DNA from: Candidatus Nitrosotenuis cloacae
GTDB lineage: Archaea > Thermoproteota > Nitrososphaeria > Nitrososphaerales > Nitrosopumilaceae
DNA: 64,000 nt
Assembly (NCBI RefSeq): GCF_000955905.1
Contig: NZ_CP011097.1
Span: forward strand, 1,452,582-1,516,581
Direction: 5' to 3'
Under the pieces are notes generated by a model that was not told the origin of the DNA, made no database searches, and saw nothing but the letters and a program-made list of their open reading frames with translations. Shown piece by piece: positions 1 to 64,000 of the stretch (position 1 is its first letter; every line of letters begins with the position of its first letter). The position numbers and the translations under genes are program-made.

Positions 1-114
1 CTGTTCTCGTACTAGTGGGGCATCTTTGAACATGGAAAATGCAATAAATGCAATTACTGCTGCTCCTGCAATGACAAATAGAACTGCCAGATTTCTTTTT
101 CCTTCAAAAGACAA
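1..114 (-). CDS. N-terminal fragment of an unidentified membrane protein
   Basis: The reading frame enters from the left edge of the window and its first 38 codons are visible. A TTG at 112-114 is the likely start; the frame is open further upstream but holds no ATG, and TTG starts are common here. The residues read as a short basic stretch (FEGKRN) followed by one hydrophobic helix at about residues 9-27, so this is a signal anchor or single-pass membrane protein. The fragment is too short to assign a family. Its upstream region carries the CTGGTA-type motif also found before three other envelope genes in this window, which suggests shared control. Confidence 0.5.
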   Translation of the reverse strand, partial: MSFEGKRNLAVLFVIAGAAVIAFIAFSMFKDAPLVREQ

Positions 115-156
115 TATTGAACAGCAAGACGAACTGTTATTATGTCTTATAGATAA

Positions 157-174
157 CTGGTAAAATCATAAAAC
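157..174 (-). promoter_or_regulatory. CTGGTA-type upstream motif, copy 1
   Basis: The plus strand reads CTGGTAAAATCATAAAAC. It lies 42 nt before the TTG of the leftmost gene and is followed, on the coding strand, by a TATA-like stretch (TTATCTATAAG). It matches three other 18-nt copies at the same orientation and similar distance to their genes. The function as an operator is inferred. Confidence 0.4.
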
Positions 175-351
175 AATAGATAACTAAATTACAGAAATAT
201 TTTGAATGTATTTTGAATTACTGTGGGACCAGCGTATGAGGTCAGGATTGTAAATTGTAAGTTCTGTAGCATGAATTGTTGAAAGAGTGTAATGGAATGT
301 ATTCGCAATCAGAATAAAAAAATGGAAAAGAACATAGACATGAAAAAAGGT

Positions 352-852
352 CTAATGCCCTGATTCTTCTTCCATAGGCATTATTTCATTTATGCCAATG
401 GTGACTGTCGAAGTTGGCGGAAATCTAACTGGTTTATCAGTTGGATTTGACAGTGCGACATCAGTTACAATCATCTCATCAGAATTCAAGTCGACATGAT
501 ACAGGCAGGATAATCCCGGCTTTGAGAGCTCTTTTATGTACTCCATTTCTGCTGCCTTGAGGTCTGGAGCCTTGCCTATCAATACCTCAAGCGGGGTTTT
601 TGCATTTTTGTCACAGGGGAGCTTTGCCGCCACATGACCGTTCATGATCATGTATGGGGTAGTATCATAGAAGTGAATGTATTCTTTTGCCGGAATTGAT
701 TTTCCTCCAAGAATTTCTGTGACCGTGTCTCTTACTATGAAAGTGTCTGCTGTATGTTCTTCGTCACTTTGTGCATTGGCAGATGTCATGATAATACCTC
801 CAGCAAATACTGCTGAGATTGCCATTATCATTAACTGATTTTTTGTTTTCAT
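352..852 (-). CDS. Secreted protein of unknown function
   Basis: A 166-residue protein with a clear signal peptide: basic n-region (MKTKNQ), hydrophobic core, and a likely cut after SANA at about residue 27. The mature part is acidic and holds two cysteines (in KLPCDK and GLSCLY) that could form a disulfide outside the cell. The tail ends EEESGH. I do not recognise a family. It stands alone, with its own promoter region carrying the CTGGTA-type motif 34 nt before the ATG. It probably belongs to the same envelope regulon as the next gene, which carries the same motif. Confidence 0.75.
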   Translation of the reverse strand: MKTKNQLMIMAISAVFAGGIIMTSANAQSDEEHTADTFIVRDTVTEILGGKSIPAKEYIHFYDTTPYMIMNGHVAAKLPCDKNAKTPLEVLIGKAPDLKAAEMEYIKELSKPGLSCLYHVDLNSDEMIVTDVALSNPTDKPVRFPPTSTVTIGINEIMPMEEESGH

Positions 853-886
853 TATAAACAGAAATGATTTTTTTTAATTAACATTT

Positions 887-904
887 TTGGTAGAAAAATC
901 AAAC
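887..904 (-). promoter_or_regulatory. CTGGTA-type upstream motif, copy 2
   Basis: The plus strand reads TTGGTAGAAAAATCAAAC, 34 nt before the start of the secreted protein at 852. A matching TTACCAG follows at 918-924, so the site is also part of a wide imperfect inverted repeat (TGGTA ... TACCA) from 888 to 923. Confidence 0.45.
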
Positions 905-1031
905 GATTTTGATCATTTTACCAGTTTTTAAAATTAGTTGTCATAATGAATTTTTTGATCATCGCAACAAAAAACTAATCTTATGAGTTGACAGTGTTTT
1001 ACAAAATCATTTCTCACGTATTGTATTCAAA

Positions 1032-1559
1032 TCATCTTACACTTGAGACTATTTTTTCGGGATGGAATGTTATTTCGTATTCTTTTTTATCGATTTCACC
1101 ATAGAGATGCACTATTGGGTACCCTTCCTTTTGTGGATAATATTCTCCATAGTATGTGCCTGGTTTTTTCTTATCTTCCGCGAGGTTTAGAAATGTTTTC
1201 TGTCCGTTTAATGTGATGTCTACTTCTAGTGTGTCTGCTAGTCCTGTAACCCCTATGGGTTTTATTTTTGCGTTCATGCTTTGAGTCGATTTTTTATATT
1301 TTTTAGTACCCTGTTTTGTCGCATCGGCATCAAGAGTAGATTTTTTAACATTGCCTTCTTTTGTCATTTTTTTATCAGTACCAGATGCCTTTGACACCAT
1401 AACCACTACATTGTTTGATTTTCCTGCAATAGGTGGCTCTTTGTCCCATCCTACTTCGAATTTGTAATTATCAATTACTTGGCTTTTATGCGCATATGCA
1501 TTACCTAACAAGCCTACAGACAAAACTACTGCCACCAATATTCCCAGTTTCTTATTCAT
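1032..1559 (-). CDS. Secreted protein, EVGWxxEPP family
   Basis: A 175-residue exported protein with a signal peptide cut near NAYA (about residue 23), leaving a mature N-terminus that begins AHKSQV. The start of the mature chain (HKxxxxxxYxxEVGW, then EPP) closely matches the protein at 23865-24479, which sits beside a cupredoxin and a CopC/CopD fusion, so these two are paralogs. A histidine right after the signal peptide is also a feature of CopC-like copper proteins, but copper binding here is only an inference. The mid-region is lysine-rich. It lacks the C-terminal membrane helix of its paralog. The CTGGTA-type motif lies 33 nt before the ATG, just upstream of a TATA-like AAATATTTTAA. Confidence 0.75.
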   Translation of the reverse strand: MNKKLGILVAVVLSVGLLGNAYAHKSQVIDNYKFEVGWDKEPPIAGKSNNVVVMVSKASGTDKKMTKEGNVKKSTLDADATKQGTKKYKKSTQSMNAKIKPIGVTGLADTLEVDITLNGQKTFLNLAEDKKKPGTYYGEYYPQKEGYPIVHLYGEIDKKEYEITFHPEKIVSSVR

Positions 1560-1592
1560 GAAGAAAGATTCTCAAGTTTTGTTAAAATATTT

Positions 1593-1610
1593 CTGGTAGA
1601 TATGCCAAAC
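1593..1610 (-). promoter_or_regulatory. CTGGTA-type upstream motif, copy 3
   Basis: The plus strand reads CTGGTAGATATGCCAAAC, 33 nt before the ATG at 1559. An inverted partner, TTACCAG, lies at 1624-1630. On the coding strand the motif is followed immediately by a TATA-like box, the place expected for an activator or repressor site beside TBP/TFB. Confidence 0.5.
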
Positions 1611-1702
1611 TACTTTATCGATCTTACCAGTTAAAATCAAGTGCACATTTAAACTGGATTAATCATTAATTCTTTTCTTTGTAGAAAAGAATCCCCTACA
1701 TT

Positions 1703-1888
1703 CTAAGCTACTGCATGTCCGGTCATTGTCTGAAATATTTCAACTTGCCAGAAACAATCGCTATGCACTTGTTCAAGTGTTCGCGTTCCACACTTGACAC
1801 AAATGTTTTGAATTGTTCCTCTGCATTGTGCACAGATTGCACATCTTACAAATGATCCGCCGCAATTTCTGCATGATTCGTCTGGCAT
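1703..1888 (-). CDS. Small zinc-ribbon protein
   Basis: A 61-residue protein whose first 34 residues hold three cysteine knuckles: CRNC, CAICAQC and CVKC. That is enough for one or two structural zinc sites. The C-terminal third (HSDCFWQVEIFQTM) has no cysteine pair. Small proteins of this kind are common in archaea and usually bind nucleic acid or protein partners, but nothing here points to a specific role. It has its own upstream gap of about 130 nt and no operon partner. The start is the only ATG in frame before the first knuckle. Confidence 0.7.
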   Translation of the reverse strand: MPDESCRNCGGSFVRCAICAQCRGTIQNICVKCGTRTLEQVHSDCFWQVEIFQTMTGHAVA

Positions 1889-2017
1889 GAAGCAATAGAT
1901 GTTACCAAAGTATATTATAATTGAGAGACAATTATCTAACTATTTCAAAAAAATATTCATAGCATAGTCATTAAAAAAATCAGGTATTTAGCTAACTGTA
2001 TTATTTGTAAGAATGAA

Positions 2018-2320
2018 TTACCTTCTTTTCACTATTGCAATGAAAAACAGAATTAGAATTCCAAGAGTTATTGCAGAGCCCACAAAATCAATGTCTATTC
2101 CGCCAAGAAAATCCGTTGACTCTTCAGCATATTCTAGGAACAGACTGACTGCAAACAAGCCAAAAGCGCCTGCAGCATAGAGGATTTTTTTCAATCCAGT
2201 ATTTTTAAAAGCAATCAAGGAAAGAGAAAGTAGTAACAATGAGAAGACCATTATTGCCAAATCTATTATTCCTGAAATCTCAATATTGCCAATTTGAAGC
2301 AAGATATTTTGCAGAATCAT
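2018..2320 (-). CDS. Small three-helix membrane protein
   Basis: A 100-residue protein with three predicted membrane helices at about residues 17-38, 44-63 and 75-96, and a basic tail (KRR) that would sit inside. An acidic loop (EYAEESTDFLGGIDID) separates helices 2 and 3. Its start overlaps the stop of the upstream regulator gene by four bases (ATGA), so the two are translationally coupled. A regulator paired with a small membrane protein suggests that the membrane protein affects the regulator or is its main target; this is inference. No family recognised. Confidence 0.7.
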   Translation of the reverse strand: MILQNILLQIGNIEISGIIDLAIMVFSLLLLSLSLIAFKNTGLKKILYAAGAFGLFAVSLFLEYAEESTDFLGGIDIDFVGSAITLGILILFFIAIVKRR

Positions 2321-2901
2321 TGACTTTTGTCTCCACTAAAAGACAGGAACATTTCTGCTAACCTGCCACTCCATTTGTCCCATATTGACGTATGATAACG
2401 CTTCATTAATGAAATTATGTGATTTGGATTGCCAGAAAACACATATCTTTTGAATTTACCATCACGCTCTTCTCTTAGAAGACCTAGCTGGATTAGGTTG
2501 TTAATGTGCCAATTTACAGATGGTGCTGATATCTGAATTGCATCTACGATCTCTGTTTGTGTTGGGTTTTTACATTCTATAATGAACATCAAGATATCCC
2601 GTTCCGTTTCCTTGTTGAGTATTTTTAGAATGTTTTTTTCATTGTCTTGGAATAGTCCTATTGGAAAGTAGTGCCTGTGAAGTGTATGCTTATCCGACGT
2701 AATTTTACCATTTTTTTCAAGCAGATTCAAGTGATATTGTAGTGTTCCCATGGATATTTTCAATTCCCTTTTGATCTGTCTGAGATGGCATCCAGGGTTT
2801 TGTTCGATAAATTGAAGAATTTTATCAGTATTGTTTTGATCATCCACATTCATCATCATCTTTTTTGTATCTAATAAAACAAACGAAGACATCCAATGCA
2901 T
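2317..2901 (-). CDS. Double winged-helix transcriptional regulator
   Basis: A 194-residue DNA-binding protein with two winged-helix units. The first (about residues 28-75) has HLRQIKRELKISMGTLQYHL; the second (about 105-160) has TQTEIVDAIQISAPSVNWHI followed by the wing (EERDGKFKRYVF). Tandem winged helices of this type are frequent in archaeal genomes and act as local repressors or activators. The start at 2901 puts a 16-nt motif 33 nt upstream; later ATGs at 2859-2853 are alternatives. The same motif precedes the stress-protein gene and the acidic-repeat gene to the right, so self-regulation plus control of those genes is plausible. The downstream membrane protein gene overlaps its end. Confidence 0.85.
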   Translation of the reverse strand: MHWMSSFVLLDTKKMMMNVDDQNNTDKILQFIEQNPGCHLRQIKRELKISMGTLQYHLNLLEKNGKITSDKHTLHRHYFPIGLFQDNEKNILKILNKETERDILMFIIECKNPTQTEIVDAIQISAPSVNWHINNLIQLGLLREERDGKFKRYVFSGNPNHIISLMKRYHTSIWDKWSGRLAEMFLSFSGDKSQ

Positions 2902-2934
2902 GAATTGTTTTAGTAGAACATTTAATCGTTGTAA

Positions 2935-2950
2935 TACACTCAGCTAATTG
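2935..2950 (-). promoter_or_regulatory. TTAGCTGAGTGT motif, copy 1
   Basis: The minus strand reads CAATTAGCTGAGTGTA, 33 nt before the regulator gene at 2901. The identical 16-mer occurs at 3835-3850 and its 12-nt core recurs on the plus strand at 3895-3906. It is probably an operator, perhaps for the regulator itself. Confidence 0.5.
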
Positions 2951-3040
2951 ATCACATTTGTGAGAAAATCTTGATCCTCAAATATTTGAAAATAACAAAA
3001 ATGATTAGACGTTTGTCTCACATTTGTTTTATAGTTTTGA

Positions 3041-3055
3041 TGGTAAATAATACCA
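3041..3055. promoter_or_regulatory. Perfect palindrome touching a start codon
   Basis: TGGTAAATAATACCA is a perfect dyad (TGGTA-5-TACCA) that ends one base before the ATG at 3056. Its half-site resembles the CTGGTA/TACCAG halves of the motif seen upstream of other envelope genes. If the transcript is leaderless the site would overlap the transcription start and could block it. Confidence 0.35.
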
Positions 3056-3328
3056 ATGACCCAACTGAAAACAATTGGAATCCTATGTGCCTTTGTGCTG
3101 ACAATTGCAATGGTTAGCTCTCCCCTAGCTTACCACGCTTTTGCACAACCATCAGCTCACAAGACAACAAACGAAAATGTAAAACTGCAAATCAATGCCG
3201 AAAAAAAATCATCTGAGCCAGTTTTCGTATCTCATAAAAAATCCAAAGAGCTGTCAGGCATTAAAGACGCTAAAGACAATACAAAATTACAACATAAAAA
3301 GAAACATAAAAAATCAAAAAATTACTAG
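3056..3328 (+). CDS. Small secreted lysine-rich protein
   Basis: A 90-residue protein with a signal peptide (MTQLKTIGILCAFVLTIAM) and a likely cut after AFA near residue 30. The mature part is strongly basic, ending in lysine/histidine clusters (KKKHKKSKNY). No fold or family is recognised; such basic exported peptides could bind the acidic cell surface or nucleic acids, but this is guesswork. It is transcribed alone, divergent from the winged-helix regulator gene, and its ATG abuts a perfect 15-nt palindrome. Confidence 0.65.
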   Translation: MTQLKTIGILCAFVLTIAMVSSPLAYHAFAQPSAHKTTNENVKLQINAEKKSSEPVFVSHKKSKELSGIKDAKDNTKLQHKKKHKKSKNY

Positions 3329-3366
3329 AATTCCAATTGTTTTCCTTAATTTTGAAAAATAATAGG

Positions 3367-3804
3367 TTAACTTCTAACTATTAATACAGAACAATTACAA
3401 TTTTTAATTACATTTTCTGAAACGCTGCCCAACAGTTTGGATTTTATTTTGCCCAAACCTCTTGTTCCAATTACTACAAGACTTGCGCCAAGTTCCTTTG
3501 CAAATTCACAGATTTTACTTGCTGGATCTCCTTGCATAATTCGAAATTCTATTTTTTTGTCGTTTTTTGCGGTGTTTTTGATTAGGTTTTGTAGATATTT
3601 TTCTAATCCTTTTTCTTCACCCATAATGGAATTATAGTTTAATTCTCCTACTGATGCGATAAATTTTGCAATATCTATTACACTTAGAATTATAATTGAT
3701 GAGTCAGTATTGCGTGCAACATCTAATGCTGACTTGACTACTGATTTGTCCATATCAGACCGATCTACTGCAACAAGTATTTTCTTTTGTGACAATGATA
3801 TCAA
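3367..3804 (-). CDS. Universal stress protein, UspA family
   Basis: A 145-residue single-domain Usp protein. It opens with the typical KILVAVDRSDMDKSV strand-loop-helix and closes with the ATP-binding signature G-x2-G-x9-G-S (GTRGLGKIKSKLLGSV) and a final strand, NCSVLIVRS. This signature marks the ATP-binding subgroup. Members act in the cytoplasm in stress survival; the partner is unknown. The gene is convergent with the lysine-rich secreted protein and carries the TTAGCTGAGTGT motif 30 nt before its start, shared with the winged-helix regulator gene. Confidence 0.92.
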   Translation of the reverse strand: MISLSQKKILVAVDRSDMDKSVVKSALDVARNTDSSIIILSVIDIAKFIASVGELNYNSIMGEEKGLEKYLQNLIKNTAKNDKKIEFRIMQGDPASKICEFAKELGASLVVIGTRGLGKIKSKLLGSVSENVIKNCNCSVLIVRS

Positions 3805-3834
3805 TGAATGGCCTGAATTTATTATTGTAGCTAG

Positions 3835-3850
3835 TACACTCAGCTAATTG
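3835..3850 (-). promoter_or_regulatory. TTAGCTGAGTGT motif, copy 2
   Basis: The minus strand reads CAATTAGCTGAGTGTA, identical over 16 nt to the copy at 2935-2950, and lies 30 nt before the stress-protein start at 3804. Confidence 0.5.
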
Positions 3851-3894
3851 TTGTTTTAGATTAAGTGCATTTTTTGATATAAATTACAACTTGG

Positions 3895-3906
3895 TTAGCT
3901 GAGTGT
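3895..3906 (+). promoter_or_regulatory. TTAGCTGAGTGT motif, copy 3
   Basis: The plus strand reads TTAGCTGAGTGT, matching the core of the other two copies and facing the acidic-repeat gene, whose probable start is 53 nt downstream. The two copies in this divergent intergenic region could let one regulator control both genes. Confidence 0.45.
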
Positions 3907-3945
3907 CTCTCAAATGTAATATGCAATTTTACCATAAATTATTTT

Positions 3946-3953
3946 GGAGGTGA
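3946..3953 (+). promoter_or_regulatory. Strong Shine-Dalgarno sequence
   Basis: GGAGGTGA is nearly a full anti-16S match. The codon six bases later is ATA (3960-3962), not a standard start. It decides the start proposed for the acidic-repeat protein. Confidence 0.6.
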
Positions 3954-3959
3954 CAGGAA

Positions 3960-4265
3960 ATAACAACAAAGAAAACCAGATATGCTTTACTTTCCTTGAC
4001 AGTAATCACAGTTTTACTAGCAGGAGTACTAGCCCAGACATCCAATTTATTTGCTAACGCCATACCACAACAAGTCCCAATTGGAATTGACGAATCTGAT
4101 GGAGACGGTGAAACAGACGACGATAACGTAACTGCCGAGGGCCAAAATGGAGATGGCGATGGAGAATTCGATGATGACAATGTGGAAGCCAGTGATGGAG
4201 ACGGTGAAACAGACGACGATAACGTAGAGGAAAGTGATGGAGACGGTGAAACAGACGACGATTAG
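3960..4265 (+). CDS. Secreted acidic DGDGETDDDN repeat protein, probable ATA start
   Basis: From an ATA codon at 3960, six bases after a strong Shine-Dalgarno, the frame reads (M)TTKKTRYALLSLTVITVLLAG, a textbook signal peptide with basic n-region. The only ordinary start in frame is TTG at 3996, which falls inside the hydrophobic core and would lose the basic end. The mature part is about 60 residues of near-identical acidic units (SDGDGETDDDN). Alternating D-x-D-x-D patterns resemble calcium-binding loops of dockerin or thrombospondin type 3 repeats, so calcium binding at the surface is a fair guess. The unit is repeated at DNA level as well. A motif shared with the regulator and stress-protein genes lies upstream. 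Confidence 0.65.
   Translation: MTTKKTRYALLSLTVITVLLAGVLAQTSNLFANAIPQQVPIGIDESDGDGETDDDNVTAEGQNGDGDGEFDDDNVEASDGDGETDDDNVEESDGDGETDDD
4098..4262 (+). repeat. Coding DNA repeats in the acidic protein
   Basis: The stretch beginning GATGGAGACGGTGAAACAGA occurs three times with identical bases, starting at 4098, 4194 and 4236. A more diverged unit lies between the first and second. Identity including third codon positions points to recent slippage or unequal exchange. Confidence 0.75.
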
Positions 4266-4293
4266 ATAAGATCATTGTATCTTACCCCCCAAT

Positions 4294-4310
4294 CTTTTAT
4301 TTTTTATTCT
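4294..4310 (+). terminator. T-rich terminator between convergent genes
   Basis: A run of thymines broken by single adenines follows the acidic-repeat gene by about 30 nt, before the convergent transporter gene. Archaeal RNA polymerase terminates on such T tracts; no clear hairpin is needed or seen. Confidence 0.35.
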
Positions 4311-4324
4311 AAAAATTTAGTTTT

Positions 4325-5518
4325 TTACAAAACAATCGGCTTGAATTTTTTTATAAATAAAATCAGCCCACAAATGGCCATCATAGTGATCGCACCACTA
4401 TACCACAGAGCGACATCAAGATTAAATGAATCCCATAAAAACCCAAAAATCACATTTCCGGCAAAGAATGCTATTCCTGAAACCAGATTGTAAATTCCGA
4501 ACGCGGTTCCCCTTAGATTGGGGTCTACAAATCTTGGAATTATTGCACGTTGAACGGTTTCTGAAATTCCAAGATACAACCCAAAGACTGCCGCAACTAC
4601 ATATGCTGTACTAGTATCATATGCAATACTCATCAAAAACAAAGAAATTCCAAAAATTCCATAAGAAATCAAAATGATAAATTCTTTTCGGATTCTATCA
4701 GATAATGCACCGATTGGAAGTCCGATTGCAGCATGGGCCACATTTATTGCCAGATACACCAAAGGAACATAGTTTTTTTCCACACCGAGCTCGGACGAGC
4801 GCAGCAAAACAAATGAAAAATTGAATGCTCCAGCACCAAATATCCCACTTATTACAAGAAAGAATACAAAGGGTCGGTTATTTTTGAGTGCCTTGCCAAA
4901 TAAGGAAAAAATCTTTACAGGGTTGCCTATTTTGCTGGATGTATTTTCTTTTACTAAAAATATCAATATTAAAACTGCAATAGCACTTGGAACTAACGAG
5001 AAGAGAAAGATCGTTCGAATGTCGACTATTTGTAATAAGAGAAATGCCGCTAGTGGCCCAGCTATTGCTCCAAGCTGATCTAGTGTTCGATGTAAACCAA
5101 ATGCTTTTCCATGTTTAGCGTCTGGTACTGATTCAGAAATTAATGCATCGCGTGGAGCGGTTCGTATTCCCTTTCCAACCCTGTCGGCATTTCTTATCAA
5201 AAATGTATCAAACCAGTTATTTGCAAATGAGAAAAACGGCTTGCTTATTGTAGACAATCCATAACCAAGAATTACAAGTGGTTTTCTTTTGCCAATTTTA
5301 TCGGATATGGTACCCGATATCATTCTAAATGCATAACTGGAAAGCTCAGATGAGCCATCAAGTAGGCCTAGAAATGTTCTAGACAGGCCTAGTGTGCTTG
5401 TGACAAAATATGGCAAAATGCCAAACACCATTTCAGATGAGAAATCTGTGAAAAAGCTAACTAGGCCTAATGTCCTGATGTTTTTCATTCCAAATTTATC
5501 ATCAGTATGATTATTCAC
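4325..5518 (-). CDS. Major facilitator superfamily transporter
   Basis: A 397-residue polytopic membrane protein with about 12 hydrophobic helices and the two-half layout of the MFS. The loop after helix 2 has SGTISDKIGKRKPLVI, a good version of the family's GxxxDxxGRR motif, and the equivalent loop of the second half has GALSDRIRKEFII. An early segment (TAPRDALISES) resembles the helix 4-5 region of drug-efflux type members. The substrate cannot be told. The listed start is a GTG; an ATG ten codons later (5488) is equally likely. It is convergent with the acidic-repeat gene and has no operon partner. Confidence 0.9.
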   Translation of the reverse strand: MNNHTDDKFGMKNIRTLGLVSFFTDFSSEMVFGILPYFVTSTLGLSRTFLGLLDGSSELSSYAFRMISGTISDKIGKRKPLVILGYGLSTISKPFFSFANNWFDTFLIRNADRVGKGIRTAPRDALISESVPDAKHGKAFGLHRTLDQLGAIAGPLAAFLLLQIVDIRTIFLFSLVPSAIAVLILIFLVKENTSSKIGNPVKIFSLFGKALKNNRPFVFFLVISGIFGAGAFNFSFVLLRSSELGVEKNYVPLVYLAINVAHAAIGLPIGALSDRIRKEFIILISYGIFGISLFLMSIAYDTSTAYVVAAVFGLYLGISETVQRAIIPRFVDPNLRGTAFGIYNLVSGIAFFAGNVIFGFLWDSFNLDVALWYSGAITMMAICGLILFIKKFKPIVL

Positions 5519-5681
5519 AGTTACTTAGAGGGATGAGAGAAGATAATTCTTTCAAACATACTCAGAGCGAAAAAGATTTTGTGTACCATAAAACGGGGTA
5601 CAAAACGTCATAAATTAAAATTCTATCGAGTGGACAACTCTTTCGAATATTTTAAATGAATCAAAGAAGAAATTTGAATAA

Positions 5682-6401
5682 TTGCAAACAACCCAAAAAT
5701 CGATTAATTATCAATTGATTGCTATACTTATTATCGTAGGTATGCTTGTGGCAGGAATTTGGATCTTTGGTTTTGATGATGAGATATTTGGAACAAAAAC
5801 AGTCAATCAGAACTCCATTCCACAGCCAACACAACAAAAACAGATAGTATCAGATGATGTAATGATTGAAACCAAGCCCAGCGAAACTCCGCAAACAAAA
5901 CCAGATGCTGAGATGACAGAGAAGCCAAACGATCCTGAACAAAAACTCACAATCAAACACACTACAAACAAAGGCTCTAATCTGATGAAATCACTGGAAA
6001 ATTCCGAGTTTGAGCTTGATGTTCATGGAACTGCTTACGAAGGATCACGTTCGCTTTCGAAGGCTGCAGAAATCACTTTAAAGATGATTCCAGTCAAAGA
6101 TACAAATTTGGAAAAATTTGACGTTTCGGATGGAAAGCTGATTATTGGCATTACTGGGATTTCTTTTGACAAAGGAACTGCAGAAATCAAAGGAACAACA
6201 ATATCAATCAGTGTGACAAATGATGATTCGCTTGATCCATTCTTCACAATTATTGGAACCTTGGATGAGCCAGTCCGTGCAGACAAAGATACTAAACAGA
6301 AAGTTACATTTGCAGACCAACTGATCTATTTTGGAAAAAAAGATGAGGCCACGCCGCACCATTTTGATGCAGATGGGGAGCTAAAGCACACCTCTGTTTG
6401 A
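5682..6401 (+). CDS. Membrane-anchored extracytoplasmic protein
   Basis: A 239-residue protein with one helix at about residues 10-30 (LIAILIIVGMLVAGIWIFGF), a flexible Gln/Pro/Lys-rich linker to about residue 95, then a beta-rich domain starting ELDVHGTAYEG. That domain has some likeness to the C-terminal domain of the acidic coiled-coil protein at 7447-8367 (shared GTA, a KxxVxxG stretch and a following G-Q/K-T turn), suggesting a common lineage-specific fold. The TTG start at 5682 gives a normal n-region. Function unknown. It converges on the downstream drug/metabolite-type transporter with only 35 nt between. Confidence 0.7.
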   Translation: MQTTQKSINYQLIAILIIVGMLVAGIWIFGFDDEIFGTKTVNQNSIPQPTQQKQIVSDDVMIETKPSETPQTKPDAEMTEKPNDPEQKLTIKHTTNKGSNLMKSLENSEFELDVHGTAYEGSRSLSKAAEITLKMIPVKDTNLEKFDVSDGKLIIGITGISFDKGTAEIKGTTISISVTNDDSLDPFFTIIGTLDEPVRADKDTKQKVTFADQLIYFGKKDEATPHHFDADGELKHTSV

Positions 6402-6436
6402 CTACATCATAATAATAATCATATAAAAAATCAAAA

Positions 6437-7342
6437 TCAAACGGGATTAATCATGGATTCTTTCCTATTCATAAGATAAATCCCAAGAATCATAATCCCA
6501 GCAGCCATGATTTGATACCAGCTGATTTGCTCTTGTAAAAAGACAGATGCGGCAGCCAGCCCAAAAACAGACGACAGTGAAAATATCAAAGCAGTCCTTA
6601 CTGTATTGATTCGCTTTAGGCTCTGCATGAAAAAGTACAATGAGGCCGCAAATCCTACTATTCCAAGCACAAGAATTGGCGGAATTTGGGACAGCTGCAC
6701 GTTTAGTGGCACACCAAAGCCAAACACTGCAATACCAAATAGGATCATACCACCCATTGCAGACTTGATTTGTGCTATTTTTGCGACGTTGATTTTCTGT
6801 GCAAGTATTCGACTCAGGTTGTTATCTATTCCCCAGAACAGCATTGAGAGAATCAACAGCCAGTCGGGATAGTGTATTTGCTGTAAGGTAAAGTCTGAGA
6901 AATTCAGATCAGTTGTGACTATGATCATCCCTGCCAAAATCAGTGCTGCTGAGATGTAACCAATTTTTCCCAACCTTTCTTTGAAAAATAAAATTGCTAG
7001 TAAAACCGAGAAGAACACTTCCCCATTTGCGATTAGTGCGGCATCTGAAGCAGAGGCGTGCATTAATCCAACAAAAAACAGACTAGGTGCAATTACAGCA
7101 CCACACAAAGATATTGCAAGTATCAAAAGATAATTTTTCTTAGTTCGAGGAAACGATTGTTTTTGCGCTAGCGGTGTTAGTGTTGCAGCTGCAATCAAGT
7201 AAATCATAGAAGACAGCAATAGCGGATTCACAGTAGACACGAGAGGTTTTGCCAGTGTCGATACGGAGCCAAACATTATTGCTGCTAAAACTGCAAAAAT
7301 GTAGCCTAGGCGTTCATTTCCATATTTTTGGGCTAAACCCAT
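6437..7342 (-). CDS. EamA/DMT-family transporter
   Basis: A 301-residue integral membrane protein with about ten helices in two similar halves, each an EamA domain. The first half has ALIANGEVFFSVLLAILFFKERL and the second has TALIFSLSSVFGLAAASVFLQEQI, the family's repeat signature with a charged pair at the end of helix 4 and 9. Members export or import small metabolites such as amino acids or nucleotides; the substrate cannot be read from sequence. It ends in a short basic cytosolic tail. Transcribed alone. Confidence 0.9.
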   Translation of the reverse strand: MGLAQKYGNERLGYIFAVLAAIMFGSVSTLAKPLVSTVNPLLLSSMIYLIAAATLTPLAQKQSFPRTKKNYLLILAISLCGAVIAPSLFFVGLMHASASDAALIANGEVFFSVLLAILFFKERLGKIGYISAALILAGMIIVTTDLNFSDFTLQQIHYPDWLLILSMLFWGIDNNLSRILAQKINVAKIAQIKSAMGGMILFGIAVFGFGVPLNVQLSQIPPILVLGIVGFAASLYFFMQSLKRINTVRTALIFSLSSVFGLAAASVFLQEQISWYQIMAAGIMILGIYLMNRKESMINPV

Positions 7343-7446
7343 GTCTTTGGATTGAGGCTTTGTTTATTTTAAGTCAAAGTAGGATTTGGATTGCCCTGCC
7401 TATGACTGGGTGTAAAACCTCACAAAAGATATCTCAAATAAAAAAA

Positions 7447-8367
7447 TTAAGAGGACAGACTGCCTGTTCCTTCCAAGAACCATTGGCCTGCAATCTTGCT
7501 CTGCGGGCTGCCTATTTGCAAGTCTATTGGCTGTGTGTCTGCCATTTGAAATGATTGTGCTGAATCAAGATTCATTCGTATTGTGGTGATATCACCATTG
7601 TCATCCATTACTTCCGCTACAAGAAGAATGAAACTTCCTTGATCTGACGAGTTATCTGTAACTCTGGCTTTGCCAAAGACAATATCATAAGTTGTTTGTC
7701 CAATATCGACTTGGCCACCAGTTACTCGAAGTTTGCTATAGCCGTCTTTAGTTACTAGAGTTTCAACAAAGATATCGGCAGACACAGGTGCAGAAACTCC
7801 CTGATCTTGTATGGATGTTGCAGTTCCATCAAAGGACATTGTATAAGATTTTGTTGTCTGGTCTGTGTTTTCTAGATTGCCAAAGTACTTGCCATTCTGA
7901 ACCTTTTCAAGAAGAGATTGAATTCTCTGCTCTAGTTGTTCGATTTTCTGTTCTAGTTTTGATATTATCTGCTCTGTTTTTGCTTCAGATTTTTGTCTGT
8001 CTTGGCCATTGTTGTCTGTGTCAGATTCGTCATCTTTGTTATCTTCCGTGCCTTCTTCGTCTTCGGTCTCATCCTCTGATTCGTCTTCGGTCTCATCCTC
8101 TGATTCGTCTTCGGTCTCATCCTCTGATTCGTCTTCGGTCTCATCCTCTGATTCGTCTTCGGTCTCATCCTCTGATTCGTTTCCTTGTTCATTATCAAGA
8201 ATTTCAGAATCCTGTTCATCGTCGTCAGATTCAGCAAAAGCATTTACTCCTAGGACATTGAGATTGTCATTAGTCTTGTCTTGGTAGTTCAAGGCGTGTT
8301 GTGATAATGGATTGCCCATCAAGCCAAAAACAAGAATGGCTAGGATGTAAAAACTAGCGTTTTTCAT
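7447..8367 (-). CDS. Secreted acidic-repeat coiled-coil protein
   Basis: From the ATG at 8367 the protein begins MKNASFYILAILVFGLMG, a good signal peptide. Earlier starts (8379, 8385, 8442) exist but add an atypical N-terminus. After the export signal comes a stretch of five perfect octapeptide repeats (ESEDETED) at about residues 75-115, then a Lys/Glu-rich coiled coil (IISKLEQKIEQLEQRIQSLLEKV), then a 130-residue beta-rich domain ending at the C-terminus. The acidic repeat likely forms an extended, possibly cation-binding spacer that holds the globular end away from the membrane or S-layer. The C-terminal domain faintly resembles that of the protein at 5682-6401. Function unknown. Confidence 0.75.
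   Translation of the reverse strand: MKNASFYILAILVFGLMGNPLSQHALNYQDKTNDNLNVLGVNAFAESDDDEQDSEILDNEQGNESEDETEDESEDETEDESEDETEDESEDETEDESEDETEDEEGTEDNKDDESDTDNNGQDRQKSEAKTEQIISKLEQKIEQLEQRIQSLLEKVQNGKYFGNLENTDQTTKSYTMSFDGTATSIQDQGVSAPVSADIFVETLVTKDGYSKLRVTGGQVDIGQTTYDIVFGKARVTDNSSDQGSFILLVAEVMDDNGDITTIRMNLDSAQSFQMADTQPIDLQIGSPQSKIAGQWFLEGTGSLSS
8057..8176 (-). repeat. Five perfect 24-bp tandem repeats inside a gene
   Basis: Five exact head-to-tail copies of a 24-bp unit (plus strand starts TCGTCTTCGGTCTCATCCTC), each encoding eight acidic residues. Complete identity makes this a likely length-variable site. Confidence 0.9.
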
Positions 8368-8500
8368 TAAGGACGCCATCGACATATATGATTTAACATT
8401 TACGCAGAAATTCACTGTGAAGGTACTTTTTGATCTAACCATTACTCTAGAACGGAAAAGTGCAAAATCCTACCTTCTAACTACTATCCCATAGAATAGA

Positions 8501-8573
8501 TGCGGCCGCCGGGATTTGAACCCGGGTAACGGGATTGGAAGTCCAGCGTACTACCAGGCTATACTACGGCCGC
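8501..8573 (-). tRNA. tRNA-Gly (UCC)
   Basis: Read on the minus strand, GCGGCCG at the 5' end pairs with CGGCCGC at the 3' end (7-bp acceptor), with discriminator A and no encoded CCA. The D arm is GTAT...GTAC, the anticodon loop is CTTCCAA (anticodon UCC, glycine), the variable loop is short, and the T arm is CCGGG-TTCAAAT-CCCGG. One anticodon-stem pair (T-C) looks mismatched. No intron is seen. Confidence 0.93.
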
Positions 8574-8595
8574 ACAAAGTTGAAACGTTTTGCGC

Positions 8596-9264
8596 CTACA
8601 TAAAAATGGTTTTTTCGTACTCGTACAAAGTGCGTGCAACCACCACATGCGCTTCCAGTGGATTGTCATCAACTGATAGTAACGAGTCGATTCTTTTTTT
8701 GGTAGAATCAAAGAATTCACCTTTTGGAAAGCCGCCAATCACAAGACAGGTCTCATCAGTGCATGTCTTTGCAACCTGGGAATAGGTGCTCGGCTCACCT
8801 TCTTGTGATAGTCCGATTACCTGGTCTGGTGCTATTTTGTCAATTAATCCAGAAAATGTCATGTTTTGTATCTCAAATAATTTCTGATCTTCTGATTTTA
8901 TCACTCGTTGCTCAAAGAGCTGCTCCATTATTCCTGCAAATCTGTGATATGATTTTGGGAATCTGACCCGCTCGCCAACTGTTATGACCTTGTCATCGAT
9001 TGTATGAACATAGACAGAGACTTCGTCTTCTTCATACAATGGTATGGTACATGCTTCAAGCAGGCAAAAATGTACCAAGTCCGGTCGTCCTCGCTTTATC
9101 TCATTTTTTAGGCCCTTCATTGCGCCAAAGTGCCACGAATTATCCAATAAAATCTCGGACGGTCTTTTTCCCATCTTTCTACAGTATGATGTAATGGCGT
9201 TGTGGTTGTACAACTCCTTTGGGACCAGTTCGAGCGATGCCTCTGCTATTACCAAAGATAACAT
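8596..9264 (-). CDS. nep1: Nep1-type 16S rRNA pseudouridine N1-methyltransferase
   Basis: A 222-residue SPOUT-class methyltransferase of the Nep1/Emg1 family, which methylates a pseudouridine in helix 35 of small-subunit rRNA (position 914 in Methanocaldococcus) during ribosome assembly. Hallmarks seen are the N-terminal SLVIAEASLELVP, the RGRPDLVHFCLLEA substrate-binding stretch, the NYHRF-like KSYHRFAGIMEQLF segment and the knot region CLVIGGFPKGEF that holds S-adenosylmethionine. Length is normal for an archaeal member. Its start lies one base after the stop of the upstream secreted-protein gene, so both are probably on one transcript, and the tRNA-Gly follows downstream. Confidence 0.93.
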   Translation of the reverse strand: MLSLVIAEASLELVPKELYNHNAITSYCRKMGKRPSEILLDNSWHFGAMKGLKNEIKRGRPDLVHFCLLEACTIPLYEEDEVSVYVHTIDDKVITVGERVRFPKSYHRFAGIMEQLFEQRVIKSEDQKLFEIQNMTFSGLIDKIAPDQVIGLSQEGEPSTYSQVAKTCTDETCLVIGGFPKGEFFDSTKKRIDSLLSVDDNPLEAHVVVARTLYEYEKTIFM

Positions 9265-9265
9265 C

Positions 9266-10378
9266 TTAGCTTGCCCGGATCTGGTTTTTTAGCTCAGACC
9301 AGCCAGATTTAGCAGAATTGTCAGTCTTGATCAGACCGGCATTGCAGGTATAGCTGCCCAGTCTTTCCCGTACATATTGATCATTGTTTGTCAGGGATAC
9401 AGTAGAAGATTGGTCAAACTTTTGATCTATTACACAGCTTCCTGCAGGCCTATCATATGTGCGGTACCAGTTGAAAAATTCTATCTTGGAATGGTTTTGC
9501 CTGTAAAACTCATATGCCAGTTTGATAAATTCCGCCTGGTTTTCCTCAGAGCCATTAATGTCGCTTGCCGTGCTCCAGCTAAGCTCAAAGAATGCTATCT
9601 GATTGTTTGGGACTAGTTCCAGTGCCTTTTGCAGGTCTGCCTGCGCTTCTGCAGGCGTTTTTGTGATATCATTGATTCTATCCACCGGCAGATACGTAAA
9701 TGCCACGAAATCGCCAGTCTCTGCAAATTCAGTTACATAGTTTTGTAGGTTCTTGTTTAGGACATTATTCAGTGAAAATGCATTTCCTATTTTTACATCA
9801 GGATGTTTTTGCTTTAGTTCTGCGTAAATGTTGTTAAATGATTCCTTGTATAGCCCAACGCTTCCTTCTGCATCATCAAAGTAAGAGTCAAGCTGCGCGC
9901 CAATTATCACATTATCTATGACACCATCATATCTAGTCAGCACGGCATCAATTGTTCTAGTCGCCTTTTGCTCAAGCGATGTCCCAAAGCCAGGGGTTCC
10001 CATCCATGCAGGATATGGCCCTACGGTTCGGCCGTTTATTATTGAAAAGTATAGTGTGACTTGGAGATCATTGTTCTTGTTTAGGCTCATCAAAATGTCA
10101 GTGTCCTTCCAGTTGTATTTTTCCTGCTCCGGCTCCACACCATTCCAAAACATGTACAGGTTCGTCCTGCCGGCACCAGACTCGTCTGCCCTGGAGTAGA
10201 CCTGCTTTATTTGGTCTAATGTTACTTGTTGCGTTGGCGTATTTACTATTAGCCCTAGCTTGTCATTTTTTTGCAATGTAGGAAACGGGTTTTCTTGCGT
10301 GCCACCAGGCAGTGCTACCAAGACAGCAATTGCCGCTACTAGTGCTATTCCAATTGCTAAAAAGACTTTCTTGTCCAC
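9266..10378 (-). CDS. Exported TIM-barrel-like protein, glycosidase-related
   Basis: A 370-residue protein with an N-terminal signal anchor (FLAIGIALVAAIAVLVALPGG). The rest reads as alternating strands and helices like clan GH-A glycoside hydrolases: an early NLYMFWNGVEPEQEKYNW (compare the WxxxEPxxGxYxW of GH10/GH42-type enzymes), NVIIGAQLDSYF where an Asn-Glu acid/base would be expected, and IAFFELSWS where the nucleophile glutamate would sit. The first glutamate position is not a plain NE, so it may be a degenerate or non-catalytic member. Three cysteines lie in the C-terminal part. Substrate unknown; an envelope location is likely. It is translationally close to the nep1 gene downstream. 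Confidence 0.65.
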   Translation of the reverse strand: MDKKVFLAIGIALVAAIAVLVALPGGTQENPFPTLQKNDKLGLIVNTPTQQVTLDQIKQVYSRADESGAGRTNLYMFWNGVEPEQEKYNWKDTDILMSLNKNNDLQVTLYFSIINGRTVGPYPAWMGTPGFGTSLEQKATRTIDAVLTRYDGVIDNVIIGAQLDSYFDDAEGSVGLYKESFNNIYAELKQKHPDVKIGNAFSLNNVLNKNLQNYVTEFAETGDFVAFTYLPVDRINDITKTPAEAQADLQKALELVPNNQIAFFELSWSTASDINGSEENQAEFIKLAYEFYRQNHSKIEFFNWYRTYDRPAGSCVIDQKFDQSSTVSLTNNDQYVRERLGSYTCNAGLIKTDNSAKSGWSELKNQIRAS

Positions 10379-10420
10379 AAAACAAATGAAAAAAGTGATA
10401 ATAAAAGAATTAGGCTGGGA

Positions 10421-13075
10421 TTATCCAGATGTGCATCCGGAGAATCCGCACTCTATGCAGATGCTGCATCCCTCAACGAACACTAGTGCGTTCTTGCAGG
10501 ATGGACAAAGCATATCTTCTGATATTTCTTCCTTAACTCCAGACTCTAACAATGGTTCCTCTGGAATCTTTAGTTGTAGTGCATTGTTGACCTGCGCTCG
10601 AACATAGTTGTTCTTGATGCTCTTGCTGATGAATTCGTGCAAGAACGAGCTTGGCACGACATCAAATGTTTTCTGTGCATTCTCGCTAGTCATGTGCAGT
10701 ACCTGGGTGTGTCTAGAGCCATCTCTGTATACAGTAATTCCCTTTAGTCCTAGCTCATGAGCCAACAGATATGCAGCCTTTACATCGTCTGCGGAAACAT
10801 CATGTGGCATGTTGATTGTCTTGGCTATAGCATTTCCAATCCATTCTTGCCATACTGCCTGCGCCATCAGATGGTCAGACCAGTGTATATCCATTGCAGT
10901 GACAAAGATGTTTTGAATCCATTCTGGAACCTCTGCTAGGCCTCGAACCGAGCCATAGTTGTCAGCGATTTTTGCCAACAGTTCATCAGAGTACAGCCCA
11001 TTTTCTCGGAGTACTTGCTCAAAGATCTTGTTGGTGTAGAAAAAGCGTCCTACTGTTACGCGTTTCTCAAACACTAGAGCAAATGTTGGCTCCATTCCAT
11101 TTGAGCAGTCTGCTATCATGGATAAGGTTCCGGTTGGTGCCACTGTTGTGGTCAGAACGTTTCGTATGCCGTGCTTTTGGATCTTAGATATTAGTGCGTC
11201 CCAGTCATAGTAGTGCTCTCCTTTTGGCTTTTCATAGTACCCAGAGACTGGAATCTTTCCTTCTGGGAACTCGGTTTTTCCGCACAGATCAAATTCGCCT
11301 CTGGAACGAGCAAGCGCTACGCTTTCTTCCATGGAATAGTACGTTAGTGCCTCTGCCAGCTTGAACTGGAATTCGTATCCTTCTTTGGAGTTGTATGGAA
11401 TTCTCAGCTTGTATAGCAGATCTGCAACGCCCATTACGCCAAGGCCTATTCGTCGGGATTCCTTTGATGCCTGATCGATTTCCGGCACCGGGTAGTGATT
11501 CATGTCAATTACATTGTCCAAGAATCTGGTTGTCTTGCGGACGGTTTCCTCGTATCTTTGCCAGTCAAATTCGAATTGGCCATCTGCCTTTCTTTTTACA
11601 AGATTTGCCAGATTGATAGAGCCCAAGTTGCATGACTCGTATGGGTATAGTGACTGCTCGCCGCACGGGTTTGTAGCTCGTAGTGGCCCACCGCGCGCCT
11701 TTGCAAACACATTGTACTTGTTGATATTATCAAAGAATATCAAGCCAGGCTCTGCGCTCTTCCATGCAGATAATGCAATCAGATCAATTAGCTGGTGTGC
11801 ATTGATTTCTTTTACTGGAACTCTGTCGCGTGGACTGCGGAGTGTGTATTTTCCGTCTGTGCTATCTACTAGTGCAGACCAAAAGTCCTCCCATACTCCG
11901 ACTGAGACATTAAAGTTCTCCAGGATTCCGTCCTTGGTTTTGTTTGTGATGAATTTTTCAATGTCTGGGTGCCATGCTTCTAGGATTCCCATGTTTGCGC
12001 CGCGTCTTTTGCCGCCTTGCTTTACTACTTCGGTTACGGTATTGATAATATTCATGAAGGACACAGGTCCTGATGCAACACCAGATGTTGATGCAACAAT
12101 ATCGCCTTCGTGCCTTAGGTCAGAATAGTTGATTCCAACTCCTCCGCCGGACTTGAAGATTAGTGCCGCGTCTGATGTGGACTTCATTATATCTCCCATG
12201 TCATCAGGCATGCCAAGCACAAAGCACGCAGACAGTTGTCCTAGGCGTGCTCCGGCATTCATCATTGTTGGTGAGTTTGGCAAAAAGTCCTGCTCTGTCA
12301 TGAGGGTATAGTATTCGCCTATGCGGTCTGCATATTGCTCAAACTTTTTTGCTGCCAGCAATGTCAGAACTTCTTTGAAGCTCTTTTTCATTTGGCCGCG
12401 CTTTGCAAGATATGCATACTGGTTTATCAGACCTCTGAAATGATACTTGTTCAGATAGTATTGCCCTATTTTGAATTTGTAATCAAAGTCATCAAGCTTG
12501 CTTAGATATTTTCTTGCCTCTTCTGCGTCCTGGTGTGCCCCTCCCTCTCTGACATATAATTCCGAGTCGTACAGGATATCACCCACGCCGACCAGAATTG
12601 CAACTCGCTCAAACATTTGGCTTGGGCTTTCTGTGATTTCGTTTTTGTTGTTTCTAAGTAGGTATCTTGATGCCAAGACCCTCAGGCAGTTCAGATCAAA
12701 TGATTTTGAAACATTGTCTAGTGTCTTGGTGTTGAGTACCTTCATCTTGTCTTCTCGCACCTTGCGACGCTCGTGTCTATACAAGATGTAGGCTTTGGCA
12801 ATTTCGCCATAGCCTTTTTCGATTAGCGTTGACTCGACCATGTCTTGGACGTCTTCGACGCTTGGTGGGTGTGATGCAGCAAATCCCTGTTGGATAAGCT
12901 TGTTCAACACCCCGCTGGTCAAGTCATCAGCTATTTTGCGGTCTGGCTGGCCGTTTGCCACCAGAGCCTTGTAGATCGCATTTGTGATCTTTTCTTTATT
13001 AAATGCTGTAATTCTACCGTCGCGTTTCTTTACGTCAACGATCGAACTTTCAATTTGAGAAAAATCTGTTGTCAT
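10421..13075 (-). CDS. nrdJ: Adenosylcobalamin-dependent ribonucleotide reductase (class II)
   Basis: This enzyme makes deoxyribonucleotides from ribonucleotides using a cobalamin radical. An N-terminal ATP-cone (VKKRDGRITAFNKEKITNAI) is followed by the ten-stranded barrel with LSACFVLGMPDD, FKSGGGVGINYS, the active-site loop NPCGEQ-LYPYESCNLGSINLA, and TVAPTGTLSMIADCSNGMEP. The C-terminus holds a CPSCK...CSICIECGFSGC cluster that supplies redox or zinc-binding cysteines. The ATG at 13075 is preferred because GAGGGGAG lies just upstream; a GTG at 13090 is in frame. Nitrososphaerota make cobalamin, which fits a B12-dependent enzyme. The next gene upstream is a likely nucleotide-sensing regulator. 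Confidence 0.95.
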   Translation of the reverse strand: MTTDFSQIESSIVDVKKRDGRITAFNKEKITNAIYKALVANGQPDRKIADDLTSGVLNKLIQQGFAASHPPSVEDVQDMVESTLIEKGYGEIAKAYILYRHERRKVREDKMKVLNTKTLDNVSKSFDLNCLRVLASRYLLRNNKNEITESPSQMFERVAILVGVGDILYDSELYVREGGAHQDAEEARKYLSKLDDFDYKFKIGQYYLNKYHFRGLINQYAYLAKRGQMKKSFKEVLTLLAAKKFEQYADRIGEYYTLMTEQDFLPNSPTMMNAGARLGQLSACFVLGMPDDMGDIMKSTSDAALIFKSGGGVGINYSDLRHEGDIVASTSGVASGPVSFMNIINTVTEVVKQGGKRRGANMGILEAWHPDIEKFITNKTKDGILENFNVSVGVWEDFWSALVDSTDGKYTLRSPRDRVPVKEINAHQLIDLIALSAWKSAEPGLIFFDNINKYNVFAKARGGPLRATNPCGEQSLYPYESCNLGSINLANLVKRKADGQFEFDWQRYEETVRKTTRFLDNVIDMNHYPVPEIDQASKESRRIGLGVMGVADLLYKLRIPYNSKEGYEFQFKLAEALTYYSMEESVALARSRGEFDLCGKTEFPEGKIPVSGYYEKPKGEHYYDWDALISKIQKHGIRNVLTTTVAPTGTLSMIADCSNGMEPTFALVFEKRVTVGRFFYTNKIFEQVLRENGLYSDELLAKIADNYGSVRGLAEVPEWIQNIFVTAMDIHWSDHLMAQAVWQEWIGNAIAKTINMPHDVSADDVKAAYLLAHELGLKGITVYRDGSRHTQVLHMTSENAQKTFDVVPSSFLHEFISKSIKNNYVRAQVNNALQLKIPEEPLLESGVKEEISEDMLCPSCKNALVFVEGCSICIECGFSGCTSG

Positions 13076-13224
13076 TATGTCTCCCCTCACTAGGTATAAT
13101 CGGTTTGGATATAACCGTGACGCCGAAAACTTTCAGATTTTAGCTCAACAAGTTTTACACCGTTACGAGAATTTTCATTTAGGTCATTCGTGGACATGAA
13201 AACGATTTGCGTTAATTTGAAAAT

Positions 13225-13234
13225 TGATCGATCA
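13225..13234. promoter_or_regulatory. TGATCGATCA palindrome upstream of nrdJ
   Basis: A perfect 10-bp palindrome about 150 nt before the nrdJ start and about 55 nt after the end of the regulator gene. GATC-centred elements also lie before the regulator gene itself (around 15430-15472). Operator function is a guess based on position. Confidence 0.2.
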
Positions 13235-13287
13235 TTCAAGGAGTCATAGCTTTTATTCCACAAAAATAGATGTTGCGATTTTCAGAT

Positions 13288-15387
13288 TCAGCTGATAATG
13301 TATGGCGACTTGCAGGATGGGCATTTCTCGAATAGCTTTTCGTCTTTGAAGCCACAGTTACCACATATAGGAACGTCCTTGCTTGGTCTGAACGAGCCTA
13401 CAAGATCGCCTGCCTTCTCTATTGCCTTTTTGATCTCCTCTACCTTGGAGTCACGCTCAAATCTTAGTTGTACCAACAAGCCTCCGTTTAGGATCTTGGC
13501 TGTCTTGTTGGCGTCTGCGATCTTTTCCGACTTGGCGTTTAGCGAGTCCATTTCTGAGGCTAAAACAAGCACACCTTGTGAGTAAAATTCCGTATCTAGC
13601 GACTTGAGAACAGACATCTTACCGTACTTGTCGCCATCAAGTGAGCTAAATCTGGCAATTCCATCGGATTCAGTCATGGTTACAATAACAGAGTCACCCA
13701 TTTCCTTGCCCTTCTTTTCGGCAACATCGACTGCCGTTTGCAGTACCTTATAGATGATGTCGCGCCCTTCTTTGTCGTCCGAATAGCCTAAAATGTTAAA
13801 GACTGCTTCCTTTAGTCCTACTAGATTCACTACCAAGCCCACTGAGCTTCTCTGCATGTATTGCGTGTTTGCTGCAAGCACCGGGTTTAGTCCACGTCTG
13901 GTTAGATCGGAGATGTCTTTTTTGCGCAAAGACATTGCAGCAAGTGCTGGCTTCATCAGTAAGGCAAGTCTTGCTCTGAAATATGTCTCGTCCTTGTTTG
14001 ACTCAAATGCAAGTCTTGGCAGGTTGATCGTAAGTGATTGCAAGTTTATGGATGATGTGCTGTTCTTTGCCTTGATGCGAGTGATTCCGCTGTATGATGT
14101 TTCGTCCTTTGAGAACAAAACCTTTCCACCAATGGATATGATTTCAGAAATTGTTTGTGATACATCTGAGACTTTGCCTGCGGAATAATCTATTATCAGT
14201 CCAACCTGTGGTACTGGTGTCATCTTGACATAGTTCTTGTATGCATTTAGTATTGCACCAACTAGTTTTGGTTCTGCACCAAGCTCGATTCTAAATGAAA
14301 CCAGTGTTGGCTCTTTGGTGTATTTGGATGATGTGGAGGAGGTGACCAGTGCTGCCACCAGCTTTTCTTCTAGTTCTGTGACGTTCTTTGCATGCTTTGC
14401 GCACAATTGTACCAGCCCATCCATGATTATCTCTCGAGAGGCCTCCTTTGATGCCAAAGATACGATCATGGAAAGCGATGACATTAGATTGTCCAGCGTC
14501 TTTATTGTGGCAAGTCTGCTAACTCCGAGGAATTTTCCTTTTAGATCAATTCCGTCCTCGATCAGCTCCTTTATGTTAAAGAATATTGTATCAGGCAATA
14601 GCGACCAGATTCCCGGATTTGAGATGTGAATGTCGCCTGAGAGGTGCGAGTCTGCAACGTCCTTTGGAAGCGCATTTAGCAGTAAAGACTCTGCAAATAT
14701 GGTCTGACCAGACTTGAAGAATAACCCCTGTGCGCCATTGTCGATATTATCGACATTTGTGAGCATTTCCTGGATATCAAACACAGGCATGCCTAGGCGT
14801 GCGAGTTTGTTGCGGTATTCCTCATGGCCGTGCTCCAATAGTACAGAATTGACCATCTCGCGGATTAGCGAGCCTGTGAGGTATGTTGTTTGGTATTTGT
14901 AGATGCGGTTTTCGACTTCCTCTGTGATTTTTTGCGCCAGCTCTAGTGGAAGGCTTCCTTCCCGGACTAGTGACTGGATGATTTTATGAGAGTTAAATTC
15001 CTCAATTGATTCATGTGAGGTTCGCACATACATTTTGCCAGACTCTATGATAGAGCGTTCTTCTATTTGGCGGGCCAAGCTTAGTACCAGTTTTCCAAGG
15101 TTTGTAATGGTGTAACGTCGCTCAGACTTGTTTAGTGCGACAAGGGACTGTCTTAGTAATTTTCTCAAGTGATATGCAAATTTTCCGCTTTCCTTTTTGG
15201 ACTTGAATCCGGCAAGTGACTTTAGCTCAGAATATGTCAGTGGGCCTTTGGAGTTTAGGATTCTTAGGATATCAATTCTGTTTGGACTTGCCATGACAGA
15301 GAAGATCATTCTTACGCGTTTTGATGTAGATTGTAAGATTCCGCCGGACTTTTTAGGATCGATCATTCCGGCAGCCTCAACGCTCAT
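13288..15387 (-). CDS. Winged-helix / ATP-cone / NrdD-like probable nrd regulator
   Basis: A 699-residue fusion. Residues about 25-110 form an ArsR-type winged helix (SPNRIDILRILNSKGPLTYSE, then the wing SERRYTITNLGKLV). Residues about 120-205 look like an ATP-cone (VRTSHESIEEFNSHKIIQSL). The remaining 450 residues are distantly like an anaerobic (class III) reductase, ending with a zinc knuckle CGNCG...CPSCK. The chain stops there: the glycyl-radical RVxGY segment that follows this zinc site in NrdD is missing, and only one other cysteine (LVQLCAKHAK) is present. It is thus very unlikely to be a reductase. A DNA-binding head on a nucleotide-binding body beside nrdJ suggests a dNTP/ATP-sensing transcription factor, analogous in idea to bacterial NrdR. 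This is inference. Confidence 0.75.
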   Translation of the reverse strand: MSVEAAGMIDPKKSGGILQSTSKRVRMIFSVMASPNRIDILRILNSKGPLTYSELKSLAGFKSKKESGKFAYHLRKLLRQSLVALNKSERRYTITNLGKLVLSLARQIEERSIIESGKMYVRTSHESIEEFNSHKIIQSLVREGSLPLELAQKITEEVENRIYKYQTTYLTGSLIREMVNSVLLEHGHEEYRNKLARLGMPVFDIQEMLTNVDNIDNGAQGLFFKSGQTIFAESLLLNALPKDVADSHLSGDIHISNPGIWSLLPDTIFFNIKELIEDGIDLKGKFLGVSRLATIKTLDNLMSSLSMIVSLASKEASREIIMDGLVQLCAKHAKNVTELEEKLVAALVTSSTSSKYTKEPTLVSFRIELGAEPKLVGAILNAYKNYVKMTPVPQVGLIIDYSAGKVSDVSQTISEIISIGGKVLFSKDETSYSGITRIKAKNSTSSINLQSLTINLPRLAFESNKDETYFRARLALLMKPALAAMSLRKKDISDLTRRGLNPVLAANTQYMQRSSVGLVVNLVGLKEAVFNILGYSDDKEGRDIIYKVLQTAVDVAEKKGKEMGDSVIVTMTESDGIARFSSLDGDKYGKMSVLKSLDTEFYSQGVLVLASEMDSLNAKSEKIADANKTAKILNGGLLVQLRFERDSKVEEIKKAIEKAGDLVGSFRPSKDVPICGNCGFKDEKLFEKCPSCKSPYIIS

Positions 15388-15451
15388 GAATATAGCGTGA
15401 GATCAGTCCTAAATAAGACTTGTGAAGTGATCTAAAACAAACTTTTTTTGA

Positions 15452-15613
15452 TCAGTTTTTGTTTACGTCGATCGAAAACTCGGAGGTCGACAGGGCCTGG
15501 CCACAAGATGGACATTTGGAATTGTAATGTTTCATTACGTCCTTGACGGGCTTTAGCATTTTCATGTTTGCGATCTTTGCTCCACATTTTCCACAGGTCA
15601 CATCAACTGACAT
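15452..15613 (-). CDS. 53-residue zinc-ribbon protein
   Basis: A short reading frame of 53 codons starting MSVDVTCGKCGAKI and continuing to KCPSCGQALS. Two CxxC knuckles 24 residues apart make a classic zinc ribbon; the C-terminus is a short charged tail. The reading frame lies alone between the nrd-type regulator and the DUF35 gene on the same strand. The paired CGKCG/CPSCG knuckles and codon use support a real gene. It may bind nucleic acid or a protein partner; no specific role can be read. Confidence 0.7.
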   Translation of the reverse strand: MSVDVTCGKCGAKIANMKMLKPVKDVMKHYNSKCPSCGQALSTSEFSIDVNKN

Positions 15614-15683
15614 ACAGGATGTGATTTTGCAAAACTATTAAGAATCTTTTTTGAATTTTCCGATTGATTCGGTAAAAAATGGT

Positions 15684-16049
15684 TTACTGTTTTTCTAAAA
15701 GGATTCCGCGATCATCGTAGCCAGTTATTTTGATCCTAGAGCCCATTGGAAGCTGTGATGGCGATCCAATTCCACCCAAAAAGCCAGATACACGTAGCTC
15801 AGAGTCGTCAATTTTCATTACAACCCATGCATATGGAGTGTATTTCTCAAAGCCGGCAGGCGGAACCGTGATTATTGTATAGGTTGCAACCGTTCCCGTA
15901 CCGTTTAGTATTTCATTTACAAAGCCCTTTGCCCCACAGTTTTGGCAAAAGTATACTGTTGCCAGGTGCAAATGCGAGCACTTGGTGCACTTTTTGGCAA
16001 GAACCTTGCCTGACTTGACTGCATCTACGAATTCTTGCTTCATTGACAA
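15684..16049 (-). CDS. DUF35 zinc-ribbon/OB-fold protein
   Basis: A 121-residue protein with an N-terminal helix (QEFVDAVKSGKVLAKKC), a zinc ribbon (CTKCSHLH...CQNCGAK) and an OB fold (GTGTVATYTIITVPPAGFE), the standard DUF35 layout. Proteins of this family hold thiolase and HMG-CoA synthase together in archaea: the published Methanothermococcus complex shares one CoA tunnel for channelling acetoacetyl-CoA. Its start lies a few bases after the thiolase stop, so the two are one operon. No HMG-CoA synthase gene is in the window. Start may be Met1 or Met3. Confidence 0.92.
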   Translation of the reverse strand: MSMKQEFVDAVKSGKVLAKKCTKCSHLHLATVYFCQNCGAKGFVNEILNGTGTVATYTIITVPPAGFEKYTPYAWVVMKIDDSELRVSGFLGGIGSPSQLPMGSRIKITGYDDRGILLEKQ

Positions 16050-16055
16050 GGCAGA

Positions 16056-17210
16056 TTACACGCCTTGGAAAATGTGAACTGCGCAGCTTGCACCGGTTGC
16101 GCCAAAGTTGTGGGTCAGGCCGATTTTTGCGTCCTTTACGGTGCGCTCACCTGCCTTTCCTGTTAATTGCTCAAAAACCTCAACTACCTGTCCGACACCT
16201 GTTGCGCCTATTGGATGACCCTTTGCCTTTAGTCCGCCAGACGGATTGATTGGAATGTCACCATTTCTTGCAGTTCTTCCCTCTCGCACTGCTTGCACTC
16301 CTGTTCCTTTCTCAAAGAATCCCAGGTCTTCAGTGTCTACCACTTCGGCAATGGTAAAGCAGTCATGAACCTCTGCAAAGTCAATGTCTTTTGCAGTAAT
16401 TCCTGCCATCTTGTATGCTGCCTGTGCGGCAAGCTTTGTGCTTGGGATTGTGGTCATGTGGTCTCTGCCTTGCAGTGTTGCAGGTGATCCACCCCTTCCG
16501 GATCCTATTACATTAACATAATTCTTGGAATGCTCTTTTGCAAATTTCTCAGAACACAGTATGACTGCGCTTGCGCCATCAGAGAACGGACAGCAATCAT
16601 ATAGTTTTAGTGGGCTTGCCACAACTGCTGACTTCATCACATCATCGATTGAGATTTTCTTTCTGAGGTGTGCCTTTGGATTTAGCAAGCCATTTTCATG
16701 GTTTTTCACTGCGACTGCTGCCAAGTCTTCCTCTGTTGCCTTGAATTCATTCAGATACGCACGTGCCATTGATGCAAACAGTCCAGGGAATGATGCACCT
16801 GCACCACCCTCATAGAAGAAATCAGAGCAATATGAAAAGTAAGTTGTGGTCCATTCTGTGCCGGTGTGAGTTACCTTTTCTGTTCCGGCAACCAGTACCG
16901 CATCGTAAAATCCTGCTGCAACATTTGCAAACGCCTCTCTAAATGATACAGAGCCAGAGCCGCATGCAGACTCGATAGATAATGATGGTTTTTCTGGAAT
17001 TCCCAGATTGCTCATGACTACAGGTCCTAGGTGAACCTGCTTGTCTGCAACTCCAAAGACATTGGAGATATAACCTGCCTGAATCTCTTTTGGATCGATT
17101 CCTGCGCTCTCTATTGCGCCAATTGAGGCTTGAATTGTAATATCGGTAATGCTATCGTCTAATTTTCCATATTTGGTGCTACCAGCGCCAAGAACGCAGA
17201 CCTTTTCCAC
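16056..17210 (-). CDS. Thiolase (acetyl-CoA C-acetyltransferase type)
   Basis: A 384-residue thiolase. The nucleophile is Cys83 in IESACGSGSVSF; the catalytic His lies in GGLKAKGHPIGATG, and the second Cys in GATGASCAVH. A HDCFTIAE stretch is also present. It condenses two acetyl-CoA into acetoacetyl-CoA for mevalonate and archaeal lipids, or splits acetoacetyl-CoA in the 3-hydroxypropionate/4-hydroxybutyrate carbon-fixation cycle of this phylum. The DUF35 partner downstream favours the mevalonate complex, but either or both uses are possible. Archaeal SCP2-type thiolases of this length are typical. Confidence 0.92.
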   Translation of the reverse strand: MEKVCVLGAGSTKYGKLDDSITDITIQASIGAIESAGIDPKEIQAGYISNVFGVADKQVHLGPVVMSNLGIPEKPSLSIESACGSGSVSFREAFANVAAGFYDAVLVAGTEKVTHTGTEWTTTYFSYCSDFFYEGGAGASFPGLFASMARAYLNEFKATEEDLAAVAVKNHENGLLNPKAHLRKKISIDDVMKSAVVASPLKLYDCCPFSDGASAVILCSEKFAKEHSKNYVNVIGSGRGGSPATLQGRDHMTTIPSTKLAAQAAYKMAGITAKDIDFAEVHDCFTIAEVVDTEDLGFFEKGTGVQAVREGRTARNGDIPINPSGGLKAKGHPIGATGVGQVVEVFEQLTGKAGERTVKDAKIGLTHNFGATGASCAVHIFQGV

Positions 17211-17261
17211 AAGACTTTCCGACCAAATCCATATAAAAATTCTTCACGGAATATCATACAG

Positions 17262-17726
17262 TTGAAAAAACAAGTAAAGGCCCTCCTAGTTGCAAAACCC
17301 ATCAAAAAAACAAAAAAACTTGGCAAAGTACGTGTGACAAAAAGCAATATTGCCAAGCTGCAAACCGAGATGCGCCAGTATTATGACGCAAACAGCTTTC
17401 TTTCCTGGTCTGCTAGCAAAAAAAAGTACATAATTCTGGGATCAAACGAGCCAAAGAACGGACTCGTGGTGTGTCCCAGCTGCAAGGTAGGGAAACTGAT
17501 GGTTATTCGATCAAGGAAGACAAAAAAAAGATTCATGGGATGCTCCAACTATTACAACGGATGCAAAGCATCTTCCCCAATGCTTCAAAAGGCAATGATT
17601 TACGCTACCAAGTCACCATGTGTGGAGTGTAATTGGCCGATGATTCTTTATCGATATTCCAGAAAGCAGAAATGGCTAAAGCAGTGCGCTAATTTCAACT
17701 GCCCAACAAGAAAGCCTAAAGACTGA
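17262..17726 (+). CDS. Topoisomerase-type zinc-finger protein, stand-alone
   Basis: A 154-residue protein with a basic N-terminus (KKPIKKTKKLGKVRVTK-like) and two C4 zinc fingers like those at the C-terminus of bacterial topoisomerase I: CPSCKVGKLMV...GCSNYYNGCKAS at about 77-110 and CVECNWPMIL...CANFNCPTRK at about 122-150. No topoisomerase catalytic part is present. It probably binds single-stranded DNA or RNA. The TTG start at 17262 follows an A/T-rich promoter (ATATAAAAAT). Its last 11 bases overlap the convergent nitrilase gene tail to tail. Confidence 0.8.
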   Translation: MKKQVKALLVAKPIKKTKKLGKVRVTKSNIAKLQTEMRQYYDANSFLSWSASKKKYIILGSNEPKNGLVVCPSCKVGKLMVIRSRKTKKRFMGCSNYYNGCKASSPMLQKAMIYATKSPCVECNWPMILYRYSRKQKWLKQCANFNCPTRKPKD

Positions 17727-18525
17727 GATCGGAATAGATGTCGGTCCTTCTGTTTTTGAGGAGCGGCAACGAGAGTCTAGTCTTTTTTACCAAGTCCATC
17801 GAAATATTTACAATTCCAATTCCCGATTTGTGTTTCATGTCCAGTAGAATCTTACCATATGGGTCCACAACTAGGCTTCGCCCGCAGTAAATGTTTCCAA
17901 GGTGCCCTGGAGCAATGACATAGCATCCGTTTTCTATTGCGCGAGTTTTGTTTAGTGTGATCCAGTGCTCTTCTTTATTTGGACCCTGCACCCATGCAGA
18001 CGGCACAACCAAGATTTCAGAGCCAGAAGACGCCAATGTTCGAGACATTTCTGGGAATCTCAAATCATAACATATGAGCAAACCTATTTTTCCAAGTGTA
18101 GTTTTTGTTGGCGCTGCAATGACATGACCTGGCACTAGCTTGTTTGATTCTTTGAAGCCAAGTGCATCATACAGGTGAATTTTTCGATATGTCGAGGCTA
18201 CCTTGCCGGATTTGTTTATCAGAAATGCAGTATCATAGACGCGGTCTTTTTTCTTGGCAGTCTCGTATATTGTTCCGATAACCTGGATTTTGTTTTTCTT
18301 GGCAGCATTTGCTATTTGTTGAATGAAATTACCATTGATTGGCTCTGCCTGCTTTGCTAGTTGTTTTGCTGATTGGTTGGATGTGGTATAGAACATCATG
18401 TATTCCGGAAATGCACACAGTTCTGCTCCTTTTTTTGCAGCATCTGAAATGTACTGGATGATTTTTTTCAGATTGTGATTTTTGTCAGTGTACGCCTTGA
18501 ACTGCACCAGAGCAACTTTCATCAC
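17716..18525 (-). CDS. Carbon-nitrogen hydrolase (nitrilase/omega-amidase type)
   Basis: A 269-residue enzyme of the nitrilase superfamily with the complete catalytic triad: Glu41 in CAFPEYM, Lys115 in YRKIHLYD and Cys152 in LICYDLRFPE. The second glutamate site (NKEEHW) is also present. The sequence fits the Nit1/Nit2 branch that removes the amide from alpha-keto-glutaramate, deaminated glutathione or similar compounds. The substrate cannot be fixed. Start may be Met1 or Met2. It stands alone, convergent with the zinc-finger gene and followed upstream by the small tautomerase gene. Confidence 0.92.
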   Translation of the reverse strand: MMKVALVQFKAYTDKNHNLKKIIQYISDAAKKGAELCAFPEYMMFYTTSNQSAKQLAKQAEPINGNFIQQIANAAKKNKIQVIGTIYETAKKKDRVYDTAFLINKSGKVASTYRKIHLYDALGFKESNKLVPGHVIAAPTKTTLGKIGLLICYDLRFPEMSRTLASSGSEILVVPSAWVQGPNKEEHWITLNKTRAIENGCYVIAPGHLGNIYCGRSLVVDPYGKILLDMKHKSGIGIVNISMDLVKKTRLSLPLLKNRRTDIYSDLSL

Positions 18526-18564
18526 ATTATAAAATAATAATTCAGATAAAAAGACTAGGGCACC

Positions 18565-18741
18565 CTATAGGGGGCTGCCTGCTAGGTACCAGTTTTCTTT
18601 TGGATTGTCCTCAAAGACCACTATAACATGAGATTCCTTTGTCTTTAGGATTTCAACTGCAGTCTTTGTCACTGCCTTTGCAAAGTCTTCCTTTTGTTGC
18701 GTGGTCCTGCCAGGATACATTGAGACGGTAATTATTGGCAT
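18565..18741 (-). CDS. 4-oxalocrotonate tautomerase family protein
   Basis: A 58-residue reading frame beginning MPIITVSMYPGRT. Removal of the Met exposes Pro1, the catalytic base of this family, and the conserved TxxQKxxFAKAVTKT helix and the HVIVVFED strand with NPKENWYLAG follow. Family members are small hexamers that move double bonds in keto-enol substrates; Trp51 and the preceding NPKEN match the usual substrate pocket. The real substrate is unknown. It lies between the nitrilase and rhomboid genes on the same strand with short gaps. Confidence 0.85.
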   Translation of the reverse strand: MPIITVSMYPGRTTQQKEDFAKAVTKTAVEILKTKESHVIVVFEDNPKENWYLAGSPL

Positions 18742-18777
18742 GATAGAAATTTTTCTTGTCTTGGATTTATGCCTATG

Positions 18778-19554
18778 TCAGACATCGCCCTTCCAGCCAT
18801 ATCTTGAACCATATCTGGCTCCATAGCTGAACTCGGAGCTGCGCATTTTTTTGTAGGCATATCCAGTTGCCAGCCCTATTACAAATCCTCCAATGTGCGC
18901 CAAATATGCAACACCACCTGATCCAAAGCCAAATCCTCCAATGAACATTGGAAGCAAGTTTTGGAATATCAACCAGAAAGGCAGGAACCACTTTGCAGAA
19001 ACGTGGGTCATTCGCATGAAAAATCCAAGCATCATAAAGGTGGTAATTTTGGCGCGCGGAAACATTACCAGATATGCGCCAAGGATTCCAGATATGGCAC
19101 CAGATGCACCCACTGCAGGAATTGCACTGTTGATATCGCCCACAATATGGACTAGTCCTGCCACTATTCCCCACATCAAATAGATGCCAAGGAATTTCAG
19201 CCTGCCAAACTTTAGCTCAATGTTGTCGCCAAAGATCCACAAAAACAACATGTTGCCGCCAAGGTGCATGAGGCCTCCGTGCAAAAATGTGGAACTAAGC
19301 AAAGTAACCATGGATTCGGCAGGGCAAGAGATCTCTGATCCCTGGATTGATAGAATCTGCTCACCTGCAATGCATGCAGGAACCGCTCCCCAATCATAGA
19401 ATAGAGCAGCTGCCCGATTATTGGAAAACTCGAAAAACTGTCCGGTCACTAGAACCTCAAAGAAGAAAATGATAACATTTGCAGCAATAAGGGCAATTGT
19501 CATCTTTGGCTTGTATCCCGGCGGCTTGGGGTTCTCGTCCCTTATTGGAAGCAT
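18778..19554 (-). CDS. Rhomboid-family intramembrane serine protease
   Basis: A 258-residue membrane protease with six or seven helices. The catalytic serine is Ser151 in GASGAISG and the general base is His220 in YLAHIGGFVIG. The oxyanion-site HLGGNMLFLW (His97, Asn101) is also intact. A cysteine pair (CIAG...SCPAES) flanks an extracellular loop between helices 1 and 2. Rhomboids cut single-pass membrane proteins within the bilayer. A short basic tail follows the last helix. It is separated by about 50 nt from the secreted protein gene upstream. Substrates are unknown, but the many single-pass envelope proteins nearby are natural candidates. Confidence 0.93.
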   Translation of the reverse strand: MLPIRDENPKPPGYKPKMTIALIAANVIIFFFEVLVTGQFFEFSNNRAAALFYDWGAVPACIAGEQILSIQGSEISCPAESMVTLLSSTFLHGGLMHLGGNMLFLWIFGDNIELKFGRLKFLGIYLMWGIVAGLVHIVGDINSAIPAVGASGAISGILGAYLVMFPRAKITTFMMLGFFMRMTHVSAKWFLPFWLIFQNLLPMFIGGFGFGSGGVAYLAHIGGFVIGLATGYAYKKMRSSEFSYGARYGSRYGWKGDV

Positions 19555-19604
19555 GAATCATTTCAGCACAACATTGGATAAAAACGTAAATCCGGTTTTG
19601 CGAA

Positions 19605-21248
19605 CTATACTTTGATTATTCCAACTTTGATCATATACTGTAATCCATTGACAAAATCCTTGTCAGTGGTCTGACCATCCGCCCAGAACTTGGCCGCATC
19701 CTTGACCCAGGATGGGATGGTAGTTGAGCTTGTGCCTTCTTTTTGCGTTTTTGGTATGGTGATTATTTTTTGCTTTATCAAATATTGAATTCCACTTGTA
19801 AAGTCTTTGTCAGTAATTTTTCCATCAGACCAGAACTTGGCGTTTGTTTTGATCCAAGAAGGAATTGCAAATTCCGATGTAGACGGTGTGATAGGCTTGG
19901 TTTGTCCTCCTTTGCCAATTGTTACGGTTGTGCTGCTTGGGCTTGGAGTAGAGTATGTTGTTTCCTCATCCAGTCCATGGCTGACTATACCAAGACTGAC
20001 TTTGTAGCTGCCTTCCTTTGGGAACTTGAAGTCTTTGACATCAATTCCCTCAGTTGAGAATATTCCTAGCTTTTGTGGATCATCACCTAGATTTGTCACA
20101 AGTGTTTTGCCAGTATTGTCCTCAATTGAGTAGACATATCGAATGTATTTGAGAATCTGATTATTCTTATCAAAGAACTCAAATCGTAATGGAATGGTGC
20201 TTGTTGCGCCAAGATTAGAGTCAAATGAGATCTTTGCAGTGGCCCCATTGTTGAATTTGACATCAAACGTGTTCTTTGGTATGGCAGTTATCGGATACAC
20301 CACAAAGTCCATCGTTGTGACACCTGCAGGAATTGTCTTTGCTATGTTTAGTATGTCTTCTTTGTTTATCAAAAAGTGCAAAATCGATGTATCCTCTACA
20401 GAATATGGATCAAGGATTAGCATTCTTCCTATGGTTGGAACACCATTGACCCTGCCCTCATATGCAGTAGTATCGGCAAATTCCTTGAATGCCTTTGGCA
20501 CTCGCACCTCTTGGTGCACAAAGATCTGCTGTCCCTCGATTCTTTTTGTGTCCCAGTTAAACGGCATTGAAAATGAGATCGCCTTTTTTGCAGAGTCAAA
20601 TTTGAAATTATTTATTAAATCATAATATGACACCACGGACGCATCGTATGTTTTGCCACCATGTGTGATTTTTTGATTGGAGATGTCTCCAACACTTAGC
20701 CAGGAATCAAACGACTTGTAGTCTTTTTCTGCAAAGATGTTCTTATCAAAATCAATTCCAGTTATTGTGATCTTAAAATGATACAGTCCGGATTCCAGCA
20801 ATACTGGCGCTAGTACATCTATTTTGTCCCCAAATGCAGTCCAAGTGTTTGGCAGTTGTTCCAGCTGGTCCCCATACACAATTACATTATTCACATCAAC
20901 CTTGGTTGGCTTGATTTTTAGTGTGAGATCGCCTGAATGTGCGTGGAAATTGCTTCGAAGCAATAGTTTTTCGTCCTTCCAGGCTTCGACAAAGTATGAT
21001 GTGTGAGGAACAGTTTTTCCGTCCTTTGCATCAAAGAGCTTGAGCTGAAGATAGGTATCCCCTATGGTGTCCTTGGTCAGAATTGGTGGGCTGATTTTGA
21101 TGAACAATGCTGCCTGTCTGTTCCCAAAGCTTGCTGGGGGGAGGTTTTCCTGAGTCAGCCCATCGCCGTGTGCAGGAGGTGCAATAGTAAAGGCTTGAGC
21201 TAAAAGCAAAACGGCAAAAATAGGAACAAAAAACTTTGTAGAAATCAT
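19605..21248 (-). CDS. Secreted protein with two C-terminal FWxDG repeats
   Basis: A 547-residue exported protein with signal peptide (FFVPIFAVLLLAQAFTIAPPA). The body is beta-rich; its middle (VHQEVRVPKAFKEF, then the stretch to DPYSVEDTSILHFLI) aligns with the protein at 32055-33392 (VHEEVHFPKEF ... DDYSIEDQRIVHFVL), so they are paralogs. The last 85 residues hold two copies of a unit beginning IPSWIKTNAKFWSDG and ending IQYLIKQKII. This repeat recurs in many exported proteins of this phylum, often in tandem. Its job is unknown; it may anchor proteins to the S-layer. Here it is absent from the paralog, which instead has a PEFG anchor. Confidence 0.8.
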   Translation of the reverse strand: MISTKFFVPIFAVLLLAQAFTIAPPAHGDGLTQENLPPASFGNRQAALFIKISPPILTKDTIGDTYLQLKLFDAKDGKTVPHTSYFVEAWKDEKLLLRSNFHAHSGDLTLKIKPTKVDVNNVIVYGDQLEQLPNTWTAFGDKIDVLAPVLLESGLYHFKITITGIDFDKNIFAEKDYKSFDSWLSVGDISNQKITHGGKTYDASVVSYYDLINNFKFDSAKKAISFSMPFNWDTKRIEGQQIFVHQEVRVPKAFKEFADTTAYEGRVNGVPTIGRMLILDPYSVEDTSILHFLINKEDILNIAKTIPAGVTTMDFVVYPITAIPKNTFDVKFNNGATAKISFDSNLGATSTIPLRFEFFDKNNQILKYIRYVYSIEDNTGKTLVTNLGDDPQKLGIFSTEGIDVKDFKFPKEGSYKVSLGIVSHGLDEETTYSTPSPSSTTVTIGKGGQTKPITPSTSEFAIPSWIKTNAKFWSDGKITDKDFTSGIQYLIKQKIITIPKTQKEGTSSTTIPSWVKDAAKFWADGQTTDKDFVNGLQYMIKVGIIKV

Positions 21249-21309
21249 CGATCTTGAGGCCTAGTGGAACATATTTAACTTTTAAGAAGATTTGAGACTC
21301 TGAAATTAT

Positions 21310-22101
21310 CTACTCGTTGATTTGCGGTTTCACTACATGCAATGATACCGCATGATCATCAAGCAGTGAGCCAACGCCAATTGAGATGTCCTTGATTCGC
21401 AGAACAATCTTGTCTAGGTCTTTTTTGTCCAGATCATATTTTTTTGCCAAAGACAATTTGACTTTTTGTTCAGTGTCAGTTATCTGGTTTAGTGTTGCAG
21501 GCATTGTAACATCTAATAATTTGCGAAATACCTCAGGCGGAATCTTGTCAGTCTCATCCTGTATGATGTAAAACGATATTTTTTCCTCAGCTATTTCATG
21601 CGGTAATGTATCTAGCGCATTTGCAGTATAGAAGACCTGCACGTCAAGTACATTGATGGTATCTTGTGTATAATCCAGCACTATTTGCTCATTGTTGAAT
21701 CCCTTTAGAGATGAAACTGGGATTTTGATTATCACAAAGCCTTCTGTCAGCTCTTTAGTATCGATCGCAAAGATCTCTTTGATGTCTCTGCAATCCATTC
21801 CAGTCGAGGTCTCAGAGTCCAGATTCTTGAATATGGCATTGGATGTTGGGCCATCATTAATGACTGCAGTCCACACCAAGCCTATTCGGTATCCTTTCTT
21901 GTTTAGTATGTTAATTGAGGTGTCATAGTGGCCAGGCCTTAGTGGTCCAGCATCATCAGGAATAGAGCCGCACACAAATTTTGCAGTATAAACTATATCT
22001 TGAATTGGGCTTGCACTTTGTGCATTTGCAAAGATCATAGAACTAGAAAGCAAGAACGCACAAACAACCCCAAGTAAAACTTTGCTCAATCTATCATACA
22101 C
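21310..22101 (-). CDS. Secreted protein of unknown function
   Basis: A 263-residue protein with signal peptide ending near FANAQS (residue 28). The mature part starts with PIQDIVYTAKFVCGSIPDDAGPLRPGHY, a conserved-looking block holding one of two cysteines; the second is in GMDCRDI. The rest is a mix of strands and charged helices without recognised motifs. I cannot name a family with confidence. It diverges from the CFI-box protein gene with only 74 nt between starts, so both promoters lie in that gap. Confidence 0.7.
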   Translation of the reverse strand: MYDRLSKVLLGVVCAFLLSSSMIFANAQSASPIQDIVYTAKFVCGSIPDDAGPLRPGHYDTSINILNKKGYRIGLVWTAVINDGPTSNAIFKNLDSETSTGMDCRDIKEIFAIDTKELTEGFVIIKIPVSSLKGFNNEQIVLDYTQDTINVLDVQVFYTANALDTLPHEIAEEKISFYIIQDETDKIPPEVFRKLLDVTMPATLNQITDTEQKVKLSLAKKYDLDKKDLDKIVLRIKDISIGVGSLLDDHAVSLHVVKPQINE

Positions 22102-22175
22102 AGAACAGATCAGAATTATAATGTTAGGGTAGAGTCCTTAGTAAATTATAATACATTTGGATTTTAAATGATCCT

Positions 22176-22964
22176 GTGCAGTTCTTGCTTTTGCTGTTAT
22201 TGTTACCAGTCTTTCTCATACCTGCATATGCAGAGTCGCAACAATTACCAACAGACAAGGGCACATTGCTTGTCAACATTGCAACAGATCCAGAAAAACC
22301 AATTCCAGATGAGCAAACCAAACTCAAAATTGATTTTGTAAACCCACAAACAAATCTCATACAAGAGCACATTGACTATACAATTACAATAACAAACAAT
22401 GATCAGGCAGTCTTTGGCCCAATACCACTAACTCATACATCGATTGGCTCAGTCACCATTCCAGTTGAGCTTGAAAACGGCGAGAACAAAATATCAATAA
22501 ATGTTGAAGGAATCTTGTTCAAGCCAATCCCAGCAGAGACAGTTGCATTTACCATAATGGCAGAAAAGCCATCGCTTCCAGATACAAAATCCGGCTGTCT
22601 TATTGCAACTGCGGCATTTGGAACGGAGCTTGCGCCTCAGGTCCAGATACTCAGAGAAGTAAGGAACAATGTATTGCTTGATACTAACTCTGGCACTGCA
22701 TTCATGGCGGGCTTTAACGAATTTTACTATGCATTCAGCCCTACGATAGCTGATTTAGAAAGACAAAATCCAGTCTTCAAGGAAATGGTAAAGACAACCA
22801 TAACCCCAATGCTATCTACCCTGTCGATTCTGAATTATGTGGATATCAATTCAGAATCTGAAATGCTTGGATATGGAATTGGAATCATTTTGTTGAATGT
22901 GGGAATGTATTTTGGCATACCTGCACTAGTCATTGCAAAACTGTACACGCGTAAATCAGAATAA
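22176..22964 (+). CDS. CFI-box membrane protein
   Basis: A 262-residue exported protein starting at GTG 22176 (MQFLLLLLLLPVFLIPAYA signal). A beta-sandwich-like domain (about 25-135) is followed by the CFI-box stretch SGCLIATAAFGTELAPQVQI, then helical REVRNNVLLDTNSG...FMAGFNEFYYAFSP, and a C-terminal membrane helix with a basic tail (LYTRKSE). The cysteine and following residues match the tail domain seen in many archaeal and bacterial surface proteins, whose role is not settled but which is thought to act in anchoring or processing. It precedes the cupredoxin gene by 33 nt and may be co-transcribed with it. Confidence 0.8.
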   Translation: MQFLLLLLLLPVFLIPAYAESQQLPTDKGTLLVNIATDPEKPIPDEQTKLKIDFVNPQTNLIQEHIDYTITITNNDQAVFGPIPLTHTSIGSVTIPVELENGENKISINVEGILFKPIPAETVAFTIMAEKPSLPDTKSGCLIATAAFGTELAPQVQILREVRNNVLLDTNSGTAFMAGFNEFYYAFSPTIADLERQNPVFKEMVKTTITPMLSTLSILNYVDINSESEMLGYGIGIILLNVGMYFGIPALVIAKLYTRKSE

Positions 22965-22997
22965 GGATTTTTATTCGCCTGCGATCACAAAAGGCCA

Positions 22998-23858
22998 ATG
23001 AAGACAATAGCAATAGGTTCCATTTTGGCGATATTTGCTGTTATGGTAGTGGCTCCAGCATTTGCAGATCATGCAAGTGTTGATGTAAGCATTCCAGCAG
23101 GAGCAGCTACTCCTGGCTGTGAAGAGACCAACGAATGTTACATCGAGTCCGAGGTAACAATTGATGTTGGTAGTGAAGTGATATGGTCAAACGACGATAG
23201 CGCTTCACATACTGTAACAAGTGGAGATCCAAAGAATGGTCCAGACGGAAACTTTGATAGCAATCTGTTCTTGGCAGGACAAACCTTCTCTCATATGTTT
23301 GAGGAAGAGGGTGAGTTCGCATACTTTTGCCTAGTACATCCATGGATGCAGGGAATAGTAATTGTCCAAGAGGCACACGGAGATGATCATGAGGATGAAG
23401 AGCATGACCATGAGGCACATGGTGCAATGGTAATGTCAGAAGACGGCTCCATCATGATACACATTGACTCTGATGTTCCAGCAGAGGGCGAAGAAGCCGT
23501 AGTATCAGTAGAATTTGTCGATGCTGATGGAAATCCAATCGAGCATGTGAATTTTGAGGTCACTGCAACACAAGACGATCAAGAAGTCTTGGCAGAGGCA
23601 GGACAACACGCACATAGCGGAGTTACAGAATTCACAACAACGGCTCTAGGATCAGACAGTCCACTAGATGTCCAAGTCACAATTCTAGGAATAGGATTGC
23701 CAGACGATGATCCAGCAACATGGACAGGTCCAAAGGGAGAGGCAGTATCTGCTTCAGTGGTTCCAGAGTTTGGCCCACTTGCAATGATTATCTTGGCATC
23801 TGCCATAGTAAGCATTGTTGCCATAACAGCACGATCTAAAGTAATTCCAAGACTTTAG
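22998..23858 (+). CDS. Plastocyanin-like cupredoxin with PEFG anchor
   Basis: A 286-residue protein. Signal peptide to about residue 25, then a type 1 copper domain at about 28-118: His in SASHTV and Cys-His-Met in FCLVHPWMQG, the full ligand set of plastocyanin-like proteins. A cysteine pair (PGCEETNECY) precedes it. A His/Asp/Glu linker (HGDDHEDEEHDHEAHG) may bind extra metal. A second beta domain (about 145-250) and a C-terminal VVPEFGPLAMIILASAI plus basic end form a PEFG-type sorting signal read by thaumarchaeal archaeosortases. Such proteins carry electrons outside the membrane in ammonia oxidisers. A His-rich linker and a second domain make it longer than simple plastocyanins. Confidence 0.93.
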   Translation: MKTIAIGSILAIFAVMVVAPAFADHASVDVSIPAGAATPGCEETNECYIESEVTIDVGSEVIWSNDDSASHTVTSGDPKNGPDGNFDSNLFLAGQTFSHMFEEEGEFAYFCLVHPWMQGIVIVQEAHGDDHEDEEHDHEAHGAMVMSEDGSIMIHIDSDVPAEGEEAVVSVEFVDADGNPIEHVNFEVTATQDDQEVLAEAGQHAHSGVTEFTTTALGSDSPLDVQVTILGIGLPDDDPATWTGPKGEAVSASVVPEFGPLAMIILASAIVSIVAITARSKVIPRL

Positions 23859-23864
23859 AATTCT

Positions 23865-24479
23865 CTATTTTCTTTTTATTAGACTAATTACTGCAAGTAT
23901 CACACCTGCGGCCCCAAGACCCATAGCAAATACTGCATAGTCATATGACTGTCCAGAGCTGCCAGAGCCACCTTGACTTAGCTGTGCAATATCTTGCTGG
24001 AGCTGTCCAAGTGTGTTCTTTATTTTTGCCAGATCCGGGAGTCCGCTTGCATCGGTTGGCGGAAACGCAATGATGTTGATGTTTTCGACGTCCTCGATTT
24101 GCACCTGCTCATTTACTGTTATACCATTAATGGTGCCTTTCAGCTCAACTACAAGTGATCCTGTCTGGGTCGGGATGATTTTGGAATAGTAATGGCCTGC
24201 CTTTGCATCAGAGAGAACATCAAGCTGCTTTTGTGCACTGCCAGACTTTATGGTGGCAGTAAGATCCTTGAATGCGTTTGTCACGCCAGAGCTGACACCA
24301 TCGCCTTCTTCAGTTGTGATTGCAAATACGATGGCATTTTGCTGACTCACAAGTGGCGGCTCGTCTCGCCATCCTACCTCTATTTCATATTGCTCAACAT
24401 ATACGGTCTTGTGCGCAAATGCAGGCAATACTCCAGATATTACAATTATCATAATGGCAAAAAGAATCTGTGCTCTCAT
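23865..24479 (-). CDS. Membrane-anchored EVGWxxEPP-family envelope protein
   Basis: From the ATG at 24479 the protein begins MRAQILFAIMIIVISG, giving a signal peptide cut before AHKTVYVEQYEIEVGW; an ATG at 24500 is also in frame. The mature start matches the protein at 1032-1559. A coiled segment (IKNTLGQLQQDIAQLSQGG) leads to a C-terminal helix (YAVFAMGLGAAGVILAVISLI) and KRK. The position between a cupredoxin and the CopC/CopD fusion suggests a role in copper handling or respiration; this is inference. The two genes are divergent and share a CTGGTA-type motif. Tail to tail with the cupredoxin gene. Confidence 0.75.
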   Translation of the reverse strand: MRAQILFAIMIIVISGVLPAFAHKTVYVEQYEIEVGWRDEPPLVSQQNAIVFAITTEEGDGVSSGVTNAFKDLTATIKSGSAQKQLDVLSDAKAGHYYSKIIPTQTGSLVVELKGTINGITVNEQVQIEDVENINIIAFPPTDASGLPDLAKIKNTLGQLQQDIAQLSQGGSGSSGQSYDYAVFAMGLGAAGVILAVISLIKRK

Positions 24480-24518
24480 GGAGTGATTACTTGAAATCAA
24501 GTTATTTACTTTGTGAAA

Positions 24519-24536
24519 CTGGTAGAATCACCAAAC
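24519..24536. promoter_or_regulatory. CTGGTA-type upstream motif, copy 4
   Basis: The plus strand reads CTGGTAGAATCACCAAAC, between divergent genes: 39 nt before the ATG at 24479 and 42 nt before the TTG at 24579. It may serve both. Ten or more of 18 positions match each of the other three copies. Confidence 0.5.
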
Positions 24537-24578
24537 ATCTAGATTGTTTAAATTAGCAAATCGACCATTGTATGATAA

Positions 24579-27311
24579 TTGAAAAAAGTTCTTGCCGTGT
24601 TTTTGTTAATTTTTGTGTCTGCAATCCCACTTGCATATGCACATCCATTAATCATTGACTCTAGTCCAGGTGCATCAACAAATGTTGGTGCAGGGATTAC
24701 CCAAGTAAGAATTGATTTCTCAGAATCAGTTGATCTTGATTTTAGTTACATCAAGATTTTTGATAGCAATGGCAACCAAATTGACAATAAAAATACGCAA
24801 TATCTCCAAGCAGATAACGAGTCCATTCTGGTAGTTACCACACCACCATTGCAGGATGGTGTGTATACGGTATCAACCAAAGTTCTCTCCAAAATTGATG
24901 GCCACCTAGTGCCATACGCATTTGTCTTTGGTGTGGGAGATGTAGAGTTGCCACCTCCACCCCAAGTCACAATTGATCAAGAGATTTACTTTCCAGAGGC
25001 AGCTGCAAGATTTCCGGGAATAGTAGGACAGGTGATTGTTCTTGGCGCTGCAATCTCTACCTTATTGATTTGGAGAGGGGCAAAAAACAAAACATGGATA
25101 AAGGAAAACTCGGAATTCCAAAAATTCTTTCATGCTAAATTCTCAACCATCACAGGAATTGCGCTCTTTGCGGTCTTTGCATCAAACATACTTATGCTTG
25201 CTATTCAGACAATCCGACTTCAAGTTTCTGCCTCTGATGTAATAGAGACATCATTTGGTATGGTCTGGTTAATACGCATGGGCCTAACTGTTATTTTGCT
25301 TGCGGTGTGGTTCTTGCTGGAAAACAAGTCCGCGGCATCTACAAAAAAACAGCTTCTAGTGCTTGGATTATCATTGATATTGATTGGCACAACAACCGCA
25401 ATAGGCCATGGTGCTGCAAGTGAACAGATCTATGCAATAATAATTGACTATATCCATAATCTGATAGCGTCAGTATGGATTGGCGGAATCATATTCTTTG
25501 GATTTGTGTTGCTTCCAGCATTCACAAAATTGGATGATTCCAAAAAAGAGCTAGCCAGTCTCTTGATGATCCCAAGGTTTTCCTCTGTGATCATAGTATC
25601 GCTTGGAATTGTAATAATTACTGGACCGACCTTGCTTTGGCTCTTGGAAGATGATGTCTCGCTTTTATCACAATCGTATTACGGCTTGATGATCATCGCA
25701 AAGATAGCAATCGGCTCTGCAATGGTGGCGCTGGGCGGATACAACCAGTTCAGAATACAAAGAATGGCGGAAAAATCACTAAACTCTGGAATAACAGTGC
25801 AGAAAAAACTCAAGAGATCATTACGGACTGAGGCAGTACTTGGCATAGTTCTGCTTGGAATAGTCGCATTACTGACAAACTCTTCATTGCCTGCAAGCCA
25901 AGGGGAGGAGGCCAAATCGCAAATTCCAGATGGGTTTAACACTCTAGCATTCTCGGAGAGCTCAAAATTTGCAATAAGCATCACGCCACTAAAGAGTGGT
26001 ACAAACAAGATTTTTGTTTCTGCTCAGGATTCGGAGGGAAATCCGCTTGATGACATAGCAGAGATCAAGGCCAAAGTATCAAATCCACAAAAAAACATAC
26101 CTCCAATTGAAATCCCACTTGTTAGATCAGGTGACAAATACGAAGGCGAAATAACATTTGGCTTCTCTGGAAGCTGGAGCATAGAGATAGATACTCAAAG
26201 ACAAAACAATCCAAACGAGAGTGCAGGCTTTGTAGTCATGGTCAAGCCACGCCTGTCTGAGCTAAAAACCGACATTACTGAATATACATTACCAGAGAGT
26301 GCAGCCCCACTATACCCTGTATATGATGGAGACGATACCATTTGGATTAGCGATTCATCAAAACCAAGACTGTGGAAGTTTTCCATATCAGAAAAACAGT
26401 TCACTTCATACACCTTTGAGGGCAAGACCACTGTTTTTCTCAAACTAGATGGCGATAGAGTATGGTTTGCAGACACGCCAGACAGCAAGATTGGCTATTT
26501 TGATATCAAAACAGAACAATTCCACACGATTCCACTTCCAATAAAATCACTTCCGATTTCACTAGAGACAGACAATGACGGAAATCTATGGATTGCCCTA
26601 GTAGACCAGAACATGCTGCTAAAATACGATATACAATCTGAAGAATTCCAAGAATACAAGATTCCAACCAATCCATCAGGCCCAGTCGCATTGGTACGAG
26701 ATCAAAACGGAATGATATGGTTTGCAGAATCACAAGGAGGAAAAATTGGTGTAATCAATCCATCCACTGGAATAATAAAAGAATTCATGTCAACAGAGCC
26801 ACTAAAGGAGCCGTTTTTCCTATTCATTGATCAAGACGGCACCATACTAGTATCTGAGCACACCGCCCTCAAAGTAATTAGATTCAATCCATATTTGGAG
26901 ACATTCAGTCATGTTGTTACCGTAACTGATGCAAACTCGTTGCCATTTGCACTGGCACCAGACAAGTTTGGAAATATTTGGATTGCACAACACACAGTAG
27001 ATAGGCTTGGAATCTATGATGTGCAAAAAAGAGAGTTTGCAGAGCTAAACATTCCAACTCAGACTACATTCACGCAATTCCTAATCAATGACAAAAATGG
27101 CAATATTTGGTTTGTAGAGCAACGCTCAAACAAGCTTGGTAATGTGATAATATCAGAGATTCCACAGATAAGTGCCACAGCACAGCCAGAAGTAGAAATA
27201 AGATATTCCGAGCTTGTCTCGCCTTTGATTTCTGCTGGAATAATAGCGACCTCGCTGTTTTTTGTAAAAAGCATCAAGGATAAACGCAGAATAGATTCTC
27301 TGATAGACTAG
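24579..27311 (+). CDS. CopC-CopD-beta-propeller fusion membrane protein
   Basis: A 910-residue multidomain protein from a TTG start. Residues 1-22 are the signal; 22-125 a CopC domain with mature N-terminal His (AHPLII) and the DGH copper(II) motif in SKIDGHLVPYAFVFGV; 145-440 a CopD domain of about eight helices; 450-560 a FixH/YtkA-like beta domain; 570-880 a beta-propeller of Vgb type with repeated GNLWIA/GMIWFAES/GNIWIAQH blades; then a last helix (LISAGIIATSLFFV) and basic tail. CopC and CopD take copper across the membrane; fusions with a propeller are unusual. In an ammonia oxidiser, copper demand is high. The divergent partner lacks these domains. Confidence 0.88.
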   Translation: MKKVLAVFLLIFVSAIPLAYAHPLIIDSSPGASTNVGAGITQVRIDFSESVDLDFSYIKIFDSNGNQIDNKNTQYLQADNESILVVTTPPLQDGVYTVSTKVLSKIDGHLVPYAFVFGVGDVELPPPPQVTIDQEIYFPEAAARFPGIVGQVIVLGAAISTLLIWRGAKNKTWIKENSEFQKFFHAKFSTITGIALFAVFASNILMLAIQTIRLQVSASDVIETSFGMVWLIRMGLTVILLAVWFLLENKSAASTKKQLLVLGLSLILIGTTTAIGHGAASEQIYAIIIDYIHNLIASVWIGGIIFFGFVLLPAFTKLDDSKKELASLLMIPRFSSVIIVSLGIVIITGPTLLWLLEDDVSLLSQSYYGLMIIAKIAIGSAMVALGGYNQFRIQRMAEKSLNSGITVQKKLKRSLRTEAVLGIVLLGIVALLTNSSLPASQGEEAKSQIPDGFNTLAFSESSKFAISITPLKSGTNKIFVSAQDSEGNPLDDIAEIKAKVSNPQKNIPPIEIPLVRSGDKYEGEITFGFSGSWSIEIDTQRQNNPNESAGFVVMVKPRLSELKTDITEYTLPESAAPLYPVYDGDDTIWISDSSKPRLWKFSISEKQFTSYTFEGKTTVFLKLDGDRVWFADTPDSKIGYFDIKTEQFHTIPLPIKSLPISLETDNDGNLWIALVDQNMLLKYDIQSEEFQEYKIPTNPSGPVALVRDQNGMIWFAESQGGKIGVINPSTGIIKEFMSTEPLKEPFFLFIDQDGTILVSEHTALKVIRFNPYLETFSHVVTVTDANSLPFALAPDKFGNIWIAQHTVDRLGIYDVQKREFAELNIPTQTTFTQFLINDKNGNIWFVEQRSNKLGNVIISEIPQISATAQPEVEIRYSELVSPLISAGIIATSLFFVKSIKDKRRIDSLID

Positions 27312-27366
27312 TTTGTTCTTTTTGAACTACAACGTGGTATTATTCCACTTTGCCTAGTTTTTCTAC

Positions 27367-28980
27367 ATGCACAGTACTGGAGACAACCAGCCCAAAAAGG
27401 GGTCTGGCTACTTTGCAGGTAGACTAAAGGAAAAAGGTGGTACAGAAGAGGTAAAGCCGGTACCAGTAGAGCCAGAAAAGGCTGAAACCGTTTCCTCAGA
27501 CCAAGCTCAAACAGCACCAAAGGCAGGACAGATCTTTGAGGAAAGCACGAAGTCAATTGCATCCATGACAGACGATGTAAGTGAGACTGCAAAGCTAGTG
27601 TCATCAATGAAGGAAGGCCTAGAGCGCGTAAACAAGATAAAAAATCTGCTCACATCAGATCCACTCTGTGATGATTCCGGAATTTGTAGTTACCAAGGAG
27701 TAGACTTTAGCAAGCCTACACAAAACGAGGAAAAAATTGCAGAGATGATAAACAAGTATGCTCAGTCAAATCTCTCAGATTTACAATCCGATGCAAGCTC
27801 AATTCGTGAAGAGCTCCAGCAATTCAAGAACACCATAAAACAAAAGGAATCTGAAATATCACAGTTCAGAGAAAAGCTAAACGAAGTAAGGCAGCAACCA
27901 ATTCCCAGCTTTAATCCGATTAATGATTCTGTACTCACTCAGCTAGACAACAGTATTGCAGAACCTCAAAACATGAGCGAGTTTGAGGCGGCAACCACGG
28001 ATCAGGACTTGGTAAGCTTCAATTCTATTCAGGGCCAAGACTTTGCCAAACTATCCGAAATACAGCAAAGTGAGCTCAAAGACGGTGAGAAAAAACTCTT
28101 AGAGTTACGCTGGAAGATAAAAAAGGCCGAAATTGACTATGAGCAAAGACTAACGCAAAAGGATCAGCTCAATGATCTGAATGATACTATCAAAGAATTG
28201 GAATCCAAAAAGAAGACCTTGCATCTAGAAGTAAAAAGCCTAGAAAACCAAAACAAGGAACCAAAACAAGAGCTCAAAGAACTCGAGCAAAAAATTTCAC
28301 AAGCAAAAAAGGAATACGATGAAAAACAAACAGCACTAAAAGAGATTCAAGATGCAAGATCAATTGTAGAATATCTAAAGCTGGACAAGCAGGCACTAAA
28401 GTCAGAAATTGATGAGCTTCGAGCAAAGACAAAGGCAGCCGAAAAAGAATACCAAGAACGCAAGCAAGCAAGCGAAAACCTAGAGGATGTGCGATTTTCC
28501 GTATCATCACTCCAGGCAGAAAAGGAAACCCTCCAGACAGAACTGGAGCAAATTCATTCCAGAATCAAAAAGGCAGAATCAGACATTGAGCAAAAGCAGC
28601 AAGAGAAGGAAAAACTTGGAGAATTCAAGGCAATTGTAACCCATCTAAAGCTGGAAAAGGAATCCTTGGAGCAGGAGCTATTGGATTTGAAATCAAAAAT
28701 AAAGAAATCAGACTTGGACTATGAGCAAAAAAGAACAGCTTTGCAAGAAATGCAAGATGTCCGAGACATTTTGGCATACCTAAAGCCAGAGCGAGACTCG
28801 CTAAAATCAGAAATGAGTCAGCTCCGCGATAAAATCCAAAAGCTGGAAGAGGGATTTGATGAGGTAAACGCCAAAAAGCGCCAGTGCCAACTGGAATATG
28901 ACGACCTAAAGTTCAAGCTAAAAAAGCTAGAATCAGACTATGACGAGAAGCGAAATTCGTATTCTCACTTTACTAGATAG
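27367..28980 (+). CDS. Long coiled-coil protein
   Basis: A 537-residue protein without signal peptide or membrane helix. Residues 1-150 are low complexity with a short cysteine pair (DPLCDDSGICSY). From about 150 on it is a heptad-rich coiled coil. In 270-530 I see about 47-residue units (for example IVEYLKLDKQALKSEI, IVTHLKLEKESLEQEL, ILAYLKPERDSLKSEM), each followed by a K/E-rich arm. Such proteins are structural scaffolds or chromosome/cytoskeleton factors, but no Walker motif exists, so it is not an SMC. Its end overlaps the importer permease gene by eight bases tail to tail. Function unknown. Confidence 0.8.
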   Translation: MHSTGDNQPKKGSGYFAGRLKEKGGTEEVKPVPVEPEKAETVSSDQAQTAPKAGQIFEESTKSIASMTDDVSETAKLVSSMKEGLERVNKIKNLLTSDPLCDDSGICSYQGVDFSKPTQNEEKIAEMINKYAQSNLSDLQSDASSIREELQQFKNTIKQKESEISQFREKLNEVRQQPIPSFNPINDSVLTQLDNSIAEPQNMSEFEAATTDQDLVSFNSIQGQDFAKLSEIQQSELKDGEKKLLELRWKIKKAEIDYEQRLTQKDQLNDLNDTIKELESKKKTLHLEVKSLENQNKEPKQELKELEQKISQAKKEYDEKQTALKEIQDARSIVEYLKLDKQALKSEIDELRAKTKAAEKEYQERKQASENLEDVRFSVSSLQAEKETLQTELEQIHSRIKKAESDIEQKQQEKEKLGEFKAIVTHLKLEKESLEQELLDLKSKIKKSDLDYEQKRTALQEMQDVRDILAYLKPERDSLKSEMSQLRDKIQKLEEGFDEVNAKKRQCQLEYDDLKFKLKKLESDYDEKRNSYSHFTR

Positions 28981-29809
28981 TCTTGAGAATTGGTGTTTTG
29001 CCAATCACACCAAGATATTTTGCCGCCAGCGTACCAACTAGAATAGCAACTGAGAGCATCACTATTGTTCCAGATGGCGCCAAGTCCAGATAATACGACA
29101 AAACAATTCCAAACATTACAGAAAAGACAGCAATAGACATTGATATCAAGACAGTATGCTTGAATCCTTTTCCAAACAACATGCTAGTAATGTTTGGCAG
29201 AACAATTAGTGCAGATATTAGCAAGATTCCAACCAGTCTCATTGATGTGATTACTGTGACTCCAGCAATTATCACAAAGATATAGTTTAGTCTATCAACG
29301 TTTAGGCCACCAACCTTTGCTTGTTCTTCATCAAATGTAAAATGTAACAAAGGTTTACGCAATATTGCAAGAGATACTACAACACCAGCACTGATTGCCA
29401 GAATCAGTATTGTGTCCTCGTTACTGATTAGCAATATGCTGCCAAACAAAAAGCTAAACAGATCAACTGAAAATCCACCTGTTGCGGAAATCAACAATAC
29501 ACCAACACCAAATCCAGACACCAGCAAAACAGCAATTGCAGCATCTCCTGATATCTTGGTGCTTTTTCGAAGCTTTGTCATGCCTAGTGCGCCCAGAATA
29601 GAGACCACATATGCAGTCCACAGCGGATAAATCCCAGTGAACAATCCAACAGAGATTCCGCCAAATGCCATGTGAGACAGTGCATCGCCAAAAAGCGAAT
29701 ACCTGCGCAATACCAGAAACGTTCCCATCAACGAACAGATAATCGCAATTGCTGCGCCTGCAATCAAACCCTTTTGCATGAATGCATAGCCAAAGATCTC
29801 TAGGGTCAT
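28973..29809 (-). CDS. Metal ABC transporter permease (ZnuB/MntB type)
   Basis: A polytopic permease of the ABC-3 family, about 278 residues when started at ATG 29809 (MTLEIFGYAF), two bases after the ATPase stop; the longer frame to 29926 would overlap the ATPase and lacks support. It has about eight helices. Hallmarks are LRRYSLFGDALSHMAFGG, where the permease meets the ATPase, TKISGDAAIAVLLVSGFGVG, and LLISALIVLPNITSML. With the upstream ATPase and binding-protein genes it forms a complete Zn2+ or Mn2+ importer. Zinc is most likely from the His-rich binding protein. Confidence 0.93.
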   Translation of the reverse strand: MTLEIFGYAFMQKGLIAGAAIAIICSLMGTFLVLRRYSLFGDALSHMAFGGISVGLFTGIYPLWTAYVVSILGALGMTKLRKSTKISGDAAIAVLLVSGFGVGVLLISATGGFSVDLFSFLFGSILLISNEDTILILAISAGVVVSLAILRKPLLHFTFDEEQAKVGGLNVDRLNYIFVIIAGVTVITSMRLVGILLISALIVLPNITSMLFGKGFKHTVLISMSIAVFSVMFGIVLSYYLDLAPSGTIVMLSVAILVGTLAAKYLGVIGKTPILKTI

Positions 29810-29811
29810 GG

Positions 29812-30603
29812 CTAGTGGTGATGCATGTGCATCTGCATTGCAGATTCCGTGTATGTCTTGAGTAAATCTTTGTTTGAGAAGAATTCCTCTTTTTGTCCAT
29901 GGAAGAACAATTGTCGGTTCATGCATGCAACCCTGTTTGCAAGCTTGGCAATTGCTTCCAGGTCATGTGATGACCAAACTATTGTTATTTTGTTTTCCTC
30001 ATTGATTTTTTTGATCACATTATAAAATTTGGTCTGAGTGTCAACATCAACCCCAGTTACTGGCTCATCTAGGATCATCAGGATCGGATCCTTAACCAAG
30101 GCTTTTGCGATAAAGACTCGTTGCAGCTCACCACCTGAGAGCTGGCCTATTCTTCTGTCCTTTAGGGAATCAAGGTTTACTGTCTTTAGTGCTTGCAGAA
30201 TTTTTTCGCTGTTCTTGTCCAGCTTGCTGTATACTCTATTCCAAGAATGGCCATTTTTTTGCAATAATGTAGAGATTTTATTCAGCTTTTTCTCAGAGAG
30301 CAGGCCCATTGCAACCACCTCATATACTGTTGCAGGAAAGTTTGGCTCAAAGTTTACCTTTTGCGAGACGTAACCAATTAATGGTAATAGCGGATAGTAT
30401 TTTTTTGCCTCATATCCAAACAGCCTGATAATACCAGCATACCCTTGCAGGCCCAAAATCGCGCGAAATAGTGTGGTTTTACCAGCACCGTTTGGGCCGA
30501 CTATTCCTAGCAGGTCTCCTTCATTCACATCAAAGCTTACCTTATCAATTGCAAGGCTGCCATTATACGATATTGATACATCAGATACTTCGAGGGCTTT
30601 CAT
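29812..30603 (-). CDS. Metal ABC transporter ATP-binding protein (ZnuC type)
   Basis: The ATPase of the importer. Walker A is GPNGAGKTTLF, the Q-loop region is GYVSQK, the signature is LSGGELQRVFIAKAL, Walker B is LMILDEP, and the switch His is WSSHDLE. The start at 30603 (ATGA overlap with the binding-protein stop) is preferred over a GTG six bases upstream. Its C-terminal segment is His/Met-rich (QMHMHHH), which could bind the cargo metal. The gene sits between the binding-protein and permease genes of the same operon. Confidence 0.95.
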   Translation of the reverse strand: MKALEVSDVSISYNGSLAIDKVSFDVNEGDLLGIVGPNGAGKTTLFRAILGLQGYAGIIRLFGYEAKKYYPLLPLIGYVSQKVNFEPNFPATVYEVVAMGLLSEKKLNKISTLLQKNGHSWNRVYSKLDKNSEKILQALKTVNLDSLKDRRIGQLSGGELQRVFIAKALVKDPILMILDEPVTGVDVDTQTKFYNVIKKINEENKITIVWSSHDLEAIAKLANRVACMNRQLFFHGQKEEFFSNKDLLKTYTESAMQMHMHHH

Positions 30604-31583
30604 GTACACTCCAAGGCGATTTTGATGTTTCTTAGATTTTCTTCCATTTTAGCAATGTATGATGTGCCTGCTGCAAGCTCGTCCTGAGATACTCCTTCTA
30701 GTGGGCTGAGCAGTAAGATTTGTGCTCCTGCCTCATCTGCCAATACCTGAGCTAGTTTCGGATCAACTAGCTCTTCTGCAAACACAACATTGATCTGATT
30801 TTCTTTGATATAATCAACTAGTTCCTTTAGTTCACTTGCGGTTGCCTCAGACTCTGGAATTATGCCAGACAGTGAGTGAATTTCTATGCCATACCGATTA
30901 CCAAAATATGTAAATGCATTATGGAATGGAACGATTGTGTTCTTTTTGCAGTTTGATATCTCTGTTCTTATTTTTGAATCAAGCTCATCAAGTTTTATGG
31001 AATATGCATTTGCATTGTCCTCATAATATTGCGCATTGTCTGCATCAACTTTGAGCAGTGAGTCCTTTATCGCCATGACTTGTTCTTTTGCCAACATTGG
31101 ATCAAGCCATATATGTGGATCATACACAGAATCATGCTCTTCGGCATGGTCGGATTCGCCATGATCACCAGTTATTAGATCAAATCCATGTGTGGTTTCA
31201 ACAAAAAGAACATTGGAATATTCTCCAGAATCAATTATCTTATCCACAAATGGCTCCATGCCACCGCCATTATACACGAACACATCAGATTCCTTTAGTG
31301 CTATGAGATCACCCGTGCTTGGCTCCCAGTCATGCGGCTCAATTCCTATTGGTGTAAAAACAGAGACTTTGGCCTTCTCACCGACAATGTTTTTTGAGAA
31401 TTCATACAGAGGATAAAATGAAGCAATCACTTTGATCTTGGAGAATTGCGGTTGTGGTATCATGGTTTCTTGGCTAGGAAATTCCGTTGGCGTAGGAGAA
31501 GTTCCAGACTGTGCCAGTATAACAATTCCAATAATGATTGCAACCAGTCCTCCGCCAATTGCTCCAAGAGTAGATCTCTTCAT
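30600..31583 (-). CDS. Metal ABC transporter substrate-binding protein (ZnuA type)
   Basis: A 327-residue cluster A-I binding protein held at the membrane by an N-terminal anchor (LGAIGGGLVAIIIGIVILAQSG) instead of a lipobox. Metal ligands sit in GIEPHDWEP, DPHIWLDP, PFHNAFTYF and the last acidic site near VFAEELVDP. An acidic/His loop (GDHGESDHAEEHD) just before the second His is the zinc-collecting loop typical of ZnuA and absent from most Mn-type proteins. First gene of its operon, divergent from the NikR-like regulator. Confidence 0.93.
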   Translation of the reverse strand: MKRSTLGAIGGGLVAIIIGIVILAQSGTSPTPTEFPSQETMIPQPQFSKIKVIASFYPLYEFSKNIVGEKAKVSVFTPIGIEPHDWEPSTGDLIALKESDVFVYNGGGMEPFVDKIIDSGEYSNVLFVETTHGFDLITGDHGESDHAEEHDSVYDPHIWLDPMLAKEQVMAIKDSLLKVDADNAQYYEDNANAYSIKLDELDSKIRTEISNCKKNTIVPFHNAFTYFGNRYGIEIHSLSGIIPESEATASELKELVDYIKENQINVVFAEELVDPKLAQVLADEAGAQILLLSPLEGVSQDELAAGTSYIAKMEENLRNIKIALECT

Positions 31584-31602
31584 GCTTGATGCAGGCGTGG
31601 AA

Positions 31603-31631
31603 TTATTAATAAATGTATAAAATGTTAATAA
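31603..31631. promoter_or_regulatory. NikR-type operator in divergent promoter
   Basis: TTATTAA (31603-31609) and TTAATAA (31625-31631) form a perfect inverted repeat with 15 nt between, so the half-site centres are 22 bp apart. That equals the spacing of the E. coli NikR operator (6-bp halves, 16-nt spacer). It lies between the importer operon and the NikR-like gene. Confidence 0.55.
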
Positions 31632-31674
31632 CTTTCATGACTATGTTTATAAAAAATTTAATAATTATTTCCTT

Positions 31675-32058
31675 ATGCCAATTGTCTCAATTTCACTAAA
31701 TGATGAGCTCCTAACAGAGCTAGACAAGCTGCAAAAGTCCATGGGTTTTGCCGGCAGATCAGAGGCAATACGTGCAGGAATTCGAAACTTTGTCTCTGAA
31801 GAAAAACAAAAGACTGAGATCTCTGGTGACTTGCACGCCATCTTGCTGGTAGTTCATAATGATGAATTTGATGACATGATTGCTGGAATCAAGCATAGTT
31901 TTGAGGATCTGATAATTACTCATCTGCACAGCAAGATTCATGGCAACAAGTGTGTAGAATTGTTCATGCTGGATGGAGAGGCAGAACGGATCAACACAAT
32001 TACAAAAAATTTCAAAATAAACAAGAAAATGGATAATGTAAAGCTAGTAACGCTATGA
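31675..32058 (+). CDS. NikR-like ribbon-helix-helix metalloregulator
   Basis: A 127-residue regulator: an N-terminal ribbon-helix-helix (IVSISLNDELLTELDKLQ, AGRSEAIRAGIRNF) and a C-terminal ACT-like metal domain. Candidate ligands are His74, His83, His85, His89 and Cys93 in KHSFEDLIITHLHSKIHGNKC, similar in order to the four NikR Ni ligands but with two extra residues between His85 and Cys93. The context, next to a zinc-type importer rather than a nickel one, suggests zinc or another metal. A perfect inverted repeat in the divergent gap is its likely site. Its stop overlaps the next gene's start (ATGA). Confidence 0.88.
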   Translation: MPIVSISLNDELLTELDKLQKSMGFAGRSEAIRAGIRNFVSEEKQKTEISGDLHAILLVVHNDEFDDMIAGIKHSFEDLIITHLHSKIHGNKCVELFMLDGEAERINTITKNFKINKKMDNVKLVTL

Positions 32059-33392
32059 TAAGATTTTATTTTTTATTGGTATTGGTATTTTTAATTCCAA
32101 TTAGTTCTGTGTATGGCCATGGCCTAGGCCTTGAAACCATAAAGCTAAATGCTGATGATAGAAAACTGTCCATAACCACACAGATAAGTCCAACCGAGTT
32201 CTCAGAGACTGCACAAAAACAGATAACCATGACAATTACTGATTCACTGACAACTCAAAACGTGGATGCCATATTGTTGGTTGCTCTGTATCATGAAGAC
32301 ACTCAGGTCTTTAGAGAATATTTTGGTACCACAGGTGGAGTCTTGCGAATTGATGTAAACCCAAGTACCGATGAACAAATACAGATCTCAGGTCAGCAAG
32401 AACAGACATTTGATGCATGGTACGGAACAGAATCAAACCCATTAGAGATCACAGGCCCCATCCTAAATACGGGAGGCCTGTATCGCTTTGAGGTCGAAAT
32501 AAAGAGTATAGACTCGGAGGCAGTGCAAAACCAAGCCTTTTCTACATATATCACCTCAATAACAAACCACAGATACGACAAGCAGGACAAAAATGGCAAT
32601 CCCGTAAGATTTGATGTAAAATCATATTACGACAAGATCTCCGGCTTTGATTATTCCCAGGACACAAACTCTATCACGCTAGAGATGCCATTTGATTGGA
32701 GTGAGCAAAACATCTCGCATACCGAAGTAGTTCACGAGGAGGTTCATTTTCCAAAGGAATTTGTGGATTTGTTAGTTCCTAGCTACACAGGTACTGTAAA
32801 TGGAATAGATTTGTTCAAGTCATCGATAACAATTGATGATTATTCCATAGAAGACCAAAGAATCGTTCATTTTGTATTATCACAGGACATGCTGCGATAT
32901 CTCAAGCAGGCCCAAAAGGACAAAGGAATTGAGAGTCCTCAAGACTTGAAGTTTGTCCTTAAGATAGGCAGCAAGATAGTCTTTCCAGTAATTGCAATGA
33001 CCAAAAATGAATCGCTCCAAGTTGACCTTTCATGGGAGCCCGAAACAATAGAGCCAGGCAAGAACACCAAATTCATCTTTACATTCAGAGACGGTAAGAC
33101 GGGTGAGCTGTTACGCAACACGACATACGACTTTGTTATCTTGCAAAATGGCAAGCAAATTCACACCAAGTCTGCCAATGCGCAAATTGGTGGCGACTAT
33201 GTAGACTATACTTTTTCAGAATCGCAAAAGGGCCCAATAACCATCCAATTCAACAATCTGCGAGGAACAGGTCAGGGAACGGAGTTTAGCATAATGGTTG
33301 TGCCAGAGTTTGGAGTATTGGCTTTTGTTATACTTGCAATATCCATTACAAGTATCATCATATTTAGCAGAAAGAGACTAGTGTTTTTCTAG
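32055..33392 (+). CDS. Secreted PEFG-anchored protein, paralog of 19605-21248
   Basis: A 445-residue exported protein with signal peptide (FYFLLVLVFLIPISSVYG) and a mature HGLGLETIKLN start. The mid-part aligns with the protein at 19605-21248. The C-terminus is VVPEFGVLAFVILAISITSI plus basic RKR, a PEFG-type anchor. It overlaps the NikR-like gene by four bases, so it is co-translated with a metal regulator, which ties this envelope family to metal supply. A role in capture of metal at the surface is plausible but there is no clear metal motif beyond the His at the mature start. Converges on the cheC-like gene (15-nt overlap). Confidence 0.82.
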   Translation: MIRFYFLLVLVFLIPISSVYGHGLGLETIKLNADDRKLSITTQISPTEFSETAQKQITMTITDSLTTQNVDAILLVALYHEDTQVFREYFGTTGGVLRIDVNPSTDEQIQISGQQEQTFDAWYGTESNPLEITGPILNTGGLYRFEVEIKSIDSEAVQNQAFSTYITSITNHRYDKQDKNGNPVRFDVKSYYDKISGFDYSQDTNSITLEMPFDWSEQNISHTEVVHEEVHFPKEFVDLLVPSYTGTVNGIDLFKSSITIDDYSIEDQRIVHFVLSQDMLRYLKQAQKDKGIESPQDLKFVLKIGSKIVFPVIAMTKNESLQVDLSWEPETIEPGKNTKFIFTFRDGKTGELLRNTTYDFVILQNGKQIHTKSANAQIGGDYVDYTFSESQKGPITIQFNNLRGTGQGTEFSIMVVPEFGVLAFVILAISITSIIIFSRKRLVFF

Positions 33393-33980
33393 TAGTTTTT
33401 TTGCATTAAGCGGATCCAAAATCATCAACATTCGGAGTTTTAGTCCGCCAGATGAGGAAAATTCCGCAGTGCATGCAATGAGGGACTGGGTCTCGATTCC
33501 TATCTCCATTGCAGGAAACTCCAAAATAGACATGAATGTGTCCACCGCAAAGCCAGGAATGTCTGCGCTTGTGTTGCAGCCCTGATCATTTGCCAGTGCA
33601 TTAAAAAAAGATCCAGAGAGAATATTTCCTGTCTCTGACAGTGATGATTTGGATAGTTTTGTAAACGAGTCCAGTCTTTTTTTGCCCAAAAGTCTTGCTG
33701 CAAATTTTTTACCGTCCTTTTCAGGCATGTAATATAGTACTCCGACATTGATGTCGCCGGTTTGTTTTAGATATACTGCAGACATGTTTTCTGCATCTGC
33801 AAATGCCGGTGTGAGCTGGTTCAACTCAGTGATATCGAGCATTTCTGTTTTTCCTATCTTACATTGGATCTGCTCGCCAAGCAACATTCCTAATGCCTCT
33901 ACTGTTTTTGTAGAGACACATTTGGAAAAGATTTCAGATAAACGCCCAAGATCGTCTTGCGTTACTGCAAAAGTCTGCAT
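33378..33980 (-). CDS. cheC: CheC-like phosphatase
   Basis: A 200-residue CheC/FliY-family protein. CheC-type enzymes remove phosphate from CheY-P through a Glu-x-x-Asn pair; here the first site is SETGNILSGSFFNAL with a proline after 20 residues. The second site in the C-terminal half is not obvious (QSLIACTAEF), so it may be single-sited or mainly a binder. It is the last gene of the che operon, directly after cheY. Paralogous to the longer CheC at 36321-37022. The tail-to-tail overlap with the secreted protein is 15 nt. Confidence 0.82.
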   Translation of the reverse strand: MQTFAVTQDDLGRLSEIFSKCVSTKTVEALGMLLGEQIQCKIGKTEMLDITELNQLTPAFADAENMSAVYLKQTGDINVGVLYYMPEKDGKKFAARLLGKKRLDSFTKLSKSSLSETGNILSGSFFNALANDQGCNTSADIPGFAVDTFMSILEFPAMEIGIETQSLIACTAEFSSSGGLKLRMLMILDPLNAKKLLEKH

Positions 33981-33988
33981 TAAGGTCC

Positions 33989-34369
33989 CTATTTCTGTCG
34001 GAGCACCTTGTTTAGCACAAGGCCCACTGTTGTCTTATCAAATGGCTTTACTATGTAATCTCGCGCACCAAGCTTCATTGCGTCCTGGACTATTTGCTTT
34101 TGCTCAACTGATGTCACCATCACTACCTTGGCAGTAGGATCGATCTTCATTATAGCCCGCAATGCTTGGATGCCATCTGCTCGCGGCATGTTTACATCCA
34201 TCGTGACTAGGTTTGGCTTACTGGTCTGGTATGCCTTGACTCCATCCACACCATCTCCTGCTTCAATGATTTCAGTTGCCAATCCATTTGATTTGATGAT
34301 GTCTTTGAGGACTGTTCTCATAAATGACGCATCATCCACTACAAGGATTTTTGATGATGCTGTGCTCAT
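33989..34369 (-). CDS. cheY: Chemotaxis response regulator CheY
   Basis: A 126-residue single receiver domain. The phosphorylation site is Asp58 (VTMDVNMP), the acidic pair is Asp12-Asp13, the switch residue Thr86 and Lys108 (DYIVKPF) complete the active site. No output domain. In archaea CheY-P must reach the archaellum motor through adaptor proteins. The start overlaps the cheW stop by four bases. Located between cheW and cheC-like genes. Confidence 0.96.
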   Translation of the reverse strand: MSTASSKILVVDDASFMRTVLKDIIKSNGLATEIIEAGDGVDGVKAYQTSKPNLVTMDVNMPRADGIQALRAIMKIDPTAKVVMVTSVEQKQIVQDAMKLGARDYIVKPFDKTTVGLVLNKVLRQK

Positions 34370-34863
34370 TGCTTGCCACCCTCCATTATTTGTGACAGAT
34401 CAGCACTTGAATCAGACAATAGCTTGACTACATCAATTAATACGACTAGCTTTTGATTCAGCTTGGCAATTCCTTTGATGTAGTTGTGTGATTCAAGAAC
34501 GGTTTGCGGTGCCGATTCCAAATCCTTTGTTTGGATTCTCATGACTTGGTCGACCTCATCTACTAGTAGCCCTGTTTGGATACCATTGACCTCAATTACT
34601 AGGATTCTCTGTTTGGCAGAATTTGTTTGCCCCTCAGATACAAGGCCTAGCTTTTCTTTTACATCAATTACTGGTATGATCAGCCCACGCAGATTCATTA
34701 TTCCTTTGACATAGGACCTTGCGTTTGGAATGTTTGTTATGGATTCAACTGCACGAATTTCACGGACTTGTTCAATTGGAATGGCATAATCTTCTTTTTG
34801 TTCACCAAGCAGGCAAAATGTTACTGCCTGAAATGAATCAACTGTCAATACTTGGGTCGACAT
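34366..34863 (-). CDS. cheW: Chemotaxis adaptor CheW
   Basis: A 165-residue CheW: the two SH3-like subdomains and the hallmark IPIEQVREIRAVESITNIPNA, followed by NLRGLIIPVIDVKEKLG. It couples receptors to CheA. A strong AAGGAGG precedes the start at 34863. A 67-nt stretch is identical to the cheW at 40109-40777, and a second 38-nt stretch too, pointing to gene conversion. Overlaps cheY. Confidence 0.94.
   Translation of the reverse strand: MSTQVLTVDSFQAVTFCLLGEQKEDYAIPIEQVREIRAVESITNIPNARSYVKGIMNLRGLIIPVIDVKEKLGLVSEGQTNSAKQRILVIEVNGIQTGLLVDEVDQVMRIQTKDLESAPQTVLESHNYIKGIAKLNQKLVVLIDVVKLLSDSSADLSQIMEGGKQ
34646..34712 (-). repeat. 67-nt tract identical to the second cheW
   Basis: These 67 bases are identical by eye to 40554-40620. 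A further 38-nt identical tract is 34754-34791 against 40662-40699. The identity includes third codon positions. Confidence 0.8.
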
Positions 34864-34988
34864 TACAGTGATGCCTCCTTGTGTTCAACACTTGTTAGAG
34901 ATACGGTTTTCTTGAAATTCATGAGTGTTATATTTTTGATAAAATAATAATCTAGAGTGTGTTTGCGGCGAACAGACAAATTATTCAT
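34863..34988 (-). CDS. Possible 41-residue micro-ORF between cheR and cheW
   Basis: A short frame starting MNNLSVRRKHTL, basic, no motif. The ATG at 34988 overlaps the cheR stop (ATGA), and its stop overlaps the cheW start (TAATG). This double coupling is suggestive, but the frame is short and its bases are AT-rich and could be an untranslated spacer. Confidence 0.3.
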   Translation of the reverse strand: MNNLSVRRKHTLDYYFIKNITLMNFKKTVSLTSVEHKEASL

Positions 34989-35812
34989 TGTTGCCTTACC
35001 TCGGGTGTTGTGTTTTTGTAAATTCTCTCGCGAGCAAATGCACATGAGAACAGCTTTGATGATTCCACGCCCATCATAGTTTCGTCTTGGCCAATCACAA
35101 GATAGCCATCAGATACAAGTGACTTGTGAAATCTTTTGAATACCAGTTCCTGTGCAGGCTTGTCATAGTATATCAGAACGTTTCTGCACGTGATGAGATC
35201 TGCTTTATCAACCGGATATGACAGAATGTCTCCCTGCTCAAATGTCACAGTCTCCTTTATGGAGTCATTTACTGTATACGAATCATTCCCATTTGAGATA
35301 AGATATTTTGAGACCAAATCTGGTGTGAGATTTTTTATGTTTTGGGTAAGGTATTGTCCCTTTTTTGCACGTGCGATGGCCTCTGCGCTGATATCTGTTG
35401 CAATTACGCTGAATTTTGATCGCTGACCCAATGCCTCTCTTAGTAAGATGGCAAGGCTGTATGGTTCCTCACCAGATGCACATCCAGCACTCCAGACCTT
35501 TAGTGCGGTACGTTTTTTTGTTATTTCCGGTATTATTTTTGATGAGATCAACTGCCACACAAACAAATCTCGATAAAATTCAGTTACATTGATTGAGAAG
35601 CTCTTGAAAAGCAGCGTTGGCTCGGTCGCATCAGATGCCAGTATCTTTGCATATTCAGAACCATCCACTACACCAACTGATCTCATACGCGCAGTAATTC
35701 TTCTGCCTAAGAATGGTTTTTTGAATTGTTTTAGATCTTTTCCTATCTTGTCCTTCATTATTTTGCCGATTTGTTCTAGTTGCTGATCGGTTATTGCTTC
35801 CAGTACGCTCAA
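34985..35812 (-). CDS. cheR: Receptor methyltransferase CheR
   Basis: A 275-residue SAM-dependent methyltransferase that methylates glutamates of chemoreceptors. An N-terminal helical domain is followed by the SAM-binding loop VWSAGCASGEEPYSLAI, the acidic DISAEAIARAKKG and NVLIYYDK. Length is normal. Start overlaps the cheD stop (ATGA). It implies receptors outside this window, because none is encoded here. Confidence 0.95.
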   Translation of the reverse strand: MSVLEAITDQQLEQIGKIMKDKIGKDLKQFKKPFLGRRITARMRSVGVVDGSEYAKILASDATEPTLLFKSFSINVTEFYRDLFVWQLISSKIIPEITKKRTALKVWSAGCASGEEPYSLAILLREALGQRSKFSVIATDISAEAIARAKKGQYLTQNIKNLTPDLVSKYLISNGNDSYTVNDSIKETVTFEQGDILSYPVDKADLITCRNVLIYYDKPAQELVFKRFHKSLVSDGYLVIGQDETMMGVESSKLFSCAFARERIYKNTTPEVRQQ

Positions 35813-36321
35813 ATTGTGCTTACTCCTTTGGTTCTGTCTTTGATTGTCATTGTACCAGAAATCACATCAAATATTATCCATCTCCCATTCTTTTCACCAA
35901 CATCCTCAGATATTATTGGGATTTTTTTCTCAGCCAGTGCTGTTCGTATGGCATCTACATTTCGTGTTCCAATGTTGAATATGTTCTTGCTTCCCTCATT
36001 TTGAAATACGCTGGCTCCACCTGCCATCTTTGCCTTTAGTCTACTTTGTTGCGCTCCACTAGCGGCCAGTCTTTCAAGCAAGACCTTGATTGCAACATCA
36101 ACAAATTTTCCTTCTGGTTTTGGTATTGGTTGGGTTGTGTTATTTTTTGGAAGCATCACATGGGCCATGCCTGCAATCTTTGCCACAGGATCATACAGGC
36201 ATATAGCAACACAAGAGCCAACAAATGTCTGGAGCGTGGTTTTGTCTTTTTCTGTGAGGCCGAGGCCGCCCATAGGAATGTCAAGTGCGCCAGAGTTTTG
36301 TACCTGTTTTGTGAAGCTCAT
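35809..36321 (-). CDS. cheD: Receptor glutamine deamidase CheD
   Basis: A 170-residue CheD. The catalytic Cys is in TFVGSCVAICLYDP, the His in AGMAHVMLP, and the Thr and Gln environment lies in the usual order. CheD deamidates receptor glutamines and binds CheC. Its start shares a base with the cheC stop (TAATG), fitting the CheC-CheD pair. Confidence 0.95.
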   Translation of the reverse strand: MSFTKQVQNSGALDIPMGGLGLTEKDKTTLQTFVGSCVAICLYDPVAKIAGMAHVMLPKNNTTQPIPKPEGKFVDVAIKVLLERLAASGAQQSRLKAKMAGGASVFQNEGSKNIFNIGTRNVDAIRTALAEKKIPIISEDVGEKNGRWIIFDVISGTMTIKDRTKGVSTI

Positions 36322-37022
36322 TATTTTTCTCCCAGAATATCATCAAGCAATGCATCCAGCTCTGAGTTTTGCCCACCAACTGGGTATGATGCGGCCTCTT
36401 GTATGACAGAAGCATCAGACTTGTGGTTTGCAAGAAGCTTTCTTGCATCATCTGGGTTTTGCATTATTATCATGTGCAGCTTTGCACCACTAGATTTGCC
36501 TACCAGCTCAACGTCTGCAATTACTGCATCATCTGATGGATTGATCACGTCTTTTACTGAGAGGTCAACTAGTGAATGAAATTCGTCGTTTTTGTAATCA
36601 GGTGTAGACAGATCAACGCGGAATCCAGTTCCATGAGAAAGTGCATTAAAAAAAGAGCCAGTCATTATATTGGCTACTTCTTGTATGGCAGATGCGCCCA
36701 TTTCGTCTATTTGGCATATTTCTTCTTGGCACATTAGTTTGGCCGCAATCTTTCTTGCATGCTTTTCTTTTATGGTGTAAAGAATCTCTATGTGAGTGTC
36801 CCCTTTTCCGTTTAGTCGCACTGCGCACATTTTGATCTCATCAGGCTCTAGTCGGATACTTTTGATATTAGAAATACCGTTGTCCAAAATCCGAACATTG
36901 TGGTTTATTGGTTCACTAAGTAAGGTGGAGAGTGCGCCTGATGTTTTGGATGTGATGTATTGACAAAAGATTTGCTCTAGTGTTCGAGTTTCTTCTTGGT
37001 TTAGGACTGGGATTGTACTCAA
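36321..37022 (-). CDS. cheC: CheY-P phosphatase CheC
   Basis: A 233-residue CheC. The site AIQEVANIMTGSFFNAL, with its Glu and Asn, and a proline 20 residues later is complete; a second half-site appears in the N-terminal half as NHNVRIL-type sequence only weakly. About 35 residues beyond the core end in an acidic amphipathic tail (LDALLDDILGEK) that may dock CheD or the motor. It precedes cheD directly. The paralog is at 33378-33980. Confidence 0.88.
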   Translation of the reverse strand: MSTIPVLNQEETRTLEQIFCQYITSKTSGALSTLLSEPINHNVRILDNGISNIKSIRLEPDEIKMCAVRLNGKGDTHIEILYTIKEKHARKIAAKLMCQEEICQIDEMGASAIQEVANIMTGSFFNALSHGTGFRVDLSTPDYKNDEFHSLVDLSVKDVINPSDDAVIADVELVGKSSGAKLHMIIMQNPDDARKLLANHKSDASVIQEAASYPVGGQNSELDALLDDILGEK

Positions 37023-37032
37023 GATAATTCAC

Positions 37033-38577
37033 CTAAACTAACAGCGCTGGATCTAGAATTAACGCAACACTTCCATCACCTAGTATAGTAGCATTTGTGA
37101 AAAGCTCAGACGAGTGAGCCTCGTTGCCAAGTCGTTTTATTACGATTTCCTGCTTTTTATCATACGAATCCACAACCAAACCATATGGCTTGCCACCCTT
37201 GTCCACAATTACGACGGTTATCTTATCAGTCGGAGTATGGTTTTGATCAATTCCCAGAATTGATGCTACACGAATAAGTGGAACTACTTGCTCGCGCAGA
37301 ACAATTGTCTCTTGACCGTGTATGCTTTTGATCTGGTCTGGCTCTACTACCACAGTAGTAGAGATACTAGATAGTGGAAGGACGTACTTGTCGCCTGAGA
37401 CATTGATGAGTAATCCTCCAATGATTGAGACGCTTAACGGTATGGTCAGAATCATAACTGTTCCCTTTCCTTTCTGAGTCGTTATCTTGACATTGCCACC
37501 GACTTGTTCTACCTGAGTAATGACTACATCCATTCCTACTCCTCTTCCTGAGACATCGGTTACCTCCTTTGCAGTGGAGAGTCCTGGTGTTCCAAGCAAG
37601 TTGATTGCCTCCTCATCTGATAATTTCATCGCCTGGTCTTCTGTGAGAAGGCCCTTCTCGATTGCCTTTGCCTTTATTCTATCAAGATTGATTCCGCGAC
37701 CATCGTCTTCGATTTTGATTGCTACCTGATCTCCCACACCATATGCCGTTAGTCGAATGGTTCCAGTTGTCGATTTACCTGCCTCTGCTCGCTCTTCTGG
37801 AGGTTCTAATCCATGGTCCACGCAGTTTCGCAAGATGTGCAGTAATGGATCAGTTATAGCATCAAGAACGGTTCTGTCCAGCTCAATGCCTGAGCTTTCC
37901 ATGACCAGATTCACCTGTTTGCCAAGTGCTGCAGACGTATCTCTGACCAGCCTTGTGAATCTACTAAAGACCTGATCAACTGGAACCAGTCTCAGTTTCA
38001 TGGACTGATATTGCAGATCTGTAACCAGTCTGTCAAGCTCCATCAGAACTTGGTGAGAGTCATCAGAGCTTTTACTCATTGTTTGCTCTAGTCGCATTTT
38101 TGATATCACTAATTCTCCGACCAAATTCACAAGCGAATCCAAATCCGTCATTTTGACACGAATCGTAGGTGATTTTGCATTGTTGGTTGAGGCCTCAGTT
38201 GCAGTGTACTGAACTTCGTCTGGCTTTTCCAGCATTTGTAAAAATGGCTTGAGATCTATTTTCTTTTTCTCATCTGCAATCATCTCGCGCAACAAATCAA
38301 TGCACTTGAAAAGAGCACTTGCCAAATTTGGCGTGAGCTTTGCTTGACCTTTTCTAATATTATCAAAAATGTTCTCAATATTTTTGCATAGTTCTCTGGT
38401 ATCATCATATCCCATTGTAGCCGACATGCCTTTGACTGTATGAGCAGATCGGAATATCAAATCCAGATATTCGCGCTTTTCCGGCTCTTCTTCCAGCTTT
38501 AATAATGTCTCATTTACTGTCTCCACATGTTCTAGTGCCTCTGAGACATACATCTCTCTGTAGCTACTTTGTGACAA
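37033..38577 (-). CDS. cheA: Chemotaxis histidine kinase CheA (no P2)
   Basis: A histidine kinase of about 514 residues. The HPt domain has the phosphorylated His in FRSAHTVKGMSAT; dimerisation, HATPase (N box LHILRNCVDHGLEPPEER, G1 DDGRGI, G2 GRGVGMD) and CheW-like regulatory domains follow. Between HPt and dimerisation there are only about 35 residues, so the CheY-docking P2 domain is absent. The start at 38577 (TTG) has GAGGAGGT at good spacing; an ATG at 38553 is possible. It overlaps the end of cheB. Confidence 0.95.
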   Translation of the reverse strand: MSQSSYREMYVSEALEHVETVNETLLKLEEEPEKREYLDLIFRSAHTVKGMSATMGYDDTRELCKNIENIFDNIRKGQAKLTPNLASALFKCIDLLREMIADEKKKIDLKPFLQMLEKPDEVQYTATEASTNNAKSPTIRVKMTDLDSLVNLVGELVISKMRLEQTMSKSSDDSHQVLMELDRLVTDLQYQSMKLRLVPVDQVFSRFTRLVRDTSAALGKQVNLVMESSGIELDRTVLDAITDPLLHILRNCVDHGLEPPEERAEAGKSTTGTIRLTAYGVGDQVAIKIEDDGRGINLDRIKAKAIEKGLLTEDQAMKLSDEEAINLLGTPGLSTAKEVTDVSGRGVGMDVVITQVEQVGGNVKITTQKGKGTVMILTIPLSVSIIGGLLINVSGDKYVLPLSSISTTVVVEPDQIKSIHGQETIVLREQVVPLIRVASILGIDQNHTPTDKITVVIVDKGGKPYGLVVDSYDKKQEIVIKRLGNEAHSSELFTNATILGDGSVALILDPALLV

Positions 38578-39628
38578 GCTTTTTGACCTCCTCAACTATT
38601 GCACCTGCCATTTTTTCTGGCGGCAACAATTGATCCACTGCGTTTAGATCTACTGCTGCCTTTGCCATGCCAAAGACTACAGATGATTTCTCATCCTGAG
38701 CAAATGTCTTGCCACCTCTTCGCTTTATGGTCTTCATTCCAAATGCGCCATCATGTCCCATTCCGGTTAATGTGACTCCGACGGTATTTGCACCAAAGAA
38801 TTCGGATGCAGATACCATGGTAACATTTGCTGCAGGCCTGACTCCGAATCGTTTAGGTCCATTGATTAGTTTGATTTTGAGATTGGAATCTACCTCCATG
38901 TGAAGATCTCCTGGGGCAACCAAGGCAACTCCTTGTGTGATCAGATCTCCTTCTTGTGCTTCTTTTACGGTGATTTCAGACGCCTCGTTTAGTCGCTCGG
39001 CAAATTTTTGCGTAAATCCCTTTGGCATGTGTTGGACAACCAAGACTCCTGCTGGAAGATCAGCGGGAAGCCCTGCAAGAATGGTTTGGACAATGTTTGG
39101 CCCACCAGTCGATGATGCTATGGTTACTACAATAGATGCTGCCTGAGATGATACAATTGCCTTTCTTTTTGGCCTTAGTGTACCGATTTTTTCAACCACT
39201 AGCTTGTATGGATCGCATTTTGCAGCACCAGTAATTTTTGTAATCAGGGTTTCCTTAAGATGATTAGTTCCATCTGGATTTACCTGAGATATTGGGACAA
39301 AATCAATTGCTCCGTTTTCCAACGCATCCAAAACAATTTTTGCACCATCTTGGCTGAAGCTGCTGACCAATATGGTAGGAATTAATATTCCACGCTTTAC
39401 CATCTCCTCAATGAATGTGACACCATCCATTCGAGGCATCTCCAGATCAAGCAGTATGACATCAGGTTTTTGTAATGTGATTTTGCGCAATCCCTCAACT
39501 CCATCTCGCGCAATATCGTAAACCTGAATTGTCTCAGTTGAGACCAAGTCCTTGAGAAGCGTGCTCATGTATGCAGAATCGTTAATGATCATTACATTGA
39601 TCTGGGAAGAAACTGATTTTGCTAGCAA
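38564..39628 (-). CDS. cheB: Receptor methylesterase CheB
   Basis: A 354-residue two-domain protein: receiver (phosphorylation in LLDLEMPRMDG) and methylesterase with the Ser-His-Asp triad in IASSTGGP, VVQHMPKGF and GMGHDG. It demethylates or deamidates receptors. Overlaps the cheA start. First gene of the che operon after a 149-nt gap, where a promoter probably lies (no hairpin or clear motif seen). Confidence 0.96.
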   Translation of the reverse strand: MLAKSVSSQINVMIINDSAYMSTLLKDLVSTETIQVYDIARDGVEGLRKITLQKPDVILLDLEMPRMDGVTFIEEMVKRGILIPTILVSSFSQDGAKIVLDALENGAIDFVPISQVNPDGTNHLKETLITKITGAAKCDPYKLVVEKIGTLRPKRKAIVSSQAASIVVTIASSTGGPNIVQTILAGLPADLPAGVLVVQHMPKGFTQKFAERLNEASEITVKEAQEGDLITQGVALVAPGDLHMEVDSNLKIKLINGPKRFGVRPAANVTMVSASEFFGANTVGVTLTGMGHDGAFGMKTIKRRGGKTFAQDEKSSVVFGMAKAAVDLNAVDQLLPPEKMAGAIVEEVKKLVTK

Positions 39629-39777
39629 TTTATCACCATTTTAACCAAAACAAATACCCCCAGGTATGGTAAAGCTAGGACTGATCAATCCAGATTGCAT
39701 TAATGACGTAAAATCAAATCACGATATATCATCAAGTGTGTTTGCCATGATCACACAAAAATCATGAATATGCGGTA

Positions 39778-40035
39778 CTACTTTCGTAGGCCCTTAATTT
39801 TGTCTGTGATTTCCTGTTGTGCCTCAAGGGAGTGCTGCACTGAAAGCCTAACGTTTTGGTATAGTGTGGGGTTGTTTTGCTCCAGTGCCTTTTTCTCTAG
39901 TTTTTGCAGTTGTTTTTCTATGTCTTTGAGATAGTCCAGTCCCCACTGGTAGCCATCTTCCTGGCTCATAGGCCTGCCTTGCTCAGACTCTATTTTGTCA
40001 TAGATCTCTTCCAACTTTGGCAACTTGTATGACAT
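39778..40035 (-). CDS. 85-residue helical protein in the che cluster
   Basis: A small soluble protein (MSYKLPKLEEIYDKIESEQG...), mostly charged helix with a coiled-coil pattern (LKDIEKQLQKLEKKALEQ). No enzyme motif or membrane helix. It lies between cheW and cheB. It is far too small to be CheF, the archaeal adaptor of about 250-350 residues. It could be a local adaptor or structural part, which is an inference from location only. Confidence 0.7.
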   Translation of the reverse strand: MSYKLPKLEEIYDKIESEQGRPMSQEDGYQWGLDYLKDIEKQLQKLEKKALEQNNPTLYQNVRLSVQHSLEAQQEITDKIKGLRK

Positions 40036-40108
40036 TTGGTCTGCTACACATCGATATTGTATTAAACTTCAGGGAATTTTATTTGCCGGATCGATTCCAG
40101 AATGGCAA

Positions 40109-40777
40109 TCAGGACAGGGTTTCTTCCCGGATTATCTGGGTTGGAGGAATTCCCTGCTCATCTTCTGCAAATACTGCCGCAAGTTCTGGCGGAATGTCAT
40201 TTATGGTTTGATTTGCAGTTTCTACTTGGGCCATCTCTGTTGACTGGGTCTCTGATATCTTTGGTACCTCGGATGTCTTTGATTCTGATTGCTTTGTCTC
40301 TTTTTCGACAGATTCTCTTTTGCCTAACAGTAATGCCTCGGCATCAAGCAGTATGATCAATCTTTGATCTAGTTTTGCGATTCCCTTGATATAATGATGT
40401 GATTCCGTTGCGCCTTGCGGTGCAGAATCAATGTCTTTCGTTTGGATTCGCATGACTTGGTCTACCTCATCAACCAATAAGCCAGTAAGAGAATCTGCAA
40501 TGTTTGCTACCAGAATCCTTTGTTTAGAGTCAGCTGCTGTGCGGGTACCAAGACCTAGCTTTTCTTTTACATCAATTACTGGTATGATCAGCCCACGCAG
40601 ATTCATTATTCCTTTGACATGCGATTCCGAGCGTGGAACTCGAGTAATTTTTTCAACCGATCGAATTTCACGGACTTGTTCAATTGGAATGGCATAATCC
40701 TCCTTTTTGTTGGACTGATTTGTTATCATAAATGAGACTACCTGTATGGTATCTACAGATGCTGCCTGTGCACTCAT
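40109..40777 (-). CDS. cheW: Chemotaxis adaptor CheW with C-terminal extension
   Basis: A 222-residue CheW. The core (NKKEDYAIPIEQVREIRSVE, NLRGLIIPVIDVKEKLGLG) matches the other CheW. After residue 150 it has an extra 70-residue Ser/Glu/Lys-rich tail ending PPELAAVFAEDEQGIPP, with no clear fold. It is the cheW copy nearest the archaellum genes (arlJ lies upstream with 55 nt between). Shares 67-nt and 38-nt identical tracts with the other cheW. Confidence 0.93.
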   Translation of the reverse strand: MSAQAASVDTIQVVSFMITNQSNKKEDYAIPIEQVREIRSVEKITRVPRSESHVKGIMNLRGLIIPVIDVKEKLGLGTRTAADSKQRILVANIADSLTGLLVDEVDQVMRIQTKDIDSAPQGATESHHYIKGIAKLDQRLIILLDAEALLLGKRESVEKETKQSESKTSEVPKISETQSTEMAQVETANQTINDIPPELAAVFAEDEQGIPPTQIIREETLS

Positions 40778-40832
40778 TGTTCTGATATTTTAAAATCAGG
40801 ATATAGGATACTGTGTGTTTGATATATTCAGA

Positions 40833-42317
40833 CTAGATGTCTGGCTTGACGAAATCAAGCACATGTGTTGCCAAATAGTCAGATAGTATGGCATCCATTG
40901 CAAACATGACTACAGAACCTATTACAATCAACAATCCAACATGGTAAAATACAGTCTTGTAGAGGCCGCCTTGTGCTACCTTTAGTGCCATAGCAGAGAT
41001 GGCTGAGACCATTATGATCATTGCCGGCATCATCATCGCCATGAACTGTGGATCAATTGGCGTTAATTGTAATGTGTCATTTGAGACATCCACGGTACTG
41101 ACAAGCTCATAAAATATTCCGGTAAGCTTGTTCATCAAGCCAAATACTGCTAGAGTTAGTGCATGCAGCACTATAATGATAGTCTCAAATGTCTTGGCAG
41201 TCTGTGCACGTTTTGCCCTAAGCTCGTTGATTTTTACAGTAATCTCCGATACTTGGTTTCCTGCAATGTTCAGATTTCCACCCTTATCCATTGCATTTGA
41301 TATGACCTCGTTTCCATTGGCTATGATTTCACTACCTGTGTCTCGAGACATCAGCTCAAACGCTACCTTTTGCTCTATTCTGTGCTTGATGCGGTTTTTG
41401 AATCTCTGAATGTTTTCCTGTAACGGCCCAAAATCACTTCTAAGCACTGCCTCAAGTGCTCCACCAACGGATCCCACAGTCGCATAAATCTCGCCAAAGT
41501 GACGAATAAACTGTGGATACCATTCGTTTAGCTGTCTCACTTTTTGCTCCATCTTTCTTGCAAGCAATCCAGGATAGATCAGAGGAGCGCCGGCAATTCC
41601 AACTGCCAGTACGGTTGGCACAATTTGCGTGATCACTAACACAATGCCAATTCCGGCACCTGCACCAAGTGTCATGTATACTTTGATTCTGAATTTTAGG
41701 TCCTCGTCTGCACTCGCATATCCTAGCTTGTCACGAGGGAACATGATGTACATCATGAATACGAATGCACTCATGCTTGCAGCCACACCAATGAATGACA
41801 TCAATAGGATCTGCTCAGAGTTTTCTTGTCCCATTAGCATACTCATAATCGAGTTTGCCGCAATCATAAATGCCGCAGTAGACATCAAGGTATAGAACAT
41901 TTCCAAGAATAGCTTTTGGTTTTCGAGCTTTCTCTCATATACTATAGAATAGCTTACCAGAGTCGATTTTATCTCTTCTCCCAAAAATGATTTGAGTGAA
42001 TCTCCCAACCTGATGACTTGGGCCAGCTTCATCAGAATTTGCTTTAGCTGATCAGACTTGTCAGTAGAGACCTTGTCCGCAATCATCTCTAGTGATTTTG
42101 ACACTCCATAGCCCCACCCTATTCCCAGCTGGTATACCTCACGGAATGCCGCGGTGTATTTGCCATAGTTTGTCTCACGTGCTGTTCGAATCAGGTCGAT
42201 GCCGCCCACTTCGCCAGTGGACACACAATACAAAAATGCCACAAAATAGACAAACTTTTCGTCGCTTTTTTGGATGTTTGCCAGCGTGAGATTCTTGAAT
42301 AGTGGAATCTGTATCAT
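40833..42317 (-). CDS. arlJ: Archaellum membrane platform ArlJ (FlaJ)
   Basis: A 494-residue polytopic protein of the TadC/FlaJ family, which forms the membrane core that the ArlI ATPase acts on. About eight or nine helices in two sets, with a large cytoplasmic loop (KLNEWYPQFIRHFGEIYATVGSVGG-like, quoted in part: PQFIRHFGEIYATVGS). It overlaps arlI by four bases (ATGA). Start is ATG at 42317. Confidence 0.95.
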   Translation of the reverse strand: MIQIPLFKNLTLANIQKSDEKFVYFVAFLYCVSTGEVGGIDLIRTARETNYGKYTAAFREVYQLGIGWGYGVSKSLEMIADKVSTDKSDQLKQILMKLAQVIRLGDSLKSFLGEEIKSTLVSYSIVYERKLENQKLFLEMFYTLMSTAAFMIAANSIMSMLMGQENSEQILLMSFIGVAASMSAFVFMMYIMFPRDKLGYASADEDLKFRIKVYMTLGAGAGIGIVLVITQIVPTVLAVGIAGAPLIYPGLLARKMEQKVRQLNEWYPQFIRHFGEIYATVGSVGGALEAVLRSDFGPLQENIQRFKNRIKHRIEQKVAFELMSRDTGSEIIANGNEVISNAMDKGGNLNIAGNQVSEITVKINELRAKRAQTAKTFETIIIVLHALTLAVFGLMNKLTGIFYELVSTVDVSNDTLQLTPIDPQFMAMMMPAMIIMVSAISAMALKVAQGGLYKTVFYHVGLLIVIGSVVMFAMDAILSDYLATHVLDFVKPDI

Positions 42318-43987
42318 AGTGTGTCAAGTTCCTTGTAGAATGCCTCAAGGCCTATCTCTCGACAGTGGGATATTGAATCAAACACATCATAAAAATTGAA
42401 GATTCTTTTTTCCATCATTCTTTGCAGGATTTTTGCACGTAGCTCCAATTCTTCATACAATAGTCCTTCGTCTTTTTTGTGCATACCTCTTTTTTCCAAA
42501 ACCTTTTGCACAAATAATGCACTGGAACCTTTACCCCTGAACTTGACCTCATCAGTGCCTGGATCCCAGTTAAACACCGGAATGAACATGATGTTGCCGC
42601 CTTCTGCATTATAACCCAGAATTTCATTGATGGACAAGACTCGTCTTACTCTTTTTCCGCCAGGGCCCTGCACTGCTCCCTGAAACAGTCCGATGTTTAG
42701 GTTTTCTACGTTTGTCTTTGGAATGAGCATTGGTGGATTGGTGATTCTCTGAATTAGTGCAGTCATGTTTGCTGCGTGGAATGTAGACACTACTGGGTGG
42801 CCGGTCTGCATAGCCTGAAACGCAATGTTTGCTTCTGCTCCTCTGATTTCTCCTACAAAGATGTAGTTGGGACGCTGTCTTAGGGCTGCTTTTAGCAAAT
42901 CAAACATTGTTACCGAGGAATGCTCGTTACCAGTGTCTCTGGTTTGCTCTGTGATCCAGTTAGAGTGAGGTAATGTAAGCTCAGGAGTGTCTTCTATTGT
43001 GACAATTTTCCAGTTTGATGGAATGAATGCAGTCAGCGCCATTAGAGTGGTGGTCTTACCAGACGCAGTCTCTCCATTAATGAAGACACTCATGCCTTCT
43101 GCAAGCATCATCCACATGTACGCCGCTTCCCTAAAGTCGAGTGCCTTTGATGTGAGAACTTGGGTGATTGATAGAGGTGTGGATGCGAATTTTCTTATGG
43201 TTGCGTTTGTGCCTTTTCTGGAAATATCTTTGCCAAACACAATGTTGATTCTGGACCCATCCGGAAGCACTGCGTCTATTACTGGTTTTGCATGAGAGAC
43301 GGTTTTTCCAAACTGCTCCGACATGGAAATGATGAGCTCGTCAATTTCTTCTACACCCAAAAATAGCGGACACTTTAGTGCACCAAAGGACTTGTGGATT
43401 ACATACACGTTTCCCGCGCCAATTATGGAAATATCTTCTAGGTTGGAATCTGCCAGAAATGGATCCAAGATTCCAGTTCCTGCCCTTTTTTGCAGAAAAT
43501 GATACCGCAGTCCTGTCCAGTCGTTTTTGTATACAGGCAGTGTCTTTAGCTTGTACACATCTCCCAGTGTGTTATAGTCAACTGGTGTCTCTGAGATCTG
43601 TGTGTTTGTCTTTAGATAGTTTTCAATCATGTTGAATCGTTCTGTGATTTCTAGCGGTGGCACCATGTCGGCTGACTGGATTGCGAACATTTTATCCGCA
43701 ATGTCCATTATTTTTCTCTCAGGTGGATCCGGCTCTATTATGACATATTCCATATATCCATCATCAGATGACGTGTGCGGATTGATGTGGATGTATGTGG
43801 TATCTGTGACAGGATAGATCAGGTTTGGCTCCTTGAGCTTTTTGTGCTCTGCCTGTAGTGACTCTGTGAATAAGGGTAGCGGATTGCCACGTGAGGTGTA
43901 TGTGTCCACATAGTTTAGCAGGTGAGGGGACTTTTTGAGCTCCTCAATGAAGCGCTTGTCTTTTACTTGGGCAAAATCAAAAGGCAC
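42314..43987 (-). CDS. arlI: Archaellum motor ATPase ArlI (FlaI)
   Basis: A 557-residue secretion-type ATPase. Walker A is FINGETASGKTTTLMAL, the Asp box TIEDTPELTLP, Walker B is PNYIFVGEIRGAEA and the His box GHPVVSTFHAA. It powers assembly and rotation of the archaellum. Slightly longer than usual at the N-terminus. GTG start at 43987. Between arlH and arlJ. Confidence 0.96.
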   Translation of the reverse strand: MPFDFAQVKDKRFIEELKKSPHLLNYVDTYTSRGNPLPLFTESLQAEHKKLKEPNLIYPVTDTTYIHINPHTSSDDGYMEYVIIEPDPPERKIMDIADKMFAIQSADMVPPLEITERFNMIENYLKTNTQISETPVDYNTLGDVYKLKTLPVYKNDWTGLRYHFLQKRAGTGILDPFLADSNLEDISIIGAGNVYVIHKSFGALKCPLFLGVEEIDELIISMSEQFGKTVSHAKPVIDAVLPDGSRINIVFGKDISRKGTNATIRKFASTPLSITQVLTSKALDFREAAYMWMMLAEGMSVFINGETASGKTTTLMALTAFIPSNWKIVTIEDTPELTLPHSNWITEQTRDTGNEHSSVTMFDLLKAALRQRPNYIFVGEIRGAEANIAFQAMQTGHPVVSTFHAANMTALIQRITNPPMLIPKTNVENLNIGLFQGAVQGPGGKRVRRVLSINEILGYNAEGGNIMFIPVFNWDPGTDEVKFRGKGSSALFVQKVLEKRGMHKKDEGLLYEELELRAKILQRMMEKRIFNFYDVFDSISHCREIGLEAFYKELDTL

Positions 43988-44000
43988 GGCCGTAGCCTCC

Positions 44001-44702
44001 CTATGCGTTTGCCATCGATATTGGCACGATCTTTATTCCAAAAGTCATGTCCACCTCAAAGGCAAATCCCGAGTCGGTGTTTTCTTTAGAACCAATTAGC
44101 TTTACAATTTTTAGTGTCTTGACATCCTTGCCACCGATGTTGGTTGAACCCAATTTTAGATAGACATCGACTCCGCCTTTGACTCGCATTCTAAGGTCTG
44201 GTGGAATGTCTTCTGGATGTATGGTAATGATAATGCTCATGCCGCGAGCAACCAAATACTTGCACTGGGTAAAAAATTCCAAAATTCTGCTGGCATCCGA
44301 AAATACTGTCAACAACGACAGCGAGTCAATCACGACACAGTTGTGTTCCTTGAAGCTGTTGCCAATGTATTTGCCAACTACTGGCAACAAATATGACGAT
44401 TGCTCACGATTCCACTGGACTCCATACATGTGGAGCGGCATTATAGTGAGTCGGTTTCGTAGAAAGGCAGTAGAAAAATTAAATGTTATAGCCTTCATAT
44501 TTTCAATGTATTCTTTGACGGTGTTTTCGGTAACGCAGAGAATTTTTTTATCTGAATTTAGAAATCCTTTCATGAATTGTGCTGCAAGTGCCGATTTTCC
44601 AGTTCCATGATCTCCTTCAATTAGCATTAGTGTAGGAAATGGGATTCCTCCACCAAACTGTCTGTCGACTTCTTCGTTGGTACACGGAATTATCTCAGTC
44701 AT
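44001..44702 (-). CDS. arlH: Archaellum ATP-binding protein ArlH (FlaH)
   Basis: A 233-residue RecA/KaiC-like protein with Walker A EGDHGTGKSALAAQF and a Walker B-like strand NCVVIDSLSLL. ArlH binds ATP and regulates ArlI inside the motor ring. A strong TGGAGG precedes its ATG. The 104-nt gap upstream has a TATA-like CTTATATC on the coding strand, so an internal promoter before arlH is possible. Confidence 0.95.
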   Translation of the reverse strand: MTEIIPCTNEEVDRQFGGGIPFPTLMLIEGDHGTGKSALAAQFMKGFLNSDKKILCVTENTVKEYIENMKAITFNFSTAFLRNRLTIMPLHMYGVQWNREQSSYLLPVVGKYIGNSFKEHNCVVIDSLSLLTVFSDASRILEFFTQCKYLVARGMSIIITIHPEDIPPDLRMRVKGGVDVYLKLGSTNIGGKDVKTLKIVKLIGSKENTDSGFAFEVDMTFGIKIVPISMANA

Positions 44703-44806
44703 TGTTCCTCCATTTTATAAAATAGGCAAATACTACATTCAACAAAATTCGTGAAGAAAAATTTGATATAAGATGGTGTTTGGTCTTTTCGAACGAATAT
44801 CAAAAA

Positions 44807-45325
44807 CTAGGTGCCATCGGTTCTGGTTGCTGTGATTCCCTTATCAGTTGATATGGTAGCATATGCAGTTCCACTTGCAGCCAGTGTTGTACTGGATGTT
44901 GCACGTCCATTTAGGATTTCATCTGTGTTTAGGATTTTTGGATCTATTGCATCACTGCTAATGGATGTAATGCACCATTTTCCAGCAGAGGGAGTTCCGC
45001 ACGCACCACTTTGATAGGTGAATGACTCGGTTTTGTTTGTGCTGCCAGATATCGGATATGTGACGATGAGGCTGAATTTCTCATAGTTCCAAAGCTTTTC
45101 CGTGCCAGAATTTGTTATGGTAAAGTCAATTGTGGTAGAAGCTGCCGTTGCAGTAAGGGAGCTCATGGCAATGTTTGTCTTTAGTATTGAATTCTCAATG
45201 CCAGATATTTCGGATGATGCCTTTGTAACAGAAGTAGTCTGATCCACCACACCTGGCAACATTAGCAATATGTACACCAATGCAAACATGACTATTCCAC
45301 CTGCAATAGCTACGCTTAGTCCCAT
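44807..45325 (-). CDS. arlF: Archaellum stator protein ArlF (FlaF)
   Basis: A 172-residue protein with one N-terminal helix (AIAGGIVMFALVYILLML) and a Ser/Thr-rich beta-sandwich extracytoplasmic domain with one disulfide-forming pair (SGACGTPSAGKWC). In Sulfolobus ArlF binds the S-layer and anchors the motor together with ArlG. The position after arlG fits arlF. Confidence 0.88.
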   Translation of the reverse strand: MGLSVAIAGGIVMFALVYILLMLPGVVDQTTSVTKASSEISGIENSILKTNIAMSSLTATAASTTIDFTITNSGTEKLWNYEKFSLIVTYPISGSTNKTESFTYQSGACGTPSAGKWCITSISSDAIDPKILNTDEILNGRATSSTTLAASGTAYATISTDKGITATRTDGT

Positions 45326-45340
45326 GTGTGATACCCCCGA

Positions 45341-45823
45341 TCAGGTTGAAAGAACATAATCAGAATAGACACCGTTTGGCGCAATCACCCTTACCACGTA
45401 TGTCTTGCTAGATGTGAGCTGAGTGTCGGTAATTTTGATTTGAAATGTGTCCATTTTTTGGATTATGGTTGGTACGGTAACTGGTTGGAACTTCCAGGTG
45501 TCTTCTCCACCAGATACACTGTATGGGATTCTTTGAGCAGAACCAGACTCACCAAAATACACATCAATGGATGTTGGCGATGTGATAGGATCAATTCCAA
45601 TGTTTTTAGTCCAGATTTCAAGTGTTGGAGGCGATGCAGTAGTGTTTCTCATCACATGGATTACTTTGAGCTTTGTGAGCATTTCATTTTTCTGCGCCTC
45701 TGATGTTGCGGTAAATGTTGACTCAAATGTTCCAACCTGCGACATTACCACACCTGCAATCGATGTTGCAACAACAATGGATGCAATGATTAGAATTGCC
45801 TCAGTCATTACACTGGATGCCAT
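45341..45823 (-). CDS. arlG: Archaellum stator protein ArlG (FlaG)
   Basis: A 160-residue protein: N-terminal helix (TEAILIIASIVVATSIAGVVM) and a beta-sandwich domain. It starts MASSVMTEAIL, the common ArlG opening. In Sulfolobus ArlG forms a filament that is capped by ArlF to work as the stator. It directly abuts the upstream gene: the stop of the ArlC/D/E-like gene begins within one base of its ATG. Confidence 0.9.
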   Translation of the reverse strand: MASSVMTEAILIIASIVVATSIAGVVMSQVGTFESTFTATSEAQKNEMLTKLKVIHVMRNTTASPPTLEIWTKNIGIDPITSPTSIDVYFGESGSAQRIPYSVSGGEDTWKFQPVTVPTIIQKMDTFQIKITDTQLTSSKTYVVRVIAPNGVYSDYVLST

Positions 45824-47116
45824 CTAGTTTTCCCTCTCGCGCTTTGACTTTGTGCTTAATCTTGCATAATATGCATCTGATTCCTTGTCGTTTAGGCCGA
45901 CAATTTTTGCAAACTTGTACAATTGAGATATTGCATCATCAGTTGACATGCCGGAATTTTTTAGCATGTCAATTATGTTATAGATAGTGTGCTCATCTTC
46001 CGGCTTTAGGCCCATGAGTTTGCACTGTTCCACTAGCAGGTCTATGCAATCTTCTCCTCTTTCTGCAAACATTTCTCCGACCAATTCTACGATTGCCATC
46101 ATGTTTGCAACGGAAAGGTTCCCAGAGAACAATGGCTTCATCATTGAATCCATCGGATTGTTCAGGTCTGTTCCCTTGACTAGATTGTCCATTTCACTGC
46201 CTTGTCTTATGGTAGTAGTGCTAGGCATTACCTGTGGTACCGGCTGAGCTGGCTGTGAGCTACCACCTGCTTGTATGATTACAGGAATTGGAGCGCTCTG
46301 GGCTGGCATTTGTACTTGTGGCATGACTTGTTGTGGCGGAATTGGTGATGGCATCTGTCCCTGAAGAATTCCTTGCTTTAGTGGTAATGATGGATCAGAT
46401 AGGTTCGTCAGGTCTAGTGCCTCAAAGTATTTTCTCATAAAGTTTAGCGGATTTGATATTTCTGCTTGGAATGCCTTCATGTCAGTTAAGGTTCCTTCAA
46501 ATGATTCAGTTAGTGTGTCTACGCTTTCCTTTGTTACCTTCATGTCTTCTTTGATTTTGTTTAGGTCTTTTTTGAAGGTGGTAAGGTCTTTTTCAACTGG
46601 CTCAAATTTCTGATCAATTAATTCACGGATTTTGTTCTCATCAATTCCTCCCATGACTGATGCGACTTCGGTTTCTGTGGTTATGGTGTCACTGATTGAT
46701 GCTGATGGTCCTCCAGCCAATAATGCTTCTAGTTCTGCGTTTGCGCCGCCAATCTTTCCAGTGTCTATTGCTGCATCGGATGTTGGAGATTCAGACTGGA
46801 TAACTTGGGTTGGCTCGCCAAGCAATGCACTTAATGGATCCTCTGGTGCTAGTTCTTGTGCCTTTGGCGCCTGCTTTGGAGCAGCTCCTCCAGGCAGGAA
46901 TTTTGGCACTGCTACCAATACAGATGCAATAACACTTACCGGTATGACAAAGTAAAACAGTGAATTATTAATCTCAAACAAGTATTGAGGAAATGCCTCA
47001 TACAATACCAACGTGTATACACCGGCTATACTTCCTGCCAAAAACATTCGAAAGCCGGGTGTAATACTAGTCAGTGTTTTAGTGAAAAAAGAAAAAAGAT
47101 TGCTTGGAGCGATCAT
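45824..47116 (-). CDS. Membrane-anchored ArlC/D/E- or ArlX-like motor scaffold
   Basis: A 430-residue protein in the position of arlX in Crenarchaeota. Two N-terminal helices (about 21-43 and 50-70) are followed by a Pro/Ala/Glu linker, a coiled coil at about 155-225 (ENKIRELIDQKFEPVEKDL, then more heptads), a long Gln/Pro-rich linker, and a C-terminal helical domain (about 330-425; MMAIVELVGEMFAERGEDCI, GLKPEDEHTIYNIIDML) that resembles the FlaD/E domain. So it joins a crenarchaeal ArlX-like membrane ring part and a euryarchaeal ArlD/E-like part, which in Euryarchaeota passes the CheF/CheY signal to the motor. Homology calls rest on motif memory. Confidence 0.75.
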   Translation of the reverse strand: MIAPSNLFSFFTKTLTSITPGFRMFLAGSIAGVYTLVLYEAFPQYLFEINNSLFYFVIPVSVIASVLVAVPKFLPGGAAPKQAPKAQELAPEDPLSALLGEPTQVIQSESPTSDAAIDTGKIGGANAELEALLAGGPSASISDTITTETEVASVMGGIDENKIRELIDQKFEPVEKDLTTFKKDLNKIKEDMKVTKESVDTLTESFEGTLTDMKAFQAEISNPLNFMRKYFEALDLTNLSDPSLPLKQGILQGQMPSPIPPQQVMPQVQMPAQSAPIPVIIQAGGSSQPAQPVPQVMPSTTTIRQGSEMDNLVKGTDLNNPMDSMMKPLFSGNLSVANMMAIVELVGEMFAERGEDCIDLLVEQCKLMGLKPEDEHTIYNIIDMLKNSGMSTDDAISQLYKFAKIVGLNDKESDAYYARLSTKSKREREN

Positions 47117-47132
47117 AAGAGCACTCCCGCAT

Positions 47133-47846
47133 CTATCCGAGATCTACAACCGCTGTTGTAATTGATGGCACTTGTCTTTCTATAGTCAATGCAGAGCCAG
47201 TTGGTACTAGGACTTCTGCACGGATCTTGTCAAGTGCTGACGGTCTGTCTCCAACTTTGTAGGCAATTGCCAATACTGCGTGCTCACCCTGGTCCAAGAT
47301 GTCGTTGTTGTTTGAGTTTTGTGTCCAGTAGATGAATGCCTTGGTACTTGTTGGAATTCCAGTTGCATCAAATGGATCCTCAGTAATGTATAGGTCTGAA
47401 TCTGCTGCGTCATCTGTTGCTAGCTCCAATGATGCCCATTCGCCGGATACATCATCATCACCATCACTGTTTTCAGTCAGTGTTCCTGCGTAAATGTTGT
47501 CGTATGTGACAGTGTTACTTAGGTATTTGACTGCTGCAGTGCCTGGTGCTAGGTTGACAGATTCTCCGCCAGTTGCAATTTTTAGTGGAACGCCTACTAC
47601 CTCTAGTATTGCTGAGGTTGTGTTACCACTAGCTGTGACCTTACCTGCGATCTCTAGGGCGCTTGATGCTTCACCTAGACTTGATGCTATGGTTGTCTTT
47701 GCCTTTTGTGTTGTAGAGAAACCCATGTTGAGAACGACAAAAGCTAAGGCTGCTGCTACAATTACAAATGCAATCATAACAATTGCAGACTCGACGCCTA
47801 TGACTCCTCTATGGGATTGTCTGTGTCCTTTTCTAATAAGGTTCAT
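47133..47846 (-). CDS. arlB: Archaellin A
   Basis: A 237-residue archaellin with a class III signal peptide: basic RKGHRQSHRG, then the cut before VIGVESAIVMIAFVIVAAAL, the hydrophobic helix that packs the filament core. The surface domain ends SITTAVVDLG-like (here PSITTAVVDLG). It starts the transcription unit that continues into the ArlC/D/E-like gene. Bases 47165-47624 are virtually identical to archaellin C. Upstream is the conserved TGATCAGGATGATCA element. Confidence 0.95.
   Translation of the reverse strand: MNLIRKGHRQSHRGVIGVESAIVMIAFVIVAAALAFVVLNMGFSTTQKAKTTIASSLGEASSALEIAGKVTASGNTTSAILEVVGVPLKIATGGESVNLAPGTAAVKYLSNTVTYDNIYAGTLTENSDGDDDVSGEWASLELATDDAADSDLYITEDPFDATGIPTSTKAFIYWTQNSNNNDILDQGEHAVLAIAYKVGDRPSALDKIRAEVLVPTGSALTIERQVPSITTAVVDLG
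47165..47624 (-). repeat. 460-nt archaellin tract copied at 49605-50064
   Basis: By eye only one base differs between the two copies (47571 A, 50011 C), while both flanks diverge at once. The encoded C-terminal domains are identical in protein sequence. Confidence 0.85.
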
Positions 47847-47884
47847 TGGATTGGTATGATATCGTAAGAGTATATGCTAGAGTG

Positions 47885-47899
47885 TGATCAGGATGATCA
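47885..47899 (-). promoter_or_regulatory. Archaellin upstream element, copy before archaellin A
   Basis: TGATCA-GGA-TGATCA lies about 38 nt before the archaellin A start at 47846. The same 15 bases precede archaellin B and a variant precedes archaellin D, within a longer conserved block ending AGAGTATATNCTAGAGTG (plus strand). A shared activator or repressor site is likely. Confidence 0.5.
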
Positions 47900-47936
47900 A
47901 ACATGGAATTAGTTTAAAGCAGAATCGCTATATTGA

Positions 47937-48698
47937 TTATAAAGTTTTGAGTTTTTTCAGTATCTCATAACCATTGTCTGGAAGAAAGGTTTCTGGATAA
48001 CAATTAAGCATATGACCGTTATCGATTTTATAGAAATTCCAAGAATCACAATTCCAATCTTTTTCATATTGAGTGTTGATATGTTTCCAGTCAAATCCAC
48101 TTACTACGTCAGGTGTTGGATGAGCAGGACCGCGAATTAGAGAAATGACATTAGTTTCATAGTTTACGCTAATCTTAGAAGTCAATGCGTTTGGATAAAG
48201 ATAGATTACATTTGGATGGTTTACTATTGCATCAAATTCCGCCCGAGTTACAAACTCATTATGCAGTAAGATTACTTTGTCAAATTGGCCCAAAATTGCT
48301 GGATTTTTGTCAATATCAATGTCATCTATTACTTGGTAACCAAGAAACTCTAGTACTCGAAAGCCATTTCCGCTTGAAGAAAATGTTTTCTCATATGTTT
48401 GATGCAATTTTACACTAGTACAAGAATCGCAGTATCCAGAGTAATAATCATGAAATCCGTTCCAATCATACGCACTTTGTGTGAAAATTGGATAAACCAC
48501 GGCTGTTTTTCCATCAGCCTGAAGGTCCTCATAGTTTTCATAATATCTCAGCTCTGGCATTTTCTCAATCATATAAGCGCTGGAAGAGTCTTCCGGAATG
48601 GCAGTATATGCTTGTGAGCTATTTGCCACAACAAATGCTAACATAACTAACATTGTTGCAGTCATGCTAATCATTATACCATTAAAACGCCTAATCAT
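47937..48698 (-). CDS. Secreted protein of unknown function in the archaellin locus
   Basis: A 253-residue protein with signal peptide (MLVMLAFVVANSSQAYTAIP). The mature part has four cysteines (GYCDSCTS, DWNCDSW, MLNCYPE) that could form disulfides, many aromatic residues, and a central strand-helix region (ILGQFDKVILLHNEFVTRAE, NVIYLYPNALTSKIS). No family recognised. It separates archaellin A from B, on the same strand but with its own 95-nt upstream gap. Base use is more AT-rich than its neighbours. Possible insertion. Confidence 0.7.
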   Translation of the reverse strand: MIRRFNGIMISMTATMLVMLAFVVANSSQAYTAIPEDSSSAYMIEKMPELRYYENYEDLQADGKTAVVYPIFTQSAYDWNGFHDYYSGYCDSCTSVKLHQTYEKTFSSSGNGFRVLEFLGYQVIDDIDIDKNPAILGQFDKVILLHNEFVTRAEFDAIVNHPNVIYLYPNALTSKISVNYETNVISLIRGPAHPTPDVVSGFDWKHINTQYEKDWNCDSWNFYKIDNGHMLNCYPETFLPDNGYEILKKLKTL

Positions 48699-48793
48699 AA
48701 TTTAGTGACATTTTATTAAATTAAAAAGTCTAGATTTGTTCAAACTGAAAAACAAGAGTGAGAAAAATTGTATTTCTTGGAAAATCAGTACGA

Positions 48794-49480
48794 TTATCCA
48801 AGATCTACTATGGAATGTGTGATGTTTGGTACCAGTCTCTCAACTGTGAGCGGTGATCCAGTAGGAACTATGACCTCAACTTTGATGTTATCTAGTGCTG
48901 CTGGTCTCTCGCTTCCTTTGTGAACAATAGCGAGTACTGCGTGTTCGCCCTGATCCAAGATTGCATTGTTGTTTAAGTTCACAGCAAAATAGATCACTGC
49001 AGCAGTAGCATCTGCCGCTGTATTACTAGTGATTGGATTCACGTTAATATGTCCGGCCTGTGCAGCCGCTTGCATTGCAGTAGTCAGATTAGAGTAAGTA
49101 CCACTGGTTAAAACTCCAGTCATGATGTTATCATATTCCACGGTATTGCTGAAGTATTTCACAGCCATCGTAGTGTTACCCAGGTTTACCGAAGATCCGC
49201 CAGATGCTAGCTTTAGTGGTACTGCAGTAACATTCATTTTACCAGTTGGAGATACATCTCCAGAACCAGTTACTTTGCCTGCAATTTCTAATGCGCTGCT
49301 AGATTCTTCAAGACTAGATATGATTGCTGTCTTTGCTCTTTGTGTTGTAGAGAAACCCATGTTGAGAACGACAAAAGCTAAGGCTGCTGCTACAATTACA
49401 AATGCAATCATAACAATTGCAGACTCGACGCCTATGACTCCTCTATGAGATGGTCGGTGTCCTTTTCTAACAAGTTTCAT
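48794..49480 (-). CDS. arlB: Archaellin B
   Basis: A 228-residue archaellin. Signal: MKLVRKGHRPSHRG then VIGVESAIVMIAFVIVAAAL. The C-terminal domain (NITHSIVDLG end) is diverged from A and C. Its N-terminal 50 codons are nearly identical in bases to A and D. Upstream block with TGATCAGGATGATCA at 49519-49533. Stands alone between the 253-residue protein and archaellin C. Confidence 0.94.
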   Translation of the reverse strand: MKLVRKGHRPSHRGVIGVESAIVMIAFVIVAAALAFVVLNMGFSTTQRAKTAIISSLEESSSALEIAGKVTGSGDVSPTGKMNVTAVPLKLASGGSSVNLGNTTMAVKYFSNTVEYDNIMTGVLTSGTYSNLTTAMQAAAQAGHINVNPITSNTAADATAAVIYFAVNLNNNAILDQGEHAVLAIVHKGSERPAALDNIKVEVIVPTGSPLTVERLVPNITHSIVDLG

Positions 49481-49518
49481 TGGATTTGTATTATTCTATC
49501 AGAGTATATCCTAGAGTG

Positions 49519-49533
49519 TGATCAGGATGATCA
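49519..49533 (-). promoter_or_regulatory. Archaellin upstream element, copy before archaellin B
   Basis: TGATCA-GGA-TGATCA, identical to the copy before archaellin A, 38 nt before the start at 49480. Confidence 0.5.
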
Positions 49534-49572
49534 AACACAAATTACAACAATAGAATATAATTTGTTTAAGTT

Positions 49573-50280
49573 CTAACCTAAGTTTATCACTTGGGTTGAT
49601 ATCAATGGCACTTGTCTTTCTATAGTCAATGCAGAGCCAGTTGGTACTAGGACTTCTGCACGGATCTTGTCAAGTGCTGACGGTCTGTCTCCAACTTTGT
49701 AGGCAATTGCCAATACTGCGTGCTCACCCTGGTCCAAGATGTCGTTGTTGTTTGAGTTTTGTGTCCAGTAGATGAATGCCTTGGTACTTGTTGGAATTCC
49801 AGTTGCATCAAATGGATCCTCAGTAATGTATAGGTCTGAATCTGCTGCGTCATCTGTTGCTAGCTCCAATGATGCCCATTCGCCGGATACATCATCATCA
49901 CCATCACTGTTTTCAGTCAGTGTTCCTGCGTAAATGTTGTCGTATGTGACAGTGTTACTTAGGTATTTGACTGCTGCAGTGCCTGGTGCTAGGTTGACAG
50001 ATTCTCCGCCCGTTGCAATTTTTAGTGGAACGCCTACTACCTCTAGTATTGCTGAGGTTGTGTTGCCATGTGCAAATATGGTGCCTGAAATCTCTAATGC
50101 GCTTGATGTTTGGCCTAAGCTCGTACCAATTATTGTCTTTGCCTTTTGTGTTGTAGAGAAACCCATGTTGAGAACGACAAAAGCTAAGGCTGCTGCTACA
50201 ATTACAAGAACAATTACAATTACTGTAGCCTCTAAACCTGAAACTCCTCTACGTTTACTAGGTACAAGATGAAGCCTCAT
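49573..50280 (-). CDS. arlB: Archaellin C, chimeric
   Basis: About 235 residues when started at ATG 50280 (MRLHLVPSKRRG, then VSGLEATVIVIVLVIVAAAL); the longer frame to 50391 would add an unlikely N-terminus. The signal peptide and the first 70 residues differ from A, B and D, whereas the C-terminal 150 residues are identical to archaellin A, including the DNA. It lacks the TGATCA element; its promoter region reads CTATATTG near 50310. This is a chimera made by gene conversion or duplication. Confidence 0.93.
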   Translation of the reverse strand: MRLHLVPSKRRGVSGLEATVIVIVLVIVAAALAFVVLNMGFSTTQKAKTIIGTSLGQTSSALEISGTIFAHGNTTSAILEVVGVPLKIATGGESVNLAPGTAAVKYLSNTVTYDNIYAGTLTENSDGDDDVSGEWASLELATDDAADSDLYITEDPFDATGIPTSTKAFIYWTQNSNNNDILDQGEHAVLAIAYKVGDRPSALDKIRAEVLVPTGSALTIERQVPLISTQVINLG

Positions 50281-50390
50281 GTTTTGAAATGATGTCATAA
50301 ATCTATATTGTATAGTGTGTGTATTACGATCGAACGAACAGTACTTTGAACTTGGATAAAATAAAAAAGAAATTGTGATTTTTGGGATCA

Positions 50391-51104
50391 CTAACCCATA
50401 TCTACAACAGATGTTGTGATTGTTGGTACTTGCCTTTCAACAGTCAATGGTGCACCAGTTGGTACAACGATTTCAGCTCTGACTTTATCCAGCGCTGTTG
50501 GTCGCTCACTTGCACCATGTGCAATAGCAAGTACTGCGTGTTCACCTTGATCCAGGATCGCGTTAAGTGTTCCAGTACTGACTGACCAATACACAATTGC
50601 TTTTGTATTTGTCGGGACAGCCTTTGTGACTGGATGGATTGAAGAAGTGAATGTGCTTGCATAGTCTGTCTGTGCTCTGGTAAAAGCAGCAGATACATCT
50701 GTTGCTGTTGCACCTAATGGTCCAACGTAGATGTTATCATATTGGATAGAGTTGCTAATGTATTTGACTGATGCAGTAGCTAACGCCAAGTTTACTGATT
50801 CTCCACCAGATGCGATCTTAATTGGTATCGAAGTGACATTAAGATATGGTGTTGATGAACACCCACCTGCCGAAGTCGTACAGCCAGTTCCAGTTACTTT
50901 GCCTGCAACTGTTAAGCTGCTTGATGCTTCAGTTAGACCTGATCCAATGGTTGTCTTTGCCTTTTGTGTTGTAGAGAAACCCATGTTGAGAACGACAAAA
51001 GCTAAGGCTGCTGCTACAATTACAAATGCAATCATAACAATTGCAGACTCGACGCCTATGACTCCTCTATGGGATTGTCTGTGTCCTTTTCTAATAAGGT
51101 TCAT
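50391..51104 (-). CDS. arlB: Archaellin D
   Basis: A 237-residue archaellin. Signal peptide and first 45 residues equal archaellin A. The surface domain differs and has two cysteines (TGCTTSAGGCSS) near residue 75 not seen in the others. The end is PTITTSVVDMG. It is the first gene of the island (leftmost in transcription) and lies opposite the TrmB gene. Confidence 0.94.
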   Translation of the reverse strand: MNLIRKGHRQSHRGVIGVESAIVMIAFVIVAAALAFVVLNMGFSTTQKAKTTIGSGLTEASSSLTVAGKVTGTGCTTSAGGCSSTPYLNVTSIPIKIASGGESVNLALATASVKYISNSIQYDNIYVGPLGATATDVSAAFTRAQTDYASTFTSSIHPVTKAVPTNTKAIVYWSVSTGTLNAILDQGEHAVLAIAHGASERPTALDKVRAEIVVPTGAPLTVERQVPTITTSVVDMG

Positions 51105-51142
51105 TGGATTTGTATTATTCTATCAGAGTATATCCTAGAGTG

Positions 51143-51157
51143 TGATCAGGATGTGCA
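51143..51157 (-). promoter_or_regulatory. Archaellin upstream element, variant before archaellin D
   Basis: TGATCAGGATGTGCA, 38 nt before 51104, with two changes in the second half-site. The surrounding block (AGAGTATATCCTAGAGTG) equals that before archaellin B. Confidence 0.45.
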
Positions 51158-51363
51158 AACATATAGTCGATATGAACTGTTTAATGATTTGAAATCTACG
51201 GACTTTGCAAAAAATCATTACAAGAAACTAGATTCGCGTGTTTGTTTGAATGAAACAGACAACAACTAAAATCATTATTATAATTCTGATTGTACATGTT
51301 CACAAAAAACAACATCACAATCAAAAAACAAAATTCCAATTCCAACCATACCGGAGCAATGCA

Positions 51364-52167
51364 ATGAGCATTCATGAGGAGCTGACTACAGCACTTTCAT
51401 ACTTTGGCCTGGAAAAAACAGACGCAATGGTCTATCTTGGCTTGCTCCAGATGGGCTCAGTCACAGTAGGGACAATGTCTGCAAAGCTAGACATCGACAG
51501 AGGTAAGGCATATCGCTCGCTAAACAAATTACGAAATCTTGGACTGATCACAACAACGTTTTCCAATCCAACCATCTGCAAGGCAATTGAGCCAAAGGAA
51601 GGCCTCACCACCATAATGCAGAGAAGAGAAGATGAAATCATCACAATGCAAAAACTGTCTCGCAAAATTGTAGAGCAACTACAACAAATAACAAGACCAG
51701 AGACTGCAACAGAGATCTCTTCATTCTCTATCATACAAGGACGCGCCAACATTTACGCAAGAGTTGGCAAGCTTATCCAAGAATCCACAAAGACGATCTA
51801 CATTGTCACAACAGTAGAAGACATTCTTAGAATGTATCACACTGCCATCCCAGAAAAGATCAAAATGTGCAAGCAAAACAAGGGCGATGTGCGAATTCTG
51901 ACTTGGACAAACAGCGAGAACCTCTTGCCATTGGTAAACAGACTAAATGCGTCTGAGACCAGAATAGGCAAACTGCCATCCAAATCCAGAATGATAGTGG
52001 AAGAAGGAAATCAGCTGATTATGTCGGGTTCCATCAAAGAATCCATGGATCTCAATGATGACAACGACTCCATAATGTACACCAATTCATCTGAGATGAT
52101 AAACAACATGTACAGTCTTTGCACACACCTGTGGAAAAAGGCAAAGTCAATAGAACTACTAATGTAG
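51364..52167 (+). CDS. TrmB-family transcriptional regulator
   Basis: A 267-residue regulator from ATG 51364 (MSIHEELTTALSYFGLEKTD); an upstream frame to 51250 is Ile/Lys-rich and unlikely to be translated. The TrmB winged helix (residues 5-85: DAMVYLGLLQMG, LDIDRGKAYRSLNKL) precedes a C-terminal PLD-like effector domain (about 120-260). TrmB proteins often sense sugars, but the C-terminal domain here is short. It diverges from the archaellin D gene with a 260-nt gap, so control of motility is plausible. Confidence 0.85.
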   Translation: MSIHEELTTALSYFGLEKTDAMVYLGLLQMGSVTVGTMSAKLDIDRGKAYRSLNKLRNLGLITTTFSNPTICKAIEPKEGLTTIMQRREDEIITMQKLSRKIVEQLQQITRPETATEISSFSIIQGRANIYARVGKLIQESTKTIYIVTTVEDILRMYHTAIPEKIKMCKQNKGDVRILTWTNSENLLPLVNRLNASETRIGKLPSKSRMIVEEGNQLIMSGSIKESMDLNDDNDSIMYTNSSEMINNMYSLCTHLWKKAKSIELLM

Positions 52168-52189
52168 TTTTTTATCATTTTTTAAAAAA

Positions 52190-55100
52190 TTATTTTATAA
52201 TTGCTTTAAAGCCAGGGTTTTGCTCAAGGCTGGAAAACACATTATCCAGTTTTACCATATTACCATATGCCGGATCAAGCTCAACCAAGACTTTGATCAG
52301 TTTTATCGAGTCGGCTAGTTTGCCAAGCAGTACAAGCGATTTAGCTTTGTGATACAGTACGTCCTTATTTTGTGGCTCACTTGATAAAACATGATCAAAC
52401 TCGGAAATTGCTTCTGTGTGTCTTGCGGCAAGCTGCAATGTCTTTGCTTTTTGTGTAATCCAGATATGATCATCTGAAGATAATTTGGAAAAACACTCTA
52501 TGGATTCGTCATATTTGGCAAGCTTTGAGAGCAAGACTGCCTTTTGGTATAATGCCGATTGGTTGTTTGACTCATTTTCCAGTATCAAATCAAACAGAAT
52601 AGACGATTTCTCATATTGACCCAAAGTTGAGTATATGATTCCCTTGTGAAGTAAGACATCATTGTCGGCCTTTTGTATTTGCTCAAAACAAGAGACAGCA
52701 TTTTCATATTCTCCAAGTGATACAAGTGCTTGGCCTTTATGATATAATGCAGAAGGATCATTGGCGTTTTGTATCATAACATCAAAACACGAAATTGCAT
52801 CTGAGAATTTTTCTAATTTCTTTAGAGCGATTCCTTTGTTTAGTATCGAATCAATATGGTTTGGATAGACTGCAAGAAAATTATCAAACACATTTACTGC
52901 CTGCTCATACTGTTTGGTGTGTAAAAGACACAGCCCCAAATAATACAAAGTTTCTTTGTATTGAGCGTCATGTTGGATGATTTTTTCGATGCAATCCAAA
53001 GCGACTTGATATTGTTCTGTTTTTACAGAAATCATTGCAAATGTGTATAGCGCTTCCAAGTTGTTTTTATCAATGGATAGTGCTTTTTGGCAATAATCTG
53101 CAGCATCATGTATCATATCAAGACAGAACAACGACTTTGCCTTGTAGACTAGTGCGTTCAAATCATTTTGATTTATTCTCAATACTTGATCCAGATTATA
53201 AATTGCAGAATCAAACCTATTCAGCTCAAACAAAAGCTTGCCTTTGTGGAATAATCCATCTGGATGATTGGGACTTTTAGCAAGAATTTGATCAAAGCAA
53301 CTAATTGCACCCTCAAGATTTTGGAGACTCTCAAGAATTAGTCCCTTATCAAATAATGCCTCGGTATGATCCTTGTTAAAGTCAAGAACCCTATCAAAAA
53401 TCTCCAGTGCCTCTGAATACATGCCTGTGTTTGTGTAAAGATGTCCTTTTTGGTACAGCACTTGGTAATCATTTGGAGATATTTGAAGAGCCTTGTTGTA
53501 GCAGGCAAGCGCCTCTGAGTATTTTTCCAGTGCTGCAAAGGTAAGGCCTTTGTGGTGTAGGGTGTCGGCGTTGTTTGGTGATATGGCCAGAGATTTGTCA
53601 AAGTAGGCGAGGGCCTCGGCATAGTCGGAGAGGTGGAATAGGGCAAGGCCTTTGTGGTGTAGGGTGTCGGCGTTGTTTGGTGATATGGCCAGAGATTTGT
53701 CAAAGTAGGCGAGGGCCAATACGTACTCACCTAGTCTTAGATGTGATACGCCTCTGTGGTATAACACTAGGACATGTTGCGGGTTTTGCTGTAATGTTTT
53801 ATCAAACACAACTATTGCCTCAGCGTCACGGCCGAGTGCTGAAAGAGTTTTTGCTTTTTCAAACATAGCCAAATGATTTAATTTGTCATAAACTAGAACA
53901 CCATCAAAACACTTTAGCGCGTCGGAATGACGCTGAAGTTTGTTTAGGGCAAGGCCTTTTTCATATGATGATGTGGTGTGGTTTGGGTTTTTGTCCAATA
54001 TCTTGTTGTAGATTTCAACTGCATTGCTGTTTTGGCCCATGCTGGCAAATGACTTTGCATATGCTAGCTGTGTATTTTGATCGTTTGGACATATCAACAA
54101 TAATGATGAATAACATTCCAGTGCCTTGGCATGATTTCCAAGATTTGCAAGCAATAGTCCTTTATGATACAATGCGCTGACACATTTTGGATCTAGTGTT
54201 ATTGCACGATCAAAATGCAAAAGTGAATTTTCATAATAGCCTAGTTTCTGAAGTAGGTAACCTTTCTCACTTAGTGCCTCTGCAAACTTTGGGCGAATCT
54301 GCAATGCTTTGTCATGACATGTGATGGCCTCTGAGTATTTTTCCAGTGCTGCAAAGGTAAGGCCTTTGTGGTGTAGGGTGTCGGCGTTGTTTGGTGATAT
54401 GGCCAGAGATTTGTCAAAGTAGGCGAGGGCCTCGGAATAGTTGGAGAGGTGGAATAGGGCAAGGCCTTTGTGGTGTAGGGTGTCGGCGTTGTTTGGTGAT
54501 ATGGTAAGTGCCTTGTCATAACAAGAAATGGCGTCTGCGTAACGAAACAGACTATCCAGTACGATTGCTTTTTGGAATAACGACTCGAAGTGGTTTGGTG
54601 ATATGGCCAGAGATTTGTCAAAGTAGGCGAGGGCCTCGGAATAGTTGGAGAGGTGGAATAGGGCAAGGCCTTTGTGGTGTAGGGTGTCGGCGTTGTTTGG
54701 TGATATGGCCAGAGCACTATCCAGGCAGATCAAGGCCTCTTTGTGCTTTGACAGAACAGATAATGTCATTGCCTTGTGGGAGACGGCATCAAAGTGAGCT
54801 GGATTGTACTGTAACACTTGATCAAAGTAGCTAAGAGCCTCAGAGTGCTTGCCTGTTGTGGCAAGTGCCAACCCCTTGTGGTATAGTGCAGGTGTGTTGG
54901 ATGGGTTTAGCTGCAAGGCCTTATCAAAACACACGATCGCATTATGTATAGATCCTAGTTGCAGTAAAGCAAACGCCTTGTAGTATAGCGCATCAAAATT
55001 ATTTACATCAATTCCAAGTACTAGATCAAGACATTCTATTGCTCGATCATATTTGCCAAGCTTAGATAATGATCTTCCTTTGCCATACAATACATCGGGA

Positions 55101-57247
55101 TTGTTTGGCTCGGTTTCCAGAATTGCATCGTAGCATAAAATTGCCTCATGTTCTCTGTTTAATGCAGAAAGAGATTGGGCTTTGTTATACAATACATAGC
55201 CATTGTTTGGTTCATTTTCCAGTATCAGATTAAGATTAGAAAGAGATTCCTCATAGCTACCTATTTCATGTAATGAGATTGCCTTGTTGACAAGAACTTG
55301 TATGTTGTTTGGAGATAGTTTTAGTGCCCTATCAAAATAGGTGAGGGCCTCTTTGTGCTTTGACAGAACAGATAATGTCATTGCCTTGTGGGAGACGGCA
55401 TCAAAGTGAGCTGGATTGTACTGTAACACTTGATCAAAGTAGCTAAGAGCCTCAGAGTGCTTGCCTATTGTGGCAAGTGCCAACCCCTTGTGGTATAGTG
55501 CAGGTGTGTTGGATGGGTTTAGCTGCAAGGCCTTATCAAAATAAGTTAGCGATTCTACCGATTTGCCAAGCTTGTACATGGAGTGGCCTATGCTGGCAAG
55601 AATAGAGTCGTTGTTTGGAGATATGGTTAGGGCTTTTTCAAGATATACTAGGGCCTCAACATGGTTTGAGAGCTGCAATAACGCAAGGCCTTTTTGGTGT
55701 AGTGCATTTGCATTGTTTGGATTTATTGTAAGAGATTTGTCAAAGTATGCAAGTGCCTCATTGTATTTTCCCAAATGTAAAAGACATGTAGCCTTGCCAA
55801 GAACACTGTCAATGTGAGATTGGTTTACTGCTAGAGTTTTCTCATAAAATGAAAGTGCATCAGAATATTTGCCCAAATGCAAAAGGCACGATGCCTTGCC
55901 AAGAACACTGTCGTGATGTTTTGGATTTGCCTTTAATGATGAATTAAAGCATTCTAGTGCTGCATCATAATATCCAAGCAGATGTAATGTTCTTGCTTTG
56001 CTACAGATTGCATCAAAATGATTTGGCATTATTTCAAGAATGTTATCATATGATGATATTGCCCGATCATGTATTCCAGAATAAGACAGTGCAGTTGCTT
56101 TGCAGTACAATGCATCTACATTAGCAGGGTTTACTTCTAGGATGATGTTGCAATTTTTGATTGCAGATTCATAGTCATCCAAAGAAGATAGCGTGTTTGC
56201 CTTTTGCAGTATTGCTTCCTCAAAGCCAGAATCAAGTGAGATTGCCTTATCAAAATATTCTAGTGCCTCAGATTTTTTACCAGTCTCCAAAAATGCACGA
56301 CCAAGCTCATAGAACACTATAGGTCGATTAGGGCTAAACTCTAGCGATTTCTCATAATATGATATTGCCAGATGATGTTTGCCAAGGTTTGCAAGGCATA
56401 TGCCTTTGCCAAACAAAATATCAGCATGGTGTGGGTCTATTTCTAGTGCCTTATCAAAACAAGACAATGAAGTTTCATATTGTCCCAGTCCGATCAGTGA
56501 GAGGCCTTTGTTGTATATGGCATCAAAGTATTGCGGATTTGTCTCTAATGCCCTATCATACAGAAATATTGCTTCTTTGTGGTTGCCAAGCGATGATAGT
56601 GCAATTGCCTTGTTGACAAGAATCTGCGTGTTGTTTGGCTCTATCTCCAGCGCCCTATCAAAAAACGGCACTGCATCATTATTATTTCCAAGATGCATTA
56701 ATGCTAGGCCTTTTTTGTACAAGCCATCAAGATAATTTGGATCTATTGCAAGCGTTTGCTCATAGCATGAAAGTGCCTCCTGATGCTTTGATAGTAATGC
56801 AAGCGAATCACCCTTGCAGTGTAGTGCATCAAAGTATTGCGGATCGATTTCCAACACCCTATCATACAATGAAATTGCTTCTTTGTGGTTGCCAAGCTTT
56901 GATTGGATCAATCCCTTGCTTAGCAGTGCCTTGACATTTTGCGGATCGGCTCGCAACAGCTTATCATATGATGTGAGTGCCCTGGTGTACTGCCTGTCGT
57001 AATAATGAAAACTTCCCAAAAGAGCATCGAGATCTTTGTCTGATGTTTGCTTTTGTTTTGGGATGCGCGCCTGTAGCTTTTCTTGGACCTTTAGCATGCT
57101 CGCTACCTTTGATTTGTCATCGACGGATAGCTCCAAGTGCTGATTTGGATCTAGATCTGGCTTTATTCCACGACCCTCAATTAGGCGTTTGAGCAGTCCA
57201 TTTACAAGTGCTAATTGGTTTAGAACGATACTATCCGAAGATGTCAT
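52190..57247 (-). CDS. Giant tetratricopeptide-repeat protein
   Basis: A 1685-residue protein. A 65-residue helical head leads into about 47 TPR units of 34 residues, to residue about 1670. Each fits the pattern ALxxFDKALxIxPNNxxALxxKGLALxxLGKY. No catalytic domain, signal or membrane helix. TPR arrays bind peptides or proteins, and such a long one would form a superhelix tens of nanometres long. It is transcribed opposite to the TrmB and surface-protein genes. Several units are near-identical in DNA, pointing to recent expansion. Function unknown; a role near the flagellar or envelope scaffolding is speculation. Confidence 0.92.
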   Translation of the reverse strand: MTSSDSIVLNQLALVNGLLKRLIEGRGIKPDLDPNQHLELSVDDKSKVASMLKVQEKLQARIPKQKQTSDKDLDALLGSFHYYDRQYTRALTSYDKLLRADPQNVKALLSKGLIQSKLGNHKEAISLYDRVLEIDPQYFDALHCKGDSLALLSKHQEALSCYEQTLAIDPNYLDGLYKKGLALMHLGNNNDAVPFFDRALEIEPNNTQILVNKAIALSSLGNHKEAIFLYDRALETNPQYFDAIYNKGLSLIGLGQYETSLSCFDKALEIDPHHADILFGKGICLANLGKHHLAISYYEKSLEFSPNRPIVFYELGRAFLETGKKSEALEYFDKAISLDSGFEEAILQKANTLSSLDDYESAIKNCNIILEVNPANVDALYCKATALSYSGIHDRAISSYDNILEIMPNHFDAICSKARTLHLLGYYDAALECFNSSLKANPKHHDSVLGKASCLLHLGKYSDALSFYEKTLAVNQSHIDSVLGKATCLLHLGKYNEALAYFDKSLTINPNNANALHQKGLALLQLSNHVEALVYLEKALTISPNNDSILASIGHSMYKLGKSVESLTYFDKALQLNPSNTPALYHKGLALATIGKHSEALSYFDQVLQYNPAHFDAVSHKAMTLSVLSKHKEALTYFDRALKLSPNNIQVLVNKAISLHEIGSYEESLSNLNLILENEPNNGYVLYNKAQSLSALNREHEAILCYDAILETEPNNPDVLYGKGRSLSKLGKYDRAIECLDLVLGIDVNNFDALYYKAFALLQLGSIHNAIVCFDKALQLNPSNTPALYHKGLALATTGKHSEALSYFDQVLQYNPAHFDAVSHKAMTLSVLSKHKEALICLDSALAISPNNADTLHHKGLALFHLSNYSEALAYFDKSLAISPNHFESLFQKAIVLDSLFRYADAISCYDKALTISPNNADTLHHKGLALFHLSNYSEALAYFDKSLAISPNNADTLHHKGLTFAALEKYSEAITCHDKALQIRPKFAEALSEKGYLLQKLGYYENSLLHFDRAITLDPKCVSALYHKGLLLANLGNHAKALECYSSLLLICPNDQNTQLAYAKSFASMGQNSNAVEIYNKILDKNPNHTTSSYEKGLALNKLQRHSDALKCFDGVLVYDKLNHLAMFEKAKTLSALGRDAEAIVVFDKTLQQNPQHVLVLYHRGVSHLRLGEYVLALAYFDKSLAISPNNADTLHHKGLALFHLSDYAEALAYFDKSLAISPNNADTLHHKGLTFAALEKYSEALACYNKALQISPNDYQVLYQKGHLYTNTGMYSEALEIFDRVLDFNKDHTEALFDKGLILESLQNLEGAISCFDQILAKSPNHPDGLFHKGKLLFELNRFDSAIYNLDQVLRINQNDLNALVYKAKSLFCLDMIHDAADYCQKALSIDKNNLEALYTFAMISVKTEQYQVALDCIEKIIQHDAQYKETLYYLGLCLLHTKQYEQAVNVFDNFLAVYPNHIDSILNKGIALKKLEKFSDAISCFDVMIQNANDPSALYHKGQALVSLGEYENAVSCFEQIQKADNDVLLHKGIIYSTLGQYEKSSILFDLILENESNNQSALYQKAVLLSKLAKYDESIECFSKLSSDDHIWITQKAKTLQLAARHTEAISEFDHVLSSEPQNKDVLYHKAKSLVLLGKLADSIKLIKVLVELDPAYGNMVKLDNVFSSLEQNPGFKAIIK
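53512..53688 (-). repeat. 177-nt TPR tract repeated at 54328-54504
   Basis: The two tracts differ at two bases by eye and are 816 nt (eight 102-nt units) apart. A third, shorter version of the same unit pair lies around 54596-54711. Confidence 0.85.
54734..54929 (-). repeat. 196-nt TPR tract repeated at 55346-55541
   Basis: One base difference by eye (54855 G, 55467 A); distance is 612 nt, six 102-nt units. In-phase duplication keeps the reading frame and TPR register. Confidence 0.85.
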
Positions 57248-57345
57248 AACATCAGAGAATTTTTAGGAATTTTTTCTAATATCGTAGTATTTGTTCAAAA
57301 AACCCAAACACCCTCTTATATGATTTTTTTAAGCCAAATTGATGT

Positions 57346-59682
57346 TTGAGAGTAGGGATAATCCTAGCTGCATTCATAGTGTATACCGTCGGTATTAGCG
57401 CAGCTTATGCCGAAGAATTTGACATTCGGTTCCTACCTCAAAAACTAGTCGAGGGATCTGAGGCAAAAATGCAGGTCTTTATAGCAGAAGGAGAGACAAT
57501 AATCCCAAAAAAAATAACTGATCTTACCATTACATCGCTTGACTCATCCATTTTACATATAGAAAAGATTCACGATAGCAGCTCATTTGTTACCGACATT
57601 ACGGTAAAGGCAGGCAAGCCTGGAACCACCACCATCTATTTAGCAGCACCAGGATTTGACTCAAAAGAGATTCCAGTTACGATTTATGGAAACAAAAATC
57701 ATGCATCCACATTACTAGTCAAGATAACACCGGATACGTTTACCACTAGCGGTCCAAATGAAGGATACATTGCAGTTGAGCTTGCAGATGAGGACGGATT
57801 TCCGGTTGTGGCAAAAGAAGACACTGTCATATCGCTGGACACTGCAAATAGAGAAATAATTGAGCTGGCATCACAAAATCTCCTAATAAAGAAAGGAGAA
57901 TATTTTGCACACAGCAAATTTACGATTAAAAAATCAGGCGAGGCAACAATTTATTCCACTGCACAGGGAATTGAGACCAAGAGCAGCACCATAAAGGTGG
58001 AGGAAGACGAAGATCTTACCATAAAGATGTACACTTATCCAACTACATTATCCATACATGATGCATCACAAGGATTTGTGATTGCTCAGCTGCAGGACTC
58101 TTCTGGCAGGCCGGTAATTGCGCAAAAAGACATCATTGTATACTACAAGGTTGCTGATTCTGATTATGCCGAGGCAACAAACTATAGCTCAAACTACAAG
58201 CAAAAGTCTTCTGGTTATTTCCAAATTAGCAAGGGCACCTATTGGGGCTATTCTCAATATTCACTTCCAGAGGGAATTGAGGACACGTACGAGCTGTCAA
58301 TTTCTACTGAAGAGCCATTAGTGATTGAAACTACGGAAATCACTTCAAAGGACTTGGAATTAATGGATGACAAGCTAGTTCAATTCCAAACCTTGCCAGT
58401 ATTGGCAACAGGCAAAAGAGAACTCATAGGGGTATTACACCTAGAAGACGAAGATGGCAAACCGGTTGTGGCAAAAAAAGAACTTGCAATCAGAATAGAC
58501 TCATCAGACAGCAAGGCACTAACGGTTGAAGATGTCATACTGGAGGCAGGCAACCAGGTAGCACTAGTCTTTGGCAAGATAGGCCACAGTGTTCCAACAG
58601 ATCTTGAGCTCAGACCGGCAGTAAATGAGGGTGAGCTGACCACAATTGAGGTGTTTGGTCCAAACAAGGACTCACTAGAATTGGTAGTAGAGCCACTCAT
58701 ACCAGACGTTCTATCAGGAACCGACTTTCCAGTTGTGATGTACCTAAAGGATGGCACCGAGCTGACCAGCTTCCCAGAAGACAGTGATGTGTTCGTATCA
58801 CCAAACGAGCACATCCAGATTCAGACAAAGAAGATAGTGCAAAAGGACACACTTGTCTTGTTTGATGCCAAATCACTAAAGAAGGGATCCGTGGATTTAT
58901 TGGTAGAAACGGGTGACTTTGATGATACCTCAACGATTGAGAGTCTTTCATCGGATCCTGCAGACATCATTTTTGATCATTCAAAATCAATCTTTGTTGG
59001 CAGCAATGACATGTTTTCAATTCAGCTTGTAAACTCTGAAGGACTGCCAACATATGCAACAAATGACGTCATGATCAATTTGGTAGTAAAAGACCAGGCA
59101 ATAGCAGAAATGCCATCTACAATAACAATCCCAAGAGGCAGCTATTACGCATTGTTTGATGTTGCACCAAAAACCACAGGCACAACCGAGGTCTCCTTAC
59201 TATCAAAGGAGTTGCCACTAGTATCAGACGAGATAACAGTTGCCAGCCTTGCTCCAACCTTGAGTGTTTCAGGTCCAGATTCCGTAGAGTTTGGCGAGAC
59301 CTTTGTTGTTACAGTATCTGCAAAATCTGGTGAAAAACCACTTGTTGGGTTGAATGTTGACTGGCAAATAAGTGGCGGAATCAACCAAATCTCAGATACC
59401 CAGACAGGCTCAACAGGTGATGCAGTAATATCTGTCATTCCTCAGGGCTCTAACGTAAACGTCATAGCCACAATAGGTGGCCAGTGGTATTCACCTGCAT
59501 CAATATCAAAGTCAATCACAATAAACTCATCAGAGGGAATACCAATGGAAGAGCAGCCAAGCAAGCCTGATTATTCCCTTGAGATTTTTGGCATTGATCC
59601 TATTTTGATAATAGTTCCAGGAGCAATTGGTGCTGCTGGATTTATGCTAAAGAAAAAAGGTCAGCTCAAAATAAAAAACTAG
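57346..59682 (+). CDS. Large surface protein with Ig-like repeats
   Basis: A 778-residue exported protein from a TTG start (VGIILAAFIVYTVGISAAYA signal). It holds about eight beta-rich units; at least four begin with a recognisable stretch: EDGFPVVAKEDTVISL, SSGRPVIAQKDIIVYY, EDGKPVVAKKELAIRI and SEGLPTYATNDVMINL. A C-terminal helix (LIIVPGAIGAAGFML) plus KKKGQLK anchors it, so most of it faces outward. The repeats look like bacterial Ig-like (Big) modules used for adhesion or S-layer attachment. Long but without enzyme motif. Divergent from the TPR gene with about 100 nt between. Confidence 0.8.
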   Translation: MRVGIILAAFIVYTVGISAAYAEEFDIRFLPQKLVEGSEAKMQVFIAEGETIIPKKITDLTITSLDSSILHIEKIHDSSSFVTDITVKAGKPGTTTIYLAAPGFDSKEIPVTIYGNKNHASTLLVKITPDTFTTSGPNEGYIAVELADEDGFPVVAKEDTVISLDTANREIIELASQNLLIKKGEYFAHSKFTIKKSGEATIYSTAQGIETKSSTIKVEEDEDLTIKMYTYPTTLSIHDASQGFVIAQLQDSSGRPVIAQKDIIVYYKVADSDYAEATNYSSNYKQKSSGYFQISKGTYWGYSQYSLPEGIEDTYELSISTEEPLVIETTEITSKDLELMDDKLVQFQTLPVLATGKRELIGVLHLEDEDGKPVVAKKELAIRIDSSDSKALTVEDVILEAGNQVALVFGKIGHSVPTDLELRPAVNEGELTTIEVFGPNKDSLELVVEPLIPDVLSGTDFPVVMYLKDGTELTSFPEDSDVFVSPNEHIQIQTKKIVQKDTLVLFDAKSLKKGSVDLLVETGDFDDTSTIESLSSDPADIIFDHSKSIFVGSNDMFSIQLVNSEGLPTYATNDVMINLVVKDQAIAEMPSTITIPRGSYYALFDVAPKTTGTTEVSLLSKELPLVSDEITVASLAPTLSVSGPDSVEFGETFVVTVSAKSGEKPLVGLNVDWQISGGINQISDTQTGSTGDAVISVIPQGSNVNVIATIGGQWYSPASISKSITINSSEGIPMEEQPSKPDYSLEIFGIDPILIIVPGAIGAAGFMLKKKGQLKIKN

Positions 59683-59705
59683 TTTTCATTTTGCACAAAA
59701 CACAG

Positions 59706-59731
59706 TTTTTTGTTTATTAAAAAACAAAAAA
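59706..59731. terminator. Perfect A/T hairpin after the surface-protein gene
   Basis: TTTTTTGTTT (59706-59715) and AAACAAAAAA (59722-59731) pair perfectly across a 6-nt loop. The T and A runs suit termination of the surface-protein transcript; the site is followed by the promoter region of the CBS gene. Confidence 0.45.
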
Positions 59732-59736
59732 TTCGT

Positions 59737-59753
59737 ATGTTCAATTCGAACAT
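59737..59753. promoter_or_regulatory. ATGTTC-5-GAACAT inverted repeat
   Basis: A perfect 6-bp dyad (59737-59742, 59748-59753) with a 5-nt centre, 49 nt before the CBS-protein start. It could be an operator for the CBS-protease pair. No other copy noticed. Confidence 0.35.
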
Positions 59754-59802
59754 CAGCTTGATTATCAAATTTCCCATCAAGGAATAATTAGAAAATCAGG
59801 AT

Positions 59803-60690
59803 GTGGACAAATTAGCTAATCTAAACTTTAATCTTGGAAAAATGCTTGGAGGAAATCCTACCAAGAAATCTTTGGTGTTCCAATCATTGCTAAATGGGGA
59901 AGACATTACACTTGATGTCTGCTCCTTTGAGGAGGTTCTGCCGTATTCATTGCTCTCAATTCCAATATCCACCATTACACCTCACGATAATGTCTGGATT
60001 GCATCATCAATGCTATCAAGAATTGCCGATGTGACTAACACCTTGGTGGTAATTGAGGACGAATTCCCAATAGGAACAATTAGTGCAAATGAGATAATCG
60101 ATGGCTTGCAAAAGAGGCCAACTAGCGAGTTTTTCTCTGAGAATATCACCAAAATAATGAATGCCGACTTTTATATCGACTCCAGAACGGTAAACATCAA
60201 GGGAATTCTAGATAGGATGGGCAAGAGCCAAAATCCCTTTTCAATAATACAAAACGACAAGACCAGCTTTTCCCAGTTCTCAATTAGGCAAACACTTGAG
60301 ATTGGCGCATTATGCAAGACTGACTTTGGTGCCGGATCATTTGAGAAAAGACGCATTGCCAGCTTCAAGCGCGACGATACCATCAAGGATGTGATCGAGA
60401 AGCTCAAAAAGGAGCAGAGCGAATTTGTCATGCTTGAAGACGAGTTTTCGTTTGTGAATCATGAAATCATACTGGAAAAACTCAAGGAGTTAAGCAATAC
60501 ACAAAATGAAAATATTGTAAATCTTAGCGCAAGCACCTTAAAGGCGATCACGCCGGTTTTGATCTCGGAGAAATTAAGCATCTCAGAGATTTGCAAAATC
60601 ATGATCAATGCAAAGTATCCATGTGTTATGACATCGGACAGGCTCATCACACCACGCGATGTTCTGGATGTTCTGTGCAAGGAAGGCTAG
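59803..60690 (+). CDS. CBS-domain-type protein
   Basis: A 295-residue cytosolic protein from a GTG start. Residues about 60-140 and 150-295 carry repeated CBS-like units: DNVWIASSMLSRIADVTNTL with VVIEDEFPIGTISANEIIDG, and DDTIKDVIEKLKKEQSEFVM with LEDEFSFVNHEIIL, and a last ISEICKIMINAKYPCVMTS with DRLITPRDVLDVL. CBS pairs bind adenine nucleotides and act as energy sensors. There is no enzyme part. Its TAG is followed at once by the ATG of the protease gene, so the two are one operon. Confidence 0.78.
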   Translation: MDKLANLNFNLGKMLGGNPTKKSLVFQSLLNGEDITLDVCSFEEVLPYSLLSIPISTITPHDNVWIASSMLSRIADVTNTLVVIEDEFPIGTISANEIIDGLQKRPTSEFFSENITKIMNADFYIDSRTVNIKGILDRMGKSQNPFSIIQNDKTSFSQFSIRQTLEIGALCKTDFGAGSFEKRRIASFKRDDTIKDVIEKLKKEQSEFVMLEDEFSFVNHEIILEKLKELSNTQNENIVNLSASTLKAITPVLISEKLSISEICKIMINAKYPCVMTSDRLITPRDVLDVLCKEG

Positions 60691-61659
60691 ATGTCAGAAA
60701 AATCCCTTGCTCGCCTAAAGGATCATCTGGACTTGATGAAAAAAGAGCTTGACAACACCACGTCACAAATAAAACAGTTTGAGACAAAAAGCCAGGCAGA
60801 GAAAAAATCCATCGATACAATAAATGTCAAGACACTAAAGCGCCATGAAGACGAATTAGTACAAGAGATTTCCAAAATCCAAAAGGAGATAAAAAAATCA
60901 AGATCCAAAATATTGCTGATTGCCGAGATTGCGGTCTTGCCCGTAGTCTTTTTAATGCTACTAATGTCTGGTGTAACAGATTCTATCTTTATTGGCGATT
61001 CAAAAGAGCCGCCAAACGTGCTTAAGACCAAATACTTTACGGAAAATCTCCGGGGTGACACAGTAGATGTGTGGAAGTCATGGAGGTTGGTCGATTCCAA
61101 AATTAATGTCAACATTCTCAAATCCCCGCGTGTAAGTGAGCACCAGCTTGAGGTGATAAGAAACTCGATCATGTCTGAGGAAACCCAAGAGTTTGATGAT
61201 TCTTTGGTGCACAAGGGCCCCAAGGGATCAAAATCCACATACTATGTTGGATGGGCAGGCGCACTCAAAGAGGCCTCAAAGCAAGAAACAAAATACAACA
61301 TACCAACAAAATTTGAGTTTGTTGAGAACAATGGAATTGGAGACATCATCATAACATTATCCAACATCAAGGATTCTGATGGATACACAGGATATACAAA
61401 GTCAGTCACACAAGACAATGAAATTCTGAAATCATTTATCACAATTTATGATATTTCAAATCTTACAGATGATCAGCTGGAAACAATACTACGACACGAG
61501 TTCGGCCATGCGTTAGGACTTGGCCATTCTACTGCCACAGAGGACTTGATGGCGCCAACAATTGACATGACCATTCCATACATTTCTGATTGCAACATTG
61601 ACGCAATTGTGAATCTGTATAATGCAAACGAAGACAGCCAAACAGTTTGTGAGAAATAA
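60691..61659 (+). CDS. Membrane-anchored metzincin-type metalloprotease
   Basis: A 322-residue protein. Residues 1-70 are a coiled coil (cytosolic), one helix at 72-93 (LLIAEIAVLPVVFLMLLMSG), then an extracytoplasmic protease domain. The zinc site is HEFGHALGLGH (His269, Glu270, His273, His279), with the Met-turn in EDLMAPTID, the matrixin pattern. A pro-peptide with a cysteine switch is not seen. The cytosolic coiled coil could meet the CBS protein made from the preceding gene. Targets unknown, presumably surface proteins. Confidence 0.9.
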   Translation: MSEKSLARLKDHLDLMKKELDNTTSQIKQFETKSQAEKKSIDTINVKTLKRHEDELVQEISKIQKEIKKSRSKILLIAEIAVLPVVFLMLLMSGVTDSIFIGDSKEPPNVLKTKYFTENLRGDTVDVWKSWRLVDSKINVNILKSPRVSEHQLEVIRNSIMSEETQEFDDSLVHKGPKGSKSTYYVGWAGALKEASKQETKYNIPTKFEFVENNGIGDIIITLSNIKDSDGYTGYTKSVTQDNEILKSFITIYDISNLTDDQLETILRHEFGHALGLGHSTATEDLMAPTIDMTIPYISDCNIDAIVNLYNANEDSQTVCEK

Positions 61660-62589
61660 CTAGAGGCCTGCTTCGTTTAGGACTAGTCCCAAAAGTGCTG
61701 CGCGCGTAAACTTGCCATATTCTGCTTGTTGAAAGTATTTTGCTTGTTTTGTGGAATCAACATCAGTTGATATCTCATCAACTCTTGGCAGCGGATGCAA
61801 GATGATTGCATTTTCCTTCATTTTTCCCACAACATCGAGTCCAATTTTGTAGCTGCCTCGCACCTTTTGGTATTCCTCTTCGTCTGGGAATCTCTCCTTT
61901 TGGATTCTTGTCACATAAATGACATCAAGCTCATCGATGTATTCATCAAGGTTTGTTGATTCCTTTAGTGAGACCTTTTTTTGGATTTCATAAATAGAGT
62001 CTGCTCGAATTTTTAGGGATTCTGGTGATATCAGCCTAATGTCAACATCATAGTTTGATAGTGCATACAAAAGCGAATAGACGGTTCTGCCATATTTCAG
62101 ATCGCCTACTATACCGATTTTTAGGCCATCAATTTTGTTTTTTTCCTTTTTTATGGTGTACAGGTCCTGTATTGCTTGTGTTGGGTGCTCCTCTGTTCCG
62201 CTTCCGGCATTTAGCACCGGCTTCTCAGAGATTTCAGATGCAAATCGACTAGAACCATCAAGTGGATGGCGCAGTGCCAATACATCAGAGTAAATTGAGA
62301 TCATCTTAATTGTGTCTGCCAGGCTTTCTCCCTTTTTTGTGGAAGAAGATGCCATGTCTGCTATTCCAAGCGAGGTTCCGCCAATTAGTGCCATTGCCGC
62401 CTGGAAGCTCAGTCGGGTTCTGGTGCTCGGCTCAAAGAACAGATATCCAAGTGTTTTTCCTCGGCCAATCTCTCGGCGTTGGGTTGGATCCATCTTGATT
62501 ATTTTATCGGTTGCAGAAAACACTGATTCGAATTTTGCCTTGTCAAAATCACGTACAGATATGATATCTTTTTGGAAAAAGTCGTTCAT
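61660..62589 (-). CDS. pyrB: Aspartate carbamoyltransferase catalytic chain
   Basis: A 309-residue catalytic subunit for the first committed step of pyrimidine synthesis. The carbamoyl-phosphate site STRTRLSFQAAM, the HPTQAIQDL and HPLPRVDEI motifs are intact. The ATG at 62589 (MNDFFQKDI) is preferred; the frame to 62637 would overlap the divergent pyrI start. Confidence 0.95.
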   Translation of the reverse strand: MNDFFQKDIISVRDFDKAKFESVFSATDKIIKMDPTQRREIGRGKTLGYLFFEPSTRTRLSFQAAMALIGGTSLGIADMASSSTKKGESLADTIKMISIYSDVLALRHPLDGSSRFASEISEKPVLNAGSGTEEHPTQAIQDLYTIKKEKNKIDGLKIGIVGDLKYGRTVYSLLYALSNYDVDIRLISPESLKIRADSIYEIQKKVSLKESTNLDEYIDELDVIYVTRIQKERFPDEEEYQKVRGSYKIGLDVVGKMKENAIILHPLPRVDEISTDVDSTKQAKYFQQAEYGKFTRAALLGLVLNEAGL

Positions 62590-62631
62590 TTCTTTCAATG
62601 ATATATACTGGTTACTATACAAAGTATTCTG

Positions 62632-63093
62632 ATGCAAGAATCAAATCTCATAGTACGCAGAATAAAGGACGGAACCGTAATTGATCACATAGAGGGTGGA
62701 AAAGGCCTCAAGGTTCTGGATGCTCTTGGCATCAATGGCGAGGATGGAGATGTAATCACGGTGGCGCTAAATGTGCCCAGCGGCAAATACAGTAAAAAAG
62801 ACATTATCAAAGTAGAAAACCGCTATCTGCAAGACTTTGATACAAACAAGCTTGCGGTAATATCTCCAAAGGCCACTATCAATATCATAAAAGACTACAA
62901 GCTTGTCGAAAAGCGCCGGGTAGCCCTGCCAAACAAAATTGAGAAGATCTTCAGATGTTCAAACCCAGACTGCATAACAAACAGCAAAGAGGACATCGAA
63001 TCAGTCATGGAAGTAATTGACAAGAACGGCCTTGTCCTAAAATGCAAATATTGCACAAGAATCTTAGATGTAAATCAGCTGAAATATTGCTAA
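62632..63093 (+). CDS. pyrI: Aspartate carbamoyltransferase regulatory chain
   Basis: A 153-residue regulatory subunit: an allosteric nucleotide-binding domain (IKDGTVIDHIEGGKGLKVL) and a zinc domain with CSNPDC and CKYC. With PyrB it forms the c6r6 enzyme controlled by CTP/ATP. Unusually it is divergent from pyrB (42 nt apart) rather than downstream, with a TATA-like TATATAC before it. Ends 27 nt before the convergent atpK gene. Confidence 0.95.
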   Translation: MQESNLIVRRIKDGTVIDHIEGGKGLKVLDALGINGEDGDVITVALNVPSGKYSKKDIIKVENRYLQDFDTNKLAVISPKATINIIKDYKLVEKRRVALPNKIEKIFRCSNPDCITNSKEDIESVMEVIDKNGLVLKCKYCTRILDVNQLKYC

Positions 63094-63119
63094 ACTAAAA
63101 CAAAGAGTTTTTTTGGGAT

Positions 63120-63437
63120 TTACTGTCCCAAGATAATGAACATCATGACGATTCCGTAGATTGCGATTGACTCGACCATACCTACGAAGATGAATACTTT
63201 GGACTGTAATGCTGGGTTCTCACTAATGACGGCAAGACCTGCAGATCCTACATAACCTAATCCGATTCCTGCACCAAATGCTGCAAGACCAAATGCTAAA
63301 CCTGCACCAAGAATTTTCAGCGAACCAGAGTCACCAGATGGTGCTGCTCCTTCTTCTGCTGCAAACGCAAGGCCTGTCATTGCTGAGAGTGATACTACTG
63401 TTGCCAAAAGCAATAACGCAAAGGATTTCATTTTCAA
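63120..63437 (-). CDS. atpK: A-type ATP synthase c-ring subunit K
   Basis: A 105-residue c subunit with an N-terminal signal-like helix (ALLLLATVVSLSAMTGLAFA) and two membrane helices. The ion-carrying Glu is in GMVESIAIYG. The position of the sodium-binding Gln in the first helix (GxGxGxGY) is Leu (GIGLGY), which fits proton rather than sodium use, inferred from c-ring comparisons. It follows the atpD/48-codon ORF in the same direction. Confidence 0.93.
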   Translation of the reverse strand: MKMKSFALLLLATVVSLSAMTGLAFAAEEGAAPSGDSGSLKILGAGLAFGLAAFGAGIGLGYVGSAGLAVISENPALQSKVFIFVGMVESIAIYGIVMMFIILGQ

Positions 63438-63465
63438 ATTTGCTCCCTGACCTCCTTTATTTAAA

Positions 63466-63612
63466 TCATAGTGTGGTTTTGGAAATTTTGTCCAACGTTT
63501 TTGTTTTGAATTGTTTTAGATCAGATTTGATAGAATCTGCCTGAGTGCTGTTTTCTGTTTCCAGTGCGTTGCTTGCTTGATCGAGCAATCTTTTGATGTC
63601 TTGTTTTGCCAT
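63466..63612 (-). CDS. 48-residue ORF in the ATP synthase operon
   Basis: A short frame beginning MAKQDIKRLLDQASNAL and ending KISKTTL, one base after the atpD stop. It is a single charged helix pattern with heptads, without motif. Its tight position between atpD and atpK suggests a real small protein. Function unknown; a peripheral stalk piece is a guess. Confidence 0.55.
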   Translation of the reverse strand: MAKQDIKRLLDQASNALETENSTQADSIKSDLKQFKTKTLDKISKTTL

Positions 63613-63613
63613 T

Positions 63614-64000
63614 TTACTTCTTCTTCTCCATTACTGCCTTGACTTTTTTTAGTCTTGCGAATTCTTCTCTTTCTCGCTCTTCTAGTGTGGATAGGATGAA
63701 TTTGATTCGCAGTCTATATTGCGGAATGATGACGTTTTCAAGCGCATTTAGGAGTTTTTGCGTCTTTTCAAGCGCCTTTGCGAGCGCAAAAATAGAGTTC
63801 TCGTATTCTGCTGCTTTGCAGATTTTTGGCAACAATGCCTTGATCTGCTTTGCAGCCCGATCTATTGAAGAGTTGGTGTCTGCAAATCCATAAGGCATTG
63901 ATTTTGTGTCTTTTTCAGTTACATTTAGCGTGGGTATGGTAACATCCACTACTCGCTTTACCTTGGTGTCCACTTCCATTACTGCTGGAGTTGATTGTGC
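63614..64000 (-). CDS. atpD: A-type ATP synthase subunit D, C-terminal part
   Basis: At least 128 codons of a D subunit; the frame stays open to the window edge, so the N-terminal third is outside. The visible part has the long central-stalk coiled coil (FALAKALEKTQKLLNALENV, IIPQYRLRIKFILSTLEERE). Subunit D forms the rotor shaft with F. Usual length is about 200 residues. Confidence 0.9.
   Translation of the reverse strand, partial: AQSTPAVMEVDTKVKRVVDVTIPTLNVTEKDTKSMPYGFADTNSSIDRAAKQIKALLPKICKAAEYENSIFALAKALEKTQKLLNALENVIIPQYRLRIKFILSTLEEREREEFARLKKVKAVMEKKK

Follow-up and report, generated by a model that had tools for sequence, protein, structure and literature searches.

To our knowledge, how the supply of DNA precursors is controlled in archaea without NrdR is an open question. 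The locus studied here poses it in a concrete form: in the 64-kb window (the whole stretch of DNA analysed), the gene for a B12-dependent reductase, nrdJ, is preceded by a gene whose product looks like an anaerobic class III reductase (NrdD) with an additional DNA-binding head. Judging by gene content and kin, the genome is that of a member of the Nitrosopumilaceae, which are ammonia-oxidising archaea. Is this product a second enzyme, or has an enzyme here been turned into something else? A preliminary description of this DNA had opted for the latter, proposing a reductase converted to a nucleotide-sensing transcription factor that adjoins the B12 reductase. The adjacency holds, with nrdJ being the next gene downstream on the minus strand, and the conversion is supported by sequence-based evidence of several kinds, namely family-wide loss of catalysis, a head that is the most constrained part of the protein, an RNR neighborhood and GATC-centred sites. 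On these grounds we consider it quite probable that the protein, henceforth pseudo-NrdD, is a pseudo-reductase that acts as a transcription factor, both on the RNR locus and on its own gene (Table 1).

Table 1. Features of the pseudo-NrdD locus, in coordinates of the window
Feature	Position	Strand	Remarks
Pseudo-NrdD gene (probable regulator)	13288..15387	(-)	699 aa; ATG at 15387, stop 13290..13288
ArsR-like winged helix	15037..15330	(-)	residues 20-117
ATP-cone	14773..15033	(-)	residues 119-205; VRTS (121-124) replaces the KRDG loop
NrdD-like body	13378..14772	(-)	residues 206-670; T267 and G434 at both catalytic Cys positions
Zinc knuckle	13312..13365	(-)	C675-C678-C689-C692; gene ends 7 codons on
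Putative promoter (TATA) core CTTATTTA	15410..15417	(-)	conserved in Nitrosopumilaceae
Putative operator	15429..15455	(-)	CTGATC-N17-GATC, two GATC 21 bp apart
Possible weak site TGATCGATCA	13225..13234	(-)	pseudo-NrdD/nrdJ intergenic; no score with the promoter-trained model
nrdJ	10421..13090	(-)	probable target; encodes a class II (B12-dependent) reductase that has a canonical ATP-cone of its own

The architecture of winged helix, ATP-cone and NrdD-like body, which had first been read from the letters, was recovered with Pfam profiles that all scored above their cut-offs: HTH_20 (residues 32-84) and DUF7347 (28-102) in the head, followed by the ATP-cone (119-191; E 7.6e-9) and NRDD (438-694; E 1.2e-25). 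Structure prediction, suggested in the preliminary description as a check, agrees with this: an AlphaFold2 model of the whole protein (pLDDT 84.5) has the NrdD fold, with class III reductases occupying all of ranks 1-36 in a Foldseek search against the PDB, and the head modelled alone (pLDDT 91.5) is a winged helix that matches those of the ArsR/SmtB/CzrA and MarR proteins. The protein reaches 83 bits (E 1.7e-23) against the NCBIfam model for NrdD (TIGR02487), whose cut-off is 326, and is therefore not called an NrdD.

In the NrdD of P. copri, the substrate and radical residues are those of the NxN flap and the HxHD motif, along with Cys171, Cys416, Gly711 and Tyr712 (PMC11226230). We aligned 39 members of the pseudo-NrdD family with 20 real NrdDs from the same phylum and found the first-strand and finger-loop cysteines in 20/20 of the latter, whereas 0/39 pseudo-NrdDs have either of them; the protein in the window has T267 and G434 in their place. 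The two asparagines of the NxN flap are kept in 3% and 18% of the family, the second histidine of HxHD in 0%, and the glycine and tyrosine of the glycyl loop in 3% and 0%, respectively. The structural zinc cysteines persist in 38/39 members. Hence, both the likeness to NrdD down to the zinc knuckle and the lack of active cysteines and of a glycyl-radical segment stand as first described. Among the irregular cases, three sibling sequences from one genus have a cysteine at a neighboring position of the finger loop (GCRF) and are devoid of the first cysteine and the glycine, while L058 has a glycine at the aligned glycyl position without the catalytic cysteines. Two pseudo-NrdDs (L048 and L049) are without a zinc knuckle, which can therefore be lost.

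The fate of the glycyl loop differs between lineages. In the alignment of the Bathyarchaeial pseudo-NrdDs it is visibly eroded, with versions such as RVSAKH, RVSAKY, RSSATY, RTENMF and RTASGY as opposed to the RVTGYY or RVVGYL of real NrdDs; these loops may be read as a record of the change from enzyme to regulator. In the ammonia-oxidiser pseudo-NrdDs the loop is deleted, and the frame in the window stops 7 residues past the last zinc cysteine. A frameshift hiding the loop was considered and rejected, as no RVxGY was seen downstream of the pseudo-NrdD stop.

These losses bear directly on the possibility that pseudo-NrdD is still a working anaerobic reductase, which obtains its glycyl radical from a separate protein. 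The NrdD fold and the zinc knuckle are indeed retained, as that would require, but the catalytic cysteines are absent in 39/39 members, NxN and HxHD are broken, and NrdJ is at hand. Moreover, searches of the organism's own 1.62-Mb single-contig genome returned a single NRDD gene, that of pseudo-NrdD itself, no Gly_radical protein and no NrdG activase match above the cut-off; a glycyl-radical partner elsewhere, which the preliminary description had named as counter-evidence, was thus looked for in this genome and not found. With the residues lost and neither a Gly_radical protein nor an above-cut-off NrdG match in the genome, a working reductase with its radical in trans is effectively ruled out, its probability being close to nil.

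Loss of so many catalytic residues, together with one locus (L047) where the frame is broken, might also mark a decaying nrdD pseudogene. Against this, the gene is present in 74/74 ammonia oxidisers, its overall omega (NG86) is about 0.03, indicative of purifying selection, and in comparison with the nearest congener dN is 0 in the head, the cone and the knuckle. The omega value and the absence of nonsynonymous change in the head leave decay as a negligible prospect, and we rule it out.

Selection is unevenly distributed along the protein. Comparison of the window with Nitrososphaeraceae gave identities of 92-95% for the head, 68-82% for the cone and 30-42% for the body, with NrdJ at 62-66% and the thiolase encoded nearby at 74-78%. 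For most Nitrosopumilaceae the identity of the head is 99-100%, with some divergent members (e.g. 82% in L038). In real NrdDs the body is conserved above the cone (0.64 vs 0.57; 0.76 vs 0.68); the Bathyarchaeial pseudo-NrdDs show the reverse, with 0.39 for the body and 0.69 for the cone. By these measures, the strongest constraint is on the predicted DNA-binding head. As the enzyme parts are lost and a DNA-binding head is gained, pseudo-NrdD is most likely a switch for the adjoining RNR gene. The near-frozen state of the head suggests more than one target, and this opens the way for a different interpretation: pseudo-NrdD could act globally in ammonia-oxidising archaea, as a transcription factor that relays the nucleotide state to many genes, with nrdJ merely a neighbor. 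Identities of 99-100% in most Nitrosopumilaceae and of 92-95% across families are above what one or two sites would lead one to expect; the distribution of the sites themselves, discussed below, speaks against it.

If the head were the output, the ATP-cone, and possibly also the old specificity site, would likely be the nucleotide sensors. The fold of the cone is kept, with a near-invariant VRTS throughout the family where the KRDG phosphate loop would be. Around it, V121, R122 and E129 are invariant and T123 and K135 occur in 90% or more of the members. KRDG is the loop by which ATP-cones grip the phosphates; with its loss, nucleotide binding by pseudo-NrdD may therefore be altered or lost. 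The pseudo-NrdD cone (YLTxPLIREFVNxxLxE...YRHKLTRLGxPVYD) resembles that of the NrdD type encoded by nrdH-nrdD operons (FVSGPLIREMVNNILLD...YRNLLTRVGTPVYD). Nucleotide sensing, as originally proposed, is plausible for pseudo-NrdD, and the chance that its ligand is ATP/dATP or another nucleotide appears roughly even.

The genomic neighborhoods tie pseudo-NrdD to RNR genes. It lies directly upstream of nrdJ on the same strand in 49/49 ammonia-oxidiser loci with sufficient flank. In one family (L042:6172-8544), the usual nrdJ behind the regulator is replaced by a gene for a shorter NrdJ that is of a different type (33% identity). Among 20 Bathyarchaeial loci an RNR gene is directly downstream in 5, as nrdH-nrdD (L057, L063 and L073), nrdD (L061) or nrdJ (L069). 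In a set of 80 Bathyarchaeial loci that overlaps these 20, nrdH-nrdD, nrdD or nrdJ is downstream in 14, and the other 66, many of them on short contigs, have no RNR neighbor. With neighbors that may be nrdJ, nrdD or nrdH-nrdD, the class of the RNR partner therefore varies and pseudo-NrdD is the constant. In the window, the minus strand reads nitrilase, thiolase, DUF35, a 53-aa zinc ribbon, pseudo-NrdD and nrdJ. The thiolase/DUF35 pair (17210..15684, minus strand) shows upstream synteny with pseudo-NrdD in both Nitrosopumilaceae and Nitrososphaeraceae, and the zinc-ribbon ORF (15608..15450, minus strand), between the DUF35 gene and pseudo-NrdD, is conserved in Nitrosopumilaceae. At L047 (genome G307), the broken pseudo-NrdD frame consists of two overlapping pieces (4597-6126 and 3998-4552), and a 921-bp spacer with repeated units precedes nrdJ.

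Residence beside an RNR gene would also suit a regulator acting at the protein level, i.e. a dead NrdD that binds and tunes NrdJ or NrdD and uses its winged helix for protein contacts; viruses are known to have dead reductase subunits that serve non-enzymatic functions. We regard this as improbable. The partners, NrdJ and NrdD, belong to unrelated classes, and the nrdJ of L042 is of another type again; furthermore, it is the head that is most conserved, it matches DNA-binding regulators, and phased sites occur in the promoters.

The GATC-centred palindromes noted in the preliminary description are real: nowhere in the 64-kb window is GATC as dense as in the pseudo-NrdD promoter (6 in 150 bp, partly within the gene start), and the spots at 54931 and at about 30000 and 31050 were dismissed, being in coding sequence. 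In 36 Nitrosopumilaceae loci, we counted 4.4 GATC per region upstream of pseudo-NrdD as against 1.2 in shuffles, and 3.3 before nrdJ as against 1.1, with some of the upstream stretches taking in a little coding sequence. Spacings between these words show a 10.4-bp periodicity that is in register with the promoter core. In the window, two of them lie 21 bp apart at 15453 and 15432, with 23 bp between the second and the end of the CTTATTTA core, and in other species the usual distances to the core are 23, 33/34 and 43/44. The phase is strong upstream of pseudo-NrdD (mean cosine 0.58; 0/2000 random placements as high) and lower before nrdJ (0.39; 1/2000 as high), in tests that, like the others on these sites, treat species as independent and ignore kinship. 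GATC-N17-GATC precedes nrdJ in 13 species, mostly in a form similar to GATCATTTTT(C/G)AAAA(C/T)TTTTTGATC. A site model trained only on the pseudo-NrdD promoter and then scored on the nrdJ regions was matched by at most 3/100 shuffles in 20/31 species; the species of the window (L006) has a weak nrdJ region, where 69/100 shuffles score as high. Altogether, GATC-centred sites are present in the pseudo-NrdD promoter and, in many species, in the nrdJ promoter, as putative operators.

The word AAACTGATCHAAA allows the global-factor interpretation to be weighed. It occurs 67 times in 21 genomes; 14 of these copies, from 13 genomes, lie outside the pseudo-NrdD gene and within 202 bp of it; about three quarters of 18 other copies inspected are inside ORFs. 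The genome-wide copies were accordingly discarded as a regulon, being mostly within ORFs and with no recurring target seen. Such concentration at the pseudo-NrdD locus, and the lack of a second intergenic cluster among the densest GATC spots of the window, make a global factor unlikely in our estimate, if still the strongest of the competing explanations.

How widespread is this putative regulator? Matches to pseudo-NrdD were found in 287/398 genomes of the phylum (E 1e-3), the weak ones among which may be to the ATP-cone only. The match table has it in 74/74 sampled ammonia-oxidising archaea, spanning the window's own genus, family and order. A scan of 84,980 species yielded 537 related stretches, and the 80 that were kept are nearly all from Bathyarchaeota, along with one record each from Hecatellales and Njordarchaeum; going by these matches, pseudo-NrdD is common in Bathyarchaeia. 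In a phylogenetic tree, 50 pseudo-NrdDs and 28 real NrdDs are split by a single branch with a support of 100, by which the pseudo-NrdDs are one monophyletic family. As the root of the tree is not known, we claim a single origin and not an exact donor. A real RNR is also present in 30/30 tested genomes with pseudo-NrdD. No match to NrdR (TIGR00244) was found anywhere in the window's own genome. Three Bathyarchaeia (G001, G172 and G190) have both NrdR and pseudo-NrdD, with the NrdR gene close to the real nrdD.

Accordingly, we posit the following scenario for pseudo-NrdD as a regulator of the RNR locus. A copy of NrdD would have acquired an ArsR-like winged helix at its N-terminus and ceased to be catalytic, with the radical and substrate residues disappearing family-wide and the whole glycyl loop in ammonia-oxidising archaea. 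Real NrdDs are dimers with N-terminal ATP-cones; if the pseudo-NrdD body still forms such a dimer, it would set the heads at a fixed spacing, with the winged helices outside the cones, and offer two or more of them to sites that are whole helical turns apart. The winged helices would thereby bind the helically phased GATC-centred sites in their own promoter and in that of the neighboring RNR gene. For the pseudo-NrdD gene the sites lie immediately upstream of its putative TATA core, and for nrdJ they lie further upstream, a placement that could serve autoregulation and nrdJ control through either repression or activation. In its fullest form, the allosteric sites of the dead reductase would read the dNTP state and the winged helices would in turn control the living class II or class III RNR, replacing NrdR in ammonia-oxidising archaea and Bathyarchaeia, a scenario that we see as evenly poised between right and wrong.

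Several known systems share principles with this one. Pseudo-NrdD has in common with NrdD the ATP-cone, the ten-stranded barrel fold, the zinc knuckle and the homology of the body; unlike NrdD, it has no catalytic cysteines or radical glycine, a broken NxN and HxHD, an extra winged helix and no NrdG. NrdR is the ATP-cone repressor of RNR genes (PMC9110341). Like pseudo-NrdD, it combines an ATP-cone with a DNA-binding domain, is RNR-adjacent and has helically phased sites in RNR promoters and its own (PMC9110341). The two differ in that NrdR is a protein of about 150 aa with a zinc ribbon, whereas pseudo-NrdD has a winged helix and a whole reductase body in its 699 aa; the putative GATC motif is also distinct from that of NrdR, and the nrdJ site in the window's own species is weak. 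NrdR in disguise was rejected, with neither the protein nor the genome matching TIGR00244. The head has the fold of the ArsR/SmtB regulators (HTH_20; CzrA/SmtB in Foldseek); the ArsR proteins themselves are small and sense metals or redox state, whereas in pseudo-NrdD the sensor part would be the reductase body.

Another parallel is with GabR, NrtR and the ROK repressors, where a winged helix is combined with what was once an enzyme and now serves as the sensor of the ligand it had then, just as pseudo-NrdD joins a winged helix to a putative enzyme-derived sensor. We know of no enzyme-derived regulator built on the reductase fold. The inactive herpesvirus R1 homologues are reductase subunits that have lost catalysis and taken up another job; they are class I R1 proteins and act on host signaling, whereas pseudo-NrdD is a putative DNA-binding regulator. 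Literature searches, in which subscription journals were thinly covered, returned no earlier description of a pseudo-NrdD regulator. Thus, enzyme-derived sensors in regulators are known, and one on the reductase fold is new as far as we know; if true, it would be the first known transcription factor of that kind. It would also provide a candidate RNR regulator, with predicted sites, in a group that ranks among the most abundant archaea. In practical terms, pseudo-NrdD is easily mislabelled as an anaerobic reductase in annotation, and class III activity would then be wrongly suggested for ammonia oxidisers.

Elsewhere in the window, two further minus-strand genes code for proteins with repeats: one of 331 aa (7447..8442) has acidic TEDESEDE units in tandem, and one of 1685 aa (52190..57247) consists mostly of TPR-like repeats, among which there are long stretches that are nearly identical.
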